Assembly: GCA_902789445.1 (NCBI GenBank)
Contig: CADAOB010000001.1
Span: 1 to 64,000 of the forward strand
Length of the DNA stretch: 64,000 nucleotides
Source of the DNA: an uncultured Bacteroidia bacterium
GTDB taxonomy: Bacteria; Bacteroidota; Bacteroidia; Bacteroidales; UBA932
Direction: 5' to 3'
In this document: piece by piece, positions 1 through 64,000 of the stretch
Position numbering within the stretch: the stretch's first letter is position 1
How the letters are laid out: each line of letters starts with the position of its first letter
Notes under the pieces: model-generated
What the model was told of the DNA's origin: nothing
The model's input: the letters and a program-made list of their open reading frames with translations, nothing else
The model's database searches: none
Made by a program: the position numbers and the translations under genes

Positions 1-210
1 ACGCGACATCTTACAATTGAAGATCTTGCAGATGCCGTCCAGACCGAAGACTACTTCCTTCCCGGCCAGTTTTGCCGGGACGTGTTTAGAAGCAGAGGGT
101 GTCTCGCTCTCGTGCGTAACATTGACGCTGCTACCCATCTCTTCACGAATGACATCGCGAAGATCCTGGAGCGTCAGCATCACAATTGGAGTAGTGCTTG
201 ATTTTGTCAT
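1..210 (-). CDS. DUF3853-like DNA-binding protein, N-terminal part (cut by window edge)
   Basis: Only the first 70 codons are in the window, starting at the ATG at 210. The visible protein begins MTKSSTTPIVMLTLQDLRDV and then has a charged stretch followed by GKEVVFGLDGICKIFNCKMS. That last part reads like the start of an excisionase-type helix-turn-helix, as in the DUF3853 family. In Bacteroidales that family is carried by integrative elements. The assignment rests on motif resemblance only. Base composition of this gene and of the following 2 kb is clearly AT-richer than the rest of the window, which fits acquired DNA. Confidence 0.5.
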   Translation of the reverse strand, partial: MTKSSTTPIVMLTLQDLRDVIREEMGSSVNVTHESETPSASKHVPAKLAGKEVVFGLDGICKIFNCKMSR

Positions 211-564
211 ATGGTGAAACGTGTTTTTAATGCGTCCGGGCCCGGATGCGGTTATCTGCCGCAAGGATAGGAAGAATAACGCAGGAAGGCCTTGCACAAG
301 TTTGCACGAGGTTTTGCACAACGGTGATAATCAACCTGTTGTGTTATCTTTTCATTCCCTTTATTTTATCCTGTTAATTGTTTTTACAGCGTGCGGACAC
401 ACACCCAAAAACCGCCAAATGACCAAACGAAAATCCGCCAACTGTCGAATCAAAATACGGCCAAGTGTCTAATCAGTGCACTGCCTTTATTTGGAAAAGC
501 GTCCTTTTTGACCTCTAAAATTCTTAGAAAAGCGTCCTGTTTGAAGTGTGCTATATGCTAAAAG
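211..564. other. Intergenic AT-rich stretch without a convincing gene
   Basis: No ORF here has recognisable protein character. It contains TGATAATCAA at 325-334, the same decamer found twice in inverted orientation at 2340-2432. It also contains two copies of AAAAGCGTCCT near 495-540. It separates the leftward DUF3853-like gene from the rightward ATPase gene, so it should hold the promoter of the former, but no clean TAnnTTTG box was found for it. Confidence 0.5.
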
Positions 565-626
565 TTGCCGATTCCCACATAAAACACAGAGAATCGGCGA
601 AACATAAAATTATATTTTGCCGATTC
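565..626. repeat. Three TTGCCGATTC boxes upstream of the ATPase gene (candidate operator)
   Basis: TTGCCGATTC occurs at 565-574 and again at 617-626 in direct orientation. GAATCGGC lies at 591-598 in inverted orientation, so 567-574 and 591-598 form an 8-bp inverted repeat. The third copy overlaps the -33 box of the predicted ATPase promoter. The arrangement looks like an operator for autoregulation or for a linked regulator. The function is inferred. Confidence 0.5.
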
Positions 627-646
627 ATGCAGTTTTTGTACCTTTA
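616..646 (+). promoter_or_regulatory. Bacteroidetes-type promoter of the AAA ATPase gene
   Basis: A -33 TTTG at 616-619 and a -7 box TACCTTTA at 639-646 are separated by 19 bp, matching the TTTG/TAnnTTTG consensus. This predicts a transcript start near 651 and a leader of about 20 nt before the ATG at 673. Confidence 0.6.
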
Positions 647-672
647 CGGCAACTTATAACAAACACACCGCC

Positions 673-2115
673 ATGAGAATAATAGGAAGGAAACGTGAAC
701 AAGACGAGTTGATGTCTCGTTATCATAGCAGTAATTCCGAGTTTGTAGCTATCTATGGACGAAGACGTGTCGGCAAGACCTATTTGGTCAATTCCACTTT
801 CAAGGAGCAATACGCTTTTAAGCACACCGGGCTATCTCCATTCGACGACGGAAGAAAAATCACCATGACCGATCAGCTCCAAGCCTTTCACTACTCTCTT
901 CTGAGGTATGGCCAGAGTGAAGAAATCCCTGTTCCGAAAACGTGGTTGGAAGCATTTTTCAGACTGGAGAATTTGCTGTCATCTAAGGCCGATGGATCCA
1001 AACAAGTGGTTTTTATCGATGAGTTGCCTTGGATGGATACTCCACGATCGAAATTCGTTACTGCCTTTGAGGGCTTTTATAACAATTGGGCGAGCGAAAG
1101 GGACGATATCCTCCTTATCATTTGCGGTTCCTCCAGTTCCTGGATACTTAAAAATATCGTCAATAATCACGGCGGACTGTATGACCGGCTGACATGCCAG
1201 ATGAAACTGATTCCGTTTACCTTGAAAGAAACGGAAGAGTTTTTCAGGAGCAAAGGGATCGACCTCGAACGGTACGACATCGTTCGGGCGTATATGGCCT
1301 TTGGTGGCGTTCCCTATTATTTAGGATATGTAAAACCGGGAATGAGTGTGGAACAAAGCATTGATGATGCTTTTTTCAAGGAGAATGCTTCGCTGGGAGG
1401 GGAGTTCAAACGTCTTTTCAACACATTGTTCACCAATTCTGACAAGTACATCAAAATCGTACGGTTCCTGGTCAAACGCAATTACGGCTTTACCCGGGAA
1501 GAAATTTCCGAGGCAACCGGTATTACTGCCGGGGGCGGGTTATCCGATTATCTTGAAAAGCTCTCCGAAGCTGATTTCATTGAGCAGTATCGACCTGCCA
1601 TGTCGGTTTCGAAAGAAGATTATTACCGCTTGAAAGACTGTTTCTGCATTTTCTGGCTTCGATTCGTTGATGGCTTCTCCGGTTTGGATACCCATTATTG
1701 GCAGAATAACGCTGGAACAAGTAAGACAGTCAGTCGGCAGGGCATTGCCTTTGAACAAATCTGTATGTCCCATCTGGAGAGTATCAGACGTGCCCTTGGA
1801 ATCAGCGGAATCAGCACGATCTCGTCGAAGATGATTATTCCATCGGAAAAACCGGGAGATGGTGGCCAGATCGATTTAGTGATCGAGCGAGGCGACAGAC
1901 AAGTCAACCTTTGTGAAATGAAATTCTACTCCTCCGAAGTCTCCATAGACCAAAAGGAGAGTTTGAAGTTGAGAAACCGGGAGGATTCCTTTAAAGAGAA
2001 ATACAGGGTTAAAGGCTCGATTTTCCTCACGCTGGTCACGACATTTGGGCTCAAGCATGGAACCTGGTCAGGAGTGTATCAGCAAGTCCTCACACTTGAC
2101 GATCTTTTCCAGTAA
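673..2115 (+). CDS. AAA ATPase with C-terminal DUF234/PD-(D/E)XK-like domain
   Basis: A 480-residue protein of the archaeal/bacterial ATPase_2 plus DUF234 family, which is very abundant in Bacteroidetes. The Walker A motif GRRRVGKT is at residues 29-36, Walker B VVFIDEL at about 112-118, and a sensor-like ICGSSSSW follows near 155. A winged-helix region lies in the middle. The C-terminus carries IDLVIERGD and CEMKFY, with D401, E415 and K417 arranged like a PD-(D/E)XK nuclease core. The biological role of the family is unknown; proposals include defence or toxin-like activity. Codon use and composition are AT-richer than neighbouring chromosomal genes, and the gene lies at the edge of a suspected integrative element. 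Confidence 0.85.
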   Translation: MRIIGRKREQDELMSRYHSSNSEFVAIYGRRRVGKTYLVNSTFKEQYAFKHTGLSPFDDGRKITMTDQLQAFHYSLLRYGQSEEIPVPKTWLEAFFRLENLLSSKADGSKQVVFIDELPWMDTPRSKFVTAFEGFYNNWASERDDILLIICGSSSSWILKNIVNNHGGLYDRLTCQMKLIPFTLKETEEFFRSKGIDLERYDIVRAYMAFGGVPYYLGYVKPGMSVEQSIDDAFFKENASLGGEFKRLFNTLFTNSDKYIKIVRFLVKRNYGFTREEISEATGITAGGGLSDYLEKLSEADFIEQYRPAMSVSKEDYYRLKDCFCIFWLRFVDGFSGLDTHYWQNNAGTSKTVSRQGIAFEQICMSHLESIRRALGISGISTISSKMIIPSEKPGDGGQIDLVIERGDRQVNLCEMKFYSSEVSIDQKESLKLRNREDSFKEKYRVKGSIFLTLVTTFGLKHGTWSGVYQQVLTLDDLFQ

Positions 2116-2181
2116 CACCCATTTTAAAGGCTTGTAAATTAGCTTGCAAAAATGTCAACTATTTAATTATCAATAGCAAAA

Positions 2182-2200
2182 GTGCTCCCGCTCGGGGCAC
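2182..2200. other. Possible attachment site: fragment resembling a tRNA 3' end
   Basis: The segment TCCCGCTCGGGGCAC (2186-2200) looks like the 3' strand of a T-stem plus acceptor stem of a tRNA, and it is followed at once by a strong terminator, as a tRNA gene would be. No 5' part of a tRNA is present. This is what remains at the distal att site when an element integrates into a tRNA gene. The AT-rich island ends here. The complete tRNA would lie outside the window, so this is an inference. Confidence 0.3.
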
Positions 2201-2236
2201 AAGCAAACTGATTGATTTCCAATCAGTTTGCTTTTT
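2201..2236 (+). terminator. Strong rho-independent terminator
   Basis: AAGCAAACTGATT (2201-2213) pairs perfectly with AATCAGTTTGCTT (2221-2233) over a 7-nt loop, followed by a T-run to 2236. It lies about 85 bp after the ATPase stop codon. It may serve that gene or be the leftover terminator of a tRNA disrupted by integration. Confidence 0.85.
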
Positions 2237-2297
2237 TGTTACGATCCGGCTCCCTTCAAACAATCAATCCTTCGCCAAACGATGGATCATCGCCCAA

Positions 2298-2473
2298 GAA
2301 CCCGAAACTCGCGGAGCGCGATAGATGTGCGATGGGGTGCTGATAATCAAGCGGTTACAAAAACTTCCGCGCTCAGCGGGGCTTTTTTGCCTCAGGGAGC
2401 GCAGTGCTGAAATTTAACGCATTGATTATCAGTATGGTCCGATTCGGCAGCGCGCTCCGTGAATTTCGGGTTC
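2298..2473. repeat. Two-tier palindromic element with internal terminator-like hairpin
   Basis: The outer arms at 2298-2320 and 2451-2473 are inverted copies of 23 bp with two mismatches (GAACCCGAAA...CGGAGCGCG). The inner arms CTGATAATCAA (2340-2350) and TTGATTATCAG (2422-2432) are perfect inverted copies of 11 bp. Between them a CCGC/GCGG hairpin near 2367-2380 is followed by six T. The element lies between convergent genes. It could be a bidirectional terminator, a MITE-like insertion or a recombinase site. Confidence 0.6.
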
Positions 2474-2570
2474 AGCAGAATCGCTCCCGCAGGCCCCCGC
2501 TACCCGCTGTGACTTCGGTTACCGGGGATCCCGCCAGGGCTTTAGCGGCTGGTTCCTTTTTCGGCGTGAC

Positions 2571-3341
2571 TTACTCTGATTCCCGGACGGTGCAGACCAT
2601 GCGGCCGGAGCTCAGGTCGACTTCCAGGCCGAGGATGCGGCGGTCGGCGGTGGCGGCGCGCCAGATATGGATTTCGTTGCCGCTGCCGTTTTCCATCAGG
2701 CCGCGTTCGGTCATCCGCAGCAGGAGGTGTTCGGCGGGCTGGCCGGGGAATTTGTCCGGGTCGGAGCCCAGGCCCGAGAGCTGGGCTGCATAGGATTTGC
2801 CGGCCATCAGGATATGGAGGCCAAGGGGCGCTTTCCCGTCCTTCAGATCCAGGAAGCGGATGAAATGCAGCAGCGAAAGCAGGTCCATCGTCCGCCCGTC
2901 CAGCGGGAATTCCTTGCACTGGGGTGCCTGGTCGCCGAGGACCGTGGTGGATTCGATGATTTTTTTGCCCTCCTCGAACACATATTCGAAACGGCCGTCC
3001 TGACCGTTGTGTTTGAAAGGATTGACAAAGTAGAGCGGCGCGACGCTTTTCTGTGAGAAATAGGTGTCAGCCAGGTAATCGGAACTGATGAACAGCCGGA
3101 ATACCGGCGTTGGCTTGACGACGGCCTTTGAATGGAATGCGGGGATGCCGTTCCACGATGATTTTTCCCATCCGATGGTCGCCGTTGCGACTTTGGTAGC
3201 CAGGCCGCCCAGCTTGTATCGGACGTCGTAACAAACCGTCCCCAGGGCCTCGGCGGGCATGCCGCCGGCCCCGAGGACGGTTGTTTCGGCCAGAAAGGCT
3301 GTCGATTTTGTCCTTGGCCTTGTCAACCAGTTCTTCGGCAT
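2571..3341 (-). CDS. DUF3108 domain protein with lost or misplaced 5' end
   Basis: From about 3295 leftwards the product reads as a DUF3108 protein: CYDVRYKLGGLATKVATATI, the typical FRLFISSDYLADTYFSQ stretch, then a beta-rich remainder ending at the TAA at 2571. Members are usually exported in Bacteroidetes, but no signal peptide is present. The only upstream ATG in frame (3341) lies inside the out-of-frame EF-hand gene and gives an implausible MPKNWLTRP start. The residues TAFLAETTVLG just before the domain may be a remnant of a signal peptide. A deletion joining two genes, or a sequencing error, near 3290-3310 is likely. The domain call is good; the start is not. Confidence 0.6.
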   Translation of the reverse strand: MPKNWLTRPRTKSTAFLAETTVLGAGGMPAEALGTVCYDVRYKLGGLATKVATATIGWEKSSWNGIPAFHSKAVVKPTPVFRLFISSDYLADTYFSQKSVAPLYFVNPFKHNGQDGRFEYVFEEGKKIIESTTVLGDQAPQCKEFPLDGRTMDLLSLLHFIRFLDLKDGKAPLGLHILMAGKSYAAQLSGLGSDPDKFPGQPAEHLLLRMTERGLMENGSGNEIHIWRAATADRRILGLEVDLSSGRMVCTVRESE

Positions 3342-3537
3342 TCTCTTTCATCTCAGAGAGGACTTCCTTGGCCTTGGGAGCGGCTTTGGCGTAGAGGTCT
3401 TTGGCGTTTTCTTTCATCTCGCCAGCCACTTCTTTCACTTTTTCACCGGCTTTGCCGGCGGCATACTGGATTTTTTCACCGAGGGTTACTTTGCCGTCGC
3501 CGTTCAGGTCGCGGGGATCTTTGCTTTCTTCGCTCAT
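3067..3537 (-). CDS. Small EF-hand/helical repeat protein, C-terminus apparently lost
   Basis: The ATG at 3537 opens MSEESKDPRDLNGDGKVTL, with DLNGDGKVTLGE matching a calcium-binding EF-hand loop (D-x-N-x-D-G). It is followed by repeated amphipathic helices (KAGEKVKEVAGEMKENAKDL and KAKEVLSEMKENAEELVDKA), as in small YtxH- or LEA-like stress proteins. Genuine character stops near residue 80 (KDKIDSLSG, about 3295). Beyond that the frame runs antisense-like through the DUF3108 gene and has Arg-rich nonsense composition to the stop at 3067. The natural gene was probably about 80-100 codons, and its end has been replaced by the neighbouring gene. Confidence 0.55.
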   Translation of the reverse strand: MSEESKDPRDLNGDGKVTLGEKIQYAAGKAGEKVKEVAGEMKENAKDLYAKAAPKAKEVLSEMKENAEELVDKAKDKIDSLSGRNNRPRGRRHARRGPGDGLLRRPIQAGRPGYQSRNGDHRMGKIIVERHPRIPFKGRRQANAGIPAVHQFRLPG

Positions 3538-3563
3538 TGCAGTAAGGTTTTATAGTTATGTGA

Positions 3564-5117
3564 TTATTTGTATAAGCCGTCGCGGGAGAGCAGGTGGTCC
3601 AGATTGGCGATGCCGTAGAGGACAACGGCCGTCACCATGGCGGAATGCTCCATGTACTCGGGAATCAGTTTGTTGAAGATGTCGCGTTCGGTGTGCCAGA
3701 TCTCGCCGTATTCGAAGTTGTAGCCTTTCGGATCGGTCTCGCGGAAGCCGATGGTCGGTACGCCGTTCATGGCGAAGTGGGCATGGTCGCTGCCGCCGGC
3801 CCGCGTGGGACGCGCTTGCGGCTGGCCTTCACGCTTGTTGACGGTGAAGGGGAAGTCGGGGTTGAGGTTTTCGAGCGGCTTGCAGATCGACACATAATCG
3901 TCGTACATGGCCGGTGGGACGGTCACGCTCGTGGCGCAGAGCGGGCCGCCGTCGCGGTTGATGTAGTTGGAGATCTTCTCGAGGGGAACGGTCTTGTTCT
4001 CCACGAAAAATTTGGAGCCCAGCAGGCCGAATTCCTCGCCCGTCCAGACGCAGAAGAGGATGGTCCGCTTGGGTTTGGCGCCCGAGGTGGCCAGCAGGCG
4101 GGCGGCCTCCATGGTCACGCTTACGCCGTTGCCGTCGTCCACGGCACCCGAGCCGCCGTCATAGGCGTCCAGGTGGCCGCCGGCCATCACGTATTCTTTC
4201 GGATATTTGCTGCCGCGCAGGATGCCGATCACGTTGTGGTATTTTACCGGCCCGCGGTAGAAGTGGTTGCGGATGTCGAATTCCAGCTGGAAGATGTCCT
4301 TGCGCTGTACTTTCTGCTTGATGGTCTTGAATTGGGCTTCATCGAGCATGATGTCGCAGACGGTGGGCAGGGTTTCCATCGTGATGTCGTAGCAGCCGGC
4401 CCGGTCGTACATGATTTTCAAGGGAACGGCCGCCGAGCGGATGAAGCCCAGCACGCCGGCTTCCACCATTTCTTTATAGAAAGGTGCGACACTCTTCTCG
4501 TATTCTTTCAGCTTGCGGGGTTCCGCGTCGCGGTGTTCGTAGTTCCAGCGGCGGATCTCGTTGTTCTCCCGGTCGATCTCTTCGTTCTTGGCGATCACCT
4601 CGGCGCGCTTCTGGTTGGCAGCATCCGTGGTATTGATGGCCATGCCGTCAGATTCGGCTTCGAGCAGGACCCAGGCGCCTTTGAGCGCCCCTTTCATGCG
4701 CTCGAACTCGCGGCGGCTCTTGGGCTCGATCAGCACATGACCCGTCTGCTTGCCGCGTGTCCCGGCGGTGTAGGAGGGGGTCGCAAAATGCAGGTTCATT
4801 CCGTCTTCGCTGAGCATCCGGCCGAACCAGGGTCCGCGGTTGAAGCCGACATTGATTTCCCCGGCTTCCTGGACCATCACCTCCAGGCCCCACGATTCGA
4901 ACTGTTCTTTCACCCAAGCCTCAGCCTCAGTAAGGGCTGCGGAGCCGATAAGCCGGCCGCCGATGCGGTTGGCCAGGAAATCGGCGTGTTCCATCGTCCG
5001 GTTGTCGGTCGTTCCGGTCTCGATGATTTTCTTGATGACTTTGTCTTGCGCAGTTGCGCTGAACGTGCAGCAGATGGCCAGGGCGGCCACAAGCGCGAAG
5101 GTGGATAGTCTTTTCAT
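3564..5117 (-). CDS. Secreted M28-family zinc aminopeptidase/carboxypeptidase
   Basis: The ATG at 5117 is chosen because it gives a clean signal peptide (MKRLSTFALVAALAICCTF, cleavage after SATAQ) and lies about 25 nt downstream of a TAnnTTTG box. An in-frame ATG at 5135 would sit almost at the transcript start. A protease-associated insert region is followed by the M28 core: GGHLDAYDGGSGAVDDGNG (first His and bridging Asp), TGEEFGLLGS (catalytic Glu pair), NRDGG, and a late SDHAHF His. It should release N-terminal residues or dipeptides in the periplasm. The next gene upstream is another peptidase, a C1 lipoprotein. Confidence 0.9.
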   Translation of the reverse strand: MKRLSTFALVAALAICCTFSATAQDKVIKKIIETGTTDNRTMEHADFLANRIGGRLIGSAALTEAEAWVKEQFESWGLEVMVQEAGEINVGFNRGPWFGRMLSEDGMNLHFATPSYTAGTRGKQTGHVLIEPKSRREFERMKGALKGAWVLLEAESDGMAINTTDAANQKRAEVIAKNEEIDRENNEIRRWNYEHRDAEPRKLKEYEKSVAPFYKEMVEAGVLGFIRSAAVPLKIMYDRAGCYDITMETLPTVCDIMLDEAQFKTIKQKVQRKDIFQLEFDIRNHFYRGPVKYHNVIGILRGSKYPKEYVMAGGHLDAYDGGSGAVDDGNGVSVTMEAARLLATSGAKPKRTILFCVWTGEEFGLLGSKFFVENKTVPLEKISNYINRDGGPLCATSVTVPPAMYDDYVSICKPLENLNPDFPFTVNKREGQPQARPTRAGGSDHAHFAMNGVPTIGFRETDPKGYNFEYGEIWHTERDIFNKLIPEYMEHSAMVTAVVLYGIANLDHLLSRDGLYK

Positions 5118-5143
5118 GGTAGGAGTAATTAGCATATCTCCTA

Positions 5144-5151
5144 CAAAGATA
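5144..5151 (-). promoter_or_regulatory. -7 box TATCTTTG for the M28 peptidase gene
   Basis: A perfect TAnnTTTG lies on the minus strand 26 nt before the ATG at 5117. No clear TTTG -33 element is seen at the expected distance. Confidence 0.5.
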
Positions 5152-5168
5152 GAAAAGATTTTTAAGTT

Positions 5169-6281
5169 TTATTCCTTGAGTTTCCGAAGAATGCTCGAAG
5201 GGACGGCGCAGCGCGGCAGGGTGATGGTAAGGCACTTGGCGCGCAGGTAAGGCTCGGACATGAAGGCATAGCCGCCTTTCCCGCCCGGCCCATACGAGTC
5301 TTTAATGAGGAAGAACGGTTCTCCGGCGGTATTTTCGGCCAGGCCGAAGACGTGCATGGCGTGGTCGTCGGTCGTGGACTGGTTGTCAAAGCCCGTCTGC
5401 CGGCTTTCCTGCGTGGGCGCAGTGTCAACGCGGAAAATGCGCTGCTGGCGGTCGTGCCCGGGTTCCGAGATGTCTGCCGTGCATGTGGCGGTATAGCCGT
5501 TTTTCAGTGCGTCCCGCAGCACGGCCACGAATTCGTCCAGCGGCAGGTTCCAGACCGCATCGCTCCGCCAGTTGTCGTGCACCTCGATCGGGAAAGCGGT
5601 GTAGAAAGGATGATGCAGGAACGAGGCGAAGGTGATGTATTCGTCTTCGTTCAGGCCGAAGGAGTCGCGGTATTCGGCCGGCGTCCAGGTACGTCCCTTC
5701 CATTCGAAGCTTTCCGGCCGGGGGCCAAGCCATGCGGCGAGGATGGAGTCAAGCGTCGGCAGCCAGTCGGCCGGCGTGAGCCCCTTGACGGCCATCACCG
5801 AGTCGGCCAGCGCCTTGACTTCGGCATACAGGGGCTCGTGGATCCGTTCCCCGCCCCGGGGCCAGCCGTCCATGACTTCCTGCGGGACCAGACCATGGTC
5901 GGGAACCAGGTGGAACAGGACATCATCCGGCTCGCTGCCCGACCACAGCCGTAGATATCCCTTCAGGCGGACATATTTCTGCGCCCGCTCCCGGAGGGAA
6001 TGGCTGACCAGATACATTTCGGAGAAATCCGGATAGTCTTCCTTGGCGAGACCGCCCTTGCGGATGGCTTCCGATTCGAGGAAGGAGAGGGCGGAATAGC
6101 ACCAGCAGTTGTCCGTCTGCTCCTGGTCTTTCACTTCGGTGACCGGGTTGGCCACCAGCACGGTAAAGTCCCCCGCATTCGGGATATCGACGGAAATGGA
6201 TCCCTTTGTCCGTGAAGACGGCGAACCGCAGGATACGCAAAGCGTCAGGACAACGGCGAAAAGCAGCAATGGATGTTTCAT
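5169..6281 (-). CDS. C1-family (bleomycin hydrolase-like) cysteine peptidase, lipoprotein
   Basis: The N-terminus MKHPLLLFAVVLTLCVSC ends in a lipobox, with Cys18 as the lipidation site, so the protein is probably outer-membrane anchored. The papain-type active site is visible: Q53, C59 in DNCWCYS, and a His in STTDDHAMHVFG. The third motif reads IKDSYG rather than the usual KNSWG, so Asp stands where Asn normally orients the His. Length (370 aa) fits the short Bacteroidetes C1B/aminopeptidase C relatives. Whether the Asp variant is active cannot be told from sequence. It lies 51 bp upstream of the M28 peptidase and may feed it peptides. Confidence 0.8.
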   Translation of the reverse strand: MKHPLLLFAVVLTLCVSCGSPSSRTKGSISVDIPNAGDFTVLVANPVTEVKDQEQTDNCWCYSALSFLESEAIRKGGLAKEDYPDFSEMYLVSHSLRERAQKYVRLKGYLRLWSGSEPDDVLFHLVPDHGLVPQEVMDGWPRGGERIHEPLYAEVKALADSVMAVKGLTPADWLPTLDSILAAWLGPRPESFEWKGRTWTPAEYRDSFGLNEDEYITFASFLHHPFYTAFPIEVHDNWRSDAVWNLPLDEFVAVLRDALKNGYTATCTADISEPGHDRQQRIFRVDTAPTQESRQTGFDNQSTTDDHAMHVFGLAENTAGEPFFLIKDSYGPGGKGGYAFMSEPYLRAKCLTITLPRCAVPSSILRKLKE

Positions 6282-6349
6282 AAGGCGGGAACAATAGGGG
6301 TTATTTTACTTGGCTGTACAAATATAATGAAATGGCGTGAATTTTGTTG

Positions 6350-6357
6350 TATTTTTG
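6350..6357 (+). promoter_or_regulatory. -7 box TATTTTTG of the RND efflux operon
   Basis: A perfect TAnnTTTG lies 30 nt before the ATG at 6388. It excludes the upstream in-frame ATG at 6337, which would lie before the transcript start. Confidence 0.55.
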
Positions 6358-6387
6358 CGCTCCAAAAATGCGAATAAACACTGTCAG

Positions 6388-7686
6388 ATGAAAGAAATAG
6401 GTATCAAATTGGGGCTTTTCGCGCTTGGCCTGCTGCTCGCTTTTTCCGCAACGGCCCAGACGGGTCCCCGGAAGGTGGCATTCTCCCTCGCTGAGGCGCA
6501 GCAGTATGCTGTCGAACACAACCGGACGCTGGCCAGCGCCTCGCTGGATGTCCAGAAAGCGCAGGCCACCAAATGGAAGACGATTGCCGGTATGCTGCCG
6601 CAGGTAAGCGCCAGCGGAACTTACTCCAACAGCCTGGGTTACAAGATGGACCTGGGTCCGATGCAGATCTCGATGCCGCCGTATGCGACCTTCAACATCT
6701 CGACGTCCGTGGGCCTGAGCGGGGCGCAGATCGTTTCGCTGGGCATCGCCAACATCTCGCGGAGAATGGCCGACATCACGCTGGAGAAGACGGAAAAGCA
6801 GATTTCCGACCAGGTGGAGACCCTCTATTTCTCCGCCCTGGTGACCGAAGAGACGATCCGCCTGCTGGAGAAGAACCTGGAGAGCATGAAAAAGCTCCTG
6901 AAGATCACCCAGAATTCCGTGGACGTGGGCGTGGCCGAGCAGACCGATGCCGATCAGCTGCAGGTGCAGGTTTCCACGATGGAAAGTACCATCAAGACTA
7001 CGCAGCGTTCGCTGGAGATGGTTTACAATTCCCTTCGCCTCCAGCTTTGCCTCGAGGAGGATGTGGACATTGTCCTGACGCAGGGCATCGACGACCTGCT
7101 GAACATGAACACCACTTCCGAGCTGCTCGCTTCGCCGTTCGACATCAACGACAACTACGACTACCGTCTCCTGAAAGAGAACACGGAGCTGGTCCGCAAG
7201 CAGATCGCCCTCACAGGCTGGAGCAACGGCCCGACGGTGAGCGTCTATCACCAGTACAATGCCCGTCACAATTTCAGCAACGAGGCTACGATGAACATGA
7301 CCCCGCCCAACATGCTCGGTGCCCAGGTCAACATCCCGCTCTTCACGTTCGGCAAGAACTATGCGGCCATCAAGGAAGCCAAGCTGACTTACAAGAAGCA
7401 GCTCAATACGCTGGAAGATACCGAGCTCTCCCTCAATGTCCAGTACCGCCAGTTGCTCTACAACCTGCGCAATGCCATCGAAAAATACGAGATCCAGAAG
7501 CAGAACGTGGACGTGGCCCAGCGGGTTTTCGACAACATCGCCAAGAAATATGAGTTCGGCGTGGCCTCGAGCCTCGACGTGACCAATTCCGGCACCAACC
7601 TGATCTCGGCCCAGAGCACCTACGTGCAGTCGCTGCTCGAGATCGTCAATGCGCAGATTTCCCTCGAACAACTCTTGAATAAATAG
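6388..7686 (+). CDS. TolC-family outer membrane efflux channel
   Basis: A 432-residue protein with a signal peptide (GLFALGLLLAFSATAQ). The two repeated coiled-coil/beta halves typical of outer membrane efflux proteins follow: FSLAEAQQYAVEHNRTLASA near the N-terminus and LNVQYRQLLYNLRNAIEKY in the second half. It ends with the conserved ...SAQSTYVQSLLEIVNAQISL helix. It is the first gene of a TolC, adaptor, RND pump, PII-like operon and forms the outer-membrane duct of the tripartite pump. Confidence 0.9.
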   Translation: MKEIGIKLGLFALGLLLAFSATAQTGPRKVAFSLAEAQQYAVEHNRTLASASLDVQKAQATKWKTIAGMLPQVSASGTYSNSLGYKMDLGPMQISMPPYATFNISTSVGLSGAQIVSLGIANISRRMADITLEKTEKQISDQVETLYFSALVTEETIRLLEKNLESMKKLLKITQNSVDVGVAEQTDADQLQVQVSTMESTIKTTQRSLEMVYNSLRLQLCLEEDVDIVLTQGIDDLLNMNTTSELLASPFDINDNYDYRLLKENTELVRKQIALTGWSNGPTVSVYHQYNARHNFSNEATMNMTPPNMLGAQVNIPLFTFGKNYAAIKEAKLTYKKQLNTLEDTELSLNVQYRQLLYNLRNAIEKYEIQKQNVDVAQRVFDNIAKKYEFGVASSLDVTNSGTNLISAQSTYVQSLLEIVNAQISLEQLLNK

Positions 7687-7695
7687 CATATCGAT

Positions 7696-8718
7696 ATGAA
7701 GAACAGATTTTTCTATGTTTGGATCCTGGCTGCTTTCGCCCTCGCATCCTGCGGCGGGCCGAAGACCCAGCAGCAGGTGGAGCTGCCCGCCCAGCTGGTC
7801 GAGACAGCCCCGCTGGCCATGTCCGACATTTCCCGCGAACTGGAATTCTCCACCACGCTCCAGGGCTGGCAGACACTCAACGTGGCCCCGTCCCTGACCG
7901 GCAAGATCGAGCACATCTATGTGGAAGTCGGTACGACCGTGGGTGCCGGTGCGAACCTGGTGCGGATGGACCAGAACCAATACACCACCACGAAGCTGAC
8001 CTACACCAACCTGGGTGTGGAGATGCAGCGCATGGAATCGCTGCGCGAAAGCGGCGCGGTCTCCCAGCAGACCTACGACCAGACCCGTCTCAGCTACGAG
8101 CAGACGAAGGAATCGCTCGATTTCCTGGAAAAGAATACCTATGTGAAGGCGCCTTTCGCCGGCGTGATCTCGGCCAAGAACTATGAGGACGGCGAACTCT
8201 ACAGCGGCCAGCCGATTCTCGTGCTGACCCAGATCTACACCCTCAAGGCCCTGATTGCCATTCCGGAAAGCTACTATCCGGTCGTCAAGAAGGGCATGCA
8301 GGTCCAGATTTCCTCCGAGATCTATCCGGGCGAGACCTTCCCCGCCACGATCGACATCGTCTATCCGACGGTCGATCCGGCGTCCCATACGTTCCAGGCG
8401 CGCCTGCGCATCCCCAACAGCAGCCTCAAACTCCGTCCCGGTATGTATGTCAAGACGAAGATGTCGATGGGCATGGCCCGCGCGATGGTCGTACCCTACC
8501 AGTCCGTCCTCAAGATGACGGGTTCGAACGACCGCTATGTGTTCCTGGATGACGCCGGCACGGCCAAGCGCGTGTTCGTGAAACTCGGCCAGCGTTTCGA
8601 CGAGAATATCGAGGTCATCAGCGATGAACTGCAGGAAGGCGACCGTCTGGTGGTCGTCGGCCAGGCCAAGCTCGTGGACGGTTCGAAAATCACTGTAGCA
8701 GGGGAGAACGCACAATGA
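7696..8718 (+). CDS. RND efflux periplasmic adaptor (HlyD/MFP family), lipoprotein
   Basis: The N-terminus ends in a lipobox (FALASC, Cys at about 17), so the adaptor is lipid-anchored. A biotinyl-lipoyl-like half motif (GKIEHIYVEVGTTVGAGANL) is followed by a short alpha-hairpin, the second lipoyl half (VKAPFAGVISAKNYEDGELY) and beta-barrel/membrane-proximal domains (FPATIDIVYPTVDPASHTFQ). Length 340 aa is normal for the family. It starts 9 bp after the TolC stop and overlaps the pump gene start by 4 bp (ATGA), implying translational coupling. Confidence 0.93.
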   Translation: MKNRFFYVWILAAFALASCGGPKTQQQVELPAQLVETAPLAMSDISRELEFSTTLQGWQTLNVAPSLTGKIEHIYVEVGTTVGAGANLVRMDQNQYTTTKLTYTNLGVEMQRMESLRESGAVSQQTYDQTRLSYEQTKESLDFLEKNTYVKAPFAGVISAKNYEDGELYSGQPILVLTQIYTLKALIAIPESYYPVVKKGMQVQISSEIYPGETFPATIDIVYPTVDPASHTFQARLRIPNSSLKLRPGMYVKTKMSMGMARAMVVPYQSVLKMTGSNDRYVFLDDAGTAKRVFVKLGQRFDENIEVISDELQEGDRLVVVGQAKLVDGSKITVAGENAQ

Positions 8719-11700
8719 GCATCTACAAGTCAGCCATTGAGAAGCCCGTCACCACGGCGCTGATCTTCGTGGCGGTCATCGTCATCGGCCTGTTCTCGCT
8801 TTCGCGGCTGCCGATCGACCAGTTCCCGGAGATGGATCCGCCGTACATCACGGTGATGACCACCTACGCCGGGGCCTCCGCCAGCGAGATCGAGACCAAC
8901 GTGACCAAACTCATCGAAAACAGCCTCACCTCGGTGGACGGCCTGAAGGAGCTCACCTCTTCTTCGCGCGACAACATGTCCGTCGTTTCGTTGGAACTGG
9001 AGTGGGGGACAGACCGGGACGAGGCGGCCAATGACGTGCGCTCGTTCATCGACATGGTCAAGAGCAACCTCCCCGACGGTTGCTCCAGCCCGGTGATGTT
9101 CAAGCTCAATTCGAGCCTGATGCCGATTATCCAGTACTCGGTCACGGCCCAGGAGAGTTATCCCGGCCTGGAGAAGATTCTCAACGACGAAGTCGTGCCG
9201 CAGCTCAACCGGATCAACGGAATCGGTTCGGTGTCGGTCTCCGGCGCGCCGGACCGCTATGTCTATATCGACATCGACCAGGCAAAGCTCGACGCCTACA
9301 ACCTGACCCTCGAGCAGGTCGCCAACGCCGTGAGCGTCAACAACCTGAATCTTTCGAGCGGTACGGTCAAGATGGACCGCCAGCAGTATCAGATGCAGGT
9401 CCGCGGCGAATACCAGCAGAGTGCCGACATCGCCGACATCGTGGTCTCCACCACGGTGACCGGCCAGAAAGTCTTCGTGCGTGACCTGGCTTCCGTGCGC
9501 GATACCATCAAGGACCTCTCGCTCGATGAGAAAGTGGACAGCAAGGAAGCCGTCCGCCTGATGGTGGCCAAGAAGTCGGGCTCCAACACCGTGCAGGTCT
9601 GTAAAGACGTGCGCAAGGAACTGGCCCGCATCGAGAAGACGCTCCCTTCCGACGTCCAGATCAAGATGATCTACGACTCGTCGGAAGAAATCGAGAACGC
9701 CATCGGTTCGCTGGAAGAATCCATCCTCTACGCACTGCTCTTCGTGGTGCTGGTCGTGTTCTTCTTCCTGGGCAAGTGGCGCGCCACGCTGATCATCGGC
9801 ATCACCATCCCGATCGCCCTGATCGTGGCTTTCGTCTATCTGCTGCTGACCGACAGTTCGCTCAACATCATCTCCCTGTCCGCCCTGACCGTGGCGATCG
9901 GTATGGTGGTGGACGACGCCATCGTGGTCCTGGAAAACATCACCAAGCATATCGACCGCGGCTCTTCGCCGCATGAGGCGGCCATCTACGCGACCAATGA
10001 GGTGTGGACCTCCGTGATTGCGACGACCCTCGTCATCGCGGCCGTGTTCATTCCCCTGACGATGCTCACCGGCCTGGCCGGCATCCTCTTCAAGGAACTG
10101 GGCTGGATCGTGACCATCGTGGTCTCGACCTCGACGCTCGTGGCCATCTCCCTGATCCCGATGCTCTGCTCGAAAATGCTCAAGGCCCGCGAGGTGCGCA
10201 TCGACGAAAACGGCAAGCTCATCGAAGGCAAGGAGAAGAAAGGCTGGTACGACCGCATCGTGGTCGGTTTCCTCGACAAGGTGGACAAGGCCTACGCCAA
10301 CCTGCTGCGCTGGTGCCTGACGCACAAGCTGGTCACCATCCTGATCGCCATCGCCTTCTTCGTGGCTTCGATGCTCCCGATGATGATGGGCAAGATCGGT
10401 ACCGAGTTCATGCCCAGCAGCGACAACGGCCGCCTGAGTGCGACCATCGAGCTGCAGCGCGGTACCCGCATCGAAGAGACGGTCAAGACCGCCCGCGTCC
10501 TGGAAGAGCGCTTCCGCCAGCTGGTTCCCGAGATCCAGCGCATTTCGACCTCGGCCGGTTCCAACGACGAGAGCTCGATCGGCGCCCTCTTCTCCTCGAC
10601 CACCAACTACAAGATCTCGATGACGGTGGTCTGCAACAAGAAATACGAACGTACCCGTTCGATCGAAGAGATCGGCGAGGTGCTGCGTGCCGAGCTGGCC
10701 CGTTATCCCGAGATTATCGAATACCAGGTCAATGCGGCCGGCGGTATGGGCGGCGGCGGCCGTTCCACCGTGGACGTGGAAATCTACGGTTACGACTTCG
10801 ACGAGACCAACCTCTACGCCGAGGAAATCCGCCAGGCGATCGTGGACAACGTACCCGGTGCCCGCAACGTCCGTGTCTCCCGCGACAAGGACCGTCCGGA
10901 GCTGAAGGTGACCATCGACAAGGAAAAAGCGGCCATCCACGGCCTGAACACCGCGACGGTCTCGCAGTACATCCGCAACCGCGTGACCGGTTTCACGGCC
11001 GGCTTCCTGAAAGAAGACGGCGACGAATATGACATCGTGGTCCGCCTCAAGGAAGAGGACCGCAATTCGATCACCGACATCCAGGACCTGACCATCCCGA
11101 CGGCGACCGGCGCCCGCATCAAGCTGAGCGAGATCGCCACGATCGAAGAGTACTGGGCGCCGCAGACCATCGACCGCAAGAGCCGTCAGCGCTACGTACG
11201 CGTGATTTCGATGCCGTACGGCACGTCGCTGGGCGAAATGGCGACGGCCATCCAGGCCCAGGTGGACAAGCACCCGCATCCGGCCGGAATCTCGGTGGTC
11301 CTGGCCGGCGACTTCGACGACCAGCAGAAGACCTTCAAGGACATCTTCTCGCTCCTGCTGCTGATCATCCTGCTGGTTTACATTGTGATGGCTTCTCAGT
11401 TCGAGAGCGTGGGCAAACCTGCCGTCATCCTGCTTTCCATCCCGTTCGGTCTCTCGGGCGTGGTGCTGGCCCTCTGGCTTACCGGCACGTCGCTCGACAT
11501 GATCGGCGCCCTGGGCGTGGTGATGCTCGTAGGTATCGTGGTCAAGAACGGTATCGTGCTGGTGGACTACATCAACCTGATGCGCGACCGCGGCTACAAG
11601 CTCAACGAGGCCATTGCCCTGTCCGGCGCCTCGCGTCTGCGCCCGGTGCTGATGACGGCCTTCACGACCCTGCTCGGTATGCTCCCGATGGCACTCAGCA

Positions 11701-11900
11701 GCGGTGAAGGCTCCGAGATGTGGCATCCGCTGGGCATCGTGGTGATCGGCGGTCTGCTGGTCTCGACCTTCGTCACGCTGATCATCGTGCCGGTGGTCTA
11801 TGGCCTGATCTCCCGCCACGGCGAGCGCGACAAGGAGGAAAGGCGTCGCAAGGAATTTATTTTCATGGATTTGAACCCCGATCAGGAGGAGGCAAAATGA
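8715..11900 (+). CDS. RND-family inner membrane drug/lipid exporter (HAE1 type)
   Basis: At 1061 residues this is full length for AcrB/HAE1 pumps. The first transmembrane helix is near residues 10-30. The TM4 motif GMVVDDAIVVLENI has the paired Asp residues used for proton translocation, which separates it from heavy-metal pumps. The C-terminal counterpart GVVMLVGIVVKNGIVLVDYI is also intact. Two large periplasmic porter/docking loops separate the membrane halves. No frameshift is seen. Substrate cannot be predicted. It is coupled to the adaptor upstream and to the PII-like gene downstream by ATGA overlaps. Confidence 0.95.
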   Translation: MSIYKSAIEKPVTTALIFVAVIVIGLFSLSRLPIDQFPEMDPPYITVMTTYAGASASEIETNVTKLIENSLTSVDGLKELTSSSRDNMSVVSLELEWGTDRDEAANDVRSFIDMVKSNLPDGCSSPVMFKLNSSLMPIIQYSVTAQESYPGLEKILNDEVVPQLNRINGIGSVSVSGAPDRYVYIDIDQAKLDAYNLTLEQVANAVSVNNLNLSSGTVKMDRQQYQMQVRGEYQQSADIADIVVSTTVTGQKVFVRDLASVRDTIKDLSLDEKVDSKEAVRLMVAKKSGSNTVQVCKDVRKELARIEKTLPSDVQIKMIYDSSEEIENAIGSLEESILYALLFVVLVVFFFLGKWRATLIIGITIPIALIVAFVYLLLTDSSLNIISLSALTVAIGMVVDDAIVVLENITKHIDRGSSPHEAAIYATNEVWTSVIATTLVIAAVFIPLTMLTGLAGILFKELGWIVTIVVSTSTLVAISLIPMLCSKMLKAREVRIDENGKLIEGKEKKGWYDRIVVGFLDKVDKAYANLLRWCLTHKLVTILIAIAFFVASMLPMMMGKIGTEFMPSSDNGRLSATIELQRGTRIEETVKTARVLEERFRQLVPEIQRISTSAGSNDESSIGALFSSTTNYKISMTVVCNKKYERTRSIEEIGEVLRAELARYPEIIEYQVNAAGGMGGGGRSTVDVEIYGYDFDETNLYAEEIRQAIVDNVPGARNVRVSRDKDRPELKVTIDKEKAAIHGLNTATVSQYIRNRVTGFTAGFLKEDGDEYDIVVRLKEEDRNSITDIQDLTIPTATGARIKLSEIATIEEYWAPQTIDRKSRQRYVRVISMPYGTSLGEMATAIQAQVDKHPHPAGISVVLAGDFDDQQKTFKDIFSLLLLIILLVYIVMASQFESVGKPAVILLSIPFGLSGVVLALWLTGTSLDMIGALGVVMLVGIVVKNGIVLVDYINLMRDRGYKLNEAIALSGASRLRPVLMTAFTTLLGMLPMALSSGEGSEMWHPLGIVVIGGLLVSTFVTLIIVPVVYGLISRHGERDKEERRRKEFIFMDLNPDQEEAK

Positions 11901-12190
11901 AAAGTGTATTTATCGTATTCAACCAGGCTTTCACCTCTCGGGTGGAGTATATGCTCGATGAACTGGGAATCCGTGGCTTTACGTTTTTTGAGCAGGTTCA
12001 GGGACGGGGTTCCGTGGACGGCGAACCGCGCCGCGGCACCCACACCTGGCCCGAGATGAACTCGGCTGTCATCACGATCGTTCCCGATGAGAAAGTGGAC
12101 GAAGTGCTTCTGACGGTCCGCAAACTCGATGCCCGCAACAAAGCCGTCGGCGTGCGCGCTTTCGTCTGGAATATCGAGCAGAGTGTCTAA
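11897..12190 (+). CDS. PII-like small protein linked to RND pump (DUF3240-like)
   Basis: A 97-residue protein starting at the ATG that overlaps the pump stop codon. It is preceded by an unusually good Shine-Dalgarno (AGGAGGAGG, 11884-11892). The pattern MKSVFIVFN...VEYMLDELGIRGFT...GEPRRGTHTWPEMNSAV...VRAFVWNIE resembles PII/ferredoxin-like regulators: two beta-alpha-beta halves with a T-loop-like segment. Small proteins of this fold are found after RND pump genes in other phyla (DUF3240). It may sense pump substrate or state; this is inferred from position. Confidence 0.6.
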   Translation: MKSVFIVFNQAFTSRVEYMLDELGIRGFTFFEQVQGRGSVDGEPRRGTHTWPEMNSAVITIVPDEKVDEVLLTVRKLDARNKAVGVRAFVWNIEQSV

Positions 12191-12245
12191 TTCAAAAAAA
12201 ATGTCTATCTTTATCGCAGAATTTAACTAAAAATAACGATTGAAT

Positions 12246-12563
12246 ATGGCACAAGCATTAACTGATTCCAATTTCGACGAGATTGTCACCACGGGTGAAC
12301 TTCCTGTCGTCGTGGATTTCTGGGCCACCTGGTGCGGCCCCTGCCGGATGGTCTCCCCGATCATCGACAAGATGGCTGAAAAATATGAAGGCCGCGTGAA
12401 CGTCGTCAAATGCAATGTGGACGAAAGCACGGCCATCCCGATGAAGTTCGGTATCCGCAACATCCCGACCATCCTCTTCTTCAAGGGCGGCCAGCTGGTC
12501 GACAAGACGGTCGGTGCCGTTCCGCAGGCCGAAATCGAACGGAAAATCGAAGCTTTACTGTAA
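12246..12563 (+). CDS. trxA: Thioredoxin
   Basis: A 105-residue thioredoxin with the canonical WCGPC active site (residues 29-33), the buried Asp in VVVDFWATW and the cis-Pro loop in IRNIPTILFF. Full length, with no signal peptide, so cytoplasmic disulfide reductant. The ATG at 12246 is preferred over an in-frame TTG at 12240. A weaker promoter box TATCTTTA lies at 12206-12213. It lies 18 bp before the PorT-like gene. Confidence 0.97.
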   Translation: MAQALTDSNFDEIVTTGELPVVVDFWATWCGPCRMVSPIIDKMAEKYEGRVNVVKCNVDESTAIPMKFGIRNIPTILFFKGGQLVDKTVGAVPQAEIERKIEALL

Positions 12564-12581
12564 CTGTAAATAATATCAGAG

Positions 12582-13157
12582 ATGAAAAAGATTGCATTCG
12601 TTCTGGTGAGCCTGTTCCTTCTTGGAACAGTGGCAGCCAACGCACAGCATTTCCTTGTTAAAGGTGGTTTCAATTATGCCAATTCCACGGTTGAGGGCAT
12701 CAAAGGCGGCAAGACGGGTTGGCAGGCCGGTATCGGTTTCCAGACCGAGACGGCCCGCGGCTTTTCCTTCCAGCCGGAACTGCTCTACAACGTGATGGGT
12801 GTCAAGTTTGACGATGCCCGCAACGTCAACCTCGGCTATCTGCAGCTCCCGCTCAACGTCCAGTGGGGACCGGATCTGCTGATCGCCCGTCCGTACGTCT
12901 TCGCCGGCCCGTATGTCGGCGTCAAGGTGTCGAACCAGTTCCGTGGCAATTGGAATGATACCGACATCAAGCAGATTGGTGACGGCCTCAAGAAGACCGA
13001 ATGGGGTCTGGGCGTCGGCCTGGGCATCGAGTTCTTCAAGATCCAGATTGCCGGCAAGTACAACTGGAACTTCGGCGCCATCGCCGATACCCGAGAGCTT
13101 CCGACCCTCGAGAACTCTCCGCGGACCTTTGAACTCTCCATCGGACTCAAGTTCTAA
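12582..13157 (+). CDS. PorT-family outer membrane beta-barrel protein
   Basis: A 191-residue protein with signal peptide MKKIAFVLVSLFLLGTVAANA. It is followed by alternating amphipathic strands: HFLVKGGFNYAN, GWQAGIGFQTE, FSFQPELLYN, YLQLPLNVQWG, PYVFAGPYVGVK, and a terminal FELSIGLKF ending in Phe as barrel proteins do. This is the outer membrane beta-barrel (PorT/OMP_b-brl_2) pattern common in Bacteroidetes, forming a small barrel of unknown substrate. The next gene starts only 4 bp later. Confidence 0.85.
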   Translation: MKKIAFVLVSLFLLGTVAANAQHFLVKGGFNYANSTVEGIKGGKTGWQAGIGFQTETARGFSFQPELLYNVMGVKFDDARNVNLGYLQLPLNVQWGPDLLIARPYVFAGPYVGVKVSNQFRGNWNDTDIKQIGDGLKKTEWGLGVGLGIEFFKIQIAGKYNWNFGAIADTRELPTLENSPRTFELSIGLKF

Positions 13158-13161
13158 TCCC

Positions 13162-14127
13162 TTGTACAAGGAAGTTCAGCAGTTTCTGGGGCAGGCCTGG
13201 ACGGCGTTCCAGCAGCTTTTCACCGAGAGCCTTTCGTCCGACATACCCCTGCTCGACAAGGCCAACCGCTTCATCCTCGAACACGGCGGCAAGAAACTGC
13301 GACCTACATTTTCCCTGCTCATTGCGACGGCCCTCCGCGGGCGTTGCAATGAGCAGGTTGTTTCTTGTGCAGCCGCTTCCGAACTGCTGCACACGGCTAC
13401 GCTGATGCACGACGACGTAGCCGACGACGCCGCAACCCGCCGCGGCGTTCCCACGGCCCGGGCGATGTATTCGCCCACGACGGCCGTCCTGCTGGGCGAT
13501 TTCTGGCTCTCACGGGCGATGGGCCTGATCATCGACCATCCCGACAAGCGGGTGCTCCACATCTTCTCCAAATGTCTGGGCGATCTGGCTGAGGGCGAAA
13601 TGCTGCAGCTGGAAAAGGCCCGCCGGGCCGATGCGACCGAAGCGGACTATCGCCGCATCATCTACAGCAAGACCACTTCGCTTTTTGAGTCAGCGATGGT
13701 CAGTGCGGCGTACTCCGTCGATGCCGATGCGGCCCAGACCGAAGCCTGCCGCAGCTATGCCTATCATATCGGACAGTCCTTCCAGATGATGGACGACATC
13801 CTCGATTATTCGCCCGAACTGTCCACCGGCAAGCCTACCGGGCAGGACATCCTTGAAAAAAAGATTACGCTGCCGCTCTTCTGTCTTTTCGAGCGGGTGC
13901 CGAAAAGCGTTGCCCGCGAAATCCGCCGCCGGCTGCGCAATCCCGACGCTGCGCTGGTCGCAGACGTCTTCGGCCTGGTCCGGCAGTTCGATGCCCTCGC
14001 CGGAGCGCGGGAGCGCCTCGCCGGGGAAGTCCGTCAGGCCATTGAAGCCCTCGCGCCGCTTCCGGCGTCCGAGGCCAAAGATTATCTGGTGAAACTGGCC
14101 GGGCAGATGGCCGTCAGGACCGCGTAA
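13162..14127 (+). CDS. ispB: Trans-polyprenyl diphosphate synthase (octaprenyl type)
   Basis: About 321 residues, read from a TTG at 13162 because there is no ATG near the domain start; the first residues would be MYKEVQQFLGQAW. The chain-lengthening signature is complete: GGKKLRP, the first Asp-rich motif in LMHDDVADDAATRRG, the second MMDDILDY, and KKITLP. It makes the polyprenyl tail of menaquinone. It follows the PorT gene by 4 bp and overlaps convergently with trmB by 14 bp. The exact chain length, and so the gene symbol, is a family-level guess. Confidence 0.88.
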   Translation: MYKEVQQFLGQAWTAFQQLFTESLSSDIPLLDKANRFILEHGGKKLRPTFSLLIATALRGRCNEQVVSCAAASELLHTATLMHDDVADDAATRRGVPTARAMYSPTTAVLLGDFWLSRAMGLIIDHPDKRVLHIFSKCLGDLAEGEMLQLEKARRADATEADYRRIIYSKTTSLFESAMVSAAYSVDADAAQTEACRSYAYHIGQSFQMMDDILDYSPELSTGKPTGQDILEKKITLPLFCLFERVPKSVAREIRRRLRNPDAALVADVFGLVRQFDALAGARERLAGEVRQAIEALAPLPASEAKDYLVKLAGQMAVRTA

Positions 14128-14851
14128 GGGTCTTGTAGGTCTGCTCGTAAGGCTCCTGGTCCCATTCGGGTTCGAACAGGGGACCCGTCTTGTCGAGGCG
14201 GAAGGCCATATATGTGATGGGAATACCCTGGGCCCGGAAATTCTTCTCGTAGAAGGTCTGGATCGAAAGCAGGTCGTCGGCCCGGCCGCTGCCGTAGATG
14301 TCTTCGTTGTGCTCGATGACGGTCAGGCCGTTGCAGCGGGCCGTCTCCAGGGTGAAATGATGGAGCAGGCGGCTGTCGGTCTTCAGATGGATGATGCCCT
14401 CCGGCGCGAGCATTTTCCGGTAGCTTTCCAGAAAACGGGGGTGGGTGAGCCGCTTGCGGGGCTTGCGCTCCTGCGGATCGGCGAAGGTAATCCAGATTTC
14501 GGCGATTTCATCGGGGCCGAAAAGCGATTCGATGAATTCGATCCGGGTGCGGACGAATGCCACGTTGCCCATTTCATGCTGCGTCGCATATTTGGCTCCT
14601 TTCCAGAGGCGGGCGCCCTTGATGTCGATGCCAATATAGTTCTTGTCGGGGAAACGTTCGGCCAGCGCGACGGTGTATTCTCCCTTGCCGCATCCCAGCT
14701 CCAGGACGATCGGGTTGTCGTTGTGGAACATGGCTTCCTTCCAATGCCCTTTCAACGGATGGTCCTTGTGCAGTACCTCTTCCGTGGTGGGCTGCACCAG
14801 GCAGGTGAAGCTTTCGTTTTCCGCGAATTTTTTCAGTTTACCTTTTCCCAT
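14114..14851 (-). CDS. trmB: tRNA (guanine-N7-)-methyltransferase
   Basis: A 245-residue protein with the SAM-binding motif VLELGCGKGEYTVALAERF and the TrmB signatures IGIDIKGARLWKGA and ITFADPQERKPRKRLTHPRF, followed by HLKTDSRLLHHF. It methylates G46 in the tRNA variable loop. In TrmB proteins the catalytic loop usually reads F-P-D-P; here it reads FADPQ, as in other Bacteroidetes. Its first codons overlap the gldH end by 14 bp. Confidence 0.95.
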   Translation of the reverse strand: MGKGKLKKFAENESFTCLVQPTTEEVLHKDHPLKGHWKEAMFHNDNPIVLELGCGKGEYTVALAERFPDKNYIGIDIKGARLWKGAKYATQHEMGNVAFVRTRIEFIESLFGPDEIAEIWITFADPQERKPRKRLTHPRFLESYRKMLAPEGIIHLKTDSRLLHHFTLETARCNGLTVIEHNEDIYGSGRADDLLSIQTFYEKNFRAQGIPITYMAFRLDKTGPLFEPEWDQEPYEQTYKTLTRS

Positions 14852-15323
14852 AACTGTCTTTGTAAGATAGGCCGATGCCGTAGATGGCTGTCAGCAGGTT
14901 GGTGTCGATGGGGGAGACGGACAGCTGCCAGAGGCCGGTTTCGGCGCCGTCCAGCTGGAGCCGTTCCTGCAGGATCCATTCGCAGTCGATGACCGAGCCG
15001 CTGCCTTTCGTGATCCGGATGCTGTCTCCTTCGAGGGGGAAGGACCGCCTTTCGATCGCGGTTTCCCCGAAGGGGGAGGTCCTCCGGATCTCGAGTCCGA
15101 TCTGGCGTTCGGGAATCCGGCTGGCGACCAGCCGGGCCGCCAGGGCGATGGTGTAGCTGCGGGTGCTGTCGTCGAGCGCCAGGCTGAAGTCGTAGCGGCC
15201 TTGCTGGCTGCGGGCGGTTTCCGTGGATACGAAGAAATAATCTCCCGCCGGCTTGGCACAGCCGGCGAGCAGGCCCAGCAGCAGGACTGCCGCCAGGAGC
15301 AGCCGTCTATTGTTGGCCGCCAT
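14838..15323 (-). CDS. gldH: GldH-like gliding motility lipoprotein
   Basis: Start chosen at 15323, giving MAANNRRLLLAAVLLLGLLA followed by the lipobox Cys (LLAGC). The mature part (DYFFVSTETARSQQGRYDFS, then a beta-sandwich with IPERQIGLEIRRTSPFGET and a late LLTAIYGIGLSY) matches the GldH family. In gliding Flavobacteriia GldH is needed for motility; in Bacteroidales a homologue persists without gliding and its role is unclear. The start codon lies 17 bp inside the end of ricT, so translation is coupled. Homology is from pattern recognition. Confidence 0.75.
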   Translation of the reverse strand: MAANNRRLLLAAVLLLGLLAGCAKPAGDYFFVSTETARSQQGRYDFSLALDDSTRSYTIALAARLVASRIPERQIGLEIRRTSPFGETAIERRSFPLEGDSIRITKGSGSVIDCEWILQERLQLDGAETGLWQLSVSPIDTNLLTAIYGIGLSYKDSYGKR

Positions 15324-16665
15324 TGCCGCCGTTTTCGTTCCTGTTGTTGTTGCCGCCACCGTCCGGACGCCGCCGGTTGTTGCCGCGGCCGCCGCGCTGA
15401 CCGCCGCGCGGATTGTTGTTGTTGTTCCGCCCGCCGCCACGGTTTTCGCCATTGCGGGGCGTATTGTCGCTTTTCGATGTGTCCGGCTCTTTGGCCTCTT
15501 TCGGGGCAGCATTCTTCTTCTGCCCGTTCTTGCGGCCCCGGTTGTTCTTGCGCTTTTTCTGCTCGTCGAAGCGGGTGATGCTGTCGTCGCCTACGGCGCT
15601 GATGAACTCGGTCTGCTTGACCGCCGGACCGCTTGCCTGGAGCGAGGCGGGCTTGTTGCCCTTGCGGTTCTCGGCGATGATTTCCCGCACTTCCCGGGCC
15701 GAGAGGGGATAGAGATTGGACAGACTGCCCTGTTCGTAGGAGAAATACATCGTTCCGCTCAGAATGTCGGTCTTCATCAGCCAGGCCGGGCCGTCTTCCA
15801 GCTCGATCGGGCCGCGGAGTTCCGGCAGCTGGCGCTGGGCATCCACATAGGTGGAAGCCTCGTAGTTGATGCAGCATTTGAGTTTGCTGCACTGGCCGGC
15901 CAGTTTCTGCGGATTGAGCGAAAGGTCCTGGCAGCGAGCCGCCTGCGTGGTGATCGACTGGAAATCGGACATGTAGTTCGAGCAGCAGAGCGCCCGTCCG
16001 CAGACGCCGATGCCGCCGATCAGGCCGGCTTCCTGCCGGGCGCCGATCTGCTTCATCTCGACCCGGATGCGGAATTCCTCGGCGAAATCCTTGATCAGCT
16101 GGCGGAAGTCCACGCGTTCGTCGGCGATATAGTAGAAGATGGCTTTCGTGCCGTCGCCCTGGAATTCCACATCGCCGATCTTCATGTCCAGTCCGAGCCG
16201 GGCGGCCAGCTGGCGGGCACGGATCATCGTCTTGTGCTCCCGGGCGATGGCTTCCTGCCAGCGCTCGATGTCCAGGATCTTGGCCTTGCGGTAGATGCGC
16301 CGGAACTCGTACGTATCGGGATCGATGTGATGGCGGGAGAGCTGTTCGAGCACGACCGGTCCTTCGAGGGTTACGATGCCCAGGTCGTGGCCGTTCTGCG
16401 CTTCCACGACCACCAGGTCGCCTTTCTTGATGATCTGGCCGGAGGTGTTGCGGAAGAAAATCTTCCGGGTGTTCTTGAAACGGACCTCATAGAGGTCGTT
16501 GTACGGCCCCTGGTGGATGCCTTCCATCCAGTTGTAGCTGCTCAGTTTGCAGCAACGGGGGTTGTATCGGACCTTCAGCTCGCCCATGGGCGTCCGCTCC
16601 ACTTCGCAACCGCGGGAGCAGTCATACTGCTTGGACCCTTTTTCCTTGACGACGACATTTTCCAT
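15307..16665 (-). CDS. ricT: PSP1 domain protein RicT/YaaT with long Asn/Gly/Arg-rich tail
   Basis: The PSP1 C-terminal domain occupies roughly residues 90-270. The Cys-rich signature GVCGRALCCSNYM is followed by LAGQCSKLKCCINYE, which in Bacillus RicT helps bind iron-sulfur clusters in the Y-complex acting on RNase Y. An extra Cys pair (YDCSRGC) lies near the N-terminus. The last 90 residues are low complexity: Lys/Arg-rich, then repeats of N, G and R (GGGRNNNNNPRGGQRGG), an RGG-like RNA-binding tail. The 3' end overlaps gldH. It sits between holB and gldH, a Bacteroidetes gene order. Confidence 0.9.
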   Translation of the reverse strand: MENVVVKEKGSKQYDCSRGCEVERTPMGELKVRYNPRCCKLSSYNWMEGIHQGPYNDLYEVRFKNTRKIFFRNTSGQIIKKGDLVVVEAQNGHDLGIVTLEGPVVLEQLSRHHIDPDTYEFRRIYRKAKILDIERWQEAIAREHKTMIRARQLAARLGLDMKIGDVEFQGDGTKAIFYYIADERVDFRQLIKDFAEEFRIRVEMKQIGARQEAGLIGGIGVCGRALCCSNYMSDFQSITTQAARCQDLSLNPQKLAGQCSKLKCCINYEASTYVDAQRQLPELRGPIELEDGPAWLMKTDILSGTMYFSYEQGSLSNLYPLSAREVREIIAENRKGNKPASLQASGPAVKQTEFISAVGDDSITRFDEQKKRKNNRGRKNGQKKNAAPKEAKEPDTSKSDNTPRNGENRGGGRNNNNNPRGGQRGGRGNNRRRPDGGGNNNRNENGGNGGQQ

Positions 16666-16668
16666 AAT

Positions 16669-17715
16669 CTACGATGCTAACAGCAGACGGTCGGCCAGAT
16701 CGCAGAACGTCAATTTTGGATTGACGTTGCTGCCGATGGCGGAAAGCGCTCCTTCTAGGGCGGCAAAGGCCTTCTCATAGAAGCTGGGCTTGAACTTCGC
16801 CGCGAAACCGCGCACCGCGGCTTCTTCCTGGGGCGAGAGATCGGCCAGGCTTTCCAGGCCGCTGGCGACCAGATATATCTTTCTAATATAGTTTTCCATA
16901 TAAAGGCACCATTCCCGCTGCTTCTCCCGACCCAGGTCGGCGAGCATCTCCCACTGCGGGAACAGGTCGATGATGCGTTTGTCCAGGCTGGCCTGCAGCA
17001 GGGAACGGGCGATCTCCCGGAATTCGGCATCATCCTGCCGGTCACCGCCGACGCGGCGGCGTTCCTCCCTTGAAAGCGGCAGCAGGCGTACGGGCTGGCA
17101 GCGCGAGCGGATGGTCGGCAGCAGCCGCTCCGGATTGTGGGAAATCAGCAGGAACAGCGTCCCCTGGGGCGGCTCTTCCAGCAGCTTGAGCAGTTTGTTG
17201 GCCGCGTCGAGGTTCATCTTCTCCGGCAGGTAGATGATCATCGTCTTCCACGTGCCTTCGGCAGCCTTGAGCGACAGCTTTTCGAAGATCCGCCGCGATT
17301 CGCTCACGCTGATCAGGCCGCTCTTGTTTTCGATGCCGATGGCGTCGTAGAGCTGCTGCTCCGTGAAATAGGGGTTGGCCAGGACAAGTTCCCGGAAGGC
17401 AGGCAGGAAATAGTCGGAGATGGGTGCCTTCTTCTCGCTTTCGGAAAGGGCGGTGCTGCTGCTCACCGGGAAGGCGAAATGCAGGTCGGGATGGATGAGC
17501 TTCTGGTACTTGTGGCAGGAAGCGCACACGCCGCACGAATCATTTTCCTGCGGATCGCGGCAGTTGACCAGCTGCGCCAGGGCCAGGGCGAAGGCCATGG
17601 CGCCGCCGCCGTTCTCCTCCGTCAGGAGAATGGCGTGGCCCAGCCGGTTCCCCCGGACCATCCGGATGAGCGACTCCTTGAGTGCATCGTTCCCTATGAT
17701 TTCCGAAAAGCGCAT
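16669..17715 (-). CDS. holB: DNA polymerase III clamp loader subunit delta-prime
   Basis: A 348-residue AAA-fold protein starting MRFSEIIGNDALKESLIRMV. The nucleotide-binding loop is degenerate (LLTEENGGGAMAFALALAQ, no GK[ST]), as expected for the non-hydrolysing delta-prime. The zinc module (NCRDP...CGVCASCHKYQ) and LLKLLEEPPQGTLFLLIS with the Ser-Arg-Cys finger (IRSRCQ) are intact. It lies 3 bp before ricT. The TAnnTTTG box ends 7 nt before the ATG, suggesting a nearly leaderless transcript. Confidence 0.93.
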   Translation of the reverse strand: MRFSEIIGNDALKESLIRMVRGNRLGHAILLTEENGGGAMAFALALAQLVNCRDPQENDSCGVCASCHKYQKLIHPDLHFAFPVSSSTALSESEKKAPISDYFLPAFRELVLANPYFTEQQLYDAIGIENKSGLISVSESRRIFEKLSLKAAEGTWKTMIIYLPEKMNLDAANKLLKLLEEPPQGTLFLLISHNPERLLPTIRSRCQPVRLLPLSREERRRVGGDRQDDAEFREIARSLLQASLDKRIIDLFPQWEMLADLGREKQREWCLYMENYIRKIYLVASGLESLADLSPQEEAAVRGFAAKFKPSFYEKAFAALEGALSAIGSNVNPKLTFCDLADRLLLAS

Positions 17716-17722
17716 AATCGTA

Positions 17723-17730
17723 CAAAGTTA
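17723..17730 (-). promoter_or_regulatory. -7 box TAACTTTG close to the holB start codon
   Basis: A perfect TAnnTTTG on the minus strand. Its downstream end is 7 nt from the holB ATG at 17715, so the predicted transcript has almost no leader. Confidence 0.5.
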
Positions 17731-17768
17731 CAAATTTTTCGTCAAATGATACCGGGGCGCGTAAACAC

Positions 17769-17819
17769 GTAACAATGCGCCCCGACCGGCTGATTTGGCC
17801 GAGCGGGGCGCATTGTTAC
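17769..17819. terminator. Perfect 16-bp stem-loop between frr and holB
   Basis: GTAACAATGCGCCCCG (17769-17784) and its exact complement at 17804-17819 enclose a loop that itself folds (CCGGC/GCCG). It follows the frr stop codon (minus strand) by about 17 nt. It lacks a T-run, so termination is probable but the stem may instead stabilise the frr-pyrH transcript. A nearby GGGGCGC at 17755-17761 could pair alternatively. Confidence 0.6.
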
Positions 17820-17836
17820 GGGGTTTTGTGCCCGGG

Positions 17837-18400
17837 CTACACCGTCATGATCTCCTTCTCCTTGGCGGAGAGGATGTCTTCGACTCTCTTGGAGTAGGTG
17901 TCGGTGAGTTTCTGGACCTCGTCTTCGAAATCCTTTTCGGTATCCTCGGGGAGGCCTTCCTTCTGGAGTTTCTTCAGGGCGTCGATGGCATCGCGACGGG
18001 CGTTGCGGACGCCGACCTTGGCGCTTTCGCCGGCCGTGCGGGCCTTCTTCACGAGTTCCTTGCGGCGTTCCTCGGTCAGGGCGGGGATGTTGATGCGGAT
18101 CACTTCGCCGTTGTTCTGCGGGGTGAAACCCAGATTGGCGTCCATGATGGCTTTCTCCACGGGATGGATCAGGTTGCGGTCCCAGGGCTGGATGAGCATC
18201 GTCTTGGCATCGGGCGTGGTGATGCTGGCTACCTGCGGGATGGGGGTCATCGTCCCGTAGTAGTTGACGACGACACTGTTGAACACGGCCGGATTGGCCT
18301 TGCCCGCCCGGTAGGTCTTGAGGTCTTCGTCGAGATAGGTGACCGCGCTCTGCATCTTCTCCTTGACAGCGTCGATCACGGCTTGTGCTTTGTCGATCAT
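17837..18400 (-). CDS. frr: Ribosome recycling factor
   Basis: A 187-residue protein of normal length with the RRF signature: LDEDLKTYRAGKANPAVFN near the start, then IPQVASITTPDAKTMLIQPW and IRINIPALTEERRKELVKKA. It splits post-termination ribosomes together with EF-G. It lies 13 bp downstream of pyrH in a conserved pyrH-frr operon. Confidence 0.97.
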   Translation of the reverse strand: MIDKAQAVIDAVKEKMQSAVTYLDEDLKTYRAGKANPAVFNSVVVNYYGTMTPIPQVASITTPDAKTMLIQPWDRNLIHPVEKAIMDANLGFTPQNNGEVIRINIPALTEERRKELVKKARTAGESAKVGVRNARRDAIDALKKLQKEGLPEDTEKDFEDEVQKLTDTYSKRVEDILSAKEKEIMTV

Positions 18401-18413
18401 AATTGTATCTTTT

Positions 18414-19124
18414 TTATTTGTTACTCACTACCGTGCAGCGGCCGGTGCCTTCGACCACCTTTTCGAGTGTTCCCGCATCGTTCATGTTGAAGACGATGAT
18501 CGGCATGTCGTTTTCCTTGCACAGGGTGAAGGCCGTCTGGTCCATCACTTTGAGACCGTCGGCAATGGCCTTGTCAAAGCGCAGGGTCTCGTAGCGCCGG
18601 GCCTCGGGGTGCTTCACCGGGTCGGCGTCGTACACGCCGTCAACTTTCGTGCCTTTCAGCAGCGCGTCGCAGCGGAGTTCGCAGGCGCGCAGGGCCGCCG
18701 CCGAGTCGGTCGTGAAGAACGGGTTGCCGGTACCGCCGGCAATCAGGGCCACGCCGCCAGCGTTCAGGTACTCGTCCACTTCGTCGCGCATATAATATTT
18801 GGCCATCGGACGCATCGGCGTGGAGGTGAAAACCTCCGCCCGCAGCCCGGCGTTGCGCAGGGACAGGGAAAGCCCGATGCTGTTGATCACCGTGGCCAGC
18901 ATGCCCATCTGGTCGCCGCGGACCCGGTCGAAGCCGCGCTGCGTGCCGCTCAGCCCGCGGAAGATATTGCCGCCGCCGATGACGATGGCGACTTGGACAC
19001 CTTGCTTGACCACGGCCGCAATCTGCTGTGCGTAAGCGGCCATCACATTTTCATCGAGGCCGACGCCGTCCTTGCCGCCGATTGCCTCGCCACTCAGTTT
19101 AAGAAGGATTCGATTGTATTTCAT
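18414..19124 (-). CDS. pyrH: UMP kinase
   Basis: A 236-residue amino-acid-kinase-fold protein: YNRILLKLSGEAIGG, IVIGGGNIFRG, DQMGMLATVINS, and TGNPFFTTDSAAALRA are the PyrH hallmarks. It phosphorylates UMP to UDP. The promoter box ends 4 nt before the ATG, suggesting a leaderless transcript; the gene is followed by frr. Confidence 0.97.
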   Translation of the reverse strand: MKYNRILLKLSGEAIGGKDGVGLDENVMAAYAQQIAAVVKQGVQVAIVIGGGNIFRGLSGTQRGFDRVRGDQMGMLATVINSIGLSLSLRNAGLRAEVFTSTPMRPMAKYYMRDEVDEYLNAGGVALIAGGTGNPFFTTDSAAALRACELRCDALLKGTKVDGVYDADPVKHPEARRYETLRFDKAIADGLKVMDQTAFTLCKENDMPIIVFNMNDAGTLEKVVEGTGRCTVVSNK

Positions 19125-19128
19125 AAAA

Positions 19129-19160
19129 CAAAAATAGCCATTTATTATGATTTTATCAAG
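19129..19160 (-). promoter_or_regulatory. Promoter of pyrH-frr, nearly leaderless
   Basis: On the minus strand, CTTG (19157-19160) and TATTTTTG (19129-19136) are spaced by 20 bp. The -7 box ends 4 nt from the pyrH ATG. Confidence 0.55.
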
Positions 19161-19168
19161 TTTCGGAT

Positions 19169-19176
19169 TATCTTTG
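19169..19176 (+). promoter_or_regulatory. -7 box TATCTTTG of sdhC
   Basis: A perfect TAnnTTTG lies 32 nt before the ATG at 19209, in an AT-rich divergent spacer shared with pyrH. Confidence 0.5.
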
Positions 19177-19208
19177 CATAATTAAATTGATATATAAATA
19201 CATTTTTT

Positions 19209-19907
19209 ATGGCAAGCATATTCAAGTCATCCATCGGAAAGAAGCTGATCATGAGCATCAGCGGTCTGTTCCTCATCCTCTTCCTCACCTTCCACATGGT
19301 GATGAATCTGACCTACGTCTTCGACCCGGACAGCAAAGTGTACGGCACTATCTGTGAAATCCTCTCGATGGGCTGGGTCAATGTGGTCGTTCCCATCCTG
19401 GCCGCCGGTTTCCTGGTGCACATCATCTATGCGTTCATCCTGACCATCGGCAACCGCAAAGCCCGCGGCGAGCAGCGCTACGAGGTGCCCAACAAGGCCA
19501 AGACCGATTCCTGGGCCGCCCGCAACATGTTCGTCCTGGGTGTCATCGTGCTTTGCTTCATCCTCCTGCACCTGTCGCAGTTCTGGGCCAAGATGCAGTT
19601 GCAGAACTGGCTCGGCACCGAAGAGGCCAACCCGTATATGCTGATGGAAGCCGTCTTCGGAAAGTGGTGGAATCTGTGCGTCTACCTGATCTGGTTCGCA
19701 GCCCTGTGGTTCCACCTGACCCACGGCTTCTGGAGCGCGCTCCAGACCCTTGGCTGGAACAATCAGATCTGGTTCAAACGCTGGAAATGGATCTGCGGCA
19801 TTTATGTGACCATCGTGCTCCTGGGCTTCGCCCTGGTGGCCATCTTTGCTTTCCTGAAAGCCAACGGCCTGTGCGGCCTCACGCCGTTCACGCCGATGCT
19901 GGGATAA
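19209..19907 (+). CDS. sdhC: Succinate dehydrogenase/fumarate reductase cytochrome b subunit, standing alone
   Basis: A 232-residue membrane protein of the Bacteroidetes/epsilon type b558 subunit: KLIMSISGLFLILFLTFHMV and further helices with conserved His (LLHLSQFWAKM, WFHLTHGFWSALQ), about five transmembrane segments and the usual 5' SSIGKK motif. It anchors the flavoprotein and iron-sulfur subunits and passes electrons to or from menaquinone. In most Bacteroidetes sdhA and sdhB follow directly. Here the next gene is convergent hemW, overlapping by 20 bp, so the catalytic subunits must be elsewhere or lost. Confidence 0.93.
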   Translation: MASIFKSSIGKKLIMSISGLFLILFLTFHMVMNLTYVFDPDSKVYGTICEILSMGWVNVVVPILAAGFLVHIIYAFILTIGNRKARGEQRYEVPNKAKTDSWAARNMFVLGVIVLCFILLHLSQFWAKMQLQNWLGTEEANPYMLMEAVFGKWWNLCVYLIWFAALWFHLTHGFWSALQTLGWNNQIWFKRWKWICGIYVTIVLLGFALVAIFAFLKANGLCGLTPFTPMLG

Positions 19908-20979
19908 GCCGGCAGATGATGTCGTCCGAGACGAAGAGTTCCGCAGCAGGAATCCGGATCCGGCCGGCATCGACAATCAGTTTACCAACCCTGGAGAGTT
20001 CCTCCAGGGTTGTTTGTTTCAGGCAGGCCCGCTCCGCGGGCGTGAGCGAGTCCAGGTCCAGGCCCCGGACGGTGCGCAGGGCCAGCATCAGTTTCTCTTC
20101 CAGCACTTCCGTGTCGGAAAGCTGCTCCTGACCGCCGGGGCGCGTGCGCAGGTAGGCGTCGATGTCCGGCGTGTTCCAGCTCCGGCAGCGGTTTCCGTCG
20201 AAGGAATGGGCTCCCGGGCCGAAGCCCAGGTAGGGCGTGCGGGCCCAGTACCCGCTGTTGTGCCGGGATTCGAAGCCCGGACGGGCGTAGTTGGAGATTT
20301 CGTATTGCCGGATGCCGGCCGTTTCCAGTCGCTCCTGCAGCCTGTTGTATTGTCGCCGGCAGCGTTCTTCGTCGGGGTCGGCGTAACGGCCGGTCATCTG
20401 GTAGCAGGAGATATGCTCCGGCTGAAGGGCCAGGGCCCGGTCGATGTTCTCCAGCCACTGGCCGTCGGTCAGTCCCGTGAATCCGAAAATCAGGTCGAGC
20501 GACAGGTTGTCGAAGCCGGTCCGGCGCAGGCGGCCGAAGGCCGCGGCTGCGTCGGCCGCCGTGTGCCGCCGCCGCATCCAGCGGAGATGGTCGTCGTTGA
20601 ACGACTGCACGCCCATGCTGATGCGGCCTGCCCCCATCGCACGCCAGGCGGCGGCTTTGTCGGCTGTCACATCGTCGGGGTTGACTTCGATGGTGAATTC
20701 TTCGAAGAGAGGTCCGGTCGGTGCCGGTCGCGTCCGGACAAAGGCTGCGCCGAGTGCTTTGGCTATCCTTGCCAGCGCTTCTGCGGGCAAAAGGGAAGGC
20801 GTTCCACCGCCGAAATAGAGGGTCGTCGGGGGAACGCCTTTGAGTTCATCACGCCTTTCGGCGATTTCGCGGAGTACGGCCTGTACGTAGGGTTCAAAAT
20901 CCTGTCTGACGCGCGAATAGAAATCGCAGTAAATGCATTTCGCGGCGCAGAAAGGGACGTGGACGTAGAGGCCGGCCAT
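19888..20979 (-). CDS. hemW: HemW-like radical SAM heme chaperone
   Basis: A 363-residue protein with the radical SAM motif CAAKCIYCDF (CxxxCxxC) near residue 11, YFGGGTPSLL, EVNPDDV, and the SMGVQSFNDDHLRWMRR stretch, as in HemW/HemN. HemW-type proteins are heme chaperones rather than true coproporphyrinogen oxidases; the absence of the extra N-terminal Cys of HemN supports HemW. The stop overlaps sdhC. The gene upstream ends 1 bp before its ATG. Confidence 0.9.
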   Translation of the reverse strand: MAGLYVHVPFCAAKCIYCDFYSRVRQDFEPYVQAVLREIAERRDELKGVPPTTLYFGGGTPSLLPAEALARIAKALGAAFVRTRPAPTGPLFEEFTIEVNPDDVTADKAAAWRAMGAGRISMGVQSFNDDHLRWMRRRHTAADAAAAFGRLRRTGFDNLSLDLIFGFTGLTDGQWLENIDRALALQPEHISCYQMTGRYADPDEERCRRQYNRLQERLETAGIRQYEISNYARPGFESRHNSGYWARTPYLGFGPGAHSFDGNRCRSWNTPDIDAYLRTRPGGQEQLSDTEVLEEKLMLALRTVRGLDLDSLTPAERACLKQTTLEELSRVGKLIVDAGRIRIPAAELFVSDDIICRLIPASA

Positions 20980-20980
20980 C

Positions 20981-21916
20981 CTACTTCAAGATCATCTCGG
21001 CGCTGCCGAGCTTGGTCTCGTCGGTGTAGATGTCCACGGTGTACTTGCCCTTTTCAAAACCTTGCGAAGCGGCAAAATACAGGCAGATTTCAACTTCTTC
21101 GCCCTGATAATCCACTTCGCGGGACGCCGAGTAGATCATCTGCTCGCCGCCGCAGGTGAACACCTTGCCGCTGTCGTCGGTCATCAGGATGTCGTCCGGA
21201 CCCTTGACCCGGATATAGACGGTCCGCCAGCCGCGTTCGGCGATCGAGTTTTCGATCAGGCTCAGGCAGGCGCGGAGCTTGCGGGCCCGGCTGCTGCGGT
21301 CGGTCACCTTGTTCGACTCGTTGATGGCCACCAGGTTGAATCCGCGGCCCTTGACGACGGCGCCGGCCGAGGCTTTGGCTGAAAGCTGGTCGGTGGTGGT
21401 CCGCAGGTCTTCGTACTGCCGTTTGCTTTCCTGTGCCTCACGGCGGGCATCCGACGCCTCCTGCCGCAGGGAAATGTTCAGGGTGTTGAGGGAGTCGATC
21501 TGCCGGATGTAGCCTTTCATGATGGAACGGAGCGTACCCAGCTCCTTCTCATACTGGCGGATCTTGGCCCGGTTGGTCGCTTCGGTCTTCTGCAGCCGTT
21601 CGATCAGCTGGCCGACTTTCTCCTTTTCGACGGCGAGGGAGTCGTTGATGGCGGCGTTGGTCGTGCTCAGCGACTCATAGTCGCCTTGCAGGGCTATCAG
21701 TTCGTTGGTCAGGTTCTGCTTATCGATGTTCAGGTCCTTGACCAGCGCATTTTTCCCTCTCATCATCAGGAGCAGGGTGACCAGCAGTGCTGCTGCGACC
21801 ACACCCAGTGCAATGGCTGCGATGCGCATCGATCCGCCGCCACCGGCGGCGGCGCTGCTTTTCTTGCTCGGATGATCTTTCTCAAACTGGATCATCTCTT
21901 CATCAAGTTCTTCCAT
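20981..21916 (-). CDS. Conserved membrane-anchored coiled-coil protein of unknown function
   Basis: The ATG at 21916 (MEELDEEMIQFEKDHPSKK) is used because the TATTTTTG box at 21944-21951 would leave the upstream in-frame ATG at 21946 untranscribed. A Gly-rich linker leads to one transmembrane helix (IAAIALGVVAAALLVTLLLM, about residues 35-55). A coiled coil of about 120 residues follows, then a compact beta domain from about residue 190 (GRGFNLVAINESNKVTDRSS to the end). It resembles a Bacteroidales family without assigned function. The topology suggests a periplasmic sensor or structural protein. Confidence 0.7.
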   Translation of the reverse strand: MEELDEEMIQFEKDHPSKKSSAAAGGGGSMRIAAIALGVVAAALLVTLLLMMRGKNALVKDLNIDKQNLTNELIALQGDYESLSTTNAAINDSLAVEKEKVGQLIERLQKTEATNRAKIRQYEKELGTLRSIMKGYIRQIDSLNTLNISLRQEASDARREAQESKRQYEDLRTTTDQLSAKASAGAVVKGRGFNLVAINESNKVTDRSSRARKLRACLSLIENSIAERGWRTVYIRVKGPDDILMTDDSGKVFTCGGEQMIYSASREVDYQGEEVEICLYFAASQGFEKGKYTVDIYTDETKLGSAEMILK

Positions 21917-21943
21917 AACTGTAGATTTTTCCTGTTGGTTTTG

Positions 21944-21951
21944 CAAAAATA
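21944..21951 (-). promoter_or_regulatory. -7 box TATTTTTG deciding the start of the coiled-coil gene
   Basis: A perfect TAnnTTTG lies 28 nt before the ATG at 21916 and overlaps the rejected ATG at 21946. Confidence 0.5.
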
Positions 21952-21984
21952 GTTAAATTTGTGAAGACAAACAAGCTTAAAACC

Positions 21985-22470
21985 ATGAGATACCTGATCC
22001 GCGCCCTCAAATACCTCGTTTACTTTGCCGTCATCTTCTTTCTGATCGTCGGCATCGTCTTCCTGTTCTCCAGCCAGAAAGCCGCCGGACTTTCGTTCGT
22101 CGACCTGTTCAAGGAAGGCTCGCTGCCGAAGATCGCGCTATTCTTTGTGGCCGTCTCGGCCCTTTATCCGAAACTGAGTTTCTACCGCAAAGAACTGTAC
22201 CTGAACGGAGACTTCACAAAGTATGCCGAAATGGTGGACGATGTGATGCAAAAACTGGATTATGTCCGTGAAAAGAAGGAGGATGGCTGCGTAACCTATA
22301 TCAAGAAGAGCGCCTACGCCCGCCTGACCCGCATGTACGAAGACCGCGTCACCTTTGAGACCGCCGGCAATCCGATCCATGTGGAAGGCTACCGCAAAGA
22401 TCTGCTCCGCATCCTGAGCATGATCAACTATCGCCTCCGGCAGGAAAGCCGGGAATCCGAAAACGAATAA
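21985..22470 (+). CDS. Small conserved inner membrane protein, unknown function
   Basis: A 161-residue protein from the ATG at 21985 (MRYLIRALKYLVYFAVIFFL). Two hydrophobic helices (about residues 8-30 and 48-68) are followed by a basic cytoplasmic domain of about 90 residues (FYRKELYLNGDFTKYAEMVD...GYRKDLLRILSMINYRLR). I do not recognise the family with certainty; similar proteins occur in Bacteroidales. It is 15 bp upstream of the DUF2007 gene, likely one operon. Confidence 0.7.
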   Translation: MRYLIRALKYLVYFAVIFFLIVGIVFLFSSQKAAGLSFVDLFKEGSLPKIALFFVAVSALYPKLSFYRKELYLNGDFTKYAEMVDDVMQKLDYVREKKEDGCVTYIKKSAYARLTRMYEDRVTFETAGNPIHVEGYRKDLLRILSMINYRLRQESRESENE

Positions 22471-22485
22471 CGGGAGGACAAGCCC

Positions 22486-22725
22486 ATGATGAAAATCGTC
22501 GCAGAATTTACCTTCGAGTACGAAGCCGAAATCGCGAAAGGCCGTCTCGAAAGCGAAGGCATCGAGGCCATGATCTCGAATGTCAACACCCCCTATCCGG
22601 GCCTCCAGCTCGGCAAGCACGGCGTCCAGCTCCTCGTCAACGACTACGACCTGGAATCCGCGCAAATGATCCTCGACCGTCCCGTCGAAACCGCTGAGCC
22701 CGCCGAGCCCGCCGACGAAGCCTAA
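22486..22725 (+). CDS. DUF2007 domain protein
   Basis: A 79-residue protein whose first 65 residues match the putative signal-transducing DUF2007 fold (IVAEFTFEYEAEIAKGRLES, then EGIEAMISN and GVQLLVNDYDLESAQMIL). It resembles a ferredoxin-like degradation-tag or sensor domain. The tail is Ala/Glu/Pro-rich. An alternative start is the second ATG at 22489. Function unknown. Confidence 0.85.
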   Translation: MMKIVAEFTFEYEAEIAKGRLESEGIEAMISNVNTPYPGLQLGKHGVQLLVNDYDLESAQMILDRPVETAEPAEPADEA

Positions 22726-22772
22726 GCCCGCCAGCGCCGCTACCGCCGCCGGCCTTTACCGTCGCAAACCTT

Positions 22773-22930
22773 CGCAGACCGTCCTGACCGCTGTTGCCGC
22801 CGGTGTTGCCGCCGCTGTCGTTGCTACTGTCGCAGACAGTTCTGACCGCTGCTGCCGCCGGTGTTGCCGCCGCTGTCGCTGCTACCGTCGCAGACCTTCC
22901 TGGCCATTGCTGCCGCCGCTCATCGCCGGT
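22773..22930. repeat. 58-bp tandem repeat and GCC/GTTGCC low-complexity DNA
   Basis: Two nearly identical 58-bp units run at 22773-22830 and 22831-22888 (each starting CGCAGAC and containing GTTGCCGCCGGTGTTGCCGC), with a third partial unit after. Similar GCTGCCGTTGCT-rich DNA recurs at about 24858-24940 on the other side of the transposase gene, so low-complexity blocks bracket the locus. No gene is visible between 22726 and 23240. Confidence 0.75.
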
Positions 22931-23037
22931 CGCTCGTCACTCATCTTCTGTCGGCCGCATCGTCGGTGTAGGCTTATGCCGTCAATTCTGCCGCCGTGCT
23001 ACCACCAGCGATGCAGTCGACGCCACTTCAGTCGCCC

Positions 23038-23220
23038 GGGCGCAAAACCCCGCTGATTTGCTCCCCGCCCAGGATGATTTGGCAGTCGGGGCGCACATTC
23101 GGCTGTTTTTGCTCCCGGTCCAGTCGGGTTTAGGTGCCGGGGCGCACATTCGCCTGCTTTTGCTCCCCGACTGACCAAGTTTGACTGTCCGGGAGCAATT
23201 CTGCGTGTTTTTGCTCCCCG
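23038..23220 (+). repeat. Upstream 51-bp REP-like array of the first HUH transposase gene
   Basis: GCTCCC marks recur at 23060, 23111, 23162 and 23213, exactly 51 bp apart. Each unit holds a hairpin formed by GGGAGC or GGGCGC and GCTCCC separated by about 18 nt. A head module (GGGCGCAA at 23038, then CGCTGATTTGCTCCC) precedes the first mark by 22 nt. The identical spacing and head occur in the downstream array, in the same orientation. Confidence 0.9.
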
Positions 23221-23242
23221 CGGAATAGTTCTTCCGTTTTTT

Positions 23243-23306
23243 CTTGGATGTGCGCCCTTTTGATTGTATCTTGCGCTTGCATCCAGAGCCACGGTGGCGT
23301 TGGAGA
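23243..23306 (+). promoter_or_regulatory. Promoter and conserved leader of transposase gene 1
   Basis: CTTG (23243-23246) and TATCTTGC (23267-23274) are spaced by 20 bp. They are followed by a leader beginning ATCCA at 23281 and containing AGCCACGGTGGCGTTGGAGA (23287-23306). The same promoter spacing and the same 20-nt leader occur before the second transposase gene (60565-60626). GCCAC/GTGGC in the leader can form a small hairpin just upstream of the start codon. Confidence 0.65.
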
Positions 23307-23325
23307 AGAAAATGTGATGTTGGAT

Positions 23326-24309
23326 ATGGCTACGGATCTTTTCGTATACCCCTTTATCAATTTCCCGCCGGAAGGTCACTCTTTCCTTGGTAAGGAAAGC
23401 CGTTGCAAGACGCTTTTCGACCGCGCACTACACCATTTCGGCGTTTTTTATCACTTGCATACACCGGAAAAACATCCGGTCATTTTCCGAAATCCGCAGG
23501 ATTACCGGATGGCGATGACTATCATTGCCACATGCGCTTTTGATTGTCCAGGTATCCGCATCATCACCTTCGAACTGATGAGCAACCATGTCCATTTCGT
23601 GGTTTGCGGCAGTGAAGATGAAGTGATGGCTTTCTTCGAATTGTTCAAGAAACGCCTGAAGCGTTATTTCGGTAGTCTGCGAAAGGCTGTCGACTTGTCG
23701 GGATTCATTGGCAAAACGGTGGGAATCCCGACATTGGAAGCGTTGCGGAACCAAATCGGATATACCAACCGGAACAATTATGTAATCAACCCTGCCTATA
23801 CGCCGTTTTCTTATCCGTATGGGGCCGGTAATTGTTATTTCCCGGCGTATCAAATACGGCCGGATTATTATTATAAGGAGATGACCTTCCGTGAAAAACG
23901 AAAAATGCTGCATACACACAGACTCGATTATCCCGGAGAAATGGAAATCGTCAATCAGCACATATCACCCATATCTTTCTGCATGATTCACTTTGGGGAA
24001 TCTGTCTTTCGCGATGCCCGACACTACTTTTTCAAGATTTCCCGTGAAATAGAAAGCTATAAGGAGATAGCGGAAGCACTCTATGAATCGGTCTACTATA
24101 CGGATGATGAATTGAATGCCGTTATCTACAAAATCTGCAACGATCGGTTTGACGGGCAGCAGGCAACATTGCTGCCGCATTCCGACAAGATTATGCTCGC
24201 AAAAAAACTGCACTTTGAGTACAACGCCGACAATGGTAAGATCGCCAGATTGTTGAAACTGCAAATTGACTTCGTCGATTCCCTGTTCCCGCTGAAGAAA
24301 AAACAATGA
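23326..24309 (+). CDS. REP-associated Y1 (HUH) transposase-like protein 1
   Basis: A 327-residue protein with the IS200-like Y1 transposase core: the HUH motif NHVHFV (H88-V-H90), DCPGIRIITF just before it, and the helix with the likely nucleophile Tyr146 in LRNQIGYTNRNNYVINP. It is longer than typical RAYTs (150-230 aa). A C-terminal extension ends with LHFEYNADNGKIARLLKL, perhaps a DNA-binding helix-turn-helix. The ATG at 23326 matches the ATGGCT start of the paralogue at 60644; ATG 23317 is possible. GC is lower than neighbours. Both sides carry 51-bp palindromic repeats, the arrangement of a REPtron. Expected role: single-strand cleavage and spread of the repeats. Activity is unproven, but all catalytic motifs are intact. 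Confidence 0.85.
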   Translation: MATDLFVYPFINFPPEGHSFLGKESRCKTLFDRALHHFGVFYHLHTPEKHPVIFRNPQDYRMAMTIIATCAFDCPGIRIITFELMSNHVHFVVCGSEDEVMAFFELFKKRLKRYFGSLRKAVDLSGFIGKTVGIPTLEALRNQIGYTNRNNYVINPAYTPFSYPYGAGNCYFPAYQIRPDYYYKEMTFREKRKMLHTHRLDYPGEMEIVNQHISPISFCMIHFGESVFRDARHYFFKISREIESYKEIAEALYESVYYTDDELNAVIYKICNDRFDGQQATLLPHSDKIMLAKKLHFEYNADNGKIARLLKLQIDFVDSLFPLKKKQ

Positions 24310-24321
24310 GCTGTCTCCGCC

Positions 24322-24853
24322 GGGAGCAAGGCTCCGCTGATTTGCTCCCGGGTCGGACGGACTTGGTTGTCGGGGAGCGACTTTGGCTGTTTTTGCTCCC
24401 GGGCAGGACGGGTTTGGTTGTTGGGGAGCGACTTTGGCTGTTTTCGCTCCCGGGCAGGACGGGTTTGGTTGTCGGGGAGCGCTTTCGGCTGCTTTTGCTC
24501 CCGGACTGGCCGGGTTTGGTTGCCGGGGAGCGCCTTCGGCGGCTTTTGCTCCCGGACCAGGCTGGGTTTGTTTTCGGGGAGCGCCTTCGGCTGTCTTCGC
24601 TCCCGGGCAGGACGGGTTTGGTTTTCGGGGAGCGCTTTCGGCTGCTTTTGCTCCGGGGTCGGACGGGTTTGGTTGCTGGGGAGCGCCTTCGGCTGCTTTT
24701 GCTCCCGGGCAGGCCGGGTTTGGTTGTCGGGGAGCACCATCGGCTGTTTTTGCGCCCGGACTGGCTGGGTTTGGCCGTCGGGGAGAACGTTCGGCTGTTT
24801 TTGCTCCCGAACTGGGTGGGGAAGACGGGTTGGGAAGGGTCTTGCGGCGGGTC
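24322..24853 (+). repeat. Downstream 51-bp REP-like array, nine full units
   Basis: GCTCCC (or a one-base variant) recurs at 24344, 24395, 24446, 24497, 24548, 24599, 24650, 24701, 24752 and 24803: ten marks at exactly 51-bp period, so nine full units and a partial tenth. A typical unit reads GCTCCCGGGCAGGACGGGTT, then TGGTTGTCGGGGAGCGC, then TTTCGGCTGCTTTT. Each unit can fold via GGGGAGC/GCTCCC. The head module GGGAGCAA (24322) plus CGCTGATTTGCTCCC begins 13 nt after the transposase stop. Because 51 is a multiple of three, several reading frames stay open; none looks like a real protein. Confidence 0.93.
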
Positions 24854-24943
24854 AGGCGCCTGTGGCGTTGCTGCCGCTGTTGCCGTTGCTGCCGTTGCTG
24901 CTGTTGCCGCTGCCTTTGCCGGTGCTTCCGCTACCGCTGCCGA

Positions 24944-25543
24944 CTAGTCGCCGTTGGCGGCGGTGAAGGTGGTGGCGACGGCGGTTAGTTCGTCATAGAA
25001 GGGCTGGCCGTAGGCGGCGATGAGGGGTTCCCGGAGGAAGCGCCAGACGGTGACCTTTTCCTTGCGGCCTTTTTCGAAGGCGCATTTGCAGATTTCCCAG
25101 CGGTGGAGATTGAGGGCGGTCAGGCCGTTGCGCAGGATGCTGGCGCGGATGGGGTAGAGGCGGCAGGAGATGGGCTTGACGAAGGCGCAGCGGCCGGCGC
25201 AGTGCGCCCGTTCGATGGCGCAGAAACAGTTTTCACCTTCGAAGCGGGTGTAGGCACATTCCTCGCTGCCGTGCAGCAGCGGGGTCACCAGGTCGCCGTC
25301 GCTGTCGATTTCGAAAAAGCCGGTCTCTTCGACCTTCTGCCGGCCTTCGACGCTCATCCAGGCTTCGTACTGCGGGTAGTGCCGCTCCAGCAGTTCTGTT
25401 TCCGTTTCCTGTAAAGGTGCGCCGCTGTCGCCGATGATGCAGCAGGCGCCGCGGCAGGTGTCATAATCGCAGCAGAAGTACTCTGTGAGCACCTCGGAGG
25501 AGACCAGAATGTCCCCGATTTGTAGGATGGAAGGCAGGTTCAT
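24944..25543 (-). CDS. DUF3109 family Cys-rich protein
   Basis: A 199-residue protein from the ATG at 25543 (MNLPSILQIGDILVSSEVLT), 14 nt after a TAAATTTG box. It carries a Cys-rich pattern: YFCCDYDTCRGACCIIGD, then GEECAYTR-like and ENCFCAIERAHCAGRCAFVKP. It shares this with the YkgJ/DUF3109 zinc- or iron-cluster-binding families. Function unknown. The stop codon abuts the low-complexity edge of the 51-bp repeat region, so the repeats end right at the gene. Confidence 0.85.
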   Translation of the reverse strand: MNLPSILQIGDILVSSEVLTEYFCCDYDTCRGACCIIGDSGAPLQETETELLERHYPQYEAWMSVEGRQKVEETGFFEIDSDGDLVTPLLHGSEECAYTRFEGENCFCAIERAHCAGRCAFVKPISCRLYPIRASILRNGLTALNLHRWEICKCAFEKGRKEKVTVWRFLREPLIAAYGQPFYDELTAVATTFTAANGD

Positions 25544-25557
25544 CGCAAAAAACTTTG

Positions 25558-25565
25558 CAAATTTA
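25558..25565 (-). promoter_or_regulatory. -7 box TAAATTTG for the DUF3109 gene
   Basis: A perfect TAnnTTTG on the minus strand, 14 nt before the ATG at 25543; it rules out the in-frame ATG at 25600. Confidence 0.45.
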
Positions 25566-25639
25566 GACAATTGTTGATAATTTTGGCAGCGTTTATGCAT
25601 AGAACAGGACTTTGAATCAAAACCAAAAACCTATAAACG

Positions 25640-26617
25640 ATGAAAAAGATTTTTTTAACGGTCATGGTTGCCCTTTGCACAATGGGCATCGTCGCAGCGC
25701 AGGATTTGGAGAAAGCCACTGAAATCTACAACAATGCCGCTGCCGCTATTGAAACCAACAAGGCAGAAGCCATCACCCTGTTCGAGCAGGCGCTTGAGAT
25801 GGCCGGTACGCTGGGAGAAGAAGGTGCCGAAATCGCTTCGCAGTGCAAAGGCATCCTCCCGAAACTCTATATCTCCCTGGGCAAGGAACTGTATGGTAAC
25901 AAGGACATTGACGGCGCTATCGCCAAATTCCAGAAAGCTGCCGAGGTCGGTGAGAAGTACGGTGACACCGAGGTCGTGGAAGAGGCCAAGGAACTGATTC
26001 CGCAGCTGCTGATGGCCGACGCCAACGGTCTGCTCAAGGAAGCCAGCACCCTGGCCAAAACCAAGGATGCCGGTGCTGCCGCCAAGTTTGAGGAAGCTGC
26101 GGCCGCTTACCAGAAAGTAATCGACGCCAACCCTGCCAACGGTGACGCTCACCTCTATAAAGGACAGTGCCTGATGCAGCTCGGCAAGATGGACGACGCC
26201 ATCAAGTCGTTCGAACTGGCCAGCGAAAACGGCGAGGAAGAACAGGCAGCCAAGCAGCTCTCCAATCTTTATCTGCGGAAAGCGTCCCAGTGCCAGAAAG
26301 CCAAGGATATGAAAGGCGCCCTCGAAAACGCCCAGAAATCCACGCAGTACGTTGACAATGCCAATGCCCAGAAGGTTATCGGCATGAGCGCCATGCAGCT
26401 CAAGCAGAACAAAGTGGCTGCCGAAGCTTTCGAAGCTTATCTGTCCATGAATCCCAATGCCATCACCAAGGAAGCCGGCATCGTGTACAATCTCGGCACG
26501 GCGCTGATGGCCATCGGCGAGAACGACAAAGCCTGCGGCTATTTCCAGAAGATTGCCCAGGATGCCAAGTACGGCGAGGGCGCACGCTACCAGATCACCC
26601 AGCTCAAATGCAAATAG
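25640..26617 (+). CDS. Exported tetratricopeptide repeat protein
   Basis: A 325-residue protein with signal peptide MKKIFLTVMVALCTMGIVAA. Several TPR units follow: LYISLGKELYGNKDIDGAIA, NPANGDAHLYKGQCLMQLGK, YNLGTALMAIGENDKACGYF. Lys/Ala-rich helices lie between. A periplasmic scaffold for protein-protein interaction; partner unknown. Its last 10 bp overlap the U32 gene start. Confidence 0.85.
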   Translation: MKKIFLTVMVALCTMGIVAAQDLEKATEIYNNAAAAIETNKAEAITLFEQALEMAGTLGEEGAEIASQCKGILPKLYISLGKELYGNKDIDGAIAKFQKAAEVGEKYGDTEVVEEAKELIPQLLMADANGLLKEASTLAKTKDAGAAAKFEEAAAAYQKVIDANPANGDAHLYKGQCLMQLGKMDDAIKSFELASENGEEEQAAKQLSNLYLRKASQCQKAKDMKGALENAQKSTQYVDNANAQKVIGMSAMQLKQNKVAAEAFEAYLSMNPNAITKEAGIVYNLGTALMAIGENDKACGYFQKIAQDAKYGEGARYQITQLKCK

Positions 26618-28410
26618 GCCTTGAGCTTCTCGCACCCGCGAGAAATGCGCAAATCGGCATCGCAGCCATCGACTGTGGTGCCGATGCCGTTTATATCGCG
26701 GGACCTGCTTTCGGCGCGCGGGCCGCTGCCGGGAACGAGGTGACCGACATCGCCCGGTTGTGCCGTTATGCGCATCTGTACGGGGTCAAGATCCATGCGA
26801 CGGTCAACACGCTCCTGCAGGGGGATGAACTTGCGGATGCCCATCGGCTGATGTGGGACCTGTACGAAGCAGGTGTCGATGTCTTCATCATCCAGGACCT
26901 GAACCTGCTCGCGCTCGATCTGCCGCCGGTGGAGCTGCACGCTTCCACGCAGACGGCCATCCGGACGCCGGAGCGGGCGCGGGAGCTCGCGGCGCTCGGC
27001 TTTTCGCGCCTGGTGCTCGAGCGCCAGCTGACGCTCGAACAGATCCGGGCCATCCGCGCCGCCGTGCCGGAAAGTTGCGGGCTGGAGTTCTTCATTCACG
27101 GTGCGCTTTGTGTCGGATACAGCGGCCAATGCTATCTGAGCCAGTACCTGACCGGCCGCAGTGCCAATCGCGGTGCCTGTGCGCAGGCCTGCCGCTCCCG
27201 CTATGACCTGACGGATGCCGAAGGGCATGTCCTTGTCCGCGACCAGACGCTTCTTTCTCCGAGGGATATCCGTTTCGACGGCCGCGTGGCCGACCTGGTG
27301 GCGGCCGGCATCACTTCGTTCAAGATCGAAGGCCGTCTGAAGAATGCTTCCTATGTGAAGAATGTCGTCCGGCACTACCGCAAGGTACTGGATGCGTTTA
27401 TCTCGGCCGGGCCTCTTTACGGCCGTGCGTCGGCCGGGCGGCTGGAGGGCGGATTCACGCCCGATCCGGACAAGACCTTCGGCCGGGGCTGGACCGAAGC
27501 GCTGCTGGACGGCCGGAAGGAGAAGATGGCCAGCGGGGACGCGGCCAAGTCGCTGGGCGAATACATTGGCGAGATCACGGCCGTCAAAGGCCGCGACATT
27601 ACTGTCCGGACCGGCAAACTGCTGTCCAATGGCGACGGCCTGTCCTTTGTGGGCCGCAGCGACCAGGTCCTCGGCGGCCGTGCGGAGACGGTCTCCGGCA
27701 GCCGCGTGTCACTCCGTGACGTCGCGGCCCTGACCCCGGGCATGCGTGTCTATCGCAACTACGACATCCGTTTCGAACACGAACTGGAGAACAACATGCC
27801 CCGGCGGGTCATCGACGTGACGATTGGCTGGCATTCGACCCGCTCCGCGTCAGGCCCGGCCGGACCGGGCATCTCCCCGGCCGGCGAAACCGTCGTCACC
27901 GCCGTCACGGAAGACGGCTTCCGGGTCGAAAAGCGTTTTGCGGACGAGGCGGCCGTCGCTGAAAAGCCCGACATGGCGCTCGACAATCTGCGGCGGCAAC
28001 TGGGCAAACATACCGGACCTTTCGCCTTTTCCGTCGGGACGGTCCTGGCCGATCCGGTTCGCTTTTATCCGGCCGCTTTCCTGAACGGCATCCGTCGGGA
28101 ACTGGCTGCTCAATTGCAGGCGCTCCTGGAAAACCGTCCGCGAAATGTCGTGCCGCATGAGCCCCGGCCGGGCGCTGCGGTATTCAACCGCTCGACGCTG
28201 GATGTTCCGGAAGAACTGATGCGCAGCCGCTATTGTATTCGTTGGGAACTGGGGCTGTGCCCGAAAAGATGCCCGGTCAAGCCGGGCATGACGCCAGGCG
28301 TCACCCCCGACCTGATCGGGGGTGACGGCCCGCTTTATCTTGTGAATCAGAAAAATCGCCTGCGGCTCGATTTCGATTGTGCCCGCTGCGAGATGATTGT
28401 CAGGACTTAG
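26608..28410 (+). CDS. U32 family peptidase-like protein (RNA hydroxylation family)
   Basis: A 600-residue protein. The N-terminal U32 domain shows LELLAPARNAQIGIAAIDCG, DAVYIAGPAFGARA and FFIHGALCVGYSGQCYLSQY, with the Cys cluster GACAQACRSRY that binds an iron-sulfur cluster in TrhP/RlhA relatives. A C-terminal DUF3656-like half follows, ending with further Cys (LGLCPKRCPVK, DCARCEMI). Although called peptidases, E. coli members (TrhP, RlhA) hydroxylate tRNA or rRNA, which is the likelier activity. Overlaps the TPR gene by 10 bp and the next gene convergently by 4 bp. Confidence 0.88.
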   Translation: MQIGLELLAPARNAQIGIAAIDCGADAVYIAGPAFGARAAAGNEVTDIARLCRYAHLYGVKIHATVNTLLQGDELADAHRLMWDLYEAGVDVFIIQDLNLLALDLPPVELHASTQTAIRTPERARELAALGFSRLVLERQLTLEQIRAIRAAVPESCGLEFFIHGALCVGYSGQCYLSQYLTGRSANRGACAQACRSRYDLTDAEGHVLVRDQTLLSPRDIRFDGRVADLVAAGITSFKIEGRLKNASYVKNVVRHYRKVLDAFISAGPLYGRASAGRLEGGFTPDPDKTFGRGWTEALLDGRKEKMASGDAAKSLGEYIGEITAVKGRDITVRTGKLLSNGDGLSFVGRSDQVLGGRAETVSGSRVSLRDVAALTPGMRVYRNYDIRFEHELENNMPRRVIDVTIGWHSTRSASGPAGPGISPAGETVVTAVTEDGFRVEKRFADEAAVAEKPDMALDNLRRQLGKHTGPFAFSVGTVLADPVRFYPAAFLNGIRRELAAQLQALLENRPRNVVPHEPRPGAAVFNRSTLDVPEELMRSRYCIRWELGLCPKRCPVKPGMTPGVTPDLIGGDGPLYLVNQKNRLRLDFDCARCEMIVRT

Positions 28411-29462
28411 AATTTGAGATTGGGGTCACGGTAGTCGTGGCCGTTGAGGACGTCGCCGTTGCCGTCGTAGTTGATGGTGCGCAGGGCCTTGCCCTGGGCG
28501 TCGTAGCTGGTCTTGCTGTGACGGCCTTTCTCTTCGGGCGTAAGAGTTCCGATGCGGCTGATTTCATCCTTGAAACGCTGCTCTGTCCCGCTGCGGAGCT
28601 CCATTTCCGTAATCGTGGGGTAGGTGTGATTCTCGTAGGCGTACCTGCTGGTTTCCGGACGGTCGAGGTAGTCGATCAGTTCGAATATCTGCCCGTCGGC
28701 GTATTCGAAGATGGCGATCCAGCGGGGACGGGTCTTGTCTTCGTCGGCGAGTTTTTCACCCGTGCCGATGTACGAACAGGCGTGCGCCCAGCGGATCTCC
28801 CGGGAGAGAAAGAGCAGCAGCTCGGGATTTCCGCAATAGTAGTTCCAGCCTTCGCGCGAGCCCATTTCCCGGAAATAGACCGATACGTAGTCTTTCTCCT
28901 GGCGGGCGGAAAAGACTTCGCTTCCTTCTTTGGCATCGTGCAGTTCATAACGGAAGGAGGTCAAAGCCACCTCTTCCGCCGGCTCCATGTAGAGCCAGCG
29001 GGAGAGGATGGTTTCGACTTCACCCAGCGCCTGCGCGCCGCCTTTGGGCGGATAGGCCATGTAGCCGCCGCAGTCGCCTTCCGTGCCGTCGGACATCCGC
29101 ATCGAGAACGACCAGGAGTCGCCGTCCAGGATGTCGACCTTGGGCTGGTAGTGCCCGTGATACTTGATCATCTTGTACTTCTTGACGATGGCATCCAGGG
29201 AGTCCATCACGCTGGCCTCGGCCTCGAACACGCGGTCGCGGTCGTTGCCCACTTCCACGACGATGCGGGTCTTGCCGTCCGCCTGCCGCTCGGCGCTGTA
29301 GCCGATGTTGCTGTAGGCGTGATAGCCGTGCGAGGCGCTGTAGTGGATGTAGTCGAGCCGTATATCGCCCGGCTCATCGGGCCCGGCGGGTTTTTTCGGC
29401 CCGCATCCCAGTAGGGAAAGCAGCGTCATGATAATCAGGAGTGTAATCACGGGACGGTTCAC
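28407..29462 (-). CDS. Lipoprotein of unknown function
   Basis: A 351-residue protein with a lipoprotein signal (VITLLIIMTLLSLLGC, Cys20). The mature region is beta-rich and acidic, with YIHYSASHGYHAYSNIGYSA and repeated short strands. A late segment (SYDAQGKALRTINYDGNGDV) looks like a MORN-type or RHS-like repeat unit. I do not recognise the family. It is 9 bp downstream of pnp and may be cotranscribed with it. Confidence 0.7.
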   Translation of the reverse strand: MNRPVITLLIIMTLLSLLGCGPKKPAGPDEPGDIRLDYIHYSASHGYHAYSNIGYSAERQADGKTRIVVEVGNDRDRVFEAEASVMDSLDAIVKKYKMIKYHGHYQPKVDILDGDSWSFSMRMSDGTEGDCGGYMAYPPKGGAQALGEVETILSRWLYMEPAEEVALTSFRYELHDAKEGSEVFSARQEKDYVSVYFREMGSREGWNYYCGNPELLLFLSREIRWAHACSYIGTGEKLADEDKTRPRWIAIFEYADGQIFELIDYLDRPETSRYAYENHTYPTITEMELRSGTEQRFKDEISRIGTLTPEEKGRHSKTSYDAQGKALRTINYDGNGDVLNGHDYRDPNLKF

Positions 29463-29471
29463 GGTTTTCTT

Positions 29472-31775
29472 TTATTTGTCGTGGTTTTCACGGTTGCCTT
29501 CGCGGCGCGGACCCCGGTTGCCGTCGCGGCGCGGACCACCGCCCCGGTTGCCACCGTCCTTGCCGTCACGGCGCGGACCGTTTCCACCTTCGCGGCGCGG
29601 GCCACCCGTGCGCGGTTTGGGTTCCACATAGCCTTCCGGCTTGGGCTGGAGCGCACGCATGGAGAGGCGCATCTTGCCGGCCTTCGGGTCGTATTCGAGG
29701 AGCTTGACATCGACCTCGTCGCCGACGGCCAGGACATCCTCGACCTTCTCAGTCTTGTTCCAGGCAATCTCGGAGACGTGCAGCAGGCCTTCCTTGCCCG
29801 GCATGATCTCGATGAACGCGCCGAACTCGAGGATGGAAACCACCTTGCCGTGATAGACCTTGCCCACTTCGGGGACTGCGCAGATACCCTTGATCCAGTC
29901 GAGGGCCTTCTGCATATTGTCGGCGTTGTCGGAAGCGATGTCCACGACACCCTCGGTGAGGTTGGTGCCCGGAATCGGCTCTTCGTCGATGTTGATGACC
30001 GTACCGGTCTCTTTCTGGATCTTCTGGATGGTCTCGCCGCCCTTGCCGATGACCGCGCCGATGAATTCGGCAGCGATGCGGAGCTGGACGATGCGCGGCA
30101 CGAACGGCTTGTAGTCGGCACGCGGTTCGGGGATCACCTTGAGCATCTCGCCCATGATGTGCATCCGGCCGCGGCGGGCCTGTTCGAGGGCTTTCTCCAG
30201 CACGTCGTAGCTCAGGCCGTCCACCTTGATGTCCATCTGGGTGGCGGTGATGCCGTCAGCCGTACCGGTCACCTTGAAGTCCATGTCGCCGAGGTGGTCC
30301 TCGTCACCGAGGATATCGGTCAGGATGGCGTAGCGGTCGTTCGGGCGCTCGGCGTCGGTGATCAGGCCCATGGCCACACCGGCCACCGGTTTCTTGATCT
30401 TCACGCCGGCATCCATCAGGGCGAGGCAGCCGCCGCAGACCGAAGCCATGGAAGACGAACCGTTCGATTCGAGGATATCGGAGACCACGCGCACGGCGTA
30501 GGGGTTCTCCGGGGCAAGCGGCATGACGGCCTTCAGGGCGCGCATGGCCAGGTTGCCGTGGCCGATTTCGCGGCGGCCCGTGGCGCGCTGCGGCTTGGCT
30601 TCACCCGTGGCGAACGGCGGGAAATTGTAGTGGAGCACGAACTGCTGGTCGCCCTGGATGAGGACTTCGTCCTGCTCCTTCATGTCGAGTTTGGTGCCCA
30701 GGGTCACGGATGCGAGCGACTGGGTTTCGCCGCGCGTGAAGATGGCGCTGCCGTGGGCGCAGGGCAGGTAGTCCACCTCGCACCAGATGGGACGCACTTC
30801 GTCGGTGGCGCGGCCGTCGAGGCGGCGGCCTTCGTCCAGGACGAGGTTGCGCATGGCTTCCTTCTCCACGTCGTGGTAGTAGCGCTCCACGAGCGGGGTC
30901 TTCTCTTCCAGCTCTTCTTCCGGAATGGTAGCCAGGAAGTCGGCTTTGACGGCGTCGAAGGCGGCGGCGCGCTCGTGCTTGGGCAGGGCGGCCTTCGCGG
31001 TCTCGTAGCAGCGGTTGTAGCAGGCCTCACGGACGGCTTTCTTGAGCTCTTCGTCCTCAACGTCGTGCGGGTAGTCGCGCTTGTTGACATCTGTGCCGAG
31101 CTCGTGCATGAGCTCTTTCTGGATGCGGCAGTGCTTCTTGATCTCTTCGTGGGCGAACTTGATGGCTTCGAGCATGTCGTGCTCGGAGACTTCCTTCATC
31201 TCGCCTTCGACCATCATGATATTCTCCTCGGTGGCGGCGACCATCAGTTCGAGGTCGGCGCGCTCCATTTCGGAGAAGGTCGGGTTGATGACGAACTTGC
31301 CGTCGATGCGGCAGACGCGCACTTCGGAAATCGGGCCCTGGAACGGCAGGTCACTCGTAGCCAGTGCGGCGGAGGCGGCCAGGCCGGCCAGTGCGTCGGG
31401 CTGGATATCTTTTTCAGCTGAAATCAGCATCACGTTGACGAATACTTCCAGATGGAAATCGTCGGGCCAGAGCGGACGGATCGGGCGGTCCACCAGACGG
31501 GAGATCAGGATCTCATAGTCGTCGGGACGGTTCTCTCTCTTGAGGAATCCGCCGGGGAAGCGGCCTGCGGCGTAATATTTCTCCCGGTAATCGACCTGGA
31601 GCGGAAGGAAATCCGTTCCTTCCTTGACTTCTGTTGCAGCGGTTACGGTCGCCAGCAGCATCGTGCCGCCCATCTTCACGACCGCCGAGCCGTCGGCCTG
31701 CTTGGCAAGCTTGCCGGTCTCGATTTCGATTGTCCGACCGTCGGACAATTCAATGATTTTCTTGATAACGTTCAT
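29472..31775 (-). CDS. pnp: Polynucleotide phosphorylase
   Basis: A 767-residue protein with the PNPase architecture: two RNase PH cores (the first from [20 protein letters not shown]; the second with [20 protein letters not shown] and [12 protein letters not shown]), a KH domain ([20 protein letters not shown]) and an S1 domain ([20 protein letters not shown]). The C-terminal tail is Gly/Arg/Asp-rich ([15 protein letters not shown]...), an RNA-binding-like extension common in Bacteroidetes. A phosphorolytic 3'-5' exonuclease. Downstream of rpsO, as in most bacteria, with a terminator or attenuator between. Confidence 0.97.
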
Positions 31776-31801
31776 ATATTAACCTTAGTGTGTCTTCATA
31801 C

Positions 31802-31830
31802 AAAAAAGGCCGCTGGTTCCCGGCGGCCTT
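31802..31830 (-). terminator. Terminator between rpsO and pnp
   Basis: On the minus strand, AAGGCCGC (from 31830) pairs with GCGGCCTT (to 31806), followed by a T-run (A-run 31802-31807 on the plus strand). It lies about 20 nt after the rpsO stop and 30 nt before pnp, so it probably limits read-through into pnp. Confidence 0.8.
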
Positions 31831-31847
31831 GATTCGTTCCCTGGAGA

Positions 31848-32123
31848 TTATTTGCGGAGGCCGAGGGCCTTCACGATCTCGCGGTATCTCTCAATATCCT
31901 TCTCTTTCAGGTAGTCGAGGAGCTGACGGCGCTTACCCACGAGGCGGAGAAGGGCACGCTGGGTGTTGTGGTCCTTCTTGTTGCTCTTGAGGTGCTCGGT
32001 CAGATGAGCGATACGGTAGGAAAACAAAGCAACCTGACTCTCAGGCGAGCCGGTGTCAACATTAGACTTTCCGTATTTGCCGAAAATCTCTTGCTTCTTG
32101 TCTGCGTTCAAATACTCTGACAT
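31848..32123 (-). CDS. rpsO: Ribosomal protein S15
   Basis: A 91-residue protein starting [20 protein letters not shown]. The diagnostic [21 protein letters not shown] and [20 protein letters not shown] are intact. Binds 16S rRNA and nucleates the 30S platform. The ATG at 32123 is chosen because it matches the family start and follows a proper promoter. Confidence 0.98.
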
Positions 32124-32150
32124 AATGCAAAAAATTGTTTTTAAGGGCTG

Positions 32151-32181
32151 CAAAGGTAAGGATTATTTTTAACTCTGCAAC
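32151..32181 (-). promoter_or_regulatory. Promoter of rpsO
   Basis: On the minus strand, GTTG (32178-32181) and TACCTTTG (32151-32158) are spaced by 19 bp; predicted leader about 20 nt. Confidence 0.55.
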
Positions 32182-32195
32182 TTTTTATTTCACAA

Positions 32196-32468
32196 TTATT
32201 TTGCAAGGGCGCTCAGTTTCTCGCAGAGCTGGTCGAGGCTCGTGAGCAGTTCGGCGCCGACGCGGTTGTAATAGGCGCGGGCCTTCACATCCTTGGCCGG
32301 ATGGTTCACCTTGTCGATAAGGCTGTCGGCCAGGTCGCTGGCTTCATTGATCAGACCTTCCACCTGTCCCAGGTCTTTTTCGGGATGCAACATGGCGAAC
32401 ATAAGGCAATCTTCCACGAAGTCGCCGATCAGGAATTCGATATCCTTCTTGATGTCACGGAGATTCAT
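32196..32468 (-). CDS. Conserved hypothetical helical protein
   Basis: A 90-residue all-helical protein from the ATG at 32468 (MNLRDIKKDIEFLIGDFVED), 30 nt after a TATCTTTG box at 32499-32506. It shows CLMFAMLHPEKDLGQVEGLI and RAYYNRVGAELLTSLDQLCE. It looks like a Bacteroidetes-specific family without known function; no catalytic motif. The spacer 32532-32830 downstream of its promoter holds only repeats. Confidence 0.75.
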   Translation of the reverse strand: MNLRDIKKDIEFLIGDFVEDCLMFAMLHPEKDLGQVEGLINEASDLADSLIDKVNHPAKDVKARAYYNRVGAELLTSLDQLCEKLSALAK

Positions 32469-32622
32469 AATTCTTCTTTGTGTTTTGAAATACAGGTGCA
32501 AAGATAACAATTTTTCCCAGATATCATTCACAGCCTCACCAATGATGCCGATCGTGTGTCTGCTGGGGGGGGCGCCGGGCTCGGCCTGCTAACTCTAACT
32601 CCGTTTAAGCCGTCTGCGCTGC

Positions 32623-32732
32623 CGCGACACAGACGGTTCGCTCTTCTCGTCTGTGTCGCGAACCGATTTCGGGCCGAAACCGGGTTTTCGCCGTCGCGAC
32701 ACAGATGACATTGCGCAGCTGTCTGTGTCGTG
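32623..32732. repeat. Palindromic repeats of the CGCGACACAGA family (two copies)
   Basis: Copy 1: CGCGACACAGAC (32623-32634) and its perfect complement (32649-32660). Copy 2: CGCGACACAGA (32695-32705) with TCTGTGTCGTG (32722-32732). Copy 2 and the copy at 33584-33621 share about 40 bp almost identically and in the same orientation. The repeats bracket the HigBA-like genes. The segment 32733-32830 has no gene. Confidence 0.85.
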
Positions 32733-32832
32733 GCAGCGGGGCGCATTATCCGCCGGATTTGTTCCCCGAAGGCAACCCGTGATCGTCCGCAGCCGCTGGC
32801 GCAGATGGAACGGTCGAAAACTGTGGCGGGCC

Positions 32833-33198
32833 TCAGGCCACACCGAGGATGATGCCGGCGTCGATGTGAAGGACATCGTGGATACGGCGGGCAACGGGTA
32901 GTGTAGGCTCTTTTTTGCCACTAAGATATTCACTGATGCGGGAGGGGGATACGCCGATTTTGCCCGCCAGGTCTTTTTGGGAAAGGCCTTGTTCAAACAT
33001 TCGCTCGCGGATAACGGACGCAAGGTCTGGATCACCGATGGCGAAATGCTGGTCGGAGTAGTCTGCGACCAGATTGGACAGGATTTCCAACTCGATGCTG
33101 GAAGGGTCGCTGGTCGGTGTGTCTTCACCTACCAGTGGGAGCAATTCTTCAACGCGGGCGACGGCCCAATCGTACTGTTCGCGGGTCAGGACTTTCAT
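32833..33198 (-). CDS. higA: HigA-like antitoxin (XRE family)
   Basis: A 121-residue protein. The C-terminal half is a Cro/XRE helix-turn-helix (SQKDLAGKIGVSPSRISEYL, residues about 75-95); the N-terminal half (LTREQYDWAVARVEELLPLV) matches the HigA extension found in Bacteroidetes antitoxins. It follows the toxin-like gene by 42 bp, the usual toxin-first order of higBA. It should neutralise HigB and repress the shared promoter at 33511-33563. Confidence 0.82.
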   Translation of the reverse strand: MKVLTREQYDWAVARVEELLPLVGEDTPTSDPSSIELEILSNLVADYSDQHFAIGDPDLASVIRERMFEQGLSQKDLAGKIGVSPSRISEYLSGKKEPTLPVARRIHDVLHIDAGIILGVA

Positions 33199-33240
33199 CT
33201 TTTCTATATGTTTTTGGCACCGATGGTTTTGTTCATTCTT

Positions 33241-33507
33241 TTATTCTGTGTGTGTCCCGATGAACCTGATATAGACAAAGTAGATGGTAAACTTGATGAC
33301 GACGACAATTCGGTGATGATTGCCCATGATGTTGAACACATATCGTTGGTTCCCGACGGCATAGACCGAATTGAAATCCTTTTTGATATCAGCAAAACAC
33401 GTCCATTCGCTATGTCGGACCACATACTTCCATTCCTGAAGCGCTGTTTTCGTCTCCGGATGTTTCTGTATATATTCGCTTAACGCATGCTCTGTAAAAA
33501 TGCGCAT
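33241..33507 (-). CDS. higB: HigB-like mRNA interferase toxin
   Basis: An 88-residue protein from the ATG at 33507 (MRIFTEHALSEYIQKHPETK). It shows the HigB_toxin pattern TALQEWKYVVRHSEWTCFAD, IKKDFNSVYAVGNQRYVFNI and VVVIKFTIYFVYIRFIGTHT. Family members cleave mRNA at the ribosome. The end is at THTE, a little shorter than relatives, which usually continue with EYDKI, so slight 3' truncation is possible. The -7 box ends 3 nt before the ATG, so the transcript would be leaderless. The pair is AT-richer than surrounding genes. Confidence 0.8.
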   Translation of the reverse strand: MRIFTEHALSEYIQKHPETKTALQEWKYVVRHSEWTCFADIKKDFNSVYAVGNQRYVFNIMGNHHRIVVVIKFTIYFVYIRFIGTHTE

Positions 33508-33510
33508 ACG

Positions 33511-33563
33511 CAAAGATAAACCATTTCGTTCCAAATTCCAAAACATAATTCCAAAATCTGGAA
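33511..33563 (-). promoter_or_regulatory. higBA promoter with TTCCAAA operator repeats
   Basis: On the minus strand, TTTG (33539-33542) and TATCTTTG (33511-33518) are spaced by 20 bp. TTCCAAA occurs at 33529-33535, 33536-33542 and 33549-33555, with an inverted TGGAA at 33559-33563, covering the -33 region. These are plausible antitoxin binding sites. Confidence 0.6.
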
Positions 33564-33583
33564 TCATGGTTGGCATATCGCGT

Positions 33584-33621
33584 CGCGACACAGATGACAT
33601 TGCGCCGCTGTCTGTGTCGCG
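33584..33621. repeat. Third copy of the CGCGACACAGA palindrome, upstream of higBA
   Basis: CGCGACACAGA (33584-33594) and its perfect complement (33611-33621) enclose a 16-nt loop. It is nearly identical to the copy at 32695-32732, forming direct repeats of about 40 bp around the toxin-antitoxin genes. Confidence 0.85.
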
Positions 33622-33678
33622 GCAGGCCTGCGGCACCGATTCTGACGTTATTTTCCCGGGCAGAGCTACCGGGACGTT

Positions 33679-33760
33679 CCGGGAGCAAAACCCTGGCGAA
33701 ACGCTCCCGGACGGAGCTGCCGAGTCGCCACGGGCGCAAAAGCCCGGGCTTTTGCGCCCG
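33679..33760. repeat. Isolated GGGAGC/GCTCCC hairpin and a perfect 30-bp palindrome
   Basis: CCGGGAGC (33679-33686) pairs with GCTCCCGG (33703-33710), the same core as the 51-bp repeats near 23-25 kb. Immediately after, 33731-33760 is a perfect palindrome of 30 bp (arms CGGGCGCAAAAGCCC). There is no T-run and no gene between 33622 and 33808. Confidence 0.8.
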
Positions 33761-33808
33761 CTCCGGCCCTGACCGACGCTGAAGTAGCCGGCGCCTCGCC
33801 GCTATGGC

Positions 33809-34459
33809 TCATCTTTTCTGTGCAGTCTTGAAATAGTAGGCGAGGTCTTCGTTGCGGAGGATGTCGTCGCGGAAGCGGGTGAACCATTCGGCGAAGGTTT
33901 CGAGGGTTTCGCCTTCGTAGAAGTTTTCGTCGAGTTCGCGTTCGTAGGTGCCGCCGCCGTTGTTGCTTGCGGCCCAGCCGGTGCAGATGTCGTCGTAGAA
34001 GCGGTAGGGTTTTCCCTGCCCGTTGAAGCGGATTTCCAGCCGGGTGCGGGTATCGTGTTCATTGTCGTAGGCCCAGCCCACCACGATGTCGGCGTGGCGG
34101 AATTCCAGGCCATGTTCCCGGGCAAACCGCTCGCCGTAGCTGTCGTACCAGCCGCGCACGAGCACCTTCCGTTTGCGCAGCGTCGCGGCCAGTTCCGGGC
34201 TGACGGCAATGGATTTGACCGTATAGTGGATGACGATGGAATCCAACTGCGGGAACGCTTCCAGGACGCCGGGGCCTACCTCGGTGATGCCTTTGCTGAA
34301 TTCGACGCCCCGGTAGTCGTCGATCCAGTGGCGGCCTTTTCCGCCGTCGTGATCGACCTCCAGGTCTTTCTCAGAGATCATCCCTTTGCCACACACCTGG
34401 AGCGGTCCGCCCCAGGTGTGGTCAAAAGAGATATTCTTGTTGTTTTTTGAGATGCTCAT
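33809..34459 (-). CDS. Protein of unknown function in muropeptide operon
   Basis: A 216-residue protein starting MSISKNNKNISFDHTWGGPL; its ATG overlaps the stop of the epimerase gene. It has no signal peptide. The middle part (EVGPGVLEAFPQLDSIVIHY, VSPELAATLRKRKVLVRG) resembles one to two irregular leucine-rich repeat turns. The rest (LEFRHADIVVGWAYDNEHDT...LEIRFNGQGKPYRFYDDIC) is alpha/beta without a motif I know. The position suggests a role linked to peptide or cell-wall metabolism, but this is guesswork. Confidence 0.65.
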   Translation of the reverse strand: MSISKNNKNISFDHTWGGPLQVCGKGMISEKDLEVDHDGGKGRHWIDDYRGVEFSKGITEVGPGVLEAFPQLDSIVIHYTVKSIAVSPELAATLRKRKVLVRGWYDSYGERFAREHGLEFRHADIVVGWAYDNEHDTRTRLEIRFNGQGKPYRFYDDICTGWAASNNGGGTYERELDENFYEGETLETFAEWFTRFRDDILRNEDLAYYFKTAQKR

Positions 34460-35631
34460 CAGATTGAGATGATTCCCGGCTTCTTGGTCAGGCCGAGGCC
34501 GGGTTTGTCTTCGAGGGTGATGCGGCCGTCCACGAGTTTCATGCCGTCGAAGCAGTCGTTGCCCAGCAGATAGTTGCCGTCGAGGTCGGCCCAGATGACC
34601 TTCGGGGAGATCTGCGCGGCGGCGGAGATGGCCACGGAGGTCTCGGTCATGCAGCCCACCATGAGTTTCATGTGGTTCTGCTCGGCCATGGTGATCATCT
34701 GGCGGGCTTCCCAAAGGCCGGTGCACTTCATCAGCTTGATGTTGATGCCGTGGAAGGCGCCTTTGAGTTTCGGGATGTCGTAGATGCGCTGGCAGCTTTC
34801 GTCGGCCATCACGGGCAGCGGGCTGCGCTCGGTGATCCAGGCGGTCTCGTCGAGCATGAGCTTGCTCATGGGTTGCTCGATCATCTCGACGCCGCGCTCG
34901 GCCAGCCAGTGGATCATGTCGAGGGCGTAGTATTTGTCTTTCCAGCCCTGGTTGGCGTCGATCACGATGGGGCGCTGGTCGCGGGCGCGGATGAGGTTGA
35001 TCATCCGTTTGTCTTCGGCTTCGCTCATGCCGAGCTTGACCTTGATGATCTTGTTCCAGGAGGCTTCGGTGATCTTGGTGTTGACCATCTCGTCGGAGGC
35101 GTCGTAGCCGATGGTGTAGCAGGTGTAGGGCGTCTCTTTCGGGTTGAAGCCCCAGATCTTCCACCAGGGCTGGCCGAAGATGTTGCCCACCAGGTCGTGC
35201 AGCGCGATGTCGATGGAGGCTTTGGCGGCGGTGTTGTTGGTCGTGAGCTTATCGACGGCCGTCATGATGTCCTCGATCTGGAACGGGTTGTCGAATTTCG
35301 GGAGGACGTTGTCCACGACCTTCTTGTAGAATTCGTGGCAGGAAGCCTGCGTTTCGCCCAGATACGGCGGCATGGCGGCTTCGCCGTAGCCTTCGTAGCC
35401 GTCCCAGGTCAGGCGGGTGATGACGATGGGGGTGGTGGTGCGGGAGCTGCCGGAGATGGTGAAGGTGAACTTCATGATGCCCTGGAAGTCTTCCCAGGCC
35501 AGTTCCAGCTTCTTGCTGCCCGATTTCTTCTTGGCGGCCCCGTTGCGTGCGAACAGCTGCGAGGGGTGCCAAAGCGCCGCGCCTGCGGTCAGCAGGCCCG
35601 CCGTCTTGAGGAATGTTCTGCGGTCACTCAT
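34459..35631 (-). CDS. Dipeptide (L-Ala-D/L-Glu) epimerase, enolase superfamily, Tat-exported
   Basis: A 390-residue protein from the ATG at 35631, giving a twin-arginine signal MSDRRTFLKTAGLLTAGAAL. The enolase-superfamily active site is complete: KVK in NKIIKVKLG (catalytic Lys), metal ligands in IVIDANQGW, EMIEQPM and PVMADES, and the second Lys in GINIKLMKC. It epimerises L-Ala-D-Glu from peptidoglycan to L-Ala-L-Glu for catabolism. The preceding gene encodes the endopeptidase that would make that dipeptide, 4 bp away. The Tat signal implies a periplasmic location. Confidence 0.88.
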   Translation of the reverse strand: MSDRRTFLKTAGLLTAGAALWHPSQLFARNGAAKKKSGSKKLELAWEDFQGIMKFTFTISGSSRTTTPIVITRLTWDGYEGYGEAAMPPYLGETQASCHEFYKKVVDNVLPKFDNPFQIEDIMTAVDKLTTNNTAAKASIDIALHDLVGNIFGQPWWKIWGFNPKETPYTCYTIGYDASDEMVNTKITEASWNKIIKVKLGMSEAEDKRMINLIRARDQRPIVIDANQGWKDKYYALDMIHWLAERGVEMIEQPMSKLMLDETAWITERSPLPVMADESCQRIYDIPKLKGAFHGINIKLMKCTGLWEARQMITMAEQNHMKLMVGCMTETSVAISAAAQISPKVIWADLDGNYLLGNDCFDGMKLVDGRITLEDKPGLGLTKKPGIISI

Positions 35632-35635
35632 AATA

Positions 35636-36679
35636 TTATTTGTTGAAATATACACCACTGTTTGCAATCGAGACCACGCCTTTGCCGCAGTCCTGGTTGC
35701 CGATGATGCGGCAGGCCCGGATGGGTTTGCGCGCGTAGTAGTCGGGCTGGCCCTCGATCAGCGAGTTGATGCGCACCAGCTGCGAGGAATGGATGATCTT
35801 GCCGTCGCCCAGGTAGATGGCCACATGGGAGATGCGCTCCGGTTTGTCTTCGGTGGCTTCGCGGCCGAAGAACACCAGGTCGGCGGGCTGGAGATTGTCC
35901 AGTCCCTGCGACACGTCCACGGGTTCGCCGGTCTTGTACTGCTGGGAGGCGTTGCGCAGGAGCATATAGCCGTTGAGGAAATAGACGCTCTTGGAGAAGC
36001 CGCTGCAGTCCACGCCTTTGATGGAGGTGCCGGCCCAGAGGTAGGGGACGCCGAGGAACTTTTTGGCGGTCTCCAGGATACGGGCGCGGGCGCGGTCGAT
36101 CTGCATCTGGCCGGCATCGGCCGGAATGACGGCGTCGCGGCTGTCCACCCATTTGCGGAGGTCCGTCACGTCGGCGCTCGGGATGAAGCACACCGTGCCG
36201 GCGGGCAGTTTTACCTTGGTATAATTGCCGTGCTTGCCGAGGACTTCCACGATGTCGCCCCAGACGGCGTCGCTCACGTGTCCGGCGCCGGGACGCGGTG
36301 CGTCGAGGAAGAAGGAATAGTAGCTGGTGACAATCGCTTTTCCGGCCGCTTTCCAGGCGTCGAGTCCGGCCTGGTCGATGGGGACGATGGCCAACTCGTT
36401 GACCCAGGCCTTGTAGCCGTCGGGGGTCTCGATGTTCACCCAGTAGCCGTTGTCGTGATAGTGTACCTTGACGGGGGTTCCCATCAGGGCCTGTGTGCCG
36501 AGTTCGGCGGCATAATCCGGATCCTCGCGCATGTTGATGACGGAGAGGGAAGCCAGGGCCAGGCCGTTTTCATCGACCCGTTCGGGCTCTTGCTGCGGCT
36601 GGGGATTCTGCTTCTTTTCGGGGGCCGTGCACGCGAAGGCAAGCAGGGTGCAGAGGGCGAAAACCAGGAGACGTTTCAT
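35636..36679 (-). CDS. SH3b-NlpC/P60 endopeptidase (YkfC-like), lipoprotein
   Basis: A 347-residue protein with a lipoprotein signal (MKRLLVFALCTLLAFAC, Cys17), two SH3b-like domains (about residues 45-200) and a C-terminal NlpC/P60 domain with the Cys in KGVDCSGFSKS and His residues in ISHVAIYLGDGKIIHSS. Relatives (YkfC) cut gamma-D-Glu-diamino acid bonds in muropeptides that carry a free N-terminal L-Ala. Followed by the epimerase; together they form a peptidoglycan-peptide recycling pathway. A -7 box TACATTTG lies at 36713-36720. Confidence 0.9.
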   Translation of the reverse strand: MKRLLVFALCTLLAFACTAPEKKQNPQPQQEPERVDENGLALASLSVINMREDPDYAAELGTQALMGTPVKVHYHDNGYWVNIETPDGYKAWVNELAIVPIDQAGLDAWKAAGKAIVTSYYSFFLDAPRPGAGHVSDAVWGDIVEVLGKHGNYTKVKLPAGTVCFIPSADVTDLRKWVDSRDAVIPADAGQMQIDRARARILETAKKFLGVPYLWAGTSIKGVDCSGFSKSVYFLNGYMLLRNASQQYKTGEPVDVSQGLDNLQPADLVFFGREATEDKPERISHVAIYLGDGKIIHSSQLVRINSLIEGQPDYYARKPIRACRIIGNQDCGKGVVSIANSGVYFNK

Positions 36680-36726
36680 TGTTTTTTTCGTTTTCTATGC
36701 AACAAATGTAAGAAAAATATGGCTGA

Positions 36727-36780
36727 TTTTCGCCACAAAGCGCCGTATTTCGCCCCAAAAAGGCCTGTTTTCGCCACAAA
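36727..36780. repeat. Triple TTTTCGCCACAAA motif between divergent promoters
   Basis: TTTTCGCCACAAA at 36727-36739, a variant TTTCGCCCCAAA at 36748-36759, and again TTTTCGCCACAAA at 36768-36780, spaced about 20 bp apart (two helical turns). They lie between the minus-strand endopeptidase promoter and the acpP promoter. Confidence 0.6.
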
Positions 36781-36817
36781 CGGCTTTCTGCCGGGTACAA
36801 GCAGTGGAAAGGGTGCT

Positions 36818-36825
36818 TACCTTTG
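36818..36825 (+). promoter_or_regulatory. -7 box TACCTTTG of acpP
   Basis: A perfect TAnnTTTG, 27 nt before the acpP ATG. Confidence 0.5.
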
Positions 36826-36852
36826 CCGCGATAATTATTAAAATCTGAAAAA

Positions 36853-37092
36853 ATGGAAAAAACTGTTATCGAAGAGAAAGTCATCAACATCATCTCCAAC
36901 AAACTCGGTCTTCCGAAAGAAGAAGTCACGCCCGCTGCCAGCTTTACGATGGACCTCGGCGCCGATTCGCTCGACACCGTCGAACTGATCATGGACTTCG
37001 AGAAGGAGTTTGGCCTGAAGATCTCCGATGAGGACGCCATGGGCATCAAGACCGTCAACGACGCCGTTGACTATATCTCCGCCCGCGTCTAA
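36853..37092 (+). CDS. acpP: Acyl carrier protein
   Basis: A 79-residue acidic protein with the phosphopantetheine attachment Ser in [20 protein letters not shown]. It carries growing acyl chains as a thioester in fatty-acid synthesis. It heads a fatty-acid region: the LytTR gene on the other strand intervenes, then fabH, fabF, fabZ and fabG follow. Confidence 0.97.
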
Positions 37093-37135
37093 ATCCGCAA
37101 GAGGACTTTTCCCTTCCGCCGGACAATAGAGCAAT

Positions 37136-37984
37136 CTACGAGGCGATCCGGCCCAGTTGTTCCGAGATCGCCTTGTAGTAACTCTTGGAAACCGGAATCT
37201 TCTTCGCATCCGGATGCGAGAGCACCAGGAAAGCCCGGGCTCCTTCCCGCTTGAAGATGGCCACATTCTCCATATTAACAATATAGGAACGGTGGCAGCG
37301 GATCAGCGGTGTGCCCTCCAACTGCTTTTCGAGGCGGGTGGTTCTGCAGCGCATCAGGTAATTGCACAGTTTGCCGTCGTGCACATACCGGATTTCCACA
37401 TAGTTGTCCTGGGAAGCGATGTAGTAGATGTTGTCCACGGAGAGTGAAAGCCGCAGGACACCGCTGTAATCGTAGAAGGGGATGACCCGGTCGGCTGCCG
37501 CATCAGGCTCTCCCGGAGTCTGGCTCAGTTTCAAGGCGGCGATTTCTTCCGCTTTGGACCGGTTTGCGGCAATCAGGCTGAAGATTGCGTACGGAATGGC
37601 CAGAATGACGGCCACGCAGTACGATGTCCGCAGCAACAGCCTCGGGGAAAGGGGAATGTCCGGCTGGATGAACTGGGTCGTAAACAGCAGGTAGGCCACG
37701 GCGATCAAGACAAATTCGCCGAAAATCCACAGAATATAGCGACCCACCGTCAAGGTGTGACGGAGCTGGTAGAGTTGCATCAGCATTTTGCTCACCAGCA
37801 GGATGAAAAGGCCGACCACGTAGAAAAGGAGCGTTGGCACAAGGGTTTTTTCCGGGTCCAGGCCCAGCCAGGCCGTCTCGGAAAAGGGGTGGTAGATCAG
37901 CAGGAAAAAGAAGGAAAATACAGTCGCAAACGCGGCTGATCCCCAGATGAACTTCTTCTGCAACAGATATTTAGGTGTGTTCAA
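37136..37984 (-). CDS. Membrane-bound LytTR-family transcriptional regulator
   Basis: About 282 residues from a TTG at 37984 (reading MNTPKYLLQKKFIWGSAAFA); no ATG lies nearby, and the -7 box TATTTTTG at 38002-38009 rules out upstream starts. Four transmembrane helices (about residues 12-140) precede a LytTR DNA-binding domain (VDNIYYIASQDNYVEIRYVH, TTRLEKQLEGTPLIRCHRSY, HPDAKKIPVSKSYYKAI). No receiver or kinase domain is present, so it probably senses a membrane signal directly. It is divergent from fabH with a 34-bp spacer, so it may regulate the fab cluster or itself. Confidence 0.85.
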   Translation of the reverse strand: MNTPKYLLQKKFIWGSAAFATVFSFFFLLIYHPFSETAWLGLDPEKTLVPTLLFYVVGLFILLVSKMLMQLYQLRHTLTVGRYILWIFGEFVLIAVAYLLFTTQFIQPDIPLSPRLLLRTSYCVAVILAIPYAIFSLIAANRSKAEEIAALKLSQTPGEPDAAADRVIPFYDYSGVLRLSLSVDNIYYIASQDNYVEIRYVHDGKLCNYLMRCRTTRLEKQLEGTPLIRCHRSYIVNMENVAIFKREGARAFLVLSHPDAKKIPVSKSYYKAISEQLGRIAS

Positions 37985-38018
37985 TGCGCAATTGGTTTTT
38001 GCAAAAATAAGAATTTTT

Positions 38019-38981
38019 ATGAAAATAACAGGTACTGGCAGTGCGCTTCCCGAAAAAGTTGTGACCAACGACATGCTCGCCGGATTTCTCGATACGAGCG
38101 ACAGTTGGATCACTTCCCGCACCGGGATCCGCACCCGTCATCTTTTGAGTACGGAGACCCTCACCGATCTGGCGCTCAAGGCTGCGAATGCCGCCATCGC
38201 CTCGTCGGGGGTCCAGCCTGAAGATATAGATTATCTGATTTGTTCCAACGTAGCCAACAGCTATGTATCCCCGTCGCTGGGCAGCATCCTGCTCGCCCCG
38301 CTGGGACTCTGCTGCCCGACGTTCGACTTGAACGGCGCCTGCGCCGGACTGGTCTATTCGCTGGATATCGCCGATTCGTTCCTCAAGACGGGCCGGGCGA
38401 AGAACATCCTGATCGTCGCCGCCGAGGAGCCCTCGCGCTTCTGCAACTGGCACGAACGGGAAACGTCGGTCCTTTTCGGCGACGGCGCCGCCGCGCTGGT
38501 GGTCACCGAAGGGGAAGGATTCAAGGATTTCCTCCTGACGGCCGACACCCACACCGAGGTCCTCTATTACAAGCGTTCGCTGGAAGAGACCCCGTATGAC
38601 CGGCTGGACGAGAAGACCGAGCCGCTGGTGATGAACGGCCGCGAGGTGTTCCGCCTGGCCGTGACCTCGTGCATCGACGACATCGACAAGATCTTGGAGA
38701 AGAACAATATGTCGGGGCACGACATCGATCTGTACCTGCTGCATCAGGCCAATTTCCGGATCATCGAATCGATCCGTCAGCACCTGGAGCAGCCCCGGGA
38801 GAAATTCCCGACCAACATGCAGAACTACGGCAACACCTCGTCGGCGAGCATCGGCATCCTGATCGACGAGCTTTCGCGCACCGGCCAGTTGAAAGACGGC
38901 GCCACGCTGCTGCTGAGCGCGTTCGGCGGCGGCTTCGTAACGGGCGCGGCGATCCTGAAATGGTCGCAGATCAATTACTAA
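38019..38981 (+). CDS. fabH: 3-oxoacyl-ACP synthase III (FabH)
   Basis: A 320-residue thiolase-fold enzyme starting MKITGTGSALPEKVV. Active-site Cys in FDLNGACAGLVYSLD (about residue 112), His in YLLHQANFRIIE and Asn in MQNYGNTSSASIG complete the Cys-His-Asn triad. It condenses a starter acyl-CoA with malonyl-ACP. First gene of fabH-fabF-fabZ-fabG-etfB-etfA-acd. Confidence 0.95.
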   Translation: MKITGTGSALPEKVVTNDMLAGFLDTSDSWITSRTGIRTRHLLSTETLTDLALKAANAAIASSGVQPEDIDYLICSNVANSYVSPSLGSILLAPLGLCCPTFDLNGACAGLVYSLDIADSFLKTGRAKNILIVAAEEPSRFCNWHERETSVLFGDGAAALVVTEGEGFKDFLLTADTHTEVLYYKRSLEETPYDRLDEKTEPLVMNGREVFRLAVTSCIDDIDKILEKNNMSGHDIDLYLLHQANFRIIESIRQHLEQPREKFPTNMQNYGNTSSASIGILIDELSRTGQLKDGATLLLSAFGGGFVTGAAILKWSQINY

Positions 38982-39017
38982 ACGATTTTAAACGGATATA
39001 AACGGATAGAAACAGAT

Positions 39018-40256
39018 ATGAAACGAGTAGTTATCACCGGACTGGGCTGCATCTCCCCGCTGGGCAACAGCGTGGATGCCATGTGGTCCGGCCTGCTGGA
39101 AGGCCGCTGTGCGATCGACACCATCCAGTCGATCGATACGACCGACCTGCCGGTTCACGTCGGAGCGGAAGTCAAGGATTTCCGGCCGGAAGAATACGGT
39201 CTCGACCGGGCGATGATCCGCCACAACGACCGTTATGCGCTCTATGCGCTCGCGGCCGCCACGCAGGCCATGCGTGACAGCGGCCTGGAAGTGGGCAAGG
39301 ATGTGGACGCCAGCCGCCTGGGCTGTGCCATCGGCTCGGGTGTGGGCGGTATCCAGACCTTCTGCAAAGAACACAGTTCGCTGCTGGAAAACGGTGCCCG
39401 CGGCGTGTCGCCGCTCTTCATCCCCGAGATGATCGCCAATATCGCATCGGGCAACGTGGCCATCCTTTTCCACGCCGAAGGCCCGAACCTCCCCGTGGTG
39501 ACGGCCTGCGCGACCGGAACCCACTCCATCGGTGAGGCATACCGCATGATCCGCGAAGGCCGCGCCGACGCCATGATCACCGGCGGCGCCGAAGCCGCCC
39601 TCTGCCCGATCGCCATCGCCGGCTTTGCCAACAGCAAGGCCCTGACGACGGTCGAGGATCCCAATGCGGCCTCGCTGCCGTTCGACAGCCGCCGCAAGGG
39701 CTTCGTCATCGGCGAAGGTTCCGGTATCATGATCCTGGAAGACTATGAGATCGCCCGCCGCCGCGGTGCGCACATCTACGCCGAAGTCTGCGGCTACGGC
39801 AACAGCTGCGACGCCTATCACTATACCGCGCCGCGCGCCGATGCCAAGAGTGCCACCAACTGCATCAAGTGGGCCCTCGAAGAAGCCGGCTACAAGGACG
39901 GCGAGGCGCTTTACATCAACGCCCACGGCACCGGCACGCCGCTCAACGACAAGGCCGAGACCCTGGCCATCAAGCAGGCGCTGGGCGAGACCGCCGCACG
40001 CAAGGCCGTCATCAGCAGCACCAAGTCGATGATGGGCCACATGCTGGGTGCCACCGGCGCCGTCGAGCTGGTCATCTGCGCCAAGACGCTGCAGGACGGC
40101 AAGGTTGCCCCGACCATCCATCTTGACAGCCCGGATCCGGACTGCGACCTCGACTATACGCCGCACACGGCCCGCGACTTCGCCGCCGGCCTGACCATCA
40201 GCAATTCCTTCGGCTTCGGCGGGCAGAATGCCTGCGTGGCCCTTCGCAAGATATAA
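39018..40256 (+). CDS. fabF: 3-oxoacyl-ACP synthase II (FabF)
   Basis: A 412-residue enzyme: KRVVITGLGCISPLGNSVDA, the nucleophile Cys in PVVTACATGTHSIGEAYRMI, His in INAHGTGTPLNDKAE and the second His in SSTKSMMGHMLGATGAVE. Elongating condensation with malonyl-ACP. The spacer before it contains three AAACGGATA-like repeats. Confidence 0.97.
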   Translation: MKRVVITGLGCISPLGNSVDAMWSGLLEGRCAIDTIQSIDTTDLPVHVGAEVKDFRPEEYGLDRAMIRHNDRYALYALAAATQAMRDSGLEVGKDVDASRLGCAIGSGVGGIQTFCKEHSSLLENGARGVSPLFIPEMIANIASGNVAILFHAEGPNLPVVTACATGTHSIGEAYRMIREGRADAMITGGAEAALCPIAIAGFANSKALTTVEDPNAASLPFDSRRKGFVIGEGSGIMILEDYEIARRRGAHIYAEVCGYGNSCDAYHYTAPRADAKSATNCIKWALEEAGYKDGEALYINAHGTGTPLNDKAETLAIKQALGETAARKAVISSTKSMMGHMLGATGAVELVICAKTLQDGKVAPTIHLDSPDPDCDLDYTPHTARDFAAGLTISNSFGFGGQNACVALRKI

Positions 40257-40270
40257 TAATATAGGATACT

Positions 40271-40702
40271 ATGGATAGAAGTTTGACAAGAGAAGAACTC
40301 AAGAACTATCTGCCGCACCGCGAGCCCATGCTGCTCGTCGATGATGTGGCGCTGGAAGGTGAAATCTGCACCGGCCACTACAAGGTGCGCGGTGACGAAT
40401 TTTTCCTGCAGGGACATTTTCCGGGCTATCCCGTGGTTCCGGGTGTGGTCCTGTGCGAGATCATGGGCCAGTGCACCTGCGCCCTGCTGCTGGAAGAGCT
40501 GCCGGGCCGCCTGACCTTCTATGCCGGGCTCGACAATGTGCGTTTCAAGAACCAGGTGCGCCCCGGCGACCTGATCACCGTGACTTCCCATATTACCAAC
40601 CGCCGCGGCCTGACCTTCTTCATCGATGCGGAGGCCCGCGTGGACGGAAAACTTTGTGCCAAGGGCAGCCTGATCTTCATGCTGGCCGACAAACCTGAAT
40701 AA
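40271..40702 (+). CDS. fabZ: 3-hydroxyacyl-ACP dehydratase (FabZ-like)
   Basis: A 143-residue hot-dog-fold protein. LPHREPMLLVDDV and the catalytic region FLQGHFPGYPVVPGVVLCEI contain the His and Glu of the FabZ active site. It dehydrates hydroxyacyl-ACP. It lies 14 bp after fabF and 1 bp before fabG. Confidence 0.93.
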   Translation: MDRSLTREELKNYLPHREPMLLVDDVALEGEICTGHYKVRGDEFFLQGHFPGYPVVPGVVLCEIMGQCTCALLLEELPGRLTFYAGLDNVRFKNQVRPGDLITVTSHITNRRGLTFFIDAEARVDGKLCAKGSLIFMLADKPE

Positions 40703-40703
40703 G

Positions 40704-41453
40704 ATGAAATTACTTGAAAACAAAACCGCACTGATCACCGGCGCTTCGCGCGGGATCGGGCGCAGCCACGCCCTCCTCTTCGCCGAAGAGGGCGCCAATA
40801 TCATTTTCACGGATCTCAAACAGAACGAGCAGAGCGACGCGCTGGTGGCCGAGCTCCGCGCCAAGGGCGTGCGGGCTGATTTCGTGGCTTCCAACGCATC
40901 GGATTTCGCCCAGGCCCAGGAAGTGGCCGCGTGGGTGGCTGACAATTACGGCCGCCTCGACATCCTGGTCAACAACGCCGGTATCACCCGCGACCAGCTG
41001 ATCCTCCGCATGAGCGTCGAGGACTGGAACCTGGTCATGGACGTCAACCTCCGCTCCGTTTTCAATTACACCAAGGCCTTCGCCCCGATGATGATGCGCC
41101 AGCGCAGCGGCTCGATCATCAACATCAGCTCCATCGTCGGACTCAACGGCAATGCCGGCCAGTGCAACTATGCGGCTTCGAAAGCCGGCATCATCGGGTT
41201 CACGCGCTCCATCGCCAAGGAACTCGGCTCGCGCGGCATCCGCTGCAACGCCGTGGCGCCCGGCTTCATCGAGACCCCGATGACCCAGCAGCTGCCCGAA
41301 GACGTCCGCAAAGACTGGATGAAGCAGATTCCGCTGCACCGCGGCGGTCTCGACACCGACGTAGCCCACGTCTCGCTCTTCCTGGCCAGCGACCTGGCCG
41401 GCTATGTGACCGGACAGGTCATCAGCTGCGACGGCGGCTTAGCTATCAACTAA
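40704..41453 (+). CDS. fabG: 3-oxoacyl-ACP reductase (FabG)
   Basis: A 249-residue short-chain dehydrogenase: TGASRGIGRSHA (NADPH-binding), NNAGITRDQLILRMS, Ser in INISSIVGLNGNAGQ, and YAASKAGIIGFT (catalytic Tyr-Lys). It completes the reduction step of the elongation cycle. No enoyl reductase (FabI/FabK/FabV) is in the cluster; etfB follows 18 bp downstream. Confidence 0.94.
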   Translation: MKLLENKTALITGASRGIGRSHALLFAEEGANIIFTDLKQNEQSDALVAELRAKGVRADFVASNASDFAQAQEVAAWVADNYGRLDILVNNAGITRDQLILRMSVEDWNLVMDVNLRSVFNYTKAFAPMMMRQRSGSIINISSIVGLNGNAGQCNYAASKAGIIGFTRSIAKELGSRGIRCNAVAPGFIETPMTQQLPEDVRKDWMKQIPLHRGGLDTDVAHVSLFLASDLAGYVTGQVISCDGGLAIN

Positions 41454-41471
41454 CAGAACAAACATCACATT

Positions 41472-42272
41472 ATGTCACTCAAAATAGTAGTTTTGGCCAA
41501 ACAGGTTCCCGACACGCACAATGTCGGGGCCGATGCCATGAATGCAGACGGCACCGTCAACCGGGCCGCCCTGCCGACCGTCTTCAATCCGGAAGACCTC
41601 AAAGCCCTTGAAATGGCCCTGCAAGTCAAGGACCAGGTGCCGGGTTCCACCGTCACCGTGGTGACGATGGGTCCGCCGCGTGCCGCTGAAATCATCAAGG
41701 ATGCCCGCAACCGCGGCGCCGACGACGGTTTCGTGCTGAGCGACGCCCGCTTCGCGGGGGCCGATACGCTGGCTACCTCGTATGCCCTCTCGCAGGCCAT
41801 CCGCCAGGTCGGGCATGTGGACCTGATCTTCGGCGGCCGCCAGGCCATCGACGGCGATACCGCCCAGGTCGGCCCGCAGGTGGCTGAGAAACTGGATATT
41901 CCCCAGGTTACCTATGCCGAGGAACTGCTCGCCGTGGATGCCGCGTCGATCAGTATCCGCCGCCGGCTGGAACGGGGCACCGAATGCGTCAAGGCTTCGA
42001 TGCCGGTGCTGGTGACCGTGACTTCGGCCGCCGACGACTGCCGCTTCCCCAATGCCCACCGGATGATCCGCCTGGCGAAGGAAGAAGTCCGCATGATGGG
42101 TGCCGACAGCATCGACGCCGACATGGACCGGCTGGGCCTCAAAGGTTCCCCGACCAAGGTGAAGAAGATCGAGAGCGTCGTGCTGGCGCACAAGGAATCC
42201 GTGGTGCTCGAACCCACGGAAGCCGCTTTGAACGAGCTCTCCGCCACGCTGATCAAAGAGCATATTTTGTAG
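41472..42272 (+). CDS. etfB: Electron transfer flavoprotein beta subunit
   Basis: A 266-residue protein with KIVVLAKQVPDTHNVG at the start, the AMP/FAD-binding segment VDLIFGGRQAIDGDTAQVGP and VTVTSAADDCRFPNAHRM. It forms a heterodimer with EtfA and shuttles electrons between the acyl-CoA dehydrogenase encoded downstream and a quinone or ferredoxin partner. Confidence 0.95.
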   Translation: MSLKIVVLAKQVPDTHNVGADAMNADGTVNRAALPTVFNPEDLKALEMALQVKDQVPGSTVTVVTMGPPRAAEIIKDARNRGADDGFVLSDARFAGADTLATSYALSQAIRQVGHVDLIFGGRQAIDGDTAQVGPQVAEKLDIPQVTYAEELLAVDAASISIRRRLERGTECVKASMPVLVTVTSAADDCRFPNAHRMIRLAKEEVRMMGADSIDADMDRLGLKGSPTKVKKIESVVLAHKESVVLEPTEAALNELSATLIKEHIL

Positions 42273-42291
42273 GAAATAATCATTGAATCGA

Positions 42292-43314
42292 ATGAACAAC
42301 GTATTAGTATATTGCGAACTGTCGGAGAAGAACCAGATTGCCGACATCGCACTGGAGCTTTGCACCAAAGGCCGCCAGCTGGCCAGCCGGCTGGGCTGCC
42401 GCCTGCAGGCCGCCGTGCTGGGCAGCGACGTCAAAGCCGCGGCCGAGTCGCTCTATCCCTATGGCGTGGACGATGTGTTCGTGGCCGACGATCCCCGGCT
42501 GGCGCCCTATCGTACCCTGCCGCATTTCGACGTATTGTCGAAACTCATTCAGCGCGAACAGCCCCAGATCGTGCTCTTCGGCGCTTCGAGCGTCGGCCGC
42601 GACCTGGCGCCGCGCATCGCCTCGTTCCTGCGCTGCGGCCTGACGGCCGACTGCACGCAGCTGGAGATCGGCTCGCACGAGGATGTCAAGAGCGGAAAGA
42701 CCTATGAGAACATCCTCTATCAGATCCGTCCCGCTTTCGGCGGCAACATCATCGCCACCATCGTCTGCCCCGAGACCCGTCCGCAGATGGCGACGGTCCG
42801 CGAGGGCGTGATGAAGAAAGCGGTTTTCGACCCTGCCTACAGGGGAACCATCATCCCCGTTGCCGTTGAGGCTTCGCTGGGCGCCGCCGACAAGGCCGTC
42901 CAGATCCTGAGCCGCGAGATCGAAGAGCAGAAGATCGACATCAAGGGCGCCCAGATCATCGTGGCCGGCGGCTACGGCATGGGCAGCAAGGAGAACTTCC
43001 AGCTTCTGCACAAGTTTGCCCACCTGATCGGAGCCAGCGTCGGCGCGACCCGCGCCGCCGTGGACGCCGGTTTCTGCGAAGGCGAGCGCCAGATCGGCCA
43101 GACCGGCGTGACGGTCCGCCCGAAACTCTACATCGCCTGCGGTATCAGCGGCGCCGTCCAGCACCGTGCCGGTATGGACCAGAGCGCCAAGATCATCAGC
43201 ATCAACACCGATCCGGATGCACCGATCAACGCCATCGCCGACTACACCATCATCGGCGACGTGATGACGGTCATTCCCCAGTTTATGGCTTGTTACAAAA
43301 ATAATCTGAAGTAG
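42292..43314 (+). CDS. etfA: Electron transfer flavoprotein alpha subunit
   Basis: A 340-residue protein from the ATG at 42292 (MNNVLVYCELSEKNQIADIA). The C-terminal FAD domain is intact: IIVAGGYGMGSKENFQLLHK, GATRAAVDAGF, QIGQTGVTVRPKLYIACGIS and SAKIISINTDPDAPINAIAD. Carries the FAD of the ETF heterodimer. Confidence 0.96.
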   Translation: MNNVLVYCELSEKNQIADIALELCTKGRQLASRLGCRLQAAVLGSDVKAAAESLYPYGVDDVFVADDPRLAPYRTLPHFDVLSKLIQREQPQIVLFGASSVGRDLAPRIASFLRCGLTADCTQLEIGSHEDVKSGKTYENILYQIRPAFGGNIIATIVCPETRPQMATVREGVMKKAVFDPAYRGTIIPVAVEASLGAADKAVQILSREIEEQKIDIKGAQIIVAGGYGMGSKENFQLLHKFAHLIGASVGATRAAVDAGFCEGERQIGQTGVTVRPKLYIACGISGAVQHRAGMDQSAKIISINTDPDAPINAIADYTIIGDVMTVIPQFMACYKNNLK

Positions 43315-43316
43315 TT

Positions 43317-44978
43317 ATGAATTTCTATACCGATAACGAAAGCCTTTCCTTCTATCTCCACCATCCGGAGATGGAGAAAGTGGTAGCTGTCAAGGAAAAA
43401 GATTTCGCCGAAGCTGGAAAGCATCCCGAAGCGCCCGCTTCCGCCCAGGAGGCGGTGGACCAGTACGACATGGTGATGAACCTGGCGGGTGAGATTGCCG
43501 GCGAGGTGATTGCGCCCAACGCCGAGGAAGTCGATCACGTGGGTCCGACCCTGGCCGACGGCCGCGTGCAGTATGCACCCGGTACCCGCCGCAACCTGGA
43601 TGCCCTCATCCAGGCCGGACTCTACGGCGTGTCGCTGGAGCGCAAGTACAACGGTCTCAACCTGCCGCGTGCCGTGGTGGTGATGATGGCCGAGATTATC
43701 GCCCGCGCCGATGTGGGCTTTGCCACCATCTGGGGCCTGACCGACTGCGCCGATACCATCCAGGAATTCGCCGACGAGGCCCTGAAAGAAAAGTACCTGC
43801 CCCGCATCTGCCAGGGTGCGACCTGCTCGATGGACCTCACCGAGCCGGACGCCGGCAGCGACCTGCAGTCCGTGCGCCTGAAGGCGACCTGGGACGAGGC
43901 GGCCAAATGCTGGCGCCTCAATGGCGTGAAACGCTTCATCACCAACGGTGACGCCGACCTGCACCTGGTCCTGGCCCGCAGTGAGGAAGGTTCGACCGAC
44001 GGCCGCGGCCTGTCGTATTTCGTCTTCGACCGCGCCGACGGCGGCATGACCGTGCGCCGCATCGAGAACAAGATGGGTATCAAAGGCTCGCCGACCGCTG
44101 AACTGCAGTTCACCAACGCCCCGGCGCAGATCGTGGGCGAACGCCGCCTGGGCCTGATCAAATATGTGATGTCGCTCATGAACGGCGCCCGCCTGGGTGT
44201 CGGCGCCCAGTCCATCGGCCTGTGCGAAGCCGCCTGCCGCGAAGCGGAGGCCTATGCCGCCTCCCGCGAACAGTTCGGCCATCCGATCAACCAGTTCGTG
44301 GCCGTGCAGGATCTGCTCGCCCGGATGCGTGCCCGCACCGACGGCGCCCGCAGCCTGATGTATGAGACCGCCCGCTACGTTGATCTGGCCGCTTCTTCGC
44401 GTGCCGCTTCCCGCGTGGCCGACATCCTCACCCCGCTGGTCAAACTCAGCGCCAGCGAGTTTGCCAACCGCAACGCCTACGACTGCATCCAGGTTCACGG
44501 CGGCAGCGGCTTCATGAAGGAATACGCCTGCGAACGCCTGTACCGCGACGCCCGTATCCTGTCGATCTACGAGGGAACGAGCCAGCTGCAGGTAGTAGCT
44601 GCCATGAAGGGTATCGCCTCCGGCGCTTATCTCAAGCAGATCGAGAGCTACGACGCCCGCGTGGCCGAAGGGCTTGCCGCCGGACTCGACGGGAAAGCCG
44701 CTCCGGCCGCCGAGCTGCAGCGCTGCCTCGATGTCCTGCGCAAGGCAACCGACGGTTACCGCCGCTTCTACGAGCTGGCAGCTACCGAAGGCACGACGAG
44801 CGAACGCTTCGAGCATGCCACCCGTGCGCTGACCGAAGTGCTTGCCGCCATCGTGATGGGCTACCTCCTGCTGCTCGACAGCCAGCGCGACGCCCGCTTC
44901 CTGAGCTCCTGCCAGTACTTCGTCCGCGAAGCCATCGGCCAGGCCAGCCGCCACATCGCAACGCTGGAGAACTGCTAA
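43317..44978 (+). CDS. Acyl-CoA dehydrogenase
   Basis: A 553-residue flavoprotein, longer than classical ACADs (about 380) through a C-terminal extension, as in other Bacteroidetes. It shows CSMDLTEPDAGSDLQSVRLK, IENKMGIKGSPTAELQFTNA, MSLMNGARLGVGAQSIGLCE, REQFGHPINQF and the FAD/substrate loop IQVHGGSGFMKEYACERLYR with IYEGTSQLQ. Partner of EtfAB, 2 bp upstream. In the fab context it could act as the enoyl-thioester reductase, or the set could oxidise fatty acids. Confidence 0.93.
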   Translation: MNFYTDNESLSFYLHHPEMEKVVAVKEKDFAEAGKHPEAPASAQEAVDQYDMVMNLAGEIAGEVIAPNAEEVDHVGPTLADGRVQYAPGTRRNLDALIQAGLYGVSLERKYNGLNLPRAVVVMMAEIIARADVGFATIWGLTDCADTIQEFADEALKEKYLPRICQGATCSMDLTEPDAGSDLQSVRLKATWDEAAKCWRLNGVKRFITNGDADLHLVLARSEEGSTDGRGLSYFVFDRADGGMTVRRIENKMGIKGSPTAELQFTNAPAQIVGERRLGLIKYVMSLMNGARLGVGAQSIGLCEAACREAEAYAASREQFGHPINQFVAVQDLLARMRARTDGARSLMYETARYVDLAASSRAASRVADILTPLVKLSASEFANRNAYDCIQVHGGSGFMKEYACERLYRDARILSIYEGTSQLQVVAAMKGIASGAYLKQIESYDARVAEGLAAGLDGKAAPAAELQRCLDVLRKATDGYRRFYELAATEGTTSERFEHATRALTEVLAAIVMGYLLLLDSQRDARFLSSCQYFVREAIGQASRHIATLENC

Positions 44979-44983
44979 GTTGC

Positions 44984-45092
44984 GCTGCAACGGACGCAGC
45001 TGACTGTCAGCTGATTATGCAATCTGATCCCCCTCAAAACGAGGGGGATCAGTTGTTATAAATGGCTGATGTTCAGCTGTGTCCGTTGCAGC
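44984..45092. terminator. Nested palindrome: terminator inside a 20-bp inverted repeat
   Basis: The outer arms GCTGCAACGGACGCAGCTGA (44984-45003) and 45073-45092 are inverted with one mismatch. The inner perfect 12-bp stem CTGATCCCCCTC/GAGGGGGATCAG (45024-45035, 45041-45052) has a 5-nt loop and TTGTT after it. The inner stem probably terminates the fab-etf-acd operon. The outer arms resemble the ends of a small mobile palindromic element. Confidence 0.7.
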
Positions 45093-45135
45093 GGAAAAAA
45101 GCGGGCAGGGCCGTACGGTTCTAGCGAAACTTCAT

Positions 45136-45143
45136 TATCTTTA
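45136..45143 (+). promoter_or_regulatory. -7 box TATCTTTA of glnA
   Basis: One mismatch to TAnnTTTG, 20 nt before the ATG at 45164. Confidence 0.4.
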
Positions 45144-45163
45144 CGCCTTCAAATCTGACAGAC

Positions 45164-47344
45164 ATGAGCACCGACCGTTTTGAGCTGGTCAGGGAGTCCT
45201 TCCGGAAGAAGGCTCCGGCCGTTGAAATCCCTTCACGGAAAGCGTCTGAATATTTCGGAGAACAGGTCTTCGACCGCGCCCAGATGCGGAAGTATCTGGA
45301 TTCCGACACGCTCCAGGCCCTGCTGGAATGCATCGACAAAGGACATCCGCTCGACCGGGCAACCGCCGACGGCGTCGCCCGCGGAATGAAGGAATGGGCG
45401 CTGGAACACCACGTAACCCACGTCACCCACTGGTTCCAGCCGCTGACCGAAGGCACTGCCGAAAAACACGACTCGCTCATCGACCTCGATGGGAAGGGCG
45501 GCGTCATCGAGACCTTCGACGGCCGTTCGCTCGCCCAGCAGGAACCGGACGCTTCGTCGTTTCCCAACGGCGGCATCCGTGCCACCTTCGAGGCCCGCGG
45601 CTACACGGCCTGGGATCCCACCTCGCCCGTCTTCATCCAGGAAGATACGCTCTGCATCCCGACCGTCTTCATCGCCTATACCGGGGAGGCGCTCGACTAC
45701 AAGACCCCGCTCAAGCGTTCCATCAAGGCGGTTACCGACGCCGCGCTTCCCATCTGCCGGCTCTTCGATCCGGCTGTGAACAAGGTCCGGTGTTATCTCG
45801 GCTGGGAACAGGAGTATTTCCTGGTGGACGAAGACCTCTATGCCGCACGGCCCGACCTGATGATCACCGGCCGGACGCTGATGGGGCACATGTCTTCCAA
45901 GAACCAACAGCTCGGCGACCACTATTTCGGCGCCATTCCTTCGCGCGTGGCCGCGTTCATGCGGGAGCTGGAGGTGGAAGGCCTGCGCCTGGGCATTCCG
46001 CTCAAGACCCGGCACAACGAAGTGGCGCCCAACCAGTTCGAGATGGCGCCCATCTACGGGGACGCCAATCTGTCGAACGACCAGAACCAGCTGGTGATGA
46101 ACCTGATGAACAGCATCGCCCGTAAACACGGCTTCGTGGTGCTGCTCCACGAGAAACCCTTCGCCGGGGTGAACGGTTCGGGCAAGCACTGCAACTGGTC
46201 GCTGGGGACCGATACCGGCCGGCCGCTGATGGCCCCGGGCCGCGACGCATCCGGCAACCTGTTGTTCCTCAGTTTCTTCGTCAACGTGCTGATGGCTGTC
46301 CAACGGCACAACGACGTGTTGAAGGCCACCATCGCCAGCGCCACGAACGCCCACCGCCTGGGCGGGCACGAAGCGCCGCCGGCCATCATCTCCGCCTTCC
46401 TGGGCCGGACCATGACCGCCGTCCTGCGCAAGATTCTCGAAGTGCCTTCCGACACCCCGATCCAGATTGCCGGCAAGAAGGAACGCAGCGTGGGCCTGAT
46501 CGAGATCCCCGAAATCTTCGTGGACAACACCGACCGCAACCGCACCTCGCCCTTCGCTTTCACCGGCAACCGCTTCGAGTTCCGGGCAGTCGGTTCGTCC
46601 GCCAACTGTGCCGGCGCCCTGGCCACGCTCAACGCCGCCGTAGCCGAGCAACTGCTCGATTTCAAGAAAGAATTGGATGCCGCGCTGGCTGCCGGGAAGA
46701 CCCTGCCGGTGGCCGTGATGGATACGCTCAAACCCATCATTGCCAAGATTATCGACGTGGTCTGCTTCGACGGGAACGGCTATTCGGAGGAGTGGCAGCA
46801 GGAAGCCGTGCGCCGCGGACTCGACGTGGAGACCTGCGTGCCGAAGATGTTCAAGGCCTTTACCACGCCCGAATCGGTGGCGATGTTCACCCGGACCGGC
46901 GTCTATACCGAAAAAGAGCTGGCCGCCCGCAATGAGGTCAAATGGGATATCTATATCAAGAAAGTCCAGATCGAGAGCCGCGTGATGGTGCGGATGGCCA
47001 TCAACCACATCATTCCCGCCGCCCTGGAGTTCAAGACCCGGCTGCTTCAGGACGTGGCGCTGCACCAGCAGGTGATGGGCGGCTTCGACGGCTGCCAGAC
47101 GGAGCTCGACCTCGTCCGGCGCGTCGGCGGCTACATCCAGGAGATCAGCGAGCGCGCCGAGGCGATGCGCCAGGCCCGCAAACGGGCCAATGCCATTGAG
47201 GATGAATACGAACGTGCCATGGCCTACCATGACATCGCTTCCCAGATCGAAGAACTCCGCCGTCCCATCGACAAACTCGAGGAACTGGTGGACAACCGCC
47301 TCTGGCCCCTCCCGAAGTACCGCGAACTGCTGTTTATCAGCTAG
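45164..47344 (+). CDS. glnN: Glutamine synthetase type III (GlnN)
   Basis: A 726-residue enzyme; type III is typical of Bacteroidetes and much longer than GSI. Visible signatures: GWEQEYFLVDEDLY, KTRHNEVAPNQFEMAPIYGD, HEKPFAGVNGSGKHCNWSLG (ATP-binding) and NRTSPFAFTGNRFEFRAVGS. Assimilates ammonia into glutamine as a double-ring dodecamer. It stands alone between convergent neighbours. Confidence 0.97.
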   Translation: MSTDRFELVRESFRKKAPAVEIPSRKASEYFGEQVFDRAQMRKYLDSDTLQALLECIDKGHPLDRATADGVARGMKEWALEHHVTHVTHWFQPLTEGTAEKHDSLIDLDGKGGVIETFDGRSLAQQEPDASSFPNGGIRATFEARGYTAWDPTSPVFIQEDTLCIPTVFIAYTGEALDYKTPLKRSIKAVTDAALPICRLFDPAVNKVRCYLGWEQEYFLVDEDLYAARPDLMITGRTLMGHMSSKNQQLGDHYFGAIPSRVAAFMRELEVEGLRLGIPLKTRHNEVAPNQFEMAPIYGDANLSNDQNQLVMNLMNSIARKHGFVVLLHEKPFAGVNGSGKHCNWSLGTDTGRPLMAPGRDASGNLLFLSFFVNVLMAVQRHNDVLKATIASATNAHRLGGHEAPPAIISAFLGRTMTAVLRKILEVPSDTPIQIAGKKERSVGLIEIPEIFVDNTDRNRTSPFAFTGNRFEFRAVGSSANCAGALATLNAAVAEQLLDFKKELDAALAAGKTLPVAVMDTLKPIIAKIIDVVCFDGNGYSEEWQQEAVRRGLDVETCVPKMFKAFTTPESVAMFTRTGVYTEKELAARNEVKWDIYIKKVQIESRVMVRMAINHIIPAALEFKTRLLQDVALHQQVMGGFDGCQTELDLVRRVGGYIQEISERAEAMRQARKRANAIEDEYERAMAYHDIASQIEELRRPIDKLEELVDNRLWPLPKYRELLFIS

Positions 47345-47362
47345 GCTGGCTATAACGCCGCG

Positions 47363-49030
47363 CTACAGCGCCGCAAGGATCAGGATCTGGGCGGAGACCA
47401 CGCGCAGGAACATCGTCAGCGGATAGACCGTTGAATAGCTCACGGCAGGGATGTCGTTGGGCGAGCCGGTGGTGACGAACGACAGGGCGATGGGGTTGGT
47501 CATGCTGCCCGCGAGGGTCCCCATCAGGGCAAAATAGTTGAGTTTGAAGACCAGCCGTCCCAGGATGCCCATCACCAGGATCGGAATCACCGTGATCAGG
47601 ACGCCGTAGCCCACCCACACATAGCCGCCGCCGGCCAGCGTGCTGACAAACTCCGGTCCGGCCGAAAGGCCGACCGCCGCCAGGAAGAGGGAAATACCGA
47701 TCTCCCGCAGCATGAGGCTGGCGCTGATGGTCGTATAGGTGACCAGATGGAAACGGGCGCCGAAACGGCTCAGCAGGATGGCCACGATCAGCGGACCGCC
47801 GGCCAGGCCGAGCTTCACCGGAAGCGGGATGCCGCTGATATGGAACGGAATCATGCCCACGACCACGCCCAGCAGGATACCGATGAACATCGGGATGATG
47901 TTGGGTTCACGCAGGCGTTTCTGCGAATTGCCCAGCAGACCGGCCACTTCCCCGATGGCGCTCTCGGCACCGACCACCGTGAGGCGGTCGCCCAGCAGGA
48001 GTTCCAGCGAAGGCGAAGCGATCAGGTCCACACCGGAGCGGTTGACGCGGGTGACATTGACTTTGAAATTCTTGCGCAGCTGCAGCGAGCCGAGTTGCTT
48101 GCCGTTGATGCTGCTGCGCGTGACCAGGATGCGGCGCGAAACCAGTTCCGTGTTCCGGCTCTCTTCATCCCAGACTTCCTGCGGCATCTCGATCTGCCGG
48201 CCCAGGAAGGTGACCACGGCTTCGCTGTCGCGCGGGTCGGAGACGAAAAACACTTTGTCGCCCAGGCTGATGACGGTCTGTGCATCGGCCAGTTCCGGCG
48301 CCTCGCCTTCTTTCATCACGCGCGAAATCACGAACGGGCGGTTCAGCAGCCGCGCCAGTTCCCAGACTTTCTTGCCGTCGAGCTGGGGATTGGTTACGAC
48401 CACCGTAATACGGTCGGGGTCGTGCGTCTCGATGACGTGCTCCTTGTGGAGCCGCTCGTCTTCCCGGAGCGGATCGACCCGGAACACGCGCCGGAGCAGG
48501 ATCAGCGAAAGGATCAGGCCGATCACGCCCAGCGGATAGGCCACGGCGTAGCCCAGGGCGATGGAGGGCTCGCTCGTCCCCACCGTGTCGAGATAGGTCT
48601 GCTGGGCGGAACCCAGGGCCGGGGTGTTGGTCACGGCGCCGGACATCACGCCGGTGAGCGTCACCAGGCTGGTGCCGCTGAACAGGGCGATTAGGCAGGT
48701 GACCAGGATGCCGAGCAGCAGGACGCCGATCGACACCATATTCAATTTTAGGCCGTTCTGTTTGAGCGAGGAGAAAAAGCCCGGGCCGACCTGCATACCG
48801 ACCGAATAAATAAAGAGGATCAGGCCGAATTCCTTGACGAAGCCCAGCACTTTCGGATCGATGCCCATTTTGAAATGGCCGAAGGCGATGCCCACGAACA
48901 GGATCCAGGTCACGCCGAGCGTAATGCCGCCGATTTTGACTTTTCCCAACAGGGTGCCCAGGGCAATCGTGGCCGCAAGGATGAATATAATGTGGGCCGT
49001 ACCGGTCCCGAAGAGCAATTCTGAGAACAT
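47363..49030 (-). CDS. AspT/YidE-family transporter with two TrkA-C (RCK_C) domains
   Basis: A 555-residue membrane protein from the ATG at 49030 (MFSELLFGTGTAHIIFILAA), 26 nt after a TATCTTTG box at 49057-49064. Two duplicated hydrophobic repeats (about residues 1-170 and 375-555) flank two RCK_C domains (about 200-365; VVVTNPQLDGKKVWELARLL and ILVTRSSINGKQLGSLQLRK). The family includes aspartate:alanine antiporter AspT and uncharacterised YidE/YbjL. Substrate not predictable. Confidence 0.9.
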   Translation of the reverse strand: MFSELLFGTGTAHIIFILAATIALGTLLGKVKIGGITLGVTWILFVGIAFGHFKMGIDPKVLGFVKEFGLILFIYSVGMQVGPGFFSSLKQNGLKLNMVSIGVLLLGILVTCLIALFSGTSLVTLTGVMSGAVTNTPALGSAQQTYLDTVGTSEPSIALGYAVAYPLGVIGLILSLILLRRVFRVDPLREDERLHKEHVIETHDPDRITVVVTNPQLDGKKVWELARLLNRPFVISRVMKEGEAPELADAQTVISLGDKVFFVSDPRDSEAVVTFLGRQIEMPQEVWDEESRNTELVSRRILVTRSSINGKQLGSLQLRKNFKVNVTRVNRSGVDLIASPSLELLLGDRLTVVGAESAIGEVAGLLGNSQKRLREPNIIPMFIGILLGVVVGMIPFHISGIPLPVKLGLAGGPLIVAILLSRFGARFHLVTYTTISASLMLREIGISLFLAAVGLSAGPEFVSTLAGGGYVWVGYGVLITVIPILVMGILGRLVFKLNYFALMGTLAGSMTNPIALSFVTTGSPNDIPAVSYSTVYPLTMFLRVVSAQILILAAL

Positions 49031-49056
49031 ACGCGGAGAATATTTGGACTTTTCCG

Positions 49057-49064
49057 CAAAGATA
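49057..49064 (-). promoter_or_regulatory. -7 box TATCTTTG for the AspT/YidE-type gene
   Basis: A perfect TAnnTTTG 26 nt before the ATG at 49030; it fixes the start. Confidence 0.5.
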
Positions 49065-49123
49065 CGCTTTTTCGCGGAGGCGGCGATACAACGGTGAAAT
49101 CTTTTTTTTAACTTTACAACGCA

Positions 49124-49171
49124 ATGAAGAGAATGAACAACATCTGGTGGTGGCACTTGCAACTCGATTAG
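49124..49171 (+). CDS. trpL: trp leader peptide with three consecutive Trp codons
   Basis: A 15-codon ORF reading MKRMNNIWWWHLQLD then TAG. The three TGG codons are at 49145-49153. It follows a TAACTTTA promoter box (49109-49116) and precedes competing hairpins and a terminator before trpB2, the layout of a ribosome-stalling tryptophan attenuator. The second ATG (49133) is an alternative start. Too short to be a protein gene; it acts as a sensor of charged tRNA-Trp. Confidence 0.88.
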   Translation: MKRMNNIWWWHLQLD

Positions 49172-49233
49172 TCGCAAGGAAGCCAGCTTTTGTATCCATA
49201 AAAGGCCTGTCGAACTTGCGACAGGCCTTTTTC
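49156..49233 (+). promoter_or_regulatory. Tryptophan attenuator (leader hairpin, antiterminator, terminator)
   Basis: CTTGC (49156-49160, inside the leader ORF) can pair with GCAAG (49174-49178). GTCGCAAG (49171-49178) can instead pair with CTTGCGAC (49215-49222). The latter overlaps the loop and right arm of the terminator, whose stem AAAAGGCCTGTCG (49200-49212)/CGACAGGCCTTTT (49219-49231) is followed by T residues. A ribosome stalled on the Trp codons would mask the first segment, favour the second pairing and allow read-through into trpB2. Confidence 0.82.
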
Positions 49234-49268
49234 TTTTGAAACAAATCATTAACAAATACACAAACGCC

Positions 49269-50642
49269 ATGAAACAGAAAAAATTCCTGCTCCCGGAGAG
49301 CGAAATCCCGACCCACTACTTCAACATGCAGGCCGTGATGCCCAACAAACCCCTCCCGATCCTCAATCCCGCTACGAAAGAGCCGCTCAAGGTCGAAGAC
49401 CTCTACCCGATCTTCTGCGAAGAATGTGCGAAGCAGGAACTCAACCAGACCGACGAATGGATCCCCATCCCCGAACCGGTCCGCGAGCAGTACGCCATGT
49501 ACCGCTGCACGCCGCTGGTGCGCGCCTACGATCTGGAGAAGGCCCTCGGCACCCCGGCCCACATCTATTTCAAGAACGAAAGCGTGAGCCCCGCCGGCAG
49601 CCACAAGCTCAACTCGGCACTGGCCCAGGCATACTATGCCAAAGCCCAGGGAATCACCAATATCACCACCGAGACCGGCGCCGGACAGTGGGGTGGCGCC
49701 CTTTCCTATGCCGCCAAGAAATTCGGCCTGGAGCTGGCCGTCTATATGGTCAAGCTGAGCTACGAGCAGAAGCCTTACCGCCGCTCCATCATGCAGACTT
49801 TCGGCGCCGCCATCACCCCGTCGCCGTCGATGTCCACCCGCGCCGGCAAGGATATCTTGACCATCAATCCCAATGACCGCGGTTCGCTGGGCTGCGCCAT
49901 CTCGGAAGCCATCGAGCTGGCTGTGACCACGCCCAACTGCAGATACACCCTCGGCTCGGTGCTCAACCACGTGTGCCTGCACCAGTCCATCATCGGCCTG
50001 GAGGCCGAGAAGCAGATGGCCATCGCGGGCGAATATCCCGACATCGTGATCGCCTGCTTCGGCGGCGGCTCGAACTTCAGCGGCATCGCCTATCCGTTCA
50101 TGCGCCACAATATGCGCGGGGAGCGCAAGACCCGCTTCATCGCGGCTGAACCGGCCTCCTGCCCGAAACTCACCCGCGGCAAATTCGAATACGACTTCGG
50201 CGATGAAGCCGGGCTCACGCCGCTGCTCCCGATGTACACCATCGGCCACGGTTTCAAACCGGCCAGCATCCACGCGGGCGGCCTCCGCTACCACGGCGCA
50301 GGCGTGATCATGTCGCAACTGATGAAAGACGGTTACATGGAAGCCGTGGACATCAACCAGCTCGATTCGTTCAACGCCGGGGTGATTTTCGCCCGCACGG
50401 AAGGCATCATCCCCGCGCCGGAATCCTGCCACGCCATCGCCGCCACCATCCAGGAGGCGCTCAAATGCAAGCAGACCGGAGAAGCGAAGACCATTCTCTT
50501 CAACCTCTCCGGTCACGGTTTCGTGGACATGGCCGCGTACGACCAGTACTTCTCCGGCGAAATGCAGAACTATCAGCTCTCAGACGAGGAACTGGCCCGC
50601 TTCATCAAGCCGGTTGACGAGCTCAACAGCAGCATCCGCTGA
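49269..50642 (+). CDS. trpB: Tryptophan synthase beta subunit, TrpB2 type
   Basis: A 457-residue protein from the ATG at 49269 (MKQKKFLLPESEIPTHYFNM). It has the TrpB2-specific N-terminus (PLPILNPATKEPLKVEDLYP) and insertions, the PLP Lys in NESVSPAGSHKLNSALAQAY, ETGAGQWGGALSYAAKKFG and the phosphate-binding loop ACFGGGSNFSGIAYPF. TrpB2 condenses indole (or an alternative substrate) with serine without a tight TrpA partner; no trpA is adjacent. Tryptophan-dependent attenuation upstream supports a true role in Trp synthesis or indole salvage. Confidence 0.95.
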   Translation: MKQKKFLLPESEIPTHYFNMQAVMPNKPLPILNPATKEPLKVEDLYPIFCEECAKQELNQTDEWIPIPEPVREQYAMYRCTPLVRAYDLEKALGTPAHIYFKNESVSPAGSHKLNSALAQAYYAKAQGITNITTETGAGQWGGALSYAAKKFGLELAVYMVKLSYEQKPYRRSIMQTFGAAITPSPSMSTRAGKDILTINPNDRGSLGCAISEAIELAVTTPNCRYTLGSVLNHVCLHQSIIGLEAEKQMAIAGEYPDIVIACFGGGSNFSGIAYPFMRHNMRGERKTRFIAAEPASCPKLTRGKFEYDFGDEAGLTPLLPMYTIGHGFKPASIHAGGLRYHGAGVIMSQLMKDGYMEAVDINQLDSFNAGVIFARTEGIIPAPESCHAIAATIQEALKCKQTGEAKTILFNLSGHGFVDMAAYDQYFSGEMQNYQLSDEELARFIKPVDELNSSIR

Positions 50643-50652
50643 CCGGGGCGCG

Positions 50653-52650
50653 TCAATCGATGACCAGCACAAAGCCGCCGCCCGGTGCCATGTGTACCGG
50701 CAGCGGCTTTTTCGATTGTACTTCGACCGTCTCGATCTTGTAGTCGGTCGCGTTGCGCGCGGCATTGACGCCGTCGCGGTAAAGGACGGCGCTGTGTTTT
50801 CCTTTCACCAGGCCGCTCAGGTCGAGCGACAGGTCGCGGGCATCCCAGCCGGTCAGGCCGCCGATGTACCAGCGCGTGCCGCTGCGCCGGGCCGTGACGA
50901 TGTACTGGCCCACGGTACCCTGCAGGATGCGCGTCTCATCCCATACGGTCGGGATGGCGGTGATGAAGTCCGTGGTTTCCTGCTCCTTGCGATAGGCGCT
51001 CGGGTTGTCGCACAGCATCTCGAAGGGCGCGTCGAAGACCACATATTCCGCCACCTGGCGGGCGCGGGTTCCCTGGCTCACGGGATTGCTGTTGTTGGGC
51101 GCGAATTCGCGCTTGAGGGCGTTGCGCATGGCGCCGGGCGTGTAGTCCACCGGGCCGGAGAGCATGCGGATATAGGGGAAGGTGACATCGTATTCCACGA
51201 TGTCCTCGGTGGTCCATTTCATCTGCTCGAGGCCCCATACGCCCTCGAAGTTGAGCACGTTGGGCCAGGTGCGGTTCATGCCGGCCGGCTTGTACATCCC
51301 GTGGTAATCGACCAGCATCTGGTGCCGGGCGGCTGCTTCGGCGATGCGGTAGAGCTGCTCGGTGACTTCCTGGTCGTCGCGGTTCATGAAATCGACCTTG
51401 AAGCCCTTGATGCCCATCTTCGAATAGGTCTTGCAGGCTTTCTCCAGGTCTTTGTCGAGCACGTAGCTCACGGCCCAGAGCACCAGGTCCACGCCCTTCG
51501 AGGAGGCGTATTCCGCAAGTTCCTTCAGGTCGATGGCGGGATTGAGCTTCATGATGTCGAGCGGCGCCGACCAGCCTTCGTCGAGCACCACGTATTCGAT
51601 GCCGTTCTCTGCGGCGAAATCGATGTAATGCTTATAGGTCCGGGTGTTGATGCCGGCTTCGAAATCCACGCCGGTGATGTTCCAGTCGTTCCACCAGTCC
51701 CAGGCCACCTTGCCGGGCTTGATCCACGAGATGTCTTTCACGCGGCTGGGCGATGCCAGCAGATAGACGAGGTTGTTGACGGGCAGGTCCGCGTCGCTTT
51801 CCGCAATGGCCAGCACGCGCCAGGGGAAATGCCGGGGCGACTTCTTCGACGCATTTTCCTTGATGACGGCCAGGTTGGTCGTATATTGGTCGACAAGCAC
51901 CTGGCCGCGGCGCGGCGTCTCGCGTACGACCGCCGGGACGGGCGCGAAATCGCCCTCGAGCGAATAGGCCTGGCGGCCTTTCTTGAGGAACAAACCCGGA
52001 TAGGATTCGATATCGGCATCGGTCACGGCGACGCGCAGCGGACCGTCGAGGCAGACCAGCAGCGGAGAGAAAGCGATGGTATTGTCCTTGAAGCGGCTGA
52101 GCGGCGCCACCGTATATTTGTTCTCAAACGATGTACTGTAGGGATTGCTTGTTCCGGTCGTGTAGGGTACATAACAGGTGTAGTCACGGTCGAAATTGAA
52201 TTCCGCCGTTTCCCCGGTCACACATTCGCCCGCCTTGAGTTCCGTCGAGGAAAAACGGTAGGCCACCCCTTCCCCGTCATAGGCGCGGAAAGTCAGGCTC
52301 CAGCCGTCGGCCAGCACGAGTTCCAGCTCGTTGTAACGTTCCTGGATGACCGCCTGCCGCCAGAACGGCGCCGACACCATCCGGTTCACTTTCCGGTGCA
52401 CATCATCACGGACCCTGGCGTCGCGGCCGATCTCATTGCCGGAAACAGTCAGGGAAATGGCCGAAGGGGCCAGTACCTGCCGACCGCCGTGGCGGACGCT
52501 CCAGCAGACCGGTTTCTGTTTCTGGACGTCCACTTCCACGGCGGTCCGTCCATCGGGCGACGAGAGTTTATAGACTTTGGCCGCAGCACTGCCGGCGGTC
52601 AGTGCGCCTGCAAAGGCGGCCAACAGGAAAAAAGTAAAAAAGCGTTTCAT
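50653..52650 (-). CDS. Glycoside hydrolase family 97 protein (SusB-like)
   Basis: A 665-residue protein with signal peptide (MKRFFTFFLLAAFAGALTAG). An N-terminal beta-supersandwich (KVYKLSSPDGRTAVEVDVQK) leads to a TIM barrel with KVAWDWWNDWNITGVDFEAG, VLDEGWSAPLDI, KGFKVDFMNRDDQEV and LVDYHGMYKPAGMNRTWPNV, then NFEGVWGLEQMKWTTEDIVE and a C-terminal beta domain. GH97 includes inverting alpha-glucosidase SusB and retaining alpha-galactosidases. The Asp in VDFMNRDD is suggestive of the retaining group; this is a tentative inference. Periplasmic oligosaccharide degradation. Confidence 0.92.
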   Translation of the reverse strand: MKRFFTFFLLAAFAGALTAGSAAAKVYKLSSPDGRTAVEVDVQKQKPVCWSVRHGGRQVLAPSAISLTVSGNEIGRDARVRDDVHRKVNRMVSAPFWRQAVIQERYNELELVLADGWSLTFRAYDGEGVAYRFSSTELKAGECVTGETAEFNFDRDYTCYVPYTTGTSNPYSTSFENKYTVAPLSRFKDNTIAFSPLLVCLDGPLRVAVTDADIESYPGLFLKKGRQAYSLEGDFAPVPAVVRETPRRGQVLVDQYTTNLAVIKENASKKSPRHFPWRVLAIAESDADLPVNNLVYLLASPSRVKDISWIKPGKVAWDWWNDWNITGVDFEAGINTRTYKHYIDFAAENGIEYVVLDEGWSAPLDIMKLNPAIDLKELAEYASSKGVDLVLWAVSYVLDKDLEKACKTYSKMGIKGFKVDFMNRDDQEVTEQLYRIAEAAARHQMLVDYHGMYKPAGMNRTWPNVLNFEGVWGLEQMKWTTEDIVEYDVTFPYIRMLSGPVDYTPGAMRNALKREFAPNNSNPVSQGTRARQVAEYVVFDAPFEMLCDNPSAYRKEQETTDFITAIPTVWDETRILQGTVGQYIVTARRSGTRWYIGGLTGWDARDLSLDLSGLVKGKHSAVLYRDGVNAARNATDYKIETVEVQSKKPLPVHMAPGGGFVLVID

Positions 52651-52670
52651 ATTCTGGGATTCAATCCTTA

Positions 52671-52698
52671 CAAAATTACGAAGAAACTTTTAACTTTG
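52671..52698. promoter_or_regulatory. Divergent -7 boxes for GH97 and the zinc peptidase genes
   Basis: Minus strand TAATTTTG at 52671-52678, 20 nt before the GH97 ATG; plus strand TAACTTTG at 52691-52698, 24 nt before the ATG at 52723. Back-to-back promoters in a 72-bp spacer. Confidence 0.5.
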
Positions 52699-52722
52699 TA
52701 GCCTGACAAATCATTTTCGATC

Positions 52723-53598
52723 ATGAAACTCGACGGAAGACGCGAAAGCACGAACGTAGACGACCGCAGGGGCAGGGGCTCCTCGGCCGGCAAAATCGGC
52801 GGCCTGGGACTGGGCGGCCTCATCATTGGTGGACTTCTCATCTGGATCCTGGGCGGCGATCCCACGACGGTGCTCCAGGAAGCCGGCGGCGTGCTGGGCG
52901 GCGGCACCCAGACTACGGGCAGCTACACCCCCACGGCGGAAGAAGAGGAACTGGCCACTTTCGCCAAGCAGATCCTCGCCGGAACGGAAGATGTCTGGAC
53001 AGCCATTTTCAAAGCCAACGGCCTGACATACGAACCTCCGCGCCTGGTGCTCTTCTCGGGTGCCGTGCAGTCGGGCTGCGGCGGCGCCACTTCGCAGTCC
53101 GGTCCGTTCTACTGCAGCGCCGACAGGAGCGTCTATCTCGACCTCTCGTTCTTTACCTCGATGAAGAAACAGATCGGGGCCGACGGCGATTTCGCCTACG
53201 CCTATGTGATTGCCCACGAGGTGGGACACCATGTGCAGAACCTGCTCGGCACGCTGGGCCAGGCCCATCAGCAGATGGCCCGCTACAAAGCCAACAGCAA
53301 GGAATACAACCAGATCAGCGTCCGCCTCGAACTCCAGGCAGACTTCTATGCCGGTGTCTGGGCCCACCACGACAACAAGATGTTCGGTTCCATCGAACCG
53401 GGCGACATCGAGGAAGGCCTGGCTGTCGCCTCGAAGATCGGCGACGACTACCTGCAGAAACAGGCCTACGGCTATACCGTCCCCGACGCCTTCAACCACG
53501 GCACCTCGGCCCAGCGCTCGAAGTGGCTCCGGAAAGGCATCGCTACCGGCGATCCTTCGCAGGGCGATACCTTCTCCATCGCTTACAATTCGCTCTAA
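52723..53598 (+). CDS. Neutral zinc metallopeptidase (YpfJ family)
   Basis: A 291-residue protein: MKLDGRRESTNVDDRRGRGS, a transmembrane helix (IGGLGLGGLIIGGLLIWILG), then the extracytoplasmic domain with AYVIAHEVGHHVQNLLGTLG (HExxH zinc site) and LELQADFYAGVWAHH (third ligand Glu region), plus CGGATSQSGPFYCSADRSVY. Matches the KPN_02809/YpfJ family throughout. Physiological substrate unknown. 12 bp before ahcY. Confidence 0.93.
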   Translation: MKLDGRRESTNVDDRRGRGSSAGKIGGLGLGGLIIGGLLIWILGGDPTTVLQEAGGVLGGGTQTTGSYTPTAEEEELATFAKQILAGTEDVWTAIFKANGLTYEPPRLVLFSGAVQSGCGGATSQSGPFYCSADRSVYLDLSFFTSMKKQIGADGDFAYAYVIAHEVGHHVQNLLGTLGQAHQQMARYKANSKEYNQISVRLELQADFYAGVWAHHDNKMFGSIEPGDIEEGLAVASKIGDDYLQKQAYGYTVPDAFNHGTSAQRSKWLRKGIATGDPSQGDTFSIAYNSL

Positions 53599-53610
53599 CC
53601 GCCTGCTGCC

Positions 53611-54870
53611 ATGCATGATATCCGCAATCCTGAGCTGTGGCCCTCCGGCGCGCTCAAGATCGAATGGGTGCGCCACCACATGCCGCTCCTGAGCGGCCTG
53701 GAGGCCGAATTCCGCAGCGAGCAGCCCTTCGCCGGCTGCCGTATCGCCCTCTCCGTCCACCTGGAAGCCAAGACGGCCTACCTGTGCAAGGTCCTGGCCG
53801 CAGGCGGCGCCCAGATGTACATCACCGGCAGCAATCCGCTCTCGACACAGGATGACGTGGCCGCCGCCCTGGTCCACGACGGGCTCAACGTCTTCGCCTG
53901 GCATGGCGCCACCCCTTCGGAATACGAAGCACACATCCGCCGCGTCCTCGAGATCGGCCCGAACATCATCATCGACGACGGCGGCGACCTGGTCGCCCTG
54001 ATGCACAGCGAATATCCGCAGCTGATCCCCGGGGTCATCGGCGGCTGCGAAGAGACCACCACCGGCATCCTGCGCCTGCTCGCGATGGACCGGGCCCGGC
54101 AGCTCCGCTTCCCGATGATGCTGGTCAACAATGCCGACTGCAAACACCTGTTCGACAACCGCTACGGAACCGGTCAGAGCGTCTGGGACGGCATCAACCG
54201 CACCACCAACCTGATCGTGGCCGGCAAGACGGTGGTCGTGGCTGGATACGGCTGGTGCGGCAAAGGTGTGGCCATGCGGGCCAAAGGCCTGGGCGCGAAA
54301 GTCGTGGTGACGGAAGTCGATCCCATCAAGGCGATGGAAGCCGTGATGGACGGCTTCACGGTGATGCCGATGAAGGAAGCCGCCCGCGTGGGCGACCTCT
54401 TCGTGACGGTCACCGGCTGCGCCGGCGTCATCACCCGCGCGCATTTCCTGGCCATGAAAGACGGCGCCATTCTCTGCAACGCCGGCCACTTCGACGTGGA
54501 AGTCGATGTGGCGGCCCTGCGCGAAATGGCCGTCGAGACCGCTCCCGCCCGCAACAATATCATGGGTTACCGCCTCGAAAACGGGCATAAACTCTATGTC
54601 ATCGCCGAAGGCCGCCTCGTGAACCTGGCCGCCGGCGACGGCCATCCCGCCGAGATCATGGACATGTCCTTCGCCATCCAGGCCCTCAGCGCCCGCTATC
54701 TGGTCCAGCACAAGGACGACCTTGTCGCCCTGCCGCGTACACCGGGCGCCATGACCCACGACGTCCCCCGCGAGATCGACCAGGAAGTCGCCCGCCGCCT
54801 CCTTGCCTACTGGGGCTGCGCCATTGACACCTTGACGCCCGCCCAGCACAAGTACCTCTACGGGGAATAA
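53611..54870 (+). CDS. ahcY: S-adenosylhomocysteinase
   Basis: A 419-residue enzyme: AHCY-type N-terminus (IEWVRHHMPLLSGLEAEFRS), DDGGDLVALMH, NRYGTGQSVWDGINRTTNLI, the NAD-binding Rossmann motif VVVAGYGWCGKGVAMRAKGL, VTGCAGVITRAHFLAMKDGA and a C-terminal TPAQHKYLYGE. Hydrolyses S-adenosylhomocysteine to adenosine and homocysteine in the methyl cycle. Confidence 0.96.
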   Translation: MHDIRNPELWPSGALKIEWVRHHMPLLSGLEAEFRSEQPFAGCRIALSVHLEAKTAYLCKVLAAGGAQMYITGSNPLSTQDDVAAALVHDGLNVFAWHGATPSEYEAHIRRVLEIGPNIIIDDGGDLVALMHSEYPQLIPGVIGGCEETTTGILRLLAMDRARQLRFPMMLVNNADCKHLFDNRYGTGQSVWDGINRTTNLIVAGKTVVVAGYGWCGKGVAMRAKGLGAKVVVTEVDPIKAMEAVMDGFTVMPMKEAARVGDLFVTVTGCAGVITRAHFLAMKDGAILCNAGHFDVEVDVAALREMAVETAPARNNIMGYRLENGHKLYVIAEGRLVNLAAGDGHPAEIMDMSFAIQALSARYLVQHKDDLVALPRTPGAMTHDVPREIDQEVARRLLAYWGCAIDTLTPAQHKYLYGE

Positions 54871-54906
54871 CGCCTCCCTCCAGGCTTAGCCGCAGCAGAG
54901 ACAGGG

Positions 54907-56166
54907 TCAGATGGTCAGTTCTTCTCCTTCGCTGTGGGCGATGATGACGGCACCGCAGGTGTCGCCATAGGAGTTGATGCAGGTGCGGGGCATGTCGCAG
55001 ATCTGTTCGACGGCCAGCACCATGCCGATGCCTTCGAGCGGGAGGCCGACGGCCGAAAGCACGATGGCGAGCATCACCATGCCGGCCATCGGGATGCCGG
55101 CGGCGCCGATGGCGGCCAGCAGCGCCGTGAAGACGATCATGATCTGCTGGGCCAGCGAAAGGTCGATGCCGTAGGCCTGGGCGATGAAAATCGCGGCGAC
55201 ACATTCATAAAGTGCCGTTCCGTTCATGTTGATCGTGCTTCCCAGCGGGAGGACGAAGCTGGCAATCTTGTTGGAAATGCCGCATTTCTCCTGCGAATCG
55301 CGGATGTTGATCGGCAACGCCGCGCCGGAGGAGCAGGTGGAGAAGGCCGTCAGGATGCCGGTGGACATCTTCTGGATATGCCGCCAGGGATTCTGCTTTC
55401 CGAGCACGCGCACGAGCAGCGGCAGGACGATGCCGCCCTGGATGAGCAGGCCGCCCCAGACCACCAGCACGAATACACCCAGGCTCCCGGCCATCGAAAG
55501 CAGCGCTTTCGGATCGCCGGCCTGTTTGCCCACCACATTCGCCACGATGGCGAACACGCCGTACGGGGCGAGCTTGATGATGAACATCGTGATCTTCATG
55601 ATCACTTCGTAGATGGCCGTGAACAGGTTGCTCAGCGTACCGGAATACTTGATTTCGACCTTGTTCATAAACAGGCCGAAGATCACGGCAAAGAAGATGA
55701 TGGGCAGCAGGTCTCCCTTGGCCATCGCCTCGAAAATGTTGGCCGGCACGATGTTGACGATCTGGTCGATGAACGAGACGTTCTGCGTCCCCACGTTCGC
55801 GACCGATTCGGTCAGGTTGAGGCTGGCGCCTACGCCGGGCCGCACGAGGTTGACCAGTGCAAGGCCGATGACGGCGGCGATCAGCGTGGTGCCGATATAG
55901 TAGAGGAGCGTCTTCCCGGCGATGCGGCCCAGCGCGGCGGAATTGCCCATGCCGGCCACGCCCAGGGCGATGGAGGTGAATACCAGCGGAATGACGATCA
56001 TCCGCAGTCCGCGGAGGAAGATATCGCCGGCCCATTTCAGATAAGGGCTCCAGTTTTCGTAGGGTGTGATCTTGCACAGCAGGATGCCGGCCACGATGCC
56101 CAGACCGATGCCGATGAGGATCTGCCAGTGGAGGGCCAGGCCTTTTTTCTTTTTCTCGTCTGCCAT
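54907..56166 (-). CDS. Dicarboxylate/amino acid:cation symporter (DAACS/SDF family)
   Basis: A 419-residue membrane protein of the GltP/DctA fold: LRMIVIPLVFTSIALGVAGM, the re-entrant loop AFSTCSSGAALPINI (Ser-rich hairpin 1), the NMNGTALYE motif of TM7 and AGIPMAGMVMLAIVLSAVGL. Imports glutamate, aspartate, serine or dicarboxylates with sodium or protons. 7 bp downstream of malQ. Confidence 0.95.
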   Translation of the reverse strand: MADEKKKKGLALHWQILIGIGLGIVAGILLCKITPYENWSPYLKWAGDIFLRGLRMIVIPLVFTSIALGVAGMGNSAALGRIAGKTLLYYIGTTLIAAVIGLALVNLVRPGVGASLNLTESVANVGTQNVSFIDQIVNIVPANIFEAMAKGDLLPIIFFAVIFGLFMNKVEIKYSGTLSNLFTAIYEVIMKITMFIIKLAPYGVFAIVANVVGKQAGDPKALLSMAGSLGVFVLVVWGGLLIQGGIVLPLLVRVLGKQNPWRHIQKMSTGILTAFSTCSSGAALPINIRDSQEKCGISNKIASFVLPLGSTINMNGTALYECVAAIFIAQAYGIDLSLAQQIMIVFTALLAAIGAAGIPMAGMVMLAIVLSAVGLPLEGIGMVLAVEQICDMPRTCINSYGDTCGAVIIAHSEGEELTI

Positions 56167-56173
56167 AAGCGGT

Positions 56174-58204
56174 TTATGCTTTCCGGCCGCTTTGCGCGAT
56201 CATCGCGGCCACTTTGTTGTTGAATTCCTTGTTTTCCAGCATGTCTTCGAGCGTGAGCTGCATCCGCCAGCGCCAGTAATGCTTGGGATTGGCGGGGATG
56301 TTGATCCGTTCGCTGGCCGTATCCGGCACGCGGAGTGACGGCTCCAGGGAGAACCAGTCCTGCAGCGGGAGGATGGTGAGCATCGACGGTGCGTGCAGGT
56401 GTTCGGCGATGATCCACTGGCAGGTTTCCACCGGGCAGTCTTCGCCGCCGTGGTTTTCGCCCCACCAGCCGCGCAGGGTGCTGGTATCGTGCGAGCCGGT
56501 GGTGCAGACGCTCATGTACGGATATTCGGAAGGATTGCCCAGCATCTGCCGGGGGTCCTTGGGCATCCGCTGCACTTCAAGGGAGAGGATGTGCAGGTCG
56601 GAGAGGACTTGCGGCACGCAGGCCGGGATCATGCCGAGGTCTTCGGCGCAGGTGAGCATGTTGGTCGCCCCGATGAGCACCGGCAGCTTGCGCAGGGCCT
56701 GTTCCCGCCAGAACTCGGTGTTGCGGGTATAGAAGAATTCGTCGTAGAGCCGGTTGTAGGCGTCTTTCTCCCACTGCTGCAGGTCGTTGTAGCTCTGGGT
56801 GTACTGGGCGCTGATACGCGGGTGCCACATGCCCTTGTGTACGGGATCTTCCACGAAGAGCACTTCGCGCGGATCGTCGTCGCGGTACGGGCGGGCGTGC
56901 CGCTGCTCGTCGAAATGGAAGCCGCGCCAGCGCAGTTCCTCGACCGAATAGGGCAGGGCCGGGCTGAAATGGCCCATCAGGCCGGATTTATAGGGGACGG
57001 GGATCTCCCAGATGCGGAAGAAGCCCAGCACGTGGTCGATGCGGTAGGCGTCGAAATATTCGGCCATCTTGCGGAAACGGCGTTTCCACCAGGCGTAACC
57101 GTCTTCGGCCATCCGGTCCCAGTTGTAGGTCGGGAAGCCCCAGTTCTGGCCGTCGGCGGCGAAGGCGTCCGGCGGGGCGCCGGCCTGCTCGCCCATGTTG
57201 AAATATTCGGGTTCGGCCCAGGCTTCGACGCTGTGGGGCGTGATGCCGATGGGGATGTCGCCCTTGAGCGCCACGCCTTTCGAACGGGCGTAGTCGTGGG
57301 CTTCACGCAGCTGCCGGTCCAGCTGGTACTGGACGAAAATATAGTAGTCCATCTCGGCCTTGGCCTCGTTGTAGAGCCGGGCCACGCCGCGGGCGCTGTA
57401 GGTCCGGAGCCGTTTCCACTGCGAGAAATCGGCGGTGCCGTAGCGGTCGCGCAGGACGCAGAAGGCGGCGTAGGGCATCAGCCATTCGCGGTTGGCCTCC
57501 AGGAATGCCTGGAAAGCCTTGCTGCCCATCGTGCGGCTGCCTTTCTGGGCGAAGATGGCACGCGCGTAGCGTTCCTTCAGCTCGAATACACGCTCATAGT
57601 CGAGCCGCGGCAGGGCGTTCAGCTCGGCGGCTTCGGCCTCGAAAGCGGCCTGCACGTCTTTGTTGCGGAGCGGCCCGAGGTCCTGCAGGTTCAGGTAGAT
57701 GGGATGCAGGGCCATGATGGTGATGCCGCCGTAGGGGTAGGAATCGGTCCAGGTCTTGGTGGAGGTGGTATCGTTGACCGGAAGGAGCTGGAGAACGGCC
57801 TGGCCGGTTGCGGCGGCCCAGTCGGCCATCAGTTTGATGTCGCCGAAATCGCCGATGCCGGCGCTGCGGCGGCTCCGGAGGGAGAATACGGGGATGGCGG
57901 TGCCGGCGTAGCGGGGATGCTGGTCGGGGAAGGTCGTTTCGCTTACGGCGTACGGATCGGTCCGGTTGAAGCAGGTCTCCCAGACGATGCTGCCGTCTTT
58001 CTTGCGGCAGATGAATTTATATTCGAAGTGTTCGGGCAGGCTCTCTTTGTCGAGGTCGATGTGCCAGAGGATGCCTTGCGTCGCAGTCATTGACAGGGCC
58101 TTCGCGGGATCCCACTGGCCGAGGGCGGGGCAGTTGCCGGTCAGCAGCAGCTGTTCGCCGTGCAGCAGCCAGGGTCCGATGGTCTTGATGGTGATTGTTT
58201 CCAT
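56174..58204 (-). CDS. malQ: 4-alpha-glucanotransferase (amylomaltase) with CBM20
   Basis: A 676-residue protein. The N-terminal ~100 residues are a starch-binding CBM20 (GEQLLLTGNCPALGQWDPAK). The GH77 catalytic domain follows: QLLPVNDTTSTKTWTDSYPY, YFDAYRIDHVLGFFRIWEIP (nucleophile Asp), CAEDLGMIPACV (acid/base Glu) and SHDTSTLRGWWGE. Many Bacteroidetes relatives are about 900 residues with two CBM20 domains; this one seems to carry only one. Transfers maltooligosaccharides during starch or glycogen turnover. Its upstream region carries a dispersed repeat (58231-58330). Confidence 0.93.
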   Translation of the reverse strand: METITIKTIGPWLLHGEQLLLTGNCPALGQWDPAKALSMTATQGILWHIDLDKESLPEHFEYKFICRKKDGSIVWETCFNRTDPYAVSETTFPDQHPRYAGTAIPVFSLRSRRSAGIGDFGDIKLMADWAAATGQAVLQLLPVNDTTSTKTWTDSYPYGGITIMALHPIYLNLQDLGPLRNKDVQAAFEAEAAELNALPRLDYERVFELKERYARAIFAQKGSRTMGSKAFQAFLEANREWLMPYAAFCVLRDRYGTADFSQWKRLRTYSARGVARLYNEAKAEMDYYIFVQYQLDRQLREAHDYARSKGVALKGDIPIGITPHSVEAWAEPEYFNMGEQAGAPPDAFAADGQNWGFPTYNWDRMAEDGYAWWKRRFRKMAEYFDAYRIDHVLGFFRIWEIPVPYKSGLMGHFSPALPYSVEELRWRGFHFDEQRHARPYRDDDPREVLFVEDPVHKGMWHPRISAQYTQSYNDLQQWEKDAYNRLYDEFFYTRNTEFWREQALRKLPVLIGATNMLTCAEDLGMIPACVPQVLSDLHILSLEVQRMPKDPRQMLGNPSEYPYMSVCTTGSHDTSTLRGWWGENHGGEDCPVETCQWIIAEHLHAPSMLTILPLQDWFSLEPSLRVPDTASERINIPANPKHYWRWRMQLTLEDMLENKEFNNKVAAMIAQSGRKA

Positions 58205-58230
58205 ATCAGTGCGGTTATATTATTTTCCTG

Positions 58231-58330
58231 GCTCCGTTGCTCTGGTTTTTCGTTCCGCTCGCAGAAAAATGCTCGCGTCCCAAAAACCACCCGCAACTGC
58301 GCCCTTGCGCCATCGGCGGCAGGCCATCGA
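58231..58330 (-). repeat. Dispersed 99-bp repeat in the malQ/radA divergent region
   Basis: Read on the minus strand it matches, with few mismatches, the modules at 60161-60259 and 61996-62094 (CGATGGCCTG..., GCAGTTGCGGGTGGTTTTT, GAGCATTTTTCTGCGAGCGG, GAAAAACCAGAGCAA). It contains GGTTTTT/AAAAACC hairpin arms. It lies about 1.8 kb from the repeat region around transposase gene 2 and in the opposite orientation, so it moved or was duplicated independently. Confidence 0.88.
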
Positions 58331-58340
58331 TGGCTATAAT

Positions 58341-58371
58341 TTTCAAAGATAGCAATTTTTTTGTAAGTTTG
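58341..58371 (+). promoter_or_regulatory. Promoter of radA, nearly leaderless
   Basis: TTTC (58341-58344) and TAAGTTTG (58364-58371) are spaced by 19 bp. The -7 box ends 4 nt before the radA ATG at 58376. Confidence 0.55.
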
Positions 58372-58375
58372 TCGT

Positions 58376-59776
58376 ATGGCTACGAAGATCAAAAGCGTGT
58401 GGTACTGTACCTCTTGCGGAAACGAAAGTCCGAAGTGGATGGGGCGCTGCCCCGCCTGCGGCGAATGGAATACGATGGTGGAAGAACCGAAGGCGCCCAA
58501 GAACGCTTCCGGCGGCGGCGTGGCGGCACGCCAGCGCGCCTACATCGACGCGTCTGACGCCCGGCCGCAGCGCCTGCGGGAGATCGACCTGTCGAGCGAC
58601 AACCGTTTCTCCATCGGGATCGAAGAACTCGACCGCGTGCTGGGCGGCGGGATGGTCGCCGGCAGCATGATCCTCATCGGTGGCGAGCCCGGCATCGGAA
58701 AATCGACGCTGTCGCTGCAGATCCCGCTCTGCTGCAAAGACTTGCGGACGCTCTATGTCTCCGGCGAGGAGAGCCTCAAGCAGATCAAGCTCCGGGCCGA
58801 ACGCCTGGGCGGGAGCGACGATGACTGCTTCATCCTGAGCGAGACCCTCCTCGAAAACATCCTCACCCAGGCGCGGGAGATCAAGCCCGCCCTGCTGATC
58901 GTCGATTCCATCCAGACCATCTACAGCGAAGCGCTCGACTCGTCCGCCGGCAGCGTCTCGCAGGTACGCGAATGTGCTTCGGCGCTGCTTCGCTATGCCA
59001 AGGAAACGGGTGTCCCCGTCATCCTGATCGGCCATATTACCAAAGACGGGACGCTGGCCGGACCGAAGATCCTGGAGCACATCGTCGATGTCGTGCTGCA
59101 GTTCGAGGGTGACACGAAAGGCTCCTACCGGATCCTGCGCAGCATCAAGAACCGTTTCGGCTCGACGGATGAACTGGCCGTCTTCGAGATGACGGGCAGC
59201 GGCCTGCGGGAAGTGCGCAATCCTTCGGAGATCCTCATTCCCATGCACCAGGACGACCTTTCGGGCATCGCCATCGCCGCCATGATGGACGGCACCCGGC
59301 CGTTCCTGATCGAGATTCAGGCGCTGGTCAGTACGGCGGCCTACGGCACGCCGCAGCGTTCGGCCACGGGCTTCGACGGCCGCCGCCTCAATATGCTCCT
59401 GGCCGTCCTGGAGAAACGGGCGGGCTTCAAGCTGGCAGCCAAAGATGTCTTCCTGAACATTGCGGGCGGCCTCCGCGTCTCCGACCCGGCCTGCGACCTG
59501 GCCATCGTCGCCTCCATCCTTTCGTCGAACTTCGACCTCTACATCTCTCCGAAGGTCTGCTTCGCCGCCGAAGTCGGTCTCAGCGGCGAGATTCGCCCCG
59601 TCAGCCAGGTCGAACGCCGCATCGCCGAAGCCGAAAAGCTCGGCTTCGAGGAAATCTACATCTCGTCGTTCAACAAGGAATCTTCCTTCGCCCGCCGCAA
59701 GAAAACGGTCGACGGCGGCATCACCGTCACCCCCGTCTCCGACATCGCCGCCCTCTGCCGCCGCCTGTTCCAGTAA
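58376..59776 (+). CDS. radA: DNA repair protein RadA
   Basis: A 466-residue protein: N-terminal zinc finger (WYCTSCGNESPKWMGRCPAC), Walker A GGEPGIGKSTLSLQIPLCC, RadA-specific KNRFGSTDELAVFEM and a C-terminal Lon-like domain (DVFLNIAGGLRVSDPACDLA). Branch migration in homologous recombination. Full length and intact. Confidence 0.97.
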   Translation: MATKIKSVWYCTSCGNESPKWMGRCPACGEWNTMVEEPKAPKNASGGGVAARQRAYIDASDARPQRLREIDLSSDNRFSIGIEELDRVLGGGMVAGSMILIGGEPGIGKSTLSLQIPLCCKDLRTLYVSGEESLKQIKLRAERLGGSDDDCFILSETLLENILTQAREIKPALLIVDSIQTIYSEALDSSAGSVSQVRECASALLRYAKETGVPVILIGHITKDGTLAGPKILEHIVDVVLQFEGDTKGSYRILRSIKNRFGSTDELAVFEMTGSGLREVRNPSEILIPMHQDDLSGIAIAAMMDGTRPFLIEIQALVSTAAYGTPQRSATGFDGRRLNMLLAVLEKRAGFKLAAKDVFLNIAGGLRVSDPACDLAIVASILSSNFDLYISPKVCFAAEVGLSGEIRPVSQVERRIAEAEKLGFEEIYISSFNKESSFARRKKTVDGGITVTPVSDIAALCRRLFQ

Positions 59777-59791
59777 CGGAGCCGCGAGTCG

Positions 59792-59892
59792 CATCGTCCC
59801 TCGCCGGTCCTCATCGTCCCTCGCCGTCCTCGTCGTCCCTCGCTGGTCTTCATCGTCCCTCGCTGGTCTTCATCGTCCCTCGCCGGTCCTCA
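59792..59892. repeat. 20-bp tandem repeat after radA
   Basis: CATCGTCCCTCGCCGGTCCT-like units begin at 59792, 59812, 59831, 59851 and 59871: five copies, period 20 (one of 19). No gene. It lies between the radA stop and the first unit of the next repeat family. Confidence 0.8.
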
Positions 59893-59995
59893 TCCGCCTT
59901 GCCGAGCCCTTCGCCGCCATCCTCCTGACCGTCTGCCTCGCCAAACTCGCCTCTCGCCAGATTCCGACCTCCTCCGGCCTCCTCCAGCCTCTCCC

Positions 59996-60091
59996 GGCCA
60001 TAAAAATCGGCCTTCCTTATGGCCGACCCCCGGTGAAAACGCCCTTCGGCCATAAAACCGCTGGGATTTTATGGCCGGGGGGTCCAAGCTG
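59996..60091 (+). repeat. CCATAAAA repeat core, copy A
   Basis: Core with two hairpins: GGCCATAA/TTATGGCC in the first part and GGCCATAAAA (60048-60057)/TTTTATGGCC (60067-60076) in the second. It is followed by a GGGGGGTCCAAGCTG tail, as in copy C. Same orientation as the transposase gene downstream. Confidence 0.9.
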
Positions 60092-60160
60092 TCCGGTCAG
60101 GCCGGTCAGGCGGCACGCGATGGCCGACCCGCTGATGGTCGGAGCCGGGAGGGACGCAGA

Positions 60161-60259
60161 CGATGGCCTGTAACCGATGGGGTAAGATCGCAGTTGCGGG
60201 TGGTTTTTCGGGCCGGGAGCATTTTTCTGCGAGCGGAATGAAAAACCAGAGCAATGGAG
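60161..60259 (+). repeat. 99-bp module with GCAGTTGCGGGTGG, copy 1
   Basis: Same module as at 61996-62094 and (inverted) 58231-58330. The GGTTTTTC/GAAAAACC arms suggest a stem-loop. It lies between cores A and B and is missing between cores C and D. Confidence 0.88.
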
Positions 60260-60328
60260 TTCGGATGACAAACGAGATGTCCGGTCGGAGCCGGGTATGA
60301 CGCAGAAGATGGCTGACTGCCGATGGAA

Positions 60329-60447
60329 TCAGATGGCGTCGTTGAGGCCATAAAGCCCCGGCCATAAAAACCGGCCCTTCTTATGTCCGACCCCCGGTGA
60401 AAACGCCCTTCGGCCATAAAACCGCTGGGATTTTATGGCTGGGAAGT
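60329..60447 (+). repeat. Copied dipeptidase 3' end plus CCATAAAA core, copy B
   Basis: 60329-60346 is a near copy of the 3' end of the C69 dipeptidase gene at 62164 (TCAGATGGCGTCGTTGAGG against TCAGAGGACGTCGTTGAGG). It is joined directly to the repeat core (60346-60447, tail GGGAAGT as in copy D). The AT-richer spacer 60448-60564 has no gene. Confidence 0.85.
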
Positions 60448-60564
60448 TATTCCATGATTATAGCCAATGCCGCGATAGCGAAATATCCTCGACCAAAGCT
60501 GCCGGAGGTATTCATATTTCTGACGCCATCCTTCTCGGTAAATATGAAATCAATTCAAATTATG

Positions 60565-60626
60565 CTTGCAAATCGGGCGGTCGTGTATTAACTTTGTGCT
60601 ATCCATAGCCACGGTGGCGTTGGAGA
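60565..60626 (+). promoter_or_regulatory. Promoter and conserved leader of transposase gene 2
   Basis: CTTG (60565-60568) and a perfect TAACTTTG (60589-60596) are spaced by 20 bp. The leader begins ATCCA at 60601 and contains AGCCACGGTGGCGTTGGAGA (60607-60626), identical to that before transposase gene 1. The conserved block starts where transcription should start, so it is a conserved 5' UTR. Confidence 0.72.
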
Positions 60627-60643
60627 TTTATGTGAAAAAGATT

Positions 60644-61597
60644 ATGGCTAAGGAACATTCTTATTTCGAGAAGGAGGAGCGGTGCAGGCGGGTTTTCGAA
60701 TGGACGTTGAAAAAATATGGAGGCGTGTGGCATCTGTGTACGCCGGGCGAAAAGCAGCCCGTCATTTTCAATGACAGGAAAGACTTCGTCTATGCGATGA
60801 CGCTGGTGGCGATGTGTGCCAATGATTGCCCGGGTATCCGGATCATCACCTTTGTGTTGATGAACAATCACGTCCATTTTGTCATCTGTGGTACACGGGA
60901 ACAGGTGTTGGAATTCTTCGCATTGTTCAAAAAGCGGCTCTGCCGTTACCTTTCTTCCAACGGACTTGTCGTCAACCTGTCTGCGTTTGATTGTGGAGAA
61001 CCGATTCCCATCGATAATCTGGAGTCGTTGCGCAACCAGATTGCTTATACGAACCGCAACAATTTCGTAGTGGATCCGGATCAGACGCCGTTCAGTTATC
61101 CTTTCGGAGCGAACAGCTACTATTTCCTCCCGATTGCCAAAGAACGGCAACAAGGCAAGTTCGGCGACTTGAGCATCCTGAACAAGAGAAAGTTCGTTCA
61201 CTCGAAGCAAATCGACTACCCGGATACATTTACGATTGTTGACGGATTCTTTTCCCCGATGAACTATTGCCGGCTGGACATCGGTGAAGGCGTGTTCCGG
61301 GATGCCCGTCACTACTTTCACAAGCTTTCGAAGAATATCGAGGCCTACCGGGACATTGCGGCTATGCTGGGAGACAGGGTTTTCTATACCGATGATGAAC
61401 TGCTGGATATCATCAGGCAATTTTGCAAGGAAAACTACAACGTCCATAAGGTTCATCTGTTAGGCTGGAGCGAAAAGATGGAGTTGGCCCGCACACTCCA
61501 TTTCGAGTACAACGCCGACAACGCTAAAATTGCCCGGCTGTTGAAACTTCCTGTCGAAACGCTGGATGCGATGTTCCCGATGCGTAAGAAGCCATAA
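60644..61597 (+). CDS. REP-associated Y1 (HUH) transposase-like protein 2
   Basis: A 317-residue paralogue of the protein at 23326, similar over its whole length (about half the residues by eye). It has DCPGIRIITF, the HUH motif NHVHFV (H76-V-H78), FFALFKKRLCRY, the probable nucleophile Tyr135 in LRNQIAYTNRNN, SYPFGANSYYF, VFRDARHYF and the C-terminal LHFEYNADNAKIARLLKL. The ATG at 60644 is chosen by alignment with the paralogue; an in-frame GTG lies at 60632. The stop codon is the TAA inside CCATAAA of repeat copy C, so gene and repeat are fused. GC is lower than neighbours. Likely a single-strand transposase acting on the CCATAAAA repeats. Confidence 0.85.
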   Translation: MAKEHSYFEKEERCRRVFEWTLKKYGGVWHLCTPGEKQPVIFNDRKDFVYAMTLVAMCANDCPGIRIITFVLMNNHVHFVICGTREQVLEFFALFKKRLCRYLSSNGLVVNLSAFDCGEPIPIDNLESLRNQIAYTNRNNFVVDPDQTPFSYPFGANSYYFLPIAKERQQGKFGDLSILNKRKFVHSKQIDYPDTFTIVDGFFSPMNYCRLDIGEGVFRDARHYFHKLSKNIEAYRDIAAMLGDRVFYTDDELLDIIRQFCKENYNVHKVHLLGWSEKMELARTLHFEYNADNAKIARLLKLPVETLDAMFPMRKKP

Positions 61598-61699
61598 ATC
61601 CCCGGCCATAATAATCGGCCTTCCTTATGGCTGACCCCCGGTGAAAACGCCCTTCGGCCATAAAACCGCTGGGATTTTATGGCCGGGGGGTCCAAGCTG
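61591..61699 (+). repeat. CCATAAAA repeat core, copy C, overlapping the transposase stop
   Basis: It starts at GCCATAAATCCCC, which supplies the last codon and the stop of transposase gene 2. The two hairpins and the GGGGGGTCCAAGCTG tail match copy A. Confidence 0.9.
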
Positions 61700-61790
61700 C
61701 CCGGTCGGGCCGGTCAGGCGGCACGCGATGGCCGACACGCTGATGGTCGGAGCCGGGTATGACGCAGAAAATGGCTGACTGTCGATGGAA

Positions 61791-61925
61791 TCAGAGGCCG
61801 TCGTTGAGGCGGTTGAGGCCATAAAGCCCCAGCCATAAAAACCGGCCCTTTTTATGGCTGACCCCCGGTGAAAACGCCCTTCGGCCATAAAACCGCTGGG
61901 ATTTTATGGCCGGGAAGTCCAAGCT
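61791..61925 (+). repeat. Second copied dipeptidase 3' end plus CCATAAAA core, copy D
   Basis: 61791-61818 is almost identical to the first 28 bp of the C69 gene end at 62164-62191 (TCAGAGG.CGTCGTTGAGGC then GGTTGAGG). It is joined directly to GGCCATAAAGCCCC and the core, whose GGGAAGTCC tail matches copy B. Confidence 0.9.
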
Positions 61926-61995
61926 GCCCGGTCGGACCGGTCAGGCGGCACGCGATGGCCGACCCGCTGATGATCGGAGCCGGGCGGGATGCGGA

Positions 61996-62094
61996 CAATG
62001 GCCTGTAGCCGATGGTGTAAGAACGCAGTTGCGGGTGGTTTTTCGGGCTGCGAGCATTTTTCTGCGAGCGGAATGAAAAACCAGAGCAATGGAG
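61996..62094 (+). repeat. 99-bp module with GCAGTTGCGGGTGG, copy 2
   Basis: Nearly identical to 60161-60259. After it the sequence runs through ACAAACGAGATGTCCGGTCG into the native 3' end of the C69 gene, the same order as between cores A and B. Confidence 0.88.
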
Positions 62095-62163
62095 CCCGGA
62101 TGACAAACGAGATGTCCGGTCGGAGCCGGGTATGACGAAGGAGATGGCTGACTGTCGATGGAA

Positions 62164-63855
62164 TCAGAGGACGTCGTTGAGGCGGTTGAGGTCTTTGGCG
62201 TTGCCGGTTTTGGACTTGTAGCGCTCGCCGGTGTCACGGCCGATGGCCTCGTAGAACGAACGGTCGTAGCCGGGTTCCGTGTAGCGGCCGGGGATGACGC
62301 GGCCGTCTTTCGACGGTTTCATGATCTGGTCGTTGTGCTTGACGATCAGCAGGCGGGCCAGCACATCCCAGCGCTGCATCATCATTTCCGCGTAAGAAGC
62401 CGTCTTCTGCGTCAGGTAGGCCACCGTTTCGCGCGGCGTCAGCTTGGCGACCGCCGCCGCCACGGAATCCTGCTCAGACGCATAGAAATCCTCCAGCGAC
62501 TGCTGCGCTTCCCGCAGGTCGCCGATCATCGCACTGTAGCGGGGATAGACCATGTTGGCCACGAAATTGTTCATCCAGAAGGCGCTCTTCTCGCTGAACC
62601 TATTGCTGATGTTGTTTTCCGGACGGAAAGGCGCCGGAACGTCGTTGACGCAGCAATAGACCGGAACGTAGGCGACCATGCTGGCGTCGTCGCAGTTGAA
62701 ATACATCACCCCGCCCACGGCGTCGGGCAGCCAGCCGCGCAGGTGTGAAACCAGCGTGAAGCCGCTCTGCTGCGTACCGATGGCCCTTTCGCGGAAATAC
62801 TTCGTCCCGTCTTCGCTCTCCCAGCTCATCGGAAGCGGACGGTAGGGGGAACTCCAGGGACCGGCGCTGATGTCGGCGGTCATGTCGAGCGGCGTACCCT
62901 CGTAGTGGTCGCGCATGTCGTTCATGATGTCGCGGACCGATACCTTCCGGACCGGCTTGATCCAGAGCGGCAGATGGTCGCAGGTCGCGAAATCGCCGTT
63001 GATGTAGGGCAGATACTTGTCCATCTCGGCCGGATCGCTGTGGTGCCGGAAGAAACTCCATACGCGCGCGTCGGCATAGCGGACCTTCTCGAACGAGATC
63101 GGGCAATAGGCGTCGCGGAAACTGAAATCTTCGTCCCGGCCGGAGAAGTAACCCATTTCCCGGGCGAAGGAGATGGCGTCAGCCGCATACATCGACTGGC
63201 CTTCCACTTCGTAGAAGCCCAGCTTCTTGTCGATCTTGCGGGCCTGCGGGAACTGGCGGATGCGGCAGATGTTGGCGTGGGCGCTGATGCAGTCGTCCGG
63301 GATGCGGACGGCCACCCAGACGGCGCCCTTCCGGCCCGGTCCCTTTCCGATGAATTCGAAGATCCAGGCCTCGTTCTTGTCGCAGACCGAGAGACTCTCG
63401 CCCGTGGCATTGTAACCGTACTCGGCCAGCAGGCCGGCCATCACCCGGATGGCTTCCCGGGCGGAGGCCGAGCGCTCCAGGGCCAGATGGATCATCGAGT
63501 CGTAGTCCAGGATCCCTTCCGGGTTCTGCAGTTCTTCCCGGCCACCGAAGGTGGTCTCGACGATGCTGACCTGTTTCTCGTTGATGTAGCCGATAACATT
63601 ATAGGTATATTCAACCTGGTCCACATACCCGCGGACCGGACCCCGGCCCCAGCTGCGGATGGCGATTTTCTCGCCGGGCGCATGGCGGCCGGCCGGCGTG
63701 CTGCGCAGCGACCCGGCAAAGCCGAAGCCGTCGCAGTTGTAGGTGCAGATGACCGATCCGTCAACGGAGGCGTCTTTGCCGACGATCAGGTTGGTGCAGG
63801 CGAAGCCCGCCGTTGCGCAGAGCAACGGCAGCAACGTCAGAAGGATTCGTTTCAT
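62164..63855 (-). CDS. C69-family dipeptidase, exported
   Basis: A 563-residue protein from the ATG at 63855 (MKRILLTLLPLLCATAGFA). The Ntn-hydrolase nucleophile Cys directly follows the signal peptide (FACTNLIVGKDASVDGSVIC). Family features include YTYNVIGYINEKQVSIVETT, SLSVCDKNEAWIFEFIGKGP and SMYAADAISFAREMGYF. A peptidase U34/C69 dipeptidase acting in the periplasm. The last codons (DLNRLNDVL, stop at 62164) are the source of the partial copies in the neighbouring repeat units. Confidence 0.93.
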   Translation of the reverse strand: MKRILLTLLPLLCATAGFACTNLIVGKDASVDGSVICTYNCDGFGFAGSLRSTPAGRHAPGEKIAIRSWGRGPVRGYVDQVEYTYNVIGYINEKQVSIVETTFGGREELQNPEGILDYDSMIHLALERSASAREAIRVMAGLLAEYGYNATGESLSVCDKNEAWIFEFIGKGPGRKGAVWVAVRIPDDCISAHANICRIRQFPQARKIDKKLGFYEVEGQSMYAADAISFAREMGYFSGRDEDFSFRDAYCPISFEKVRYADARVWSFFRHHSDPAEMDKYLPYINGDFATCDHLPLWIKPVRKVSVRDIMNDMRDHYEGTPLDMTADISAGPWSSPYRPLPMSWESEDGTKYFRERAIGTQQSGFTLVSHLRGWLPDAVGGVMYFNCDDASMVAYVPVYCCVNDVPAPFRPENNISNRFSEKSAFWMNNFVANMVYPRYSAMIGDLREAQQSLEDFYASEQDSVAAAVAKLTPRETVAYLTQKTASYAEMMMQRWDVLARLLIVKHNDQIMKPSKDGRVIPGRYTEPGYDRSFYEAIGRDTGERYKSKTGNAKDLNRLNDVL

Positions 63856-63862
63856 AAGAGAT

Positions 63863-64000
63863 TTACTTCCCGCCGAAGACGACATTCAGGCCCAGGCAGG
63901 CACTTTCGCTAAAGTTGTTGATGGGTATATGGTGTCTGCTGGTCTTGAGGGAAGCGGCGTTCAGCCCGAAAAACAGGCCCAGCCCGTTCTTCGGAATGAT
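63863..64000 (-). CDS. C-terminal end of a probable outer membrane beta-barrel protein (cut by window edge)
   Basis: The last 45 codons are visible, ending with SACLGLNVVFGGK and TAA at 63863. Alternating hydrophobic strands (GLGLFFGLNAAS, ACLGLNVVFGG) look like the final strands of a beta-barrel. The stop lies 7 bp before the C69 gene start, so the two are probably cotranscribed. The family cannot be named from this fragment. Confidence 0.5.
   Translation of the reverse strand: MIPKNGLGLFFGLNAASLKTSRHHIPINNFSESACLGLNVVFGGK

Follow-up and report, generated by a model that had tools for sequence, protein, structure and literature searches.

The question raised by this locus of a gut-type Bacteroidales bacterium is whether two strictly periodic arrays of hairpins belong to the transposase-like gene lying between them or are ordinary tandem repeats beside it. 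Within the window, which is the whole 64-kb stretch of DNA that was analysed, the locus comprises the following features.

23038–23218, plus strand: upstream array of four hairpins of 28 nt, at 23038, 23089, 23140 and 23191
23267–23303, plus strand: promoter-like TATCTTG followed by the leader ATCCAGAGCCACGGTGGCGTTGG (23281–23303), recognised by eye over 45 loci
23326–24309, plus strand: gene of a HUH-Y1 RAYT-like protein of 327 aa, with HxH at residues 88/90, candidate catalytic Tyr146 and the invariant N150 at Y+4
24322–24808, plus strand: downstream array of ten hairpins of 28 nt, with starts from 24322 to 24781 in steps of 51

The gene is thus flanked by 14 hairpins of 28 nt, four upstream and ten downstream, with a spacing of exactly 51 nt in each array and with the first downstream hairpin starting 12 nt past the stop codon. 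The four upstream and ten downstream marks at exact 51-nt steps described in the first-pass annotation were confirmed by pattern search and by TRF. The mark TTTGCTCCC, with up to one mismatch allowed, was found upstream at 23057, 23108, 23159 and 23210 and downstream at 10 positions from 24341 to 24800 in steps of 51, four of the ten having one mismatch, while TRF returned a period of 51 for both 23057–23221 (3.2 copies) and 24341–24809 (9.2 copies, score 600). The same annotation spoke of an exact 51-bp repeat, and this is true of the period but not of the units, which have a mean identity of 0.82 among nine downstream, of 0.61–0.76 among three upstream and of 0.57–0.78 between the arrays. 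Similarly, the head module said to open both arrays is similar on the two sides but not identical (GGGCGCAAAACCCCGCTGA vs GGGAGCAAGGCTCCGCTGA), and in each array it corresponds to the first hairpin's left arm plus loop. When folded as single-stranded DNA, the first downstream hairpin was equalled by 3 of 200 shuffled sequences, and an internal hairpin was only slightly above its shuffles (13/200 as good). A search of Rfam gave no match anywhere in the 64-kb window.

The open reading frame list has an entry of 353 aa (23248–24309) for the gene, but the start at 23326, giving 327 aa, agrees with the homologues. In an alignment of 68 sequences M85, H88, H90, R141, Y146, N148, R149 and N150 are invariant, and H88, H90 and Y146 are also invariant in a separate set of 30 members. 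Judged from these residues, the focal protein appears to have a HUH motif and a single candidate catalytic tyrosine. An AlphaFold2 model (pLDDT 86) was compared with known structures using Foldseek, in which 4er8, a structure of the E. coli RAYT in complex with REP, ranked first (E 3.9e-3, TM by target 0.62), ahead of the TnpA transposases of ISDra2 and IS608. The top 13 were without exception transposases of RAYT or IS200/IS605 type (E 3.9e-3 to 1.2e-2, probability 1.00) and rank 14 was a tRNA-His guanylyltransferase; no match to the model fell under E 0.001. The model is therefore predicted to have a Y1 transposase fold, and with the HxH and tyrosine invariant in 68 sequences and 4er8 as the nearest fold, the earlier statement that the protein keeps its HUH and Tyr motifs is borne out.

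Pfam Y1_Tnp gave 13.8 bits for the focal protein, under the cut-off of 23, and matched 17 of 30 members at E ≤ 1 with a best value of 0.0084. NCBIfam gave no match for the focal protein itself; its REP_Tyr_transpos model NF047646 matched 17 of 68 members at E ≤ 0.1 (best 0.00065) and its IS200 model NF033573 matched five of the 68 (best 0.00026). A PDB profile search returned a weak match to ISDra2 (E 0.013), PHROGs returned a weak match to a DNA primase only (E 0.18), and hhalign of the profile against the single E. coli RAYT sequence gave a probability of 0.8%. The tyrosine motif reads YxNRN and not YIxxNP, with the asparagine at Y+4 invariant (N150) as in YIYIN of E. coli. Selection on the protein was estimated from 11 close pairs, with dN/dS of 0.06–0.22 in 10 of them and not computable for the eleventh (L098/L099).

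Homologues were found in 31 of 40 genomes of the genus, the genome of the window included, which itself has six homologues, three of them close; the next best there is 50% identical. A search of contigs confirmed 286 relatives and the best 80 of the 286 were kept, so that the census covers near relatives. Bacteroidales, Bacteroidia, Bacteroidaceae, Rikenellaceae or four Candidatus species are given in the titles of these best 80, with rumen, omasum or horse faeces mentioned in many; by title the relatives are metagenome or uncultured assemblies. The 83 loci examined are not independent, as several come from closely related species. A paralogue with its own hairpins also lies within the window.

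60049–60439, plus strand: upstream hairpins of the in-window paralogue (60049, 60413)
60644–61597, plus strand: paralogue with 49% identity to the focal protein and its own distinct hairpin family GCCATAAAACC...GGATTTTATGGC
61657–61910, plus strand: downstream hairpins of the in-window paralogue (61657, 61884)

The 51-nt spacing extends well beyond the focal locus. Self-similarity at a lag of 51, scored in a 45-nt window at 62% (thresholds of our own choice), was present in 58 of 163 gene flanks across the 83 loci and in two of 141 distant control flanks. Among other lags in the near flanks, 102 occurred in 35 and 52 in 20, with the next lags in at most five. TRF reported period 51 in 34 of 164 flanks, followed by 102 in five and 52 in four, with up to 16.7 copies. 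Counted by locus (n = 83), 54 fell in the 51 class, six had other lags and 23 had none; two further close loci of the window's genome, L007 and L008, are outside the 51 class. Measuring between hairpin centres was abandoned, for it returned 25.5 nt, as the hairpins alternate with reverse pairing between them, and the register was recounted as the spacing of stems on the same strand. Among 275 such spacings of up to 130 nt, 228 were 50–52 nt and 25 more were 102, and of the 62 loci in which a stem recurs, 56 had a spacing of 50–52 nt. Common descent would be expected to give members of one sequence family the same doublet length; the stems of those 56 loci formed 26 groups at 6/7 letters, a threshold used in place of 5/7, at which they chain into three components with 54 of the 56 in one. 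The same spacing of about 51 nt is thus kept despite differing hairpin sequences, and this suggests that spacing counts for more than the letters of the hairpin. The distance from the stop codon to the first hairpin, taken as a control for length drift, ranged from about 1 to 510 nt over 38 loci with a stem on both sides. In 51 flanks of distant paralogues the commonest lags were 51 (7), 72 (6), 52 (4), 84 (4) and 71 (3).

The association of hairpins with the gene was assessed from their stems. An identical 7-nt stem was found both upstream and downstream in 38 of 83 loci and in none of 56 distant controls; a further 24 loci had a repeated stem without sharing between the two sides and 21 had no repeated stem, while eight of the 56 control flanks had a repeated stem. 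These counts agree with genes of RAYT type flanked by their own palindromes. Stem and protein similarity were correlated over the 38 loci (Mantel r 0.35, 0 of 2000 permutations), mainly above 70% identity: at least six of seven stem letters were common in 0.67 of the three pairs with protein identity above 85%, in 0.44 of 25 pairs at 70–85%, in 0.04–0.08 of 152 pairs at 50–70% and in 0.00–0.03 of 523 pairs below 50%. Stem and protein are not strictly coupled, however, since the focal stem is GGGAGC and orthologues occupying that site have GGGCAC. Between upstream and downstream flanks, the best-matching repeats were direct in 28 of 45 loci and inverted in eight, and none were found in nine.

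Hairpins of the same families are also found away from the genes. The focal pattern, GGGAGC-N14-TTGCTCCC with up to one mismatch, had 26 matches in its own genome (17 forward and nine reverse, the pattern being partly palindromic), and the reversed pattern used as control had none. Outside the locus there were six hairpins at five sites (at most one mismatch, control 0), one of the sites being within the window.

33681–33759, minus strand: dispersed double hairpin of the focal family, with hairpins at 33681 and 33732, 51 nt apart, the second recognised by eye

The others are C7:73585/73636 (51 apart), C31:16702, C4:6713 and C22:24845, so at least two of the five sites are exact 51-nt doublets. 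A BLAST search of the genome had pointed to a unit restricted to one locus, which was dropped when the hairpin patterns revealed the other sites. Far more numerous is the TCCTCA hairpin of the paralogue L007 (C1:192985), with 55 occurrences in the genome against one in the control. The 50 of these 55 that were listed occupy 28 sites, and wherever neighbours lie less than 300 nt apart (22 spacings) the distance is exactly 51. They include an array of six on C54 with a distant homologue about 5 kb away (L279) and one of four away from any homologue found (L280). The hairpin of the in-window paralogue was found at its own locus only, in four places. Cognate palindromes of both the L007 paralogue and the focal family thus appear, by pattern matching, to be dispersed in the genome. 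GT[AG]G was found within 8 nt of the hairpin foot in none of 14 focal and in one of 35 dispersed hairpins, and a search for empty sites of the TCCTCA doublets L269 and L270 found no relative with both flanks adjacent.

Variation at the focal site was followed through the neighbouring DUF3109 gene in 30 of 40 places, that is, 29 loci of relatives and the focal one. A RAYT gene adjoins DUF3109 in the focal genome and in three of the 29 (G010, G018 and G033); in 15 the usual upstream neighbour adjoins DUF3109 with no RAYT gene, and in 11 that neighbour was not seen. The proteins at the site (G000, G018, G033, G010) are 63–65% identical to the focal protein, G010 matching on the DUF3109 side only. 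The first-pass annotation proposed a comparison of copy number between strains, and among relatives it does vary: the focal 4 + 10 hairpins, upstream plus downstream, correspond to 2 + 2 in G018, 4 + 2 in G033 and 2 + 2 in G010, that is, four to six against 14, and the 51-nt spacing recurs in all three. Among gene-free sites read by eye, G022 and G037 have one solo double hairpin, G006 a partial one, and G015 and G017 short spacers without a hairpin. The unit is therefore not one that is absent elsewhere and constant in relatives without the gene, the finding that had been named as fatal to a link with the protein. A DUF2007 match 1.4 kb from DUF3109 in L192 was discarded as an occupied site; no RAYT-like frame was seen between the two.

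Two comparisons of near-identical relatives show discrete changes. G010 and G037 are 99% identical on both sides of the site, and G037 is without the gene and without one of two 82-bp doublets, the break being exactly at the doublet. We regard loss of the gene as likelier than gain, given the orthologues found on the DUF3109 side in three other species; a recombination event joining the doublets would leave an identical picture. L139 and L155, with flanks 97% identical upstream and about 90% downstream, differ in their upstream arrays by 204–205 nt, or four 51-nt units. Their downstream difference of about 150 nt was not accepted as a 51-nt step, as it lies beyond the hairpin array in another short tandem repeat. 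L224 vs L227 was likewise rejected as evidence of copy number: the repeat concerned is no hairpin array but a GC-rich minisatellite, and in L224 a stretch of N occurs there. The L068 site in G010 was not a clean empty site either: its flanks are on one contig in opposite orientation, indicating a rearrangement, with a hairpin doublet at each break.

Comparison with known systems relied on the accessible text of the papers cited. Like E. coli rayT with BIME-2 (4er8; PMC2817692, PMC8266576), the focal family has a HUH-Y1 protein, of which 4er8 is the nearest fold, and palindromes of its own flanking the gene; in E. coli rayT, the one comparator analysed, the downstream BIME is also periodic, with a lag of 101 nt, and the upstream flank has no lag. 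As in REP-RAYT systems the type of palindrome is linked to the protein and dispersed doublets occur together with tandem clusters. Unlike them, the focal protein has 327 aa with a long C-terminal part, the family is without a GT[AG]G guide and has YxNRN for YIxxNP, and one 51-nt register is common to many different hairpins. The distance within REP dimers is described as variable, mostly 20–100 bp, with some spacers conserved within a family (accessible text of PMC3733652), and BIMEs as having spacers mostly of 20–100 bp and variable linkers (PMC2817692, PMC3733652 and PMC8266576, same proviso). The available part of PMC2817692 also describes clusters of regularly spaced REPs in Xanthomonas campestris, and states that one third of rayt genes have BIMEs next to them; regular REP arrays as such are thus already known. 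The contrast with dispersed REPs and short pairs drawn in the first-pass annotation is correct only in part, given focal hairpins at five other sites, the dispersed hairpins of the paralogue and the periodic BIME of E. coli. A fixed 51-nt register was not found in the titles and opening parts of abstracts of the RAYT, REPIN and BIME literature that were searched, which held no preprints and few subscription journals.

TnpAREP subclass 2.6 (Quentin et al. 2018, PMC6006769, available portions), which includes RAYT group 5, resembles the focal family in belonging to Bacteroidetes and in having flanks with "atypical secondary structures" also found elsewhere in the genome. Its table row gives 179 (read as length in aa), NH[LIV]H, WQ and YIH[QN]NP. 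The focal protein differs with its 327 aa, and WQ and YIH[QN]NP are absent from the invariant or nearly invariant columns, no tryptophan being even nearly invariant in the 68-sequence alignment when set against that motif table. According to the accessible text, members of the set were collected by a Pfam Y1_Tnp search at E < 0.01; with a best value of only 0.0084 among 30 members of the focal family, few if any would pass and most would be missed. TIRYTs (available portions of PMC3733652 and PMC6006769) share the Y1 domain, in many cases with C-terminal additions, and flanking non-GTAG repeats, but theirs are mostly terminal inverted repeats with GGGGWSAS and those of the focal family are hairpin doublets, direct in the majority of cases given above. 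REPINs (see PMC3116915) are also palindrome doublets spreading as units, but in the focal family one register recurs across many hairpin families.

These results support a RAYT-type assignment of the focal HUH-Y1 protein and its tie to a hairpin family of its own, and we consider it likely that the locus belongs to a divergent Bacteroidales system of REP-RAYT type (a REPtron) whose unit is a doublet in a fixed 51-nt register. The pairing of hairpins, the register, the association of stem and protein among close relatives, the dispersal, one difference of 4 × 51 nt and one precise presence/absence are all observed in the sequences. Weighing against this reading are the missing GT[AG]G guide, the divergent tyrosine motif with no nearly invariant tryptophan, the profile results and a Foldseek list with nothing under E 0.001, the 21 loci with no repeated stem, the 23 with no lag and six with other lags, the modest folding of the internal focal hairpin and the stem difference between focal locus and orthologues. 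The array, as far as sequence can tell, is consistent with being the substrate or product of the protein. By analogy with REP-RAYT, the HUH-Y1 enzyme most likely binds its own hairpin extruded in single-stranded DNA, where it would cut and rejoin the strand, moving or copying hairpins. The working DNA unit would be the doublet of two hairpins, with the register held at 51 nt (sometimes 52); such doublets may scatter singly, and units added in 51-nt steps may form arrays beside the gene or elsewhere. The gene lies between copies of the unit, and its precise loss would leave one doublet. The conserved register suggests a productive complex holding two hairpins at a set distance, and the enzyme may set the 51 nt and, rather than slippage, add the units.

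Ordinary minisatellites provide an account of the arrays that is possible, although we do not favour it, in which slippage and homologous recombination make and shorten them, the protein is unrelated to array length and G037 lost the gene when its 82-bp direct repeats recombined. Slippage is common in tandem direct repeats, G010 and G037 differ at the boundaries that recombination would produce, the arrays of four and six hairpins (L280, L279) lie away from close RAYT genes, and non-hairpin minisatellites also vary beside these genes, as at L155. Slippage nevertheless leaves unexplained both the isolated doublets of exactly 51 nt at many sites and the recurrence of one period across the family with differing hairpins. 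An artefact of short-read assembly in metagenome bins may be suspected where, as here, relatives are metagenome or uncultured assemblies and one repeat, beside a distant paralogue in L224, contains a run of N. For the focal array this is unlikely, its units differing enough from one another to be assembled, and as a general account it is barely credible when the period recurs in many separately assembled genomes and in simple doublets.

A true insertion sequence of IS200/IS605 type, with gene and end hairpins moving as one element, would agree with the Y1 fold, with the gene being in only three of 29 relatives' DUF3109 loci and with the positions of L056 and L058, which belong to the focal clade but lie elsewhere and have none of the focal neighbours. 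This is unlikely, as the 63–65% identity of the proteins holding the DUF3109 site suggests long residence, the nearest homologue in the same genome is only 50% identical and the repeats of the two sides are direct far more often than inverted. Occupied and empty sites were both seen, but the G010/G037 case also fits recombination and that of L068 in G010 is a rearrangement. Hairpins acting in RNA, as terminators or stabilisers of the transposase mRNA with 51 nt set by an RNA constraint, are quite unlikely: the hairpins do fold (computed as single-stranded DNA) and in 19 of 38 loci the first downstream one begins no more than about 15 nt past the stop codon, but doublets are dispersed at many gene-free sites, the upstream arrays precede the promoter-like element as read by eye and an array of ten exceeds the need of any terminator.

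Within the REP-RAYT type reading, we tentatively raise the further idea, less probable than not in our judgement, that the enzyme acts as a molecular ruler: a complex with two hairpins would fix 51 nt while the letters drift, and the arrays would record single 51-nt units of single-stranded DNA copied or inserted. If so, the 71/72- and 84-nt registers of distant paralogues and the 101-nt BIME of E. coli would be variants of one geometry. The family would separate recognition of sequence from geometry, since letters change and the 51-nt distance stays, with several paralogues per genome having different hairpins. It offers natural substrates that range from a doublet to some 17 tandem units (TRF) with a precise step size, and bears on how REPs multiply and on the host role of a domesticated Y1 transposase.

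The region between array and gene is also partly conserved. TATCTTG, which we take to resemble the −7 element of Bacteroidota, and the leader were read by eye over 45 loci; L010, which gave no tblastn match, was left out of this and of related comparisons of loci. The exact leader core CCACGGTGGC occurs in six of the 45, and variants of the leader with promoter-like TATCTTTG were read in many others. The leader ATCCANAGCCACGGTGGCGTTGG, directly before the start codon, is found in four places in the focal genome (up to three mismatches, control 0), three of them preceding the close genes and the fourth following an orphan array (C1:152469–152749), where only the first RAYT codons are left and another reading frame follows.

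Scattered doublets of the TCCTCA-N14-TGAGGA hairpin, two hairpins 51 nt apart and of the family belonging to the paralogue at C1:192985, were identified in the contigs of the bacterium's own genome (G000), each of approximately 84 bp and at approximately 28 sites among the matches listed, with the spacer of many of them containing an A- or T-run. This set of doublets looks like a REP/REPIN population, and no paper on it was listed by the literature searches. Comparison of one locus pair from two close genomes (L068 and L240; G037 C1 vs G010 C40) showed a rearrangement whose breaks coincide with hairpin doublets. The TCCTCA hairpin was also found in an array without its gene:

G000 C1:152469-152834 (L252), orphan 51-nt TCCTCA array with RAYT-type promoter/leader, pattern matches at six positions

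Downstream of this array lie a promoter, leader and first codons of RAYT type, followed by an unrelated reading frame whose start, read by eye, is signal-peptide-like. The locus is apparently a gene remnant or a promoter capture.

Flanks of distant paralogues showed discrete self-similarity distances other than 51 nt, these being 71/72 nt in L011, L224, L226, L227, and L231 (L224 and L227 representing one site in two close genomes) and 84 nt in L233 and L234. As arithmetic only, 72 equals 51 + 21, that is, two further helical turns.

Two further tandem repeats lie in the window:

22768-22918, tandem repeat with 2.6 copies of a 58-bp unit, lying between the focal array and its upstream neighbor gene; not a hairpin array
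59792-59894, tandem repeat with 5.2 copies of a 20-bp unit, on the upstream side of the in-window paralogue

The flanks of this paralogue (L008; window 59990-62190) carry repeats of approximately 300 nt, with GGTCGGAGCCGGG among their content, and a motif resembling GGTCGGAGCCGGG is present at the G015 empty site (L176), a DUF3109 locus lacking a RAYT-like gene. At L155:4360-4520, past the downstream array, there is a short non-hairpin tandem repeat, its copy number being unlike that of the related locus L139. Finally, the 110-nt repeat at L270:767-876 is a dispersed repeat family of its own, having many matches across several relatives, chiefly G010 and G018, and in places on both strands.
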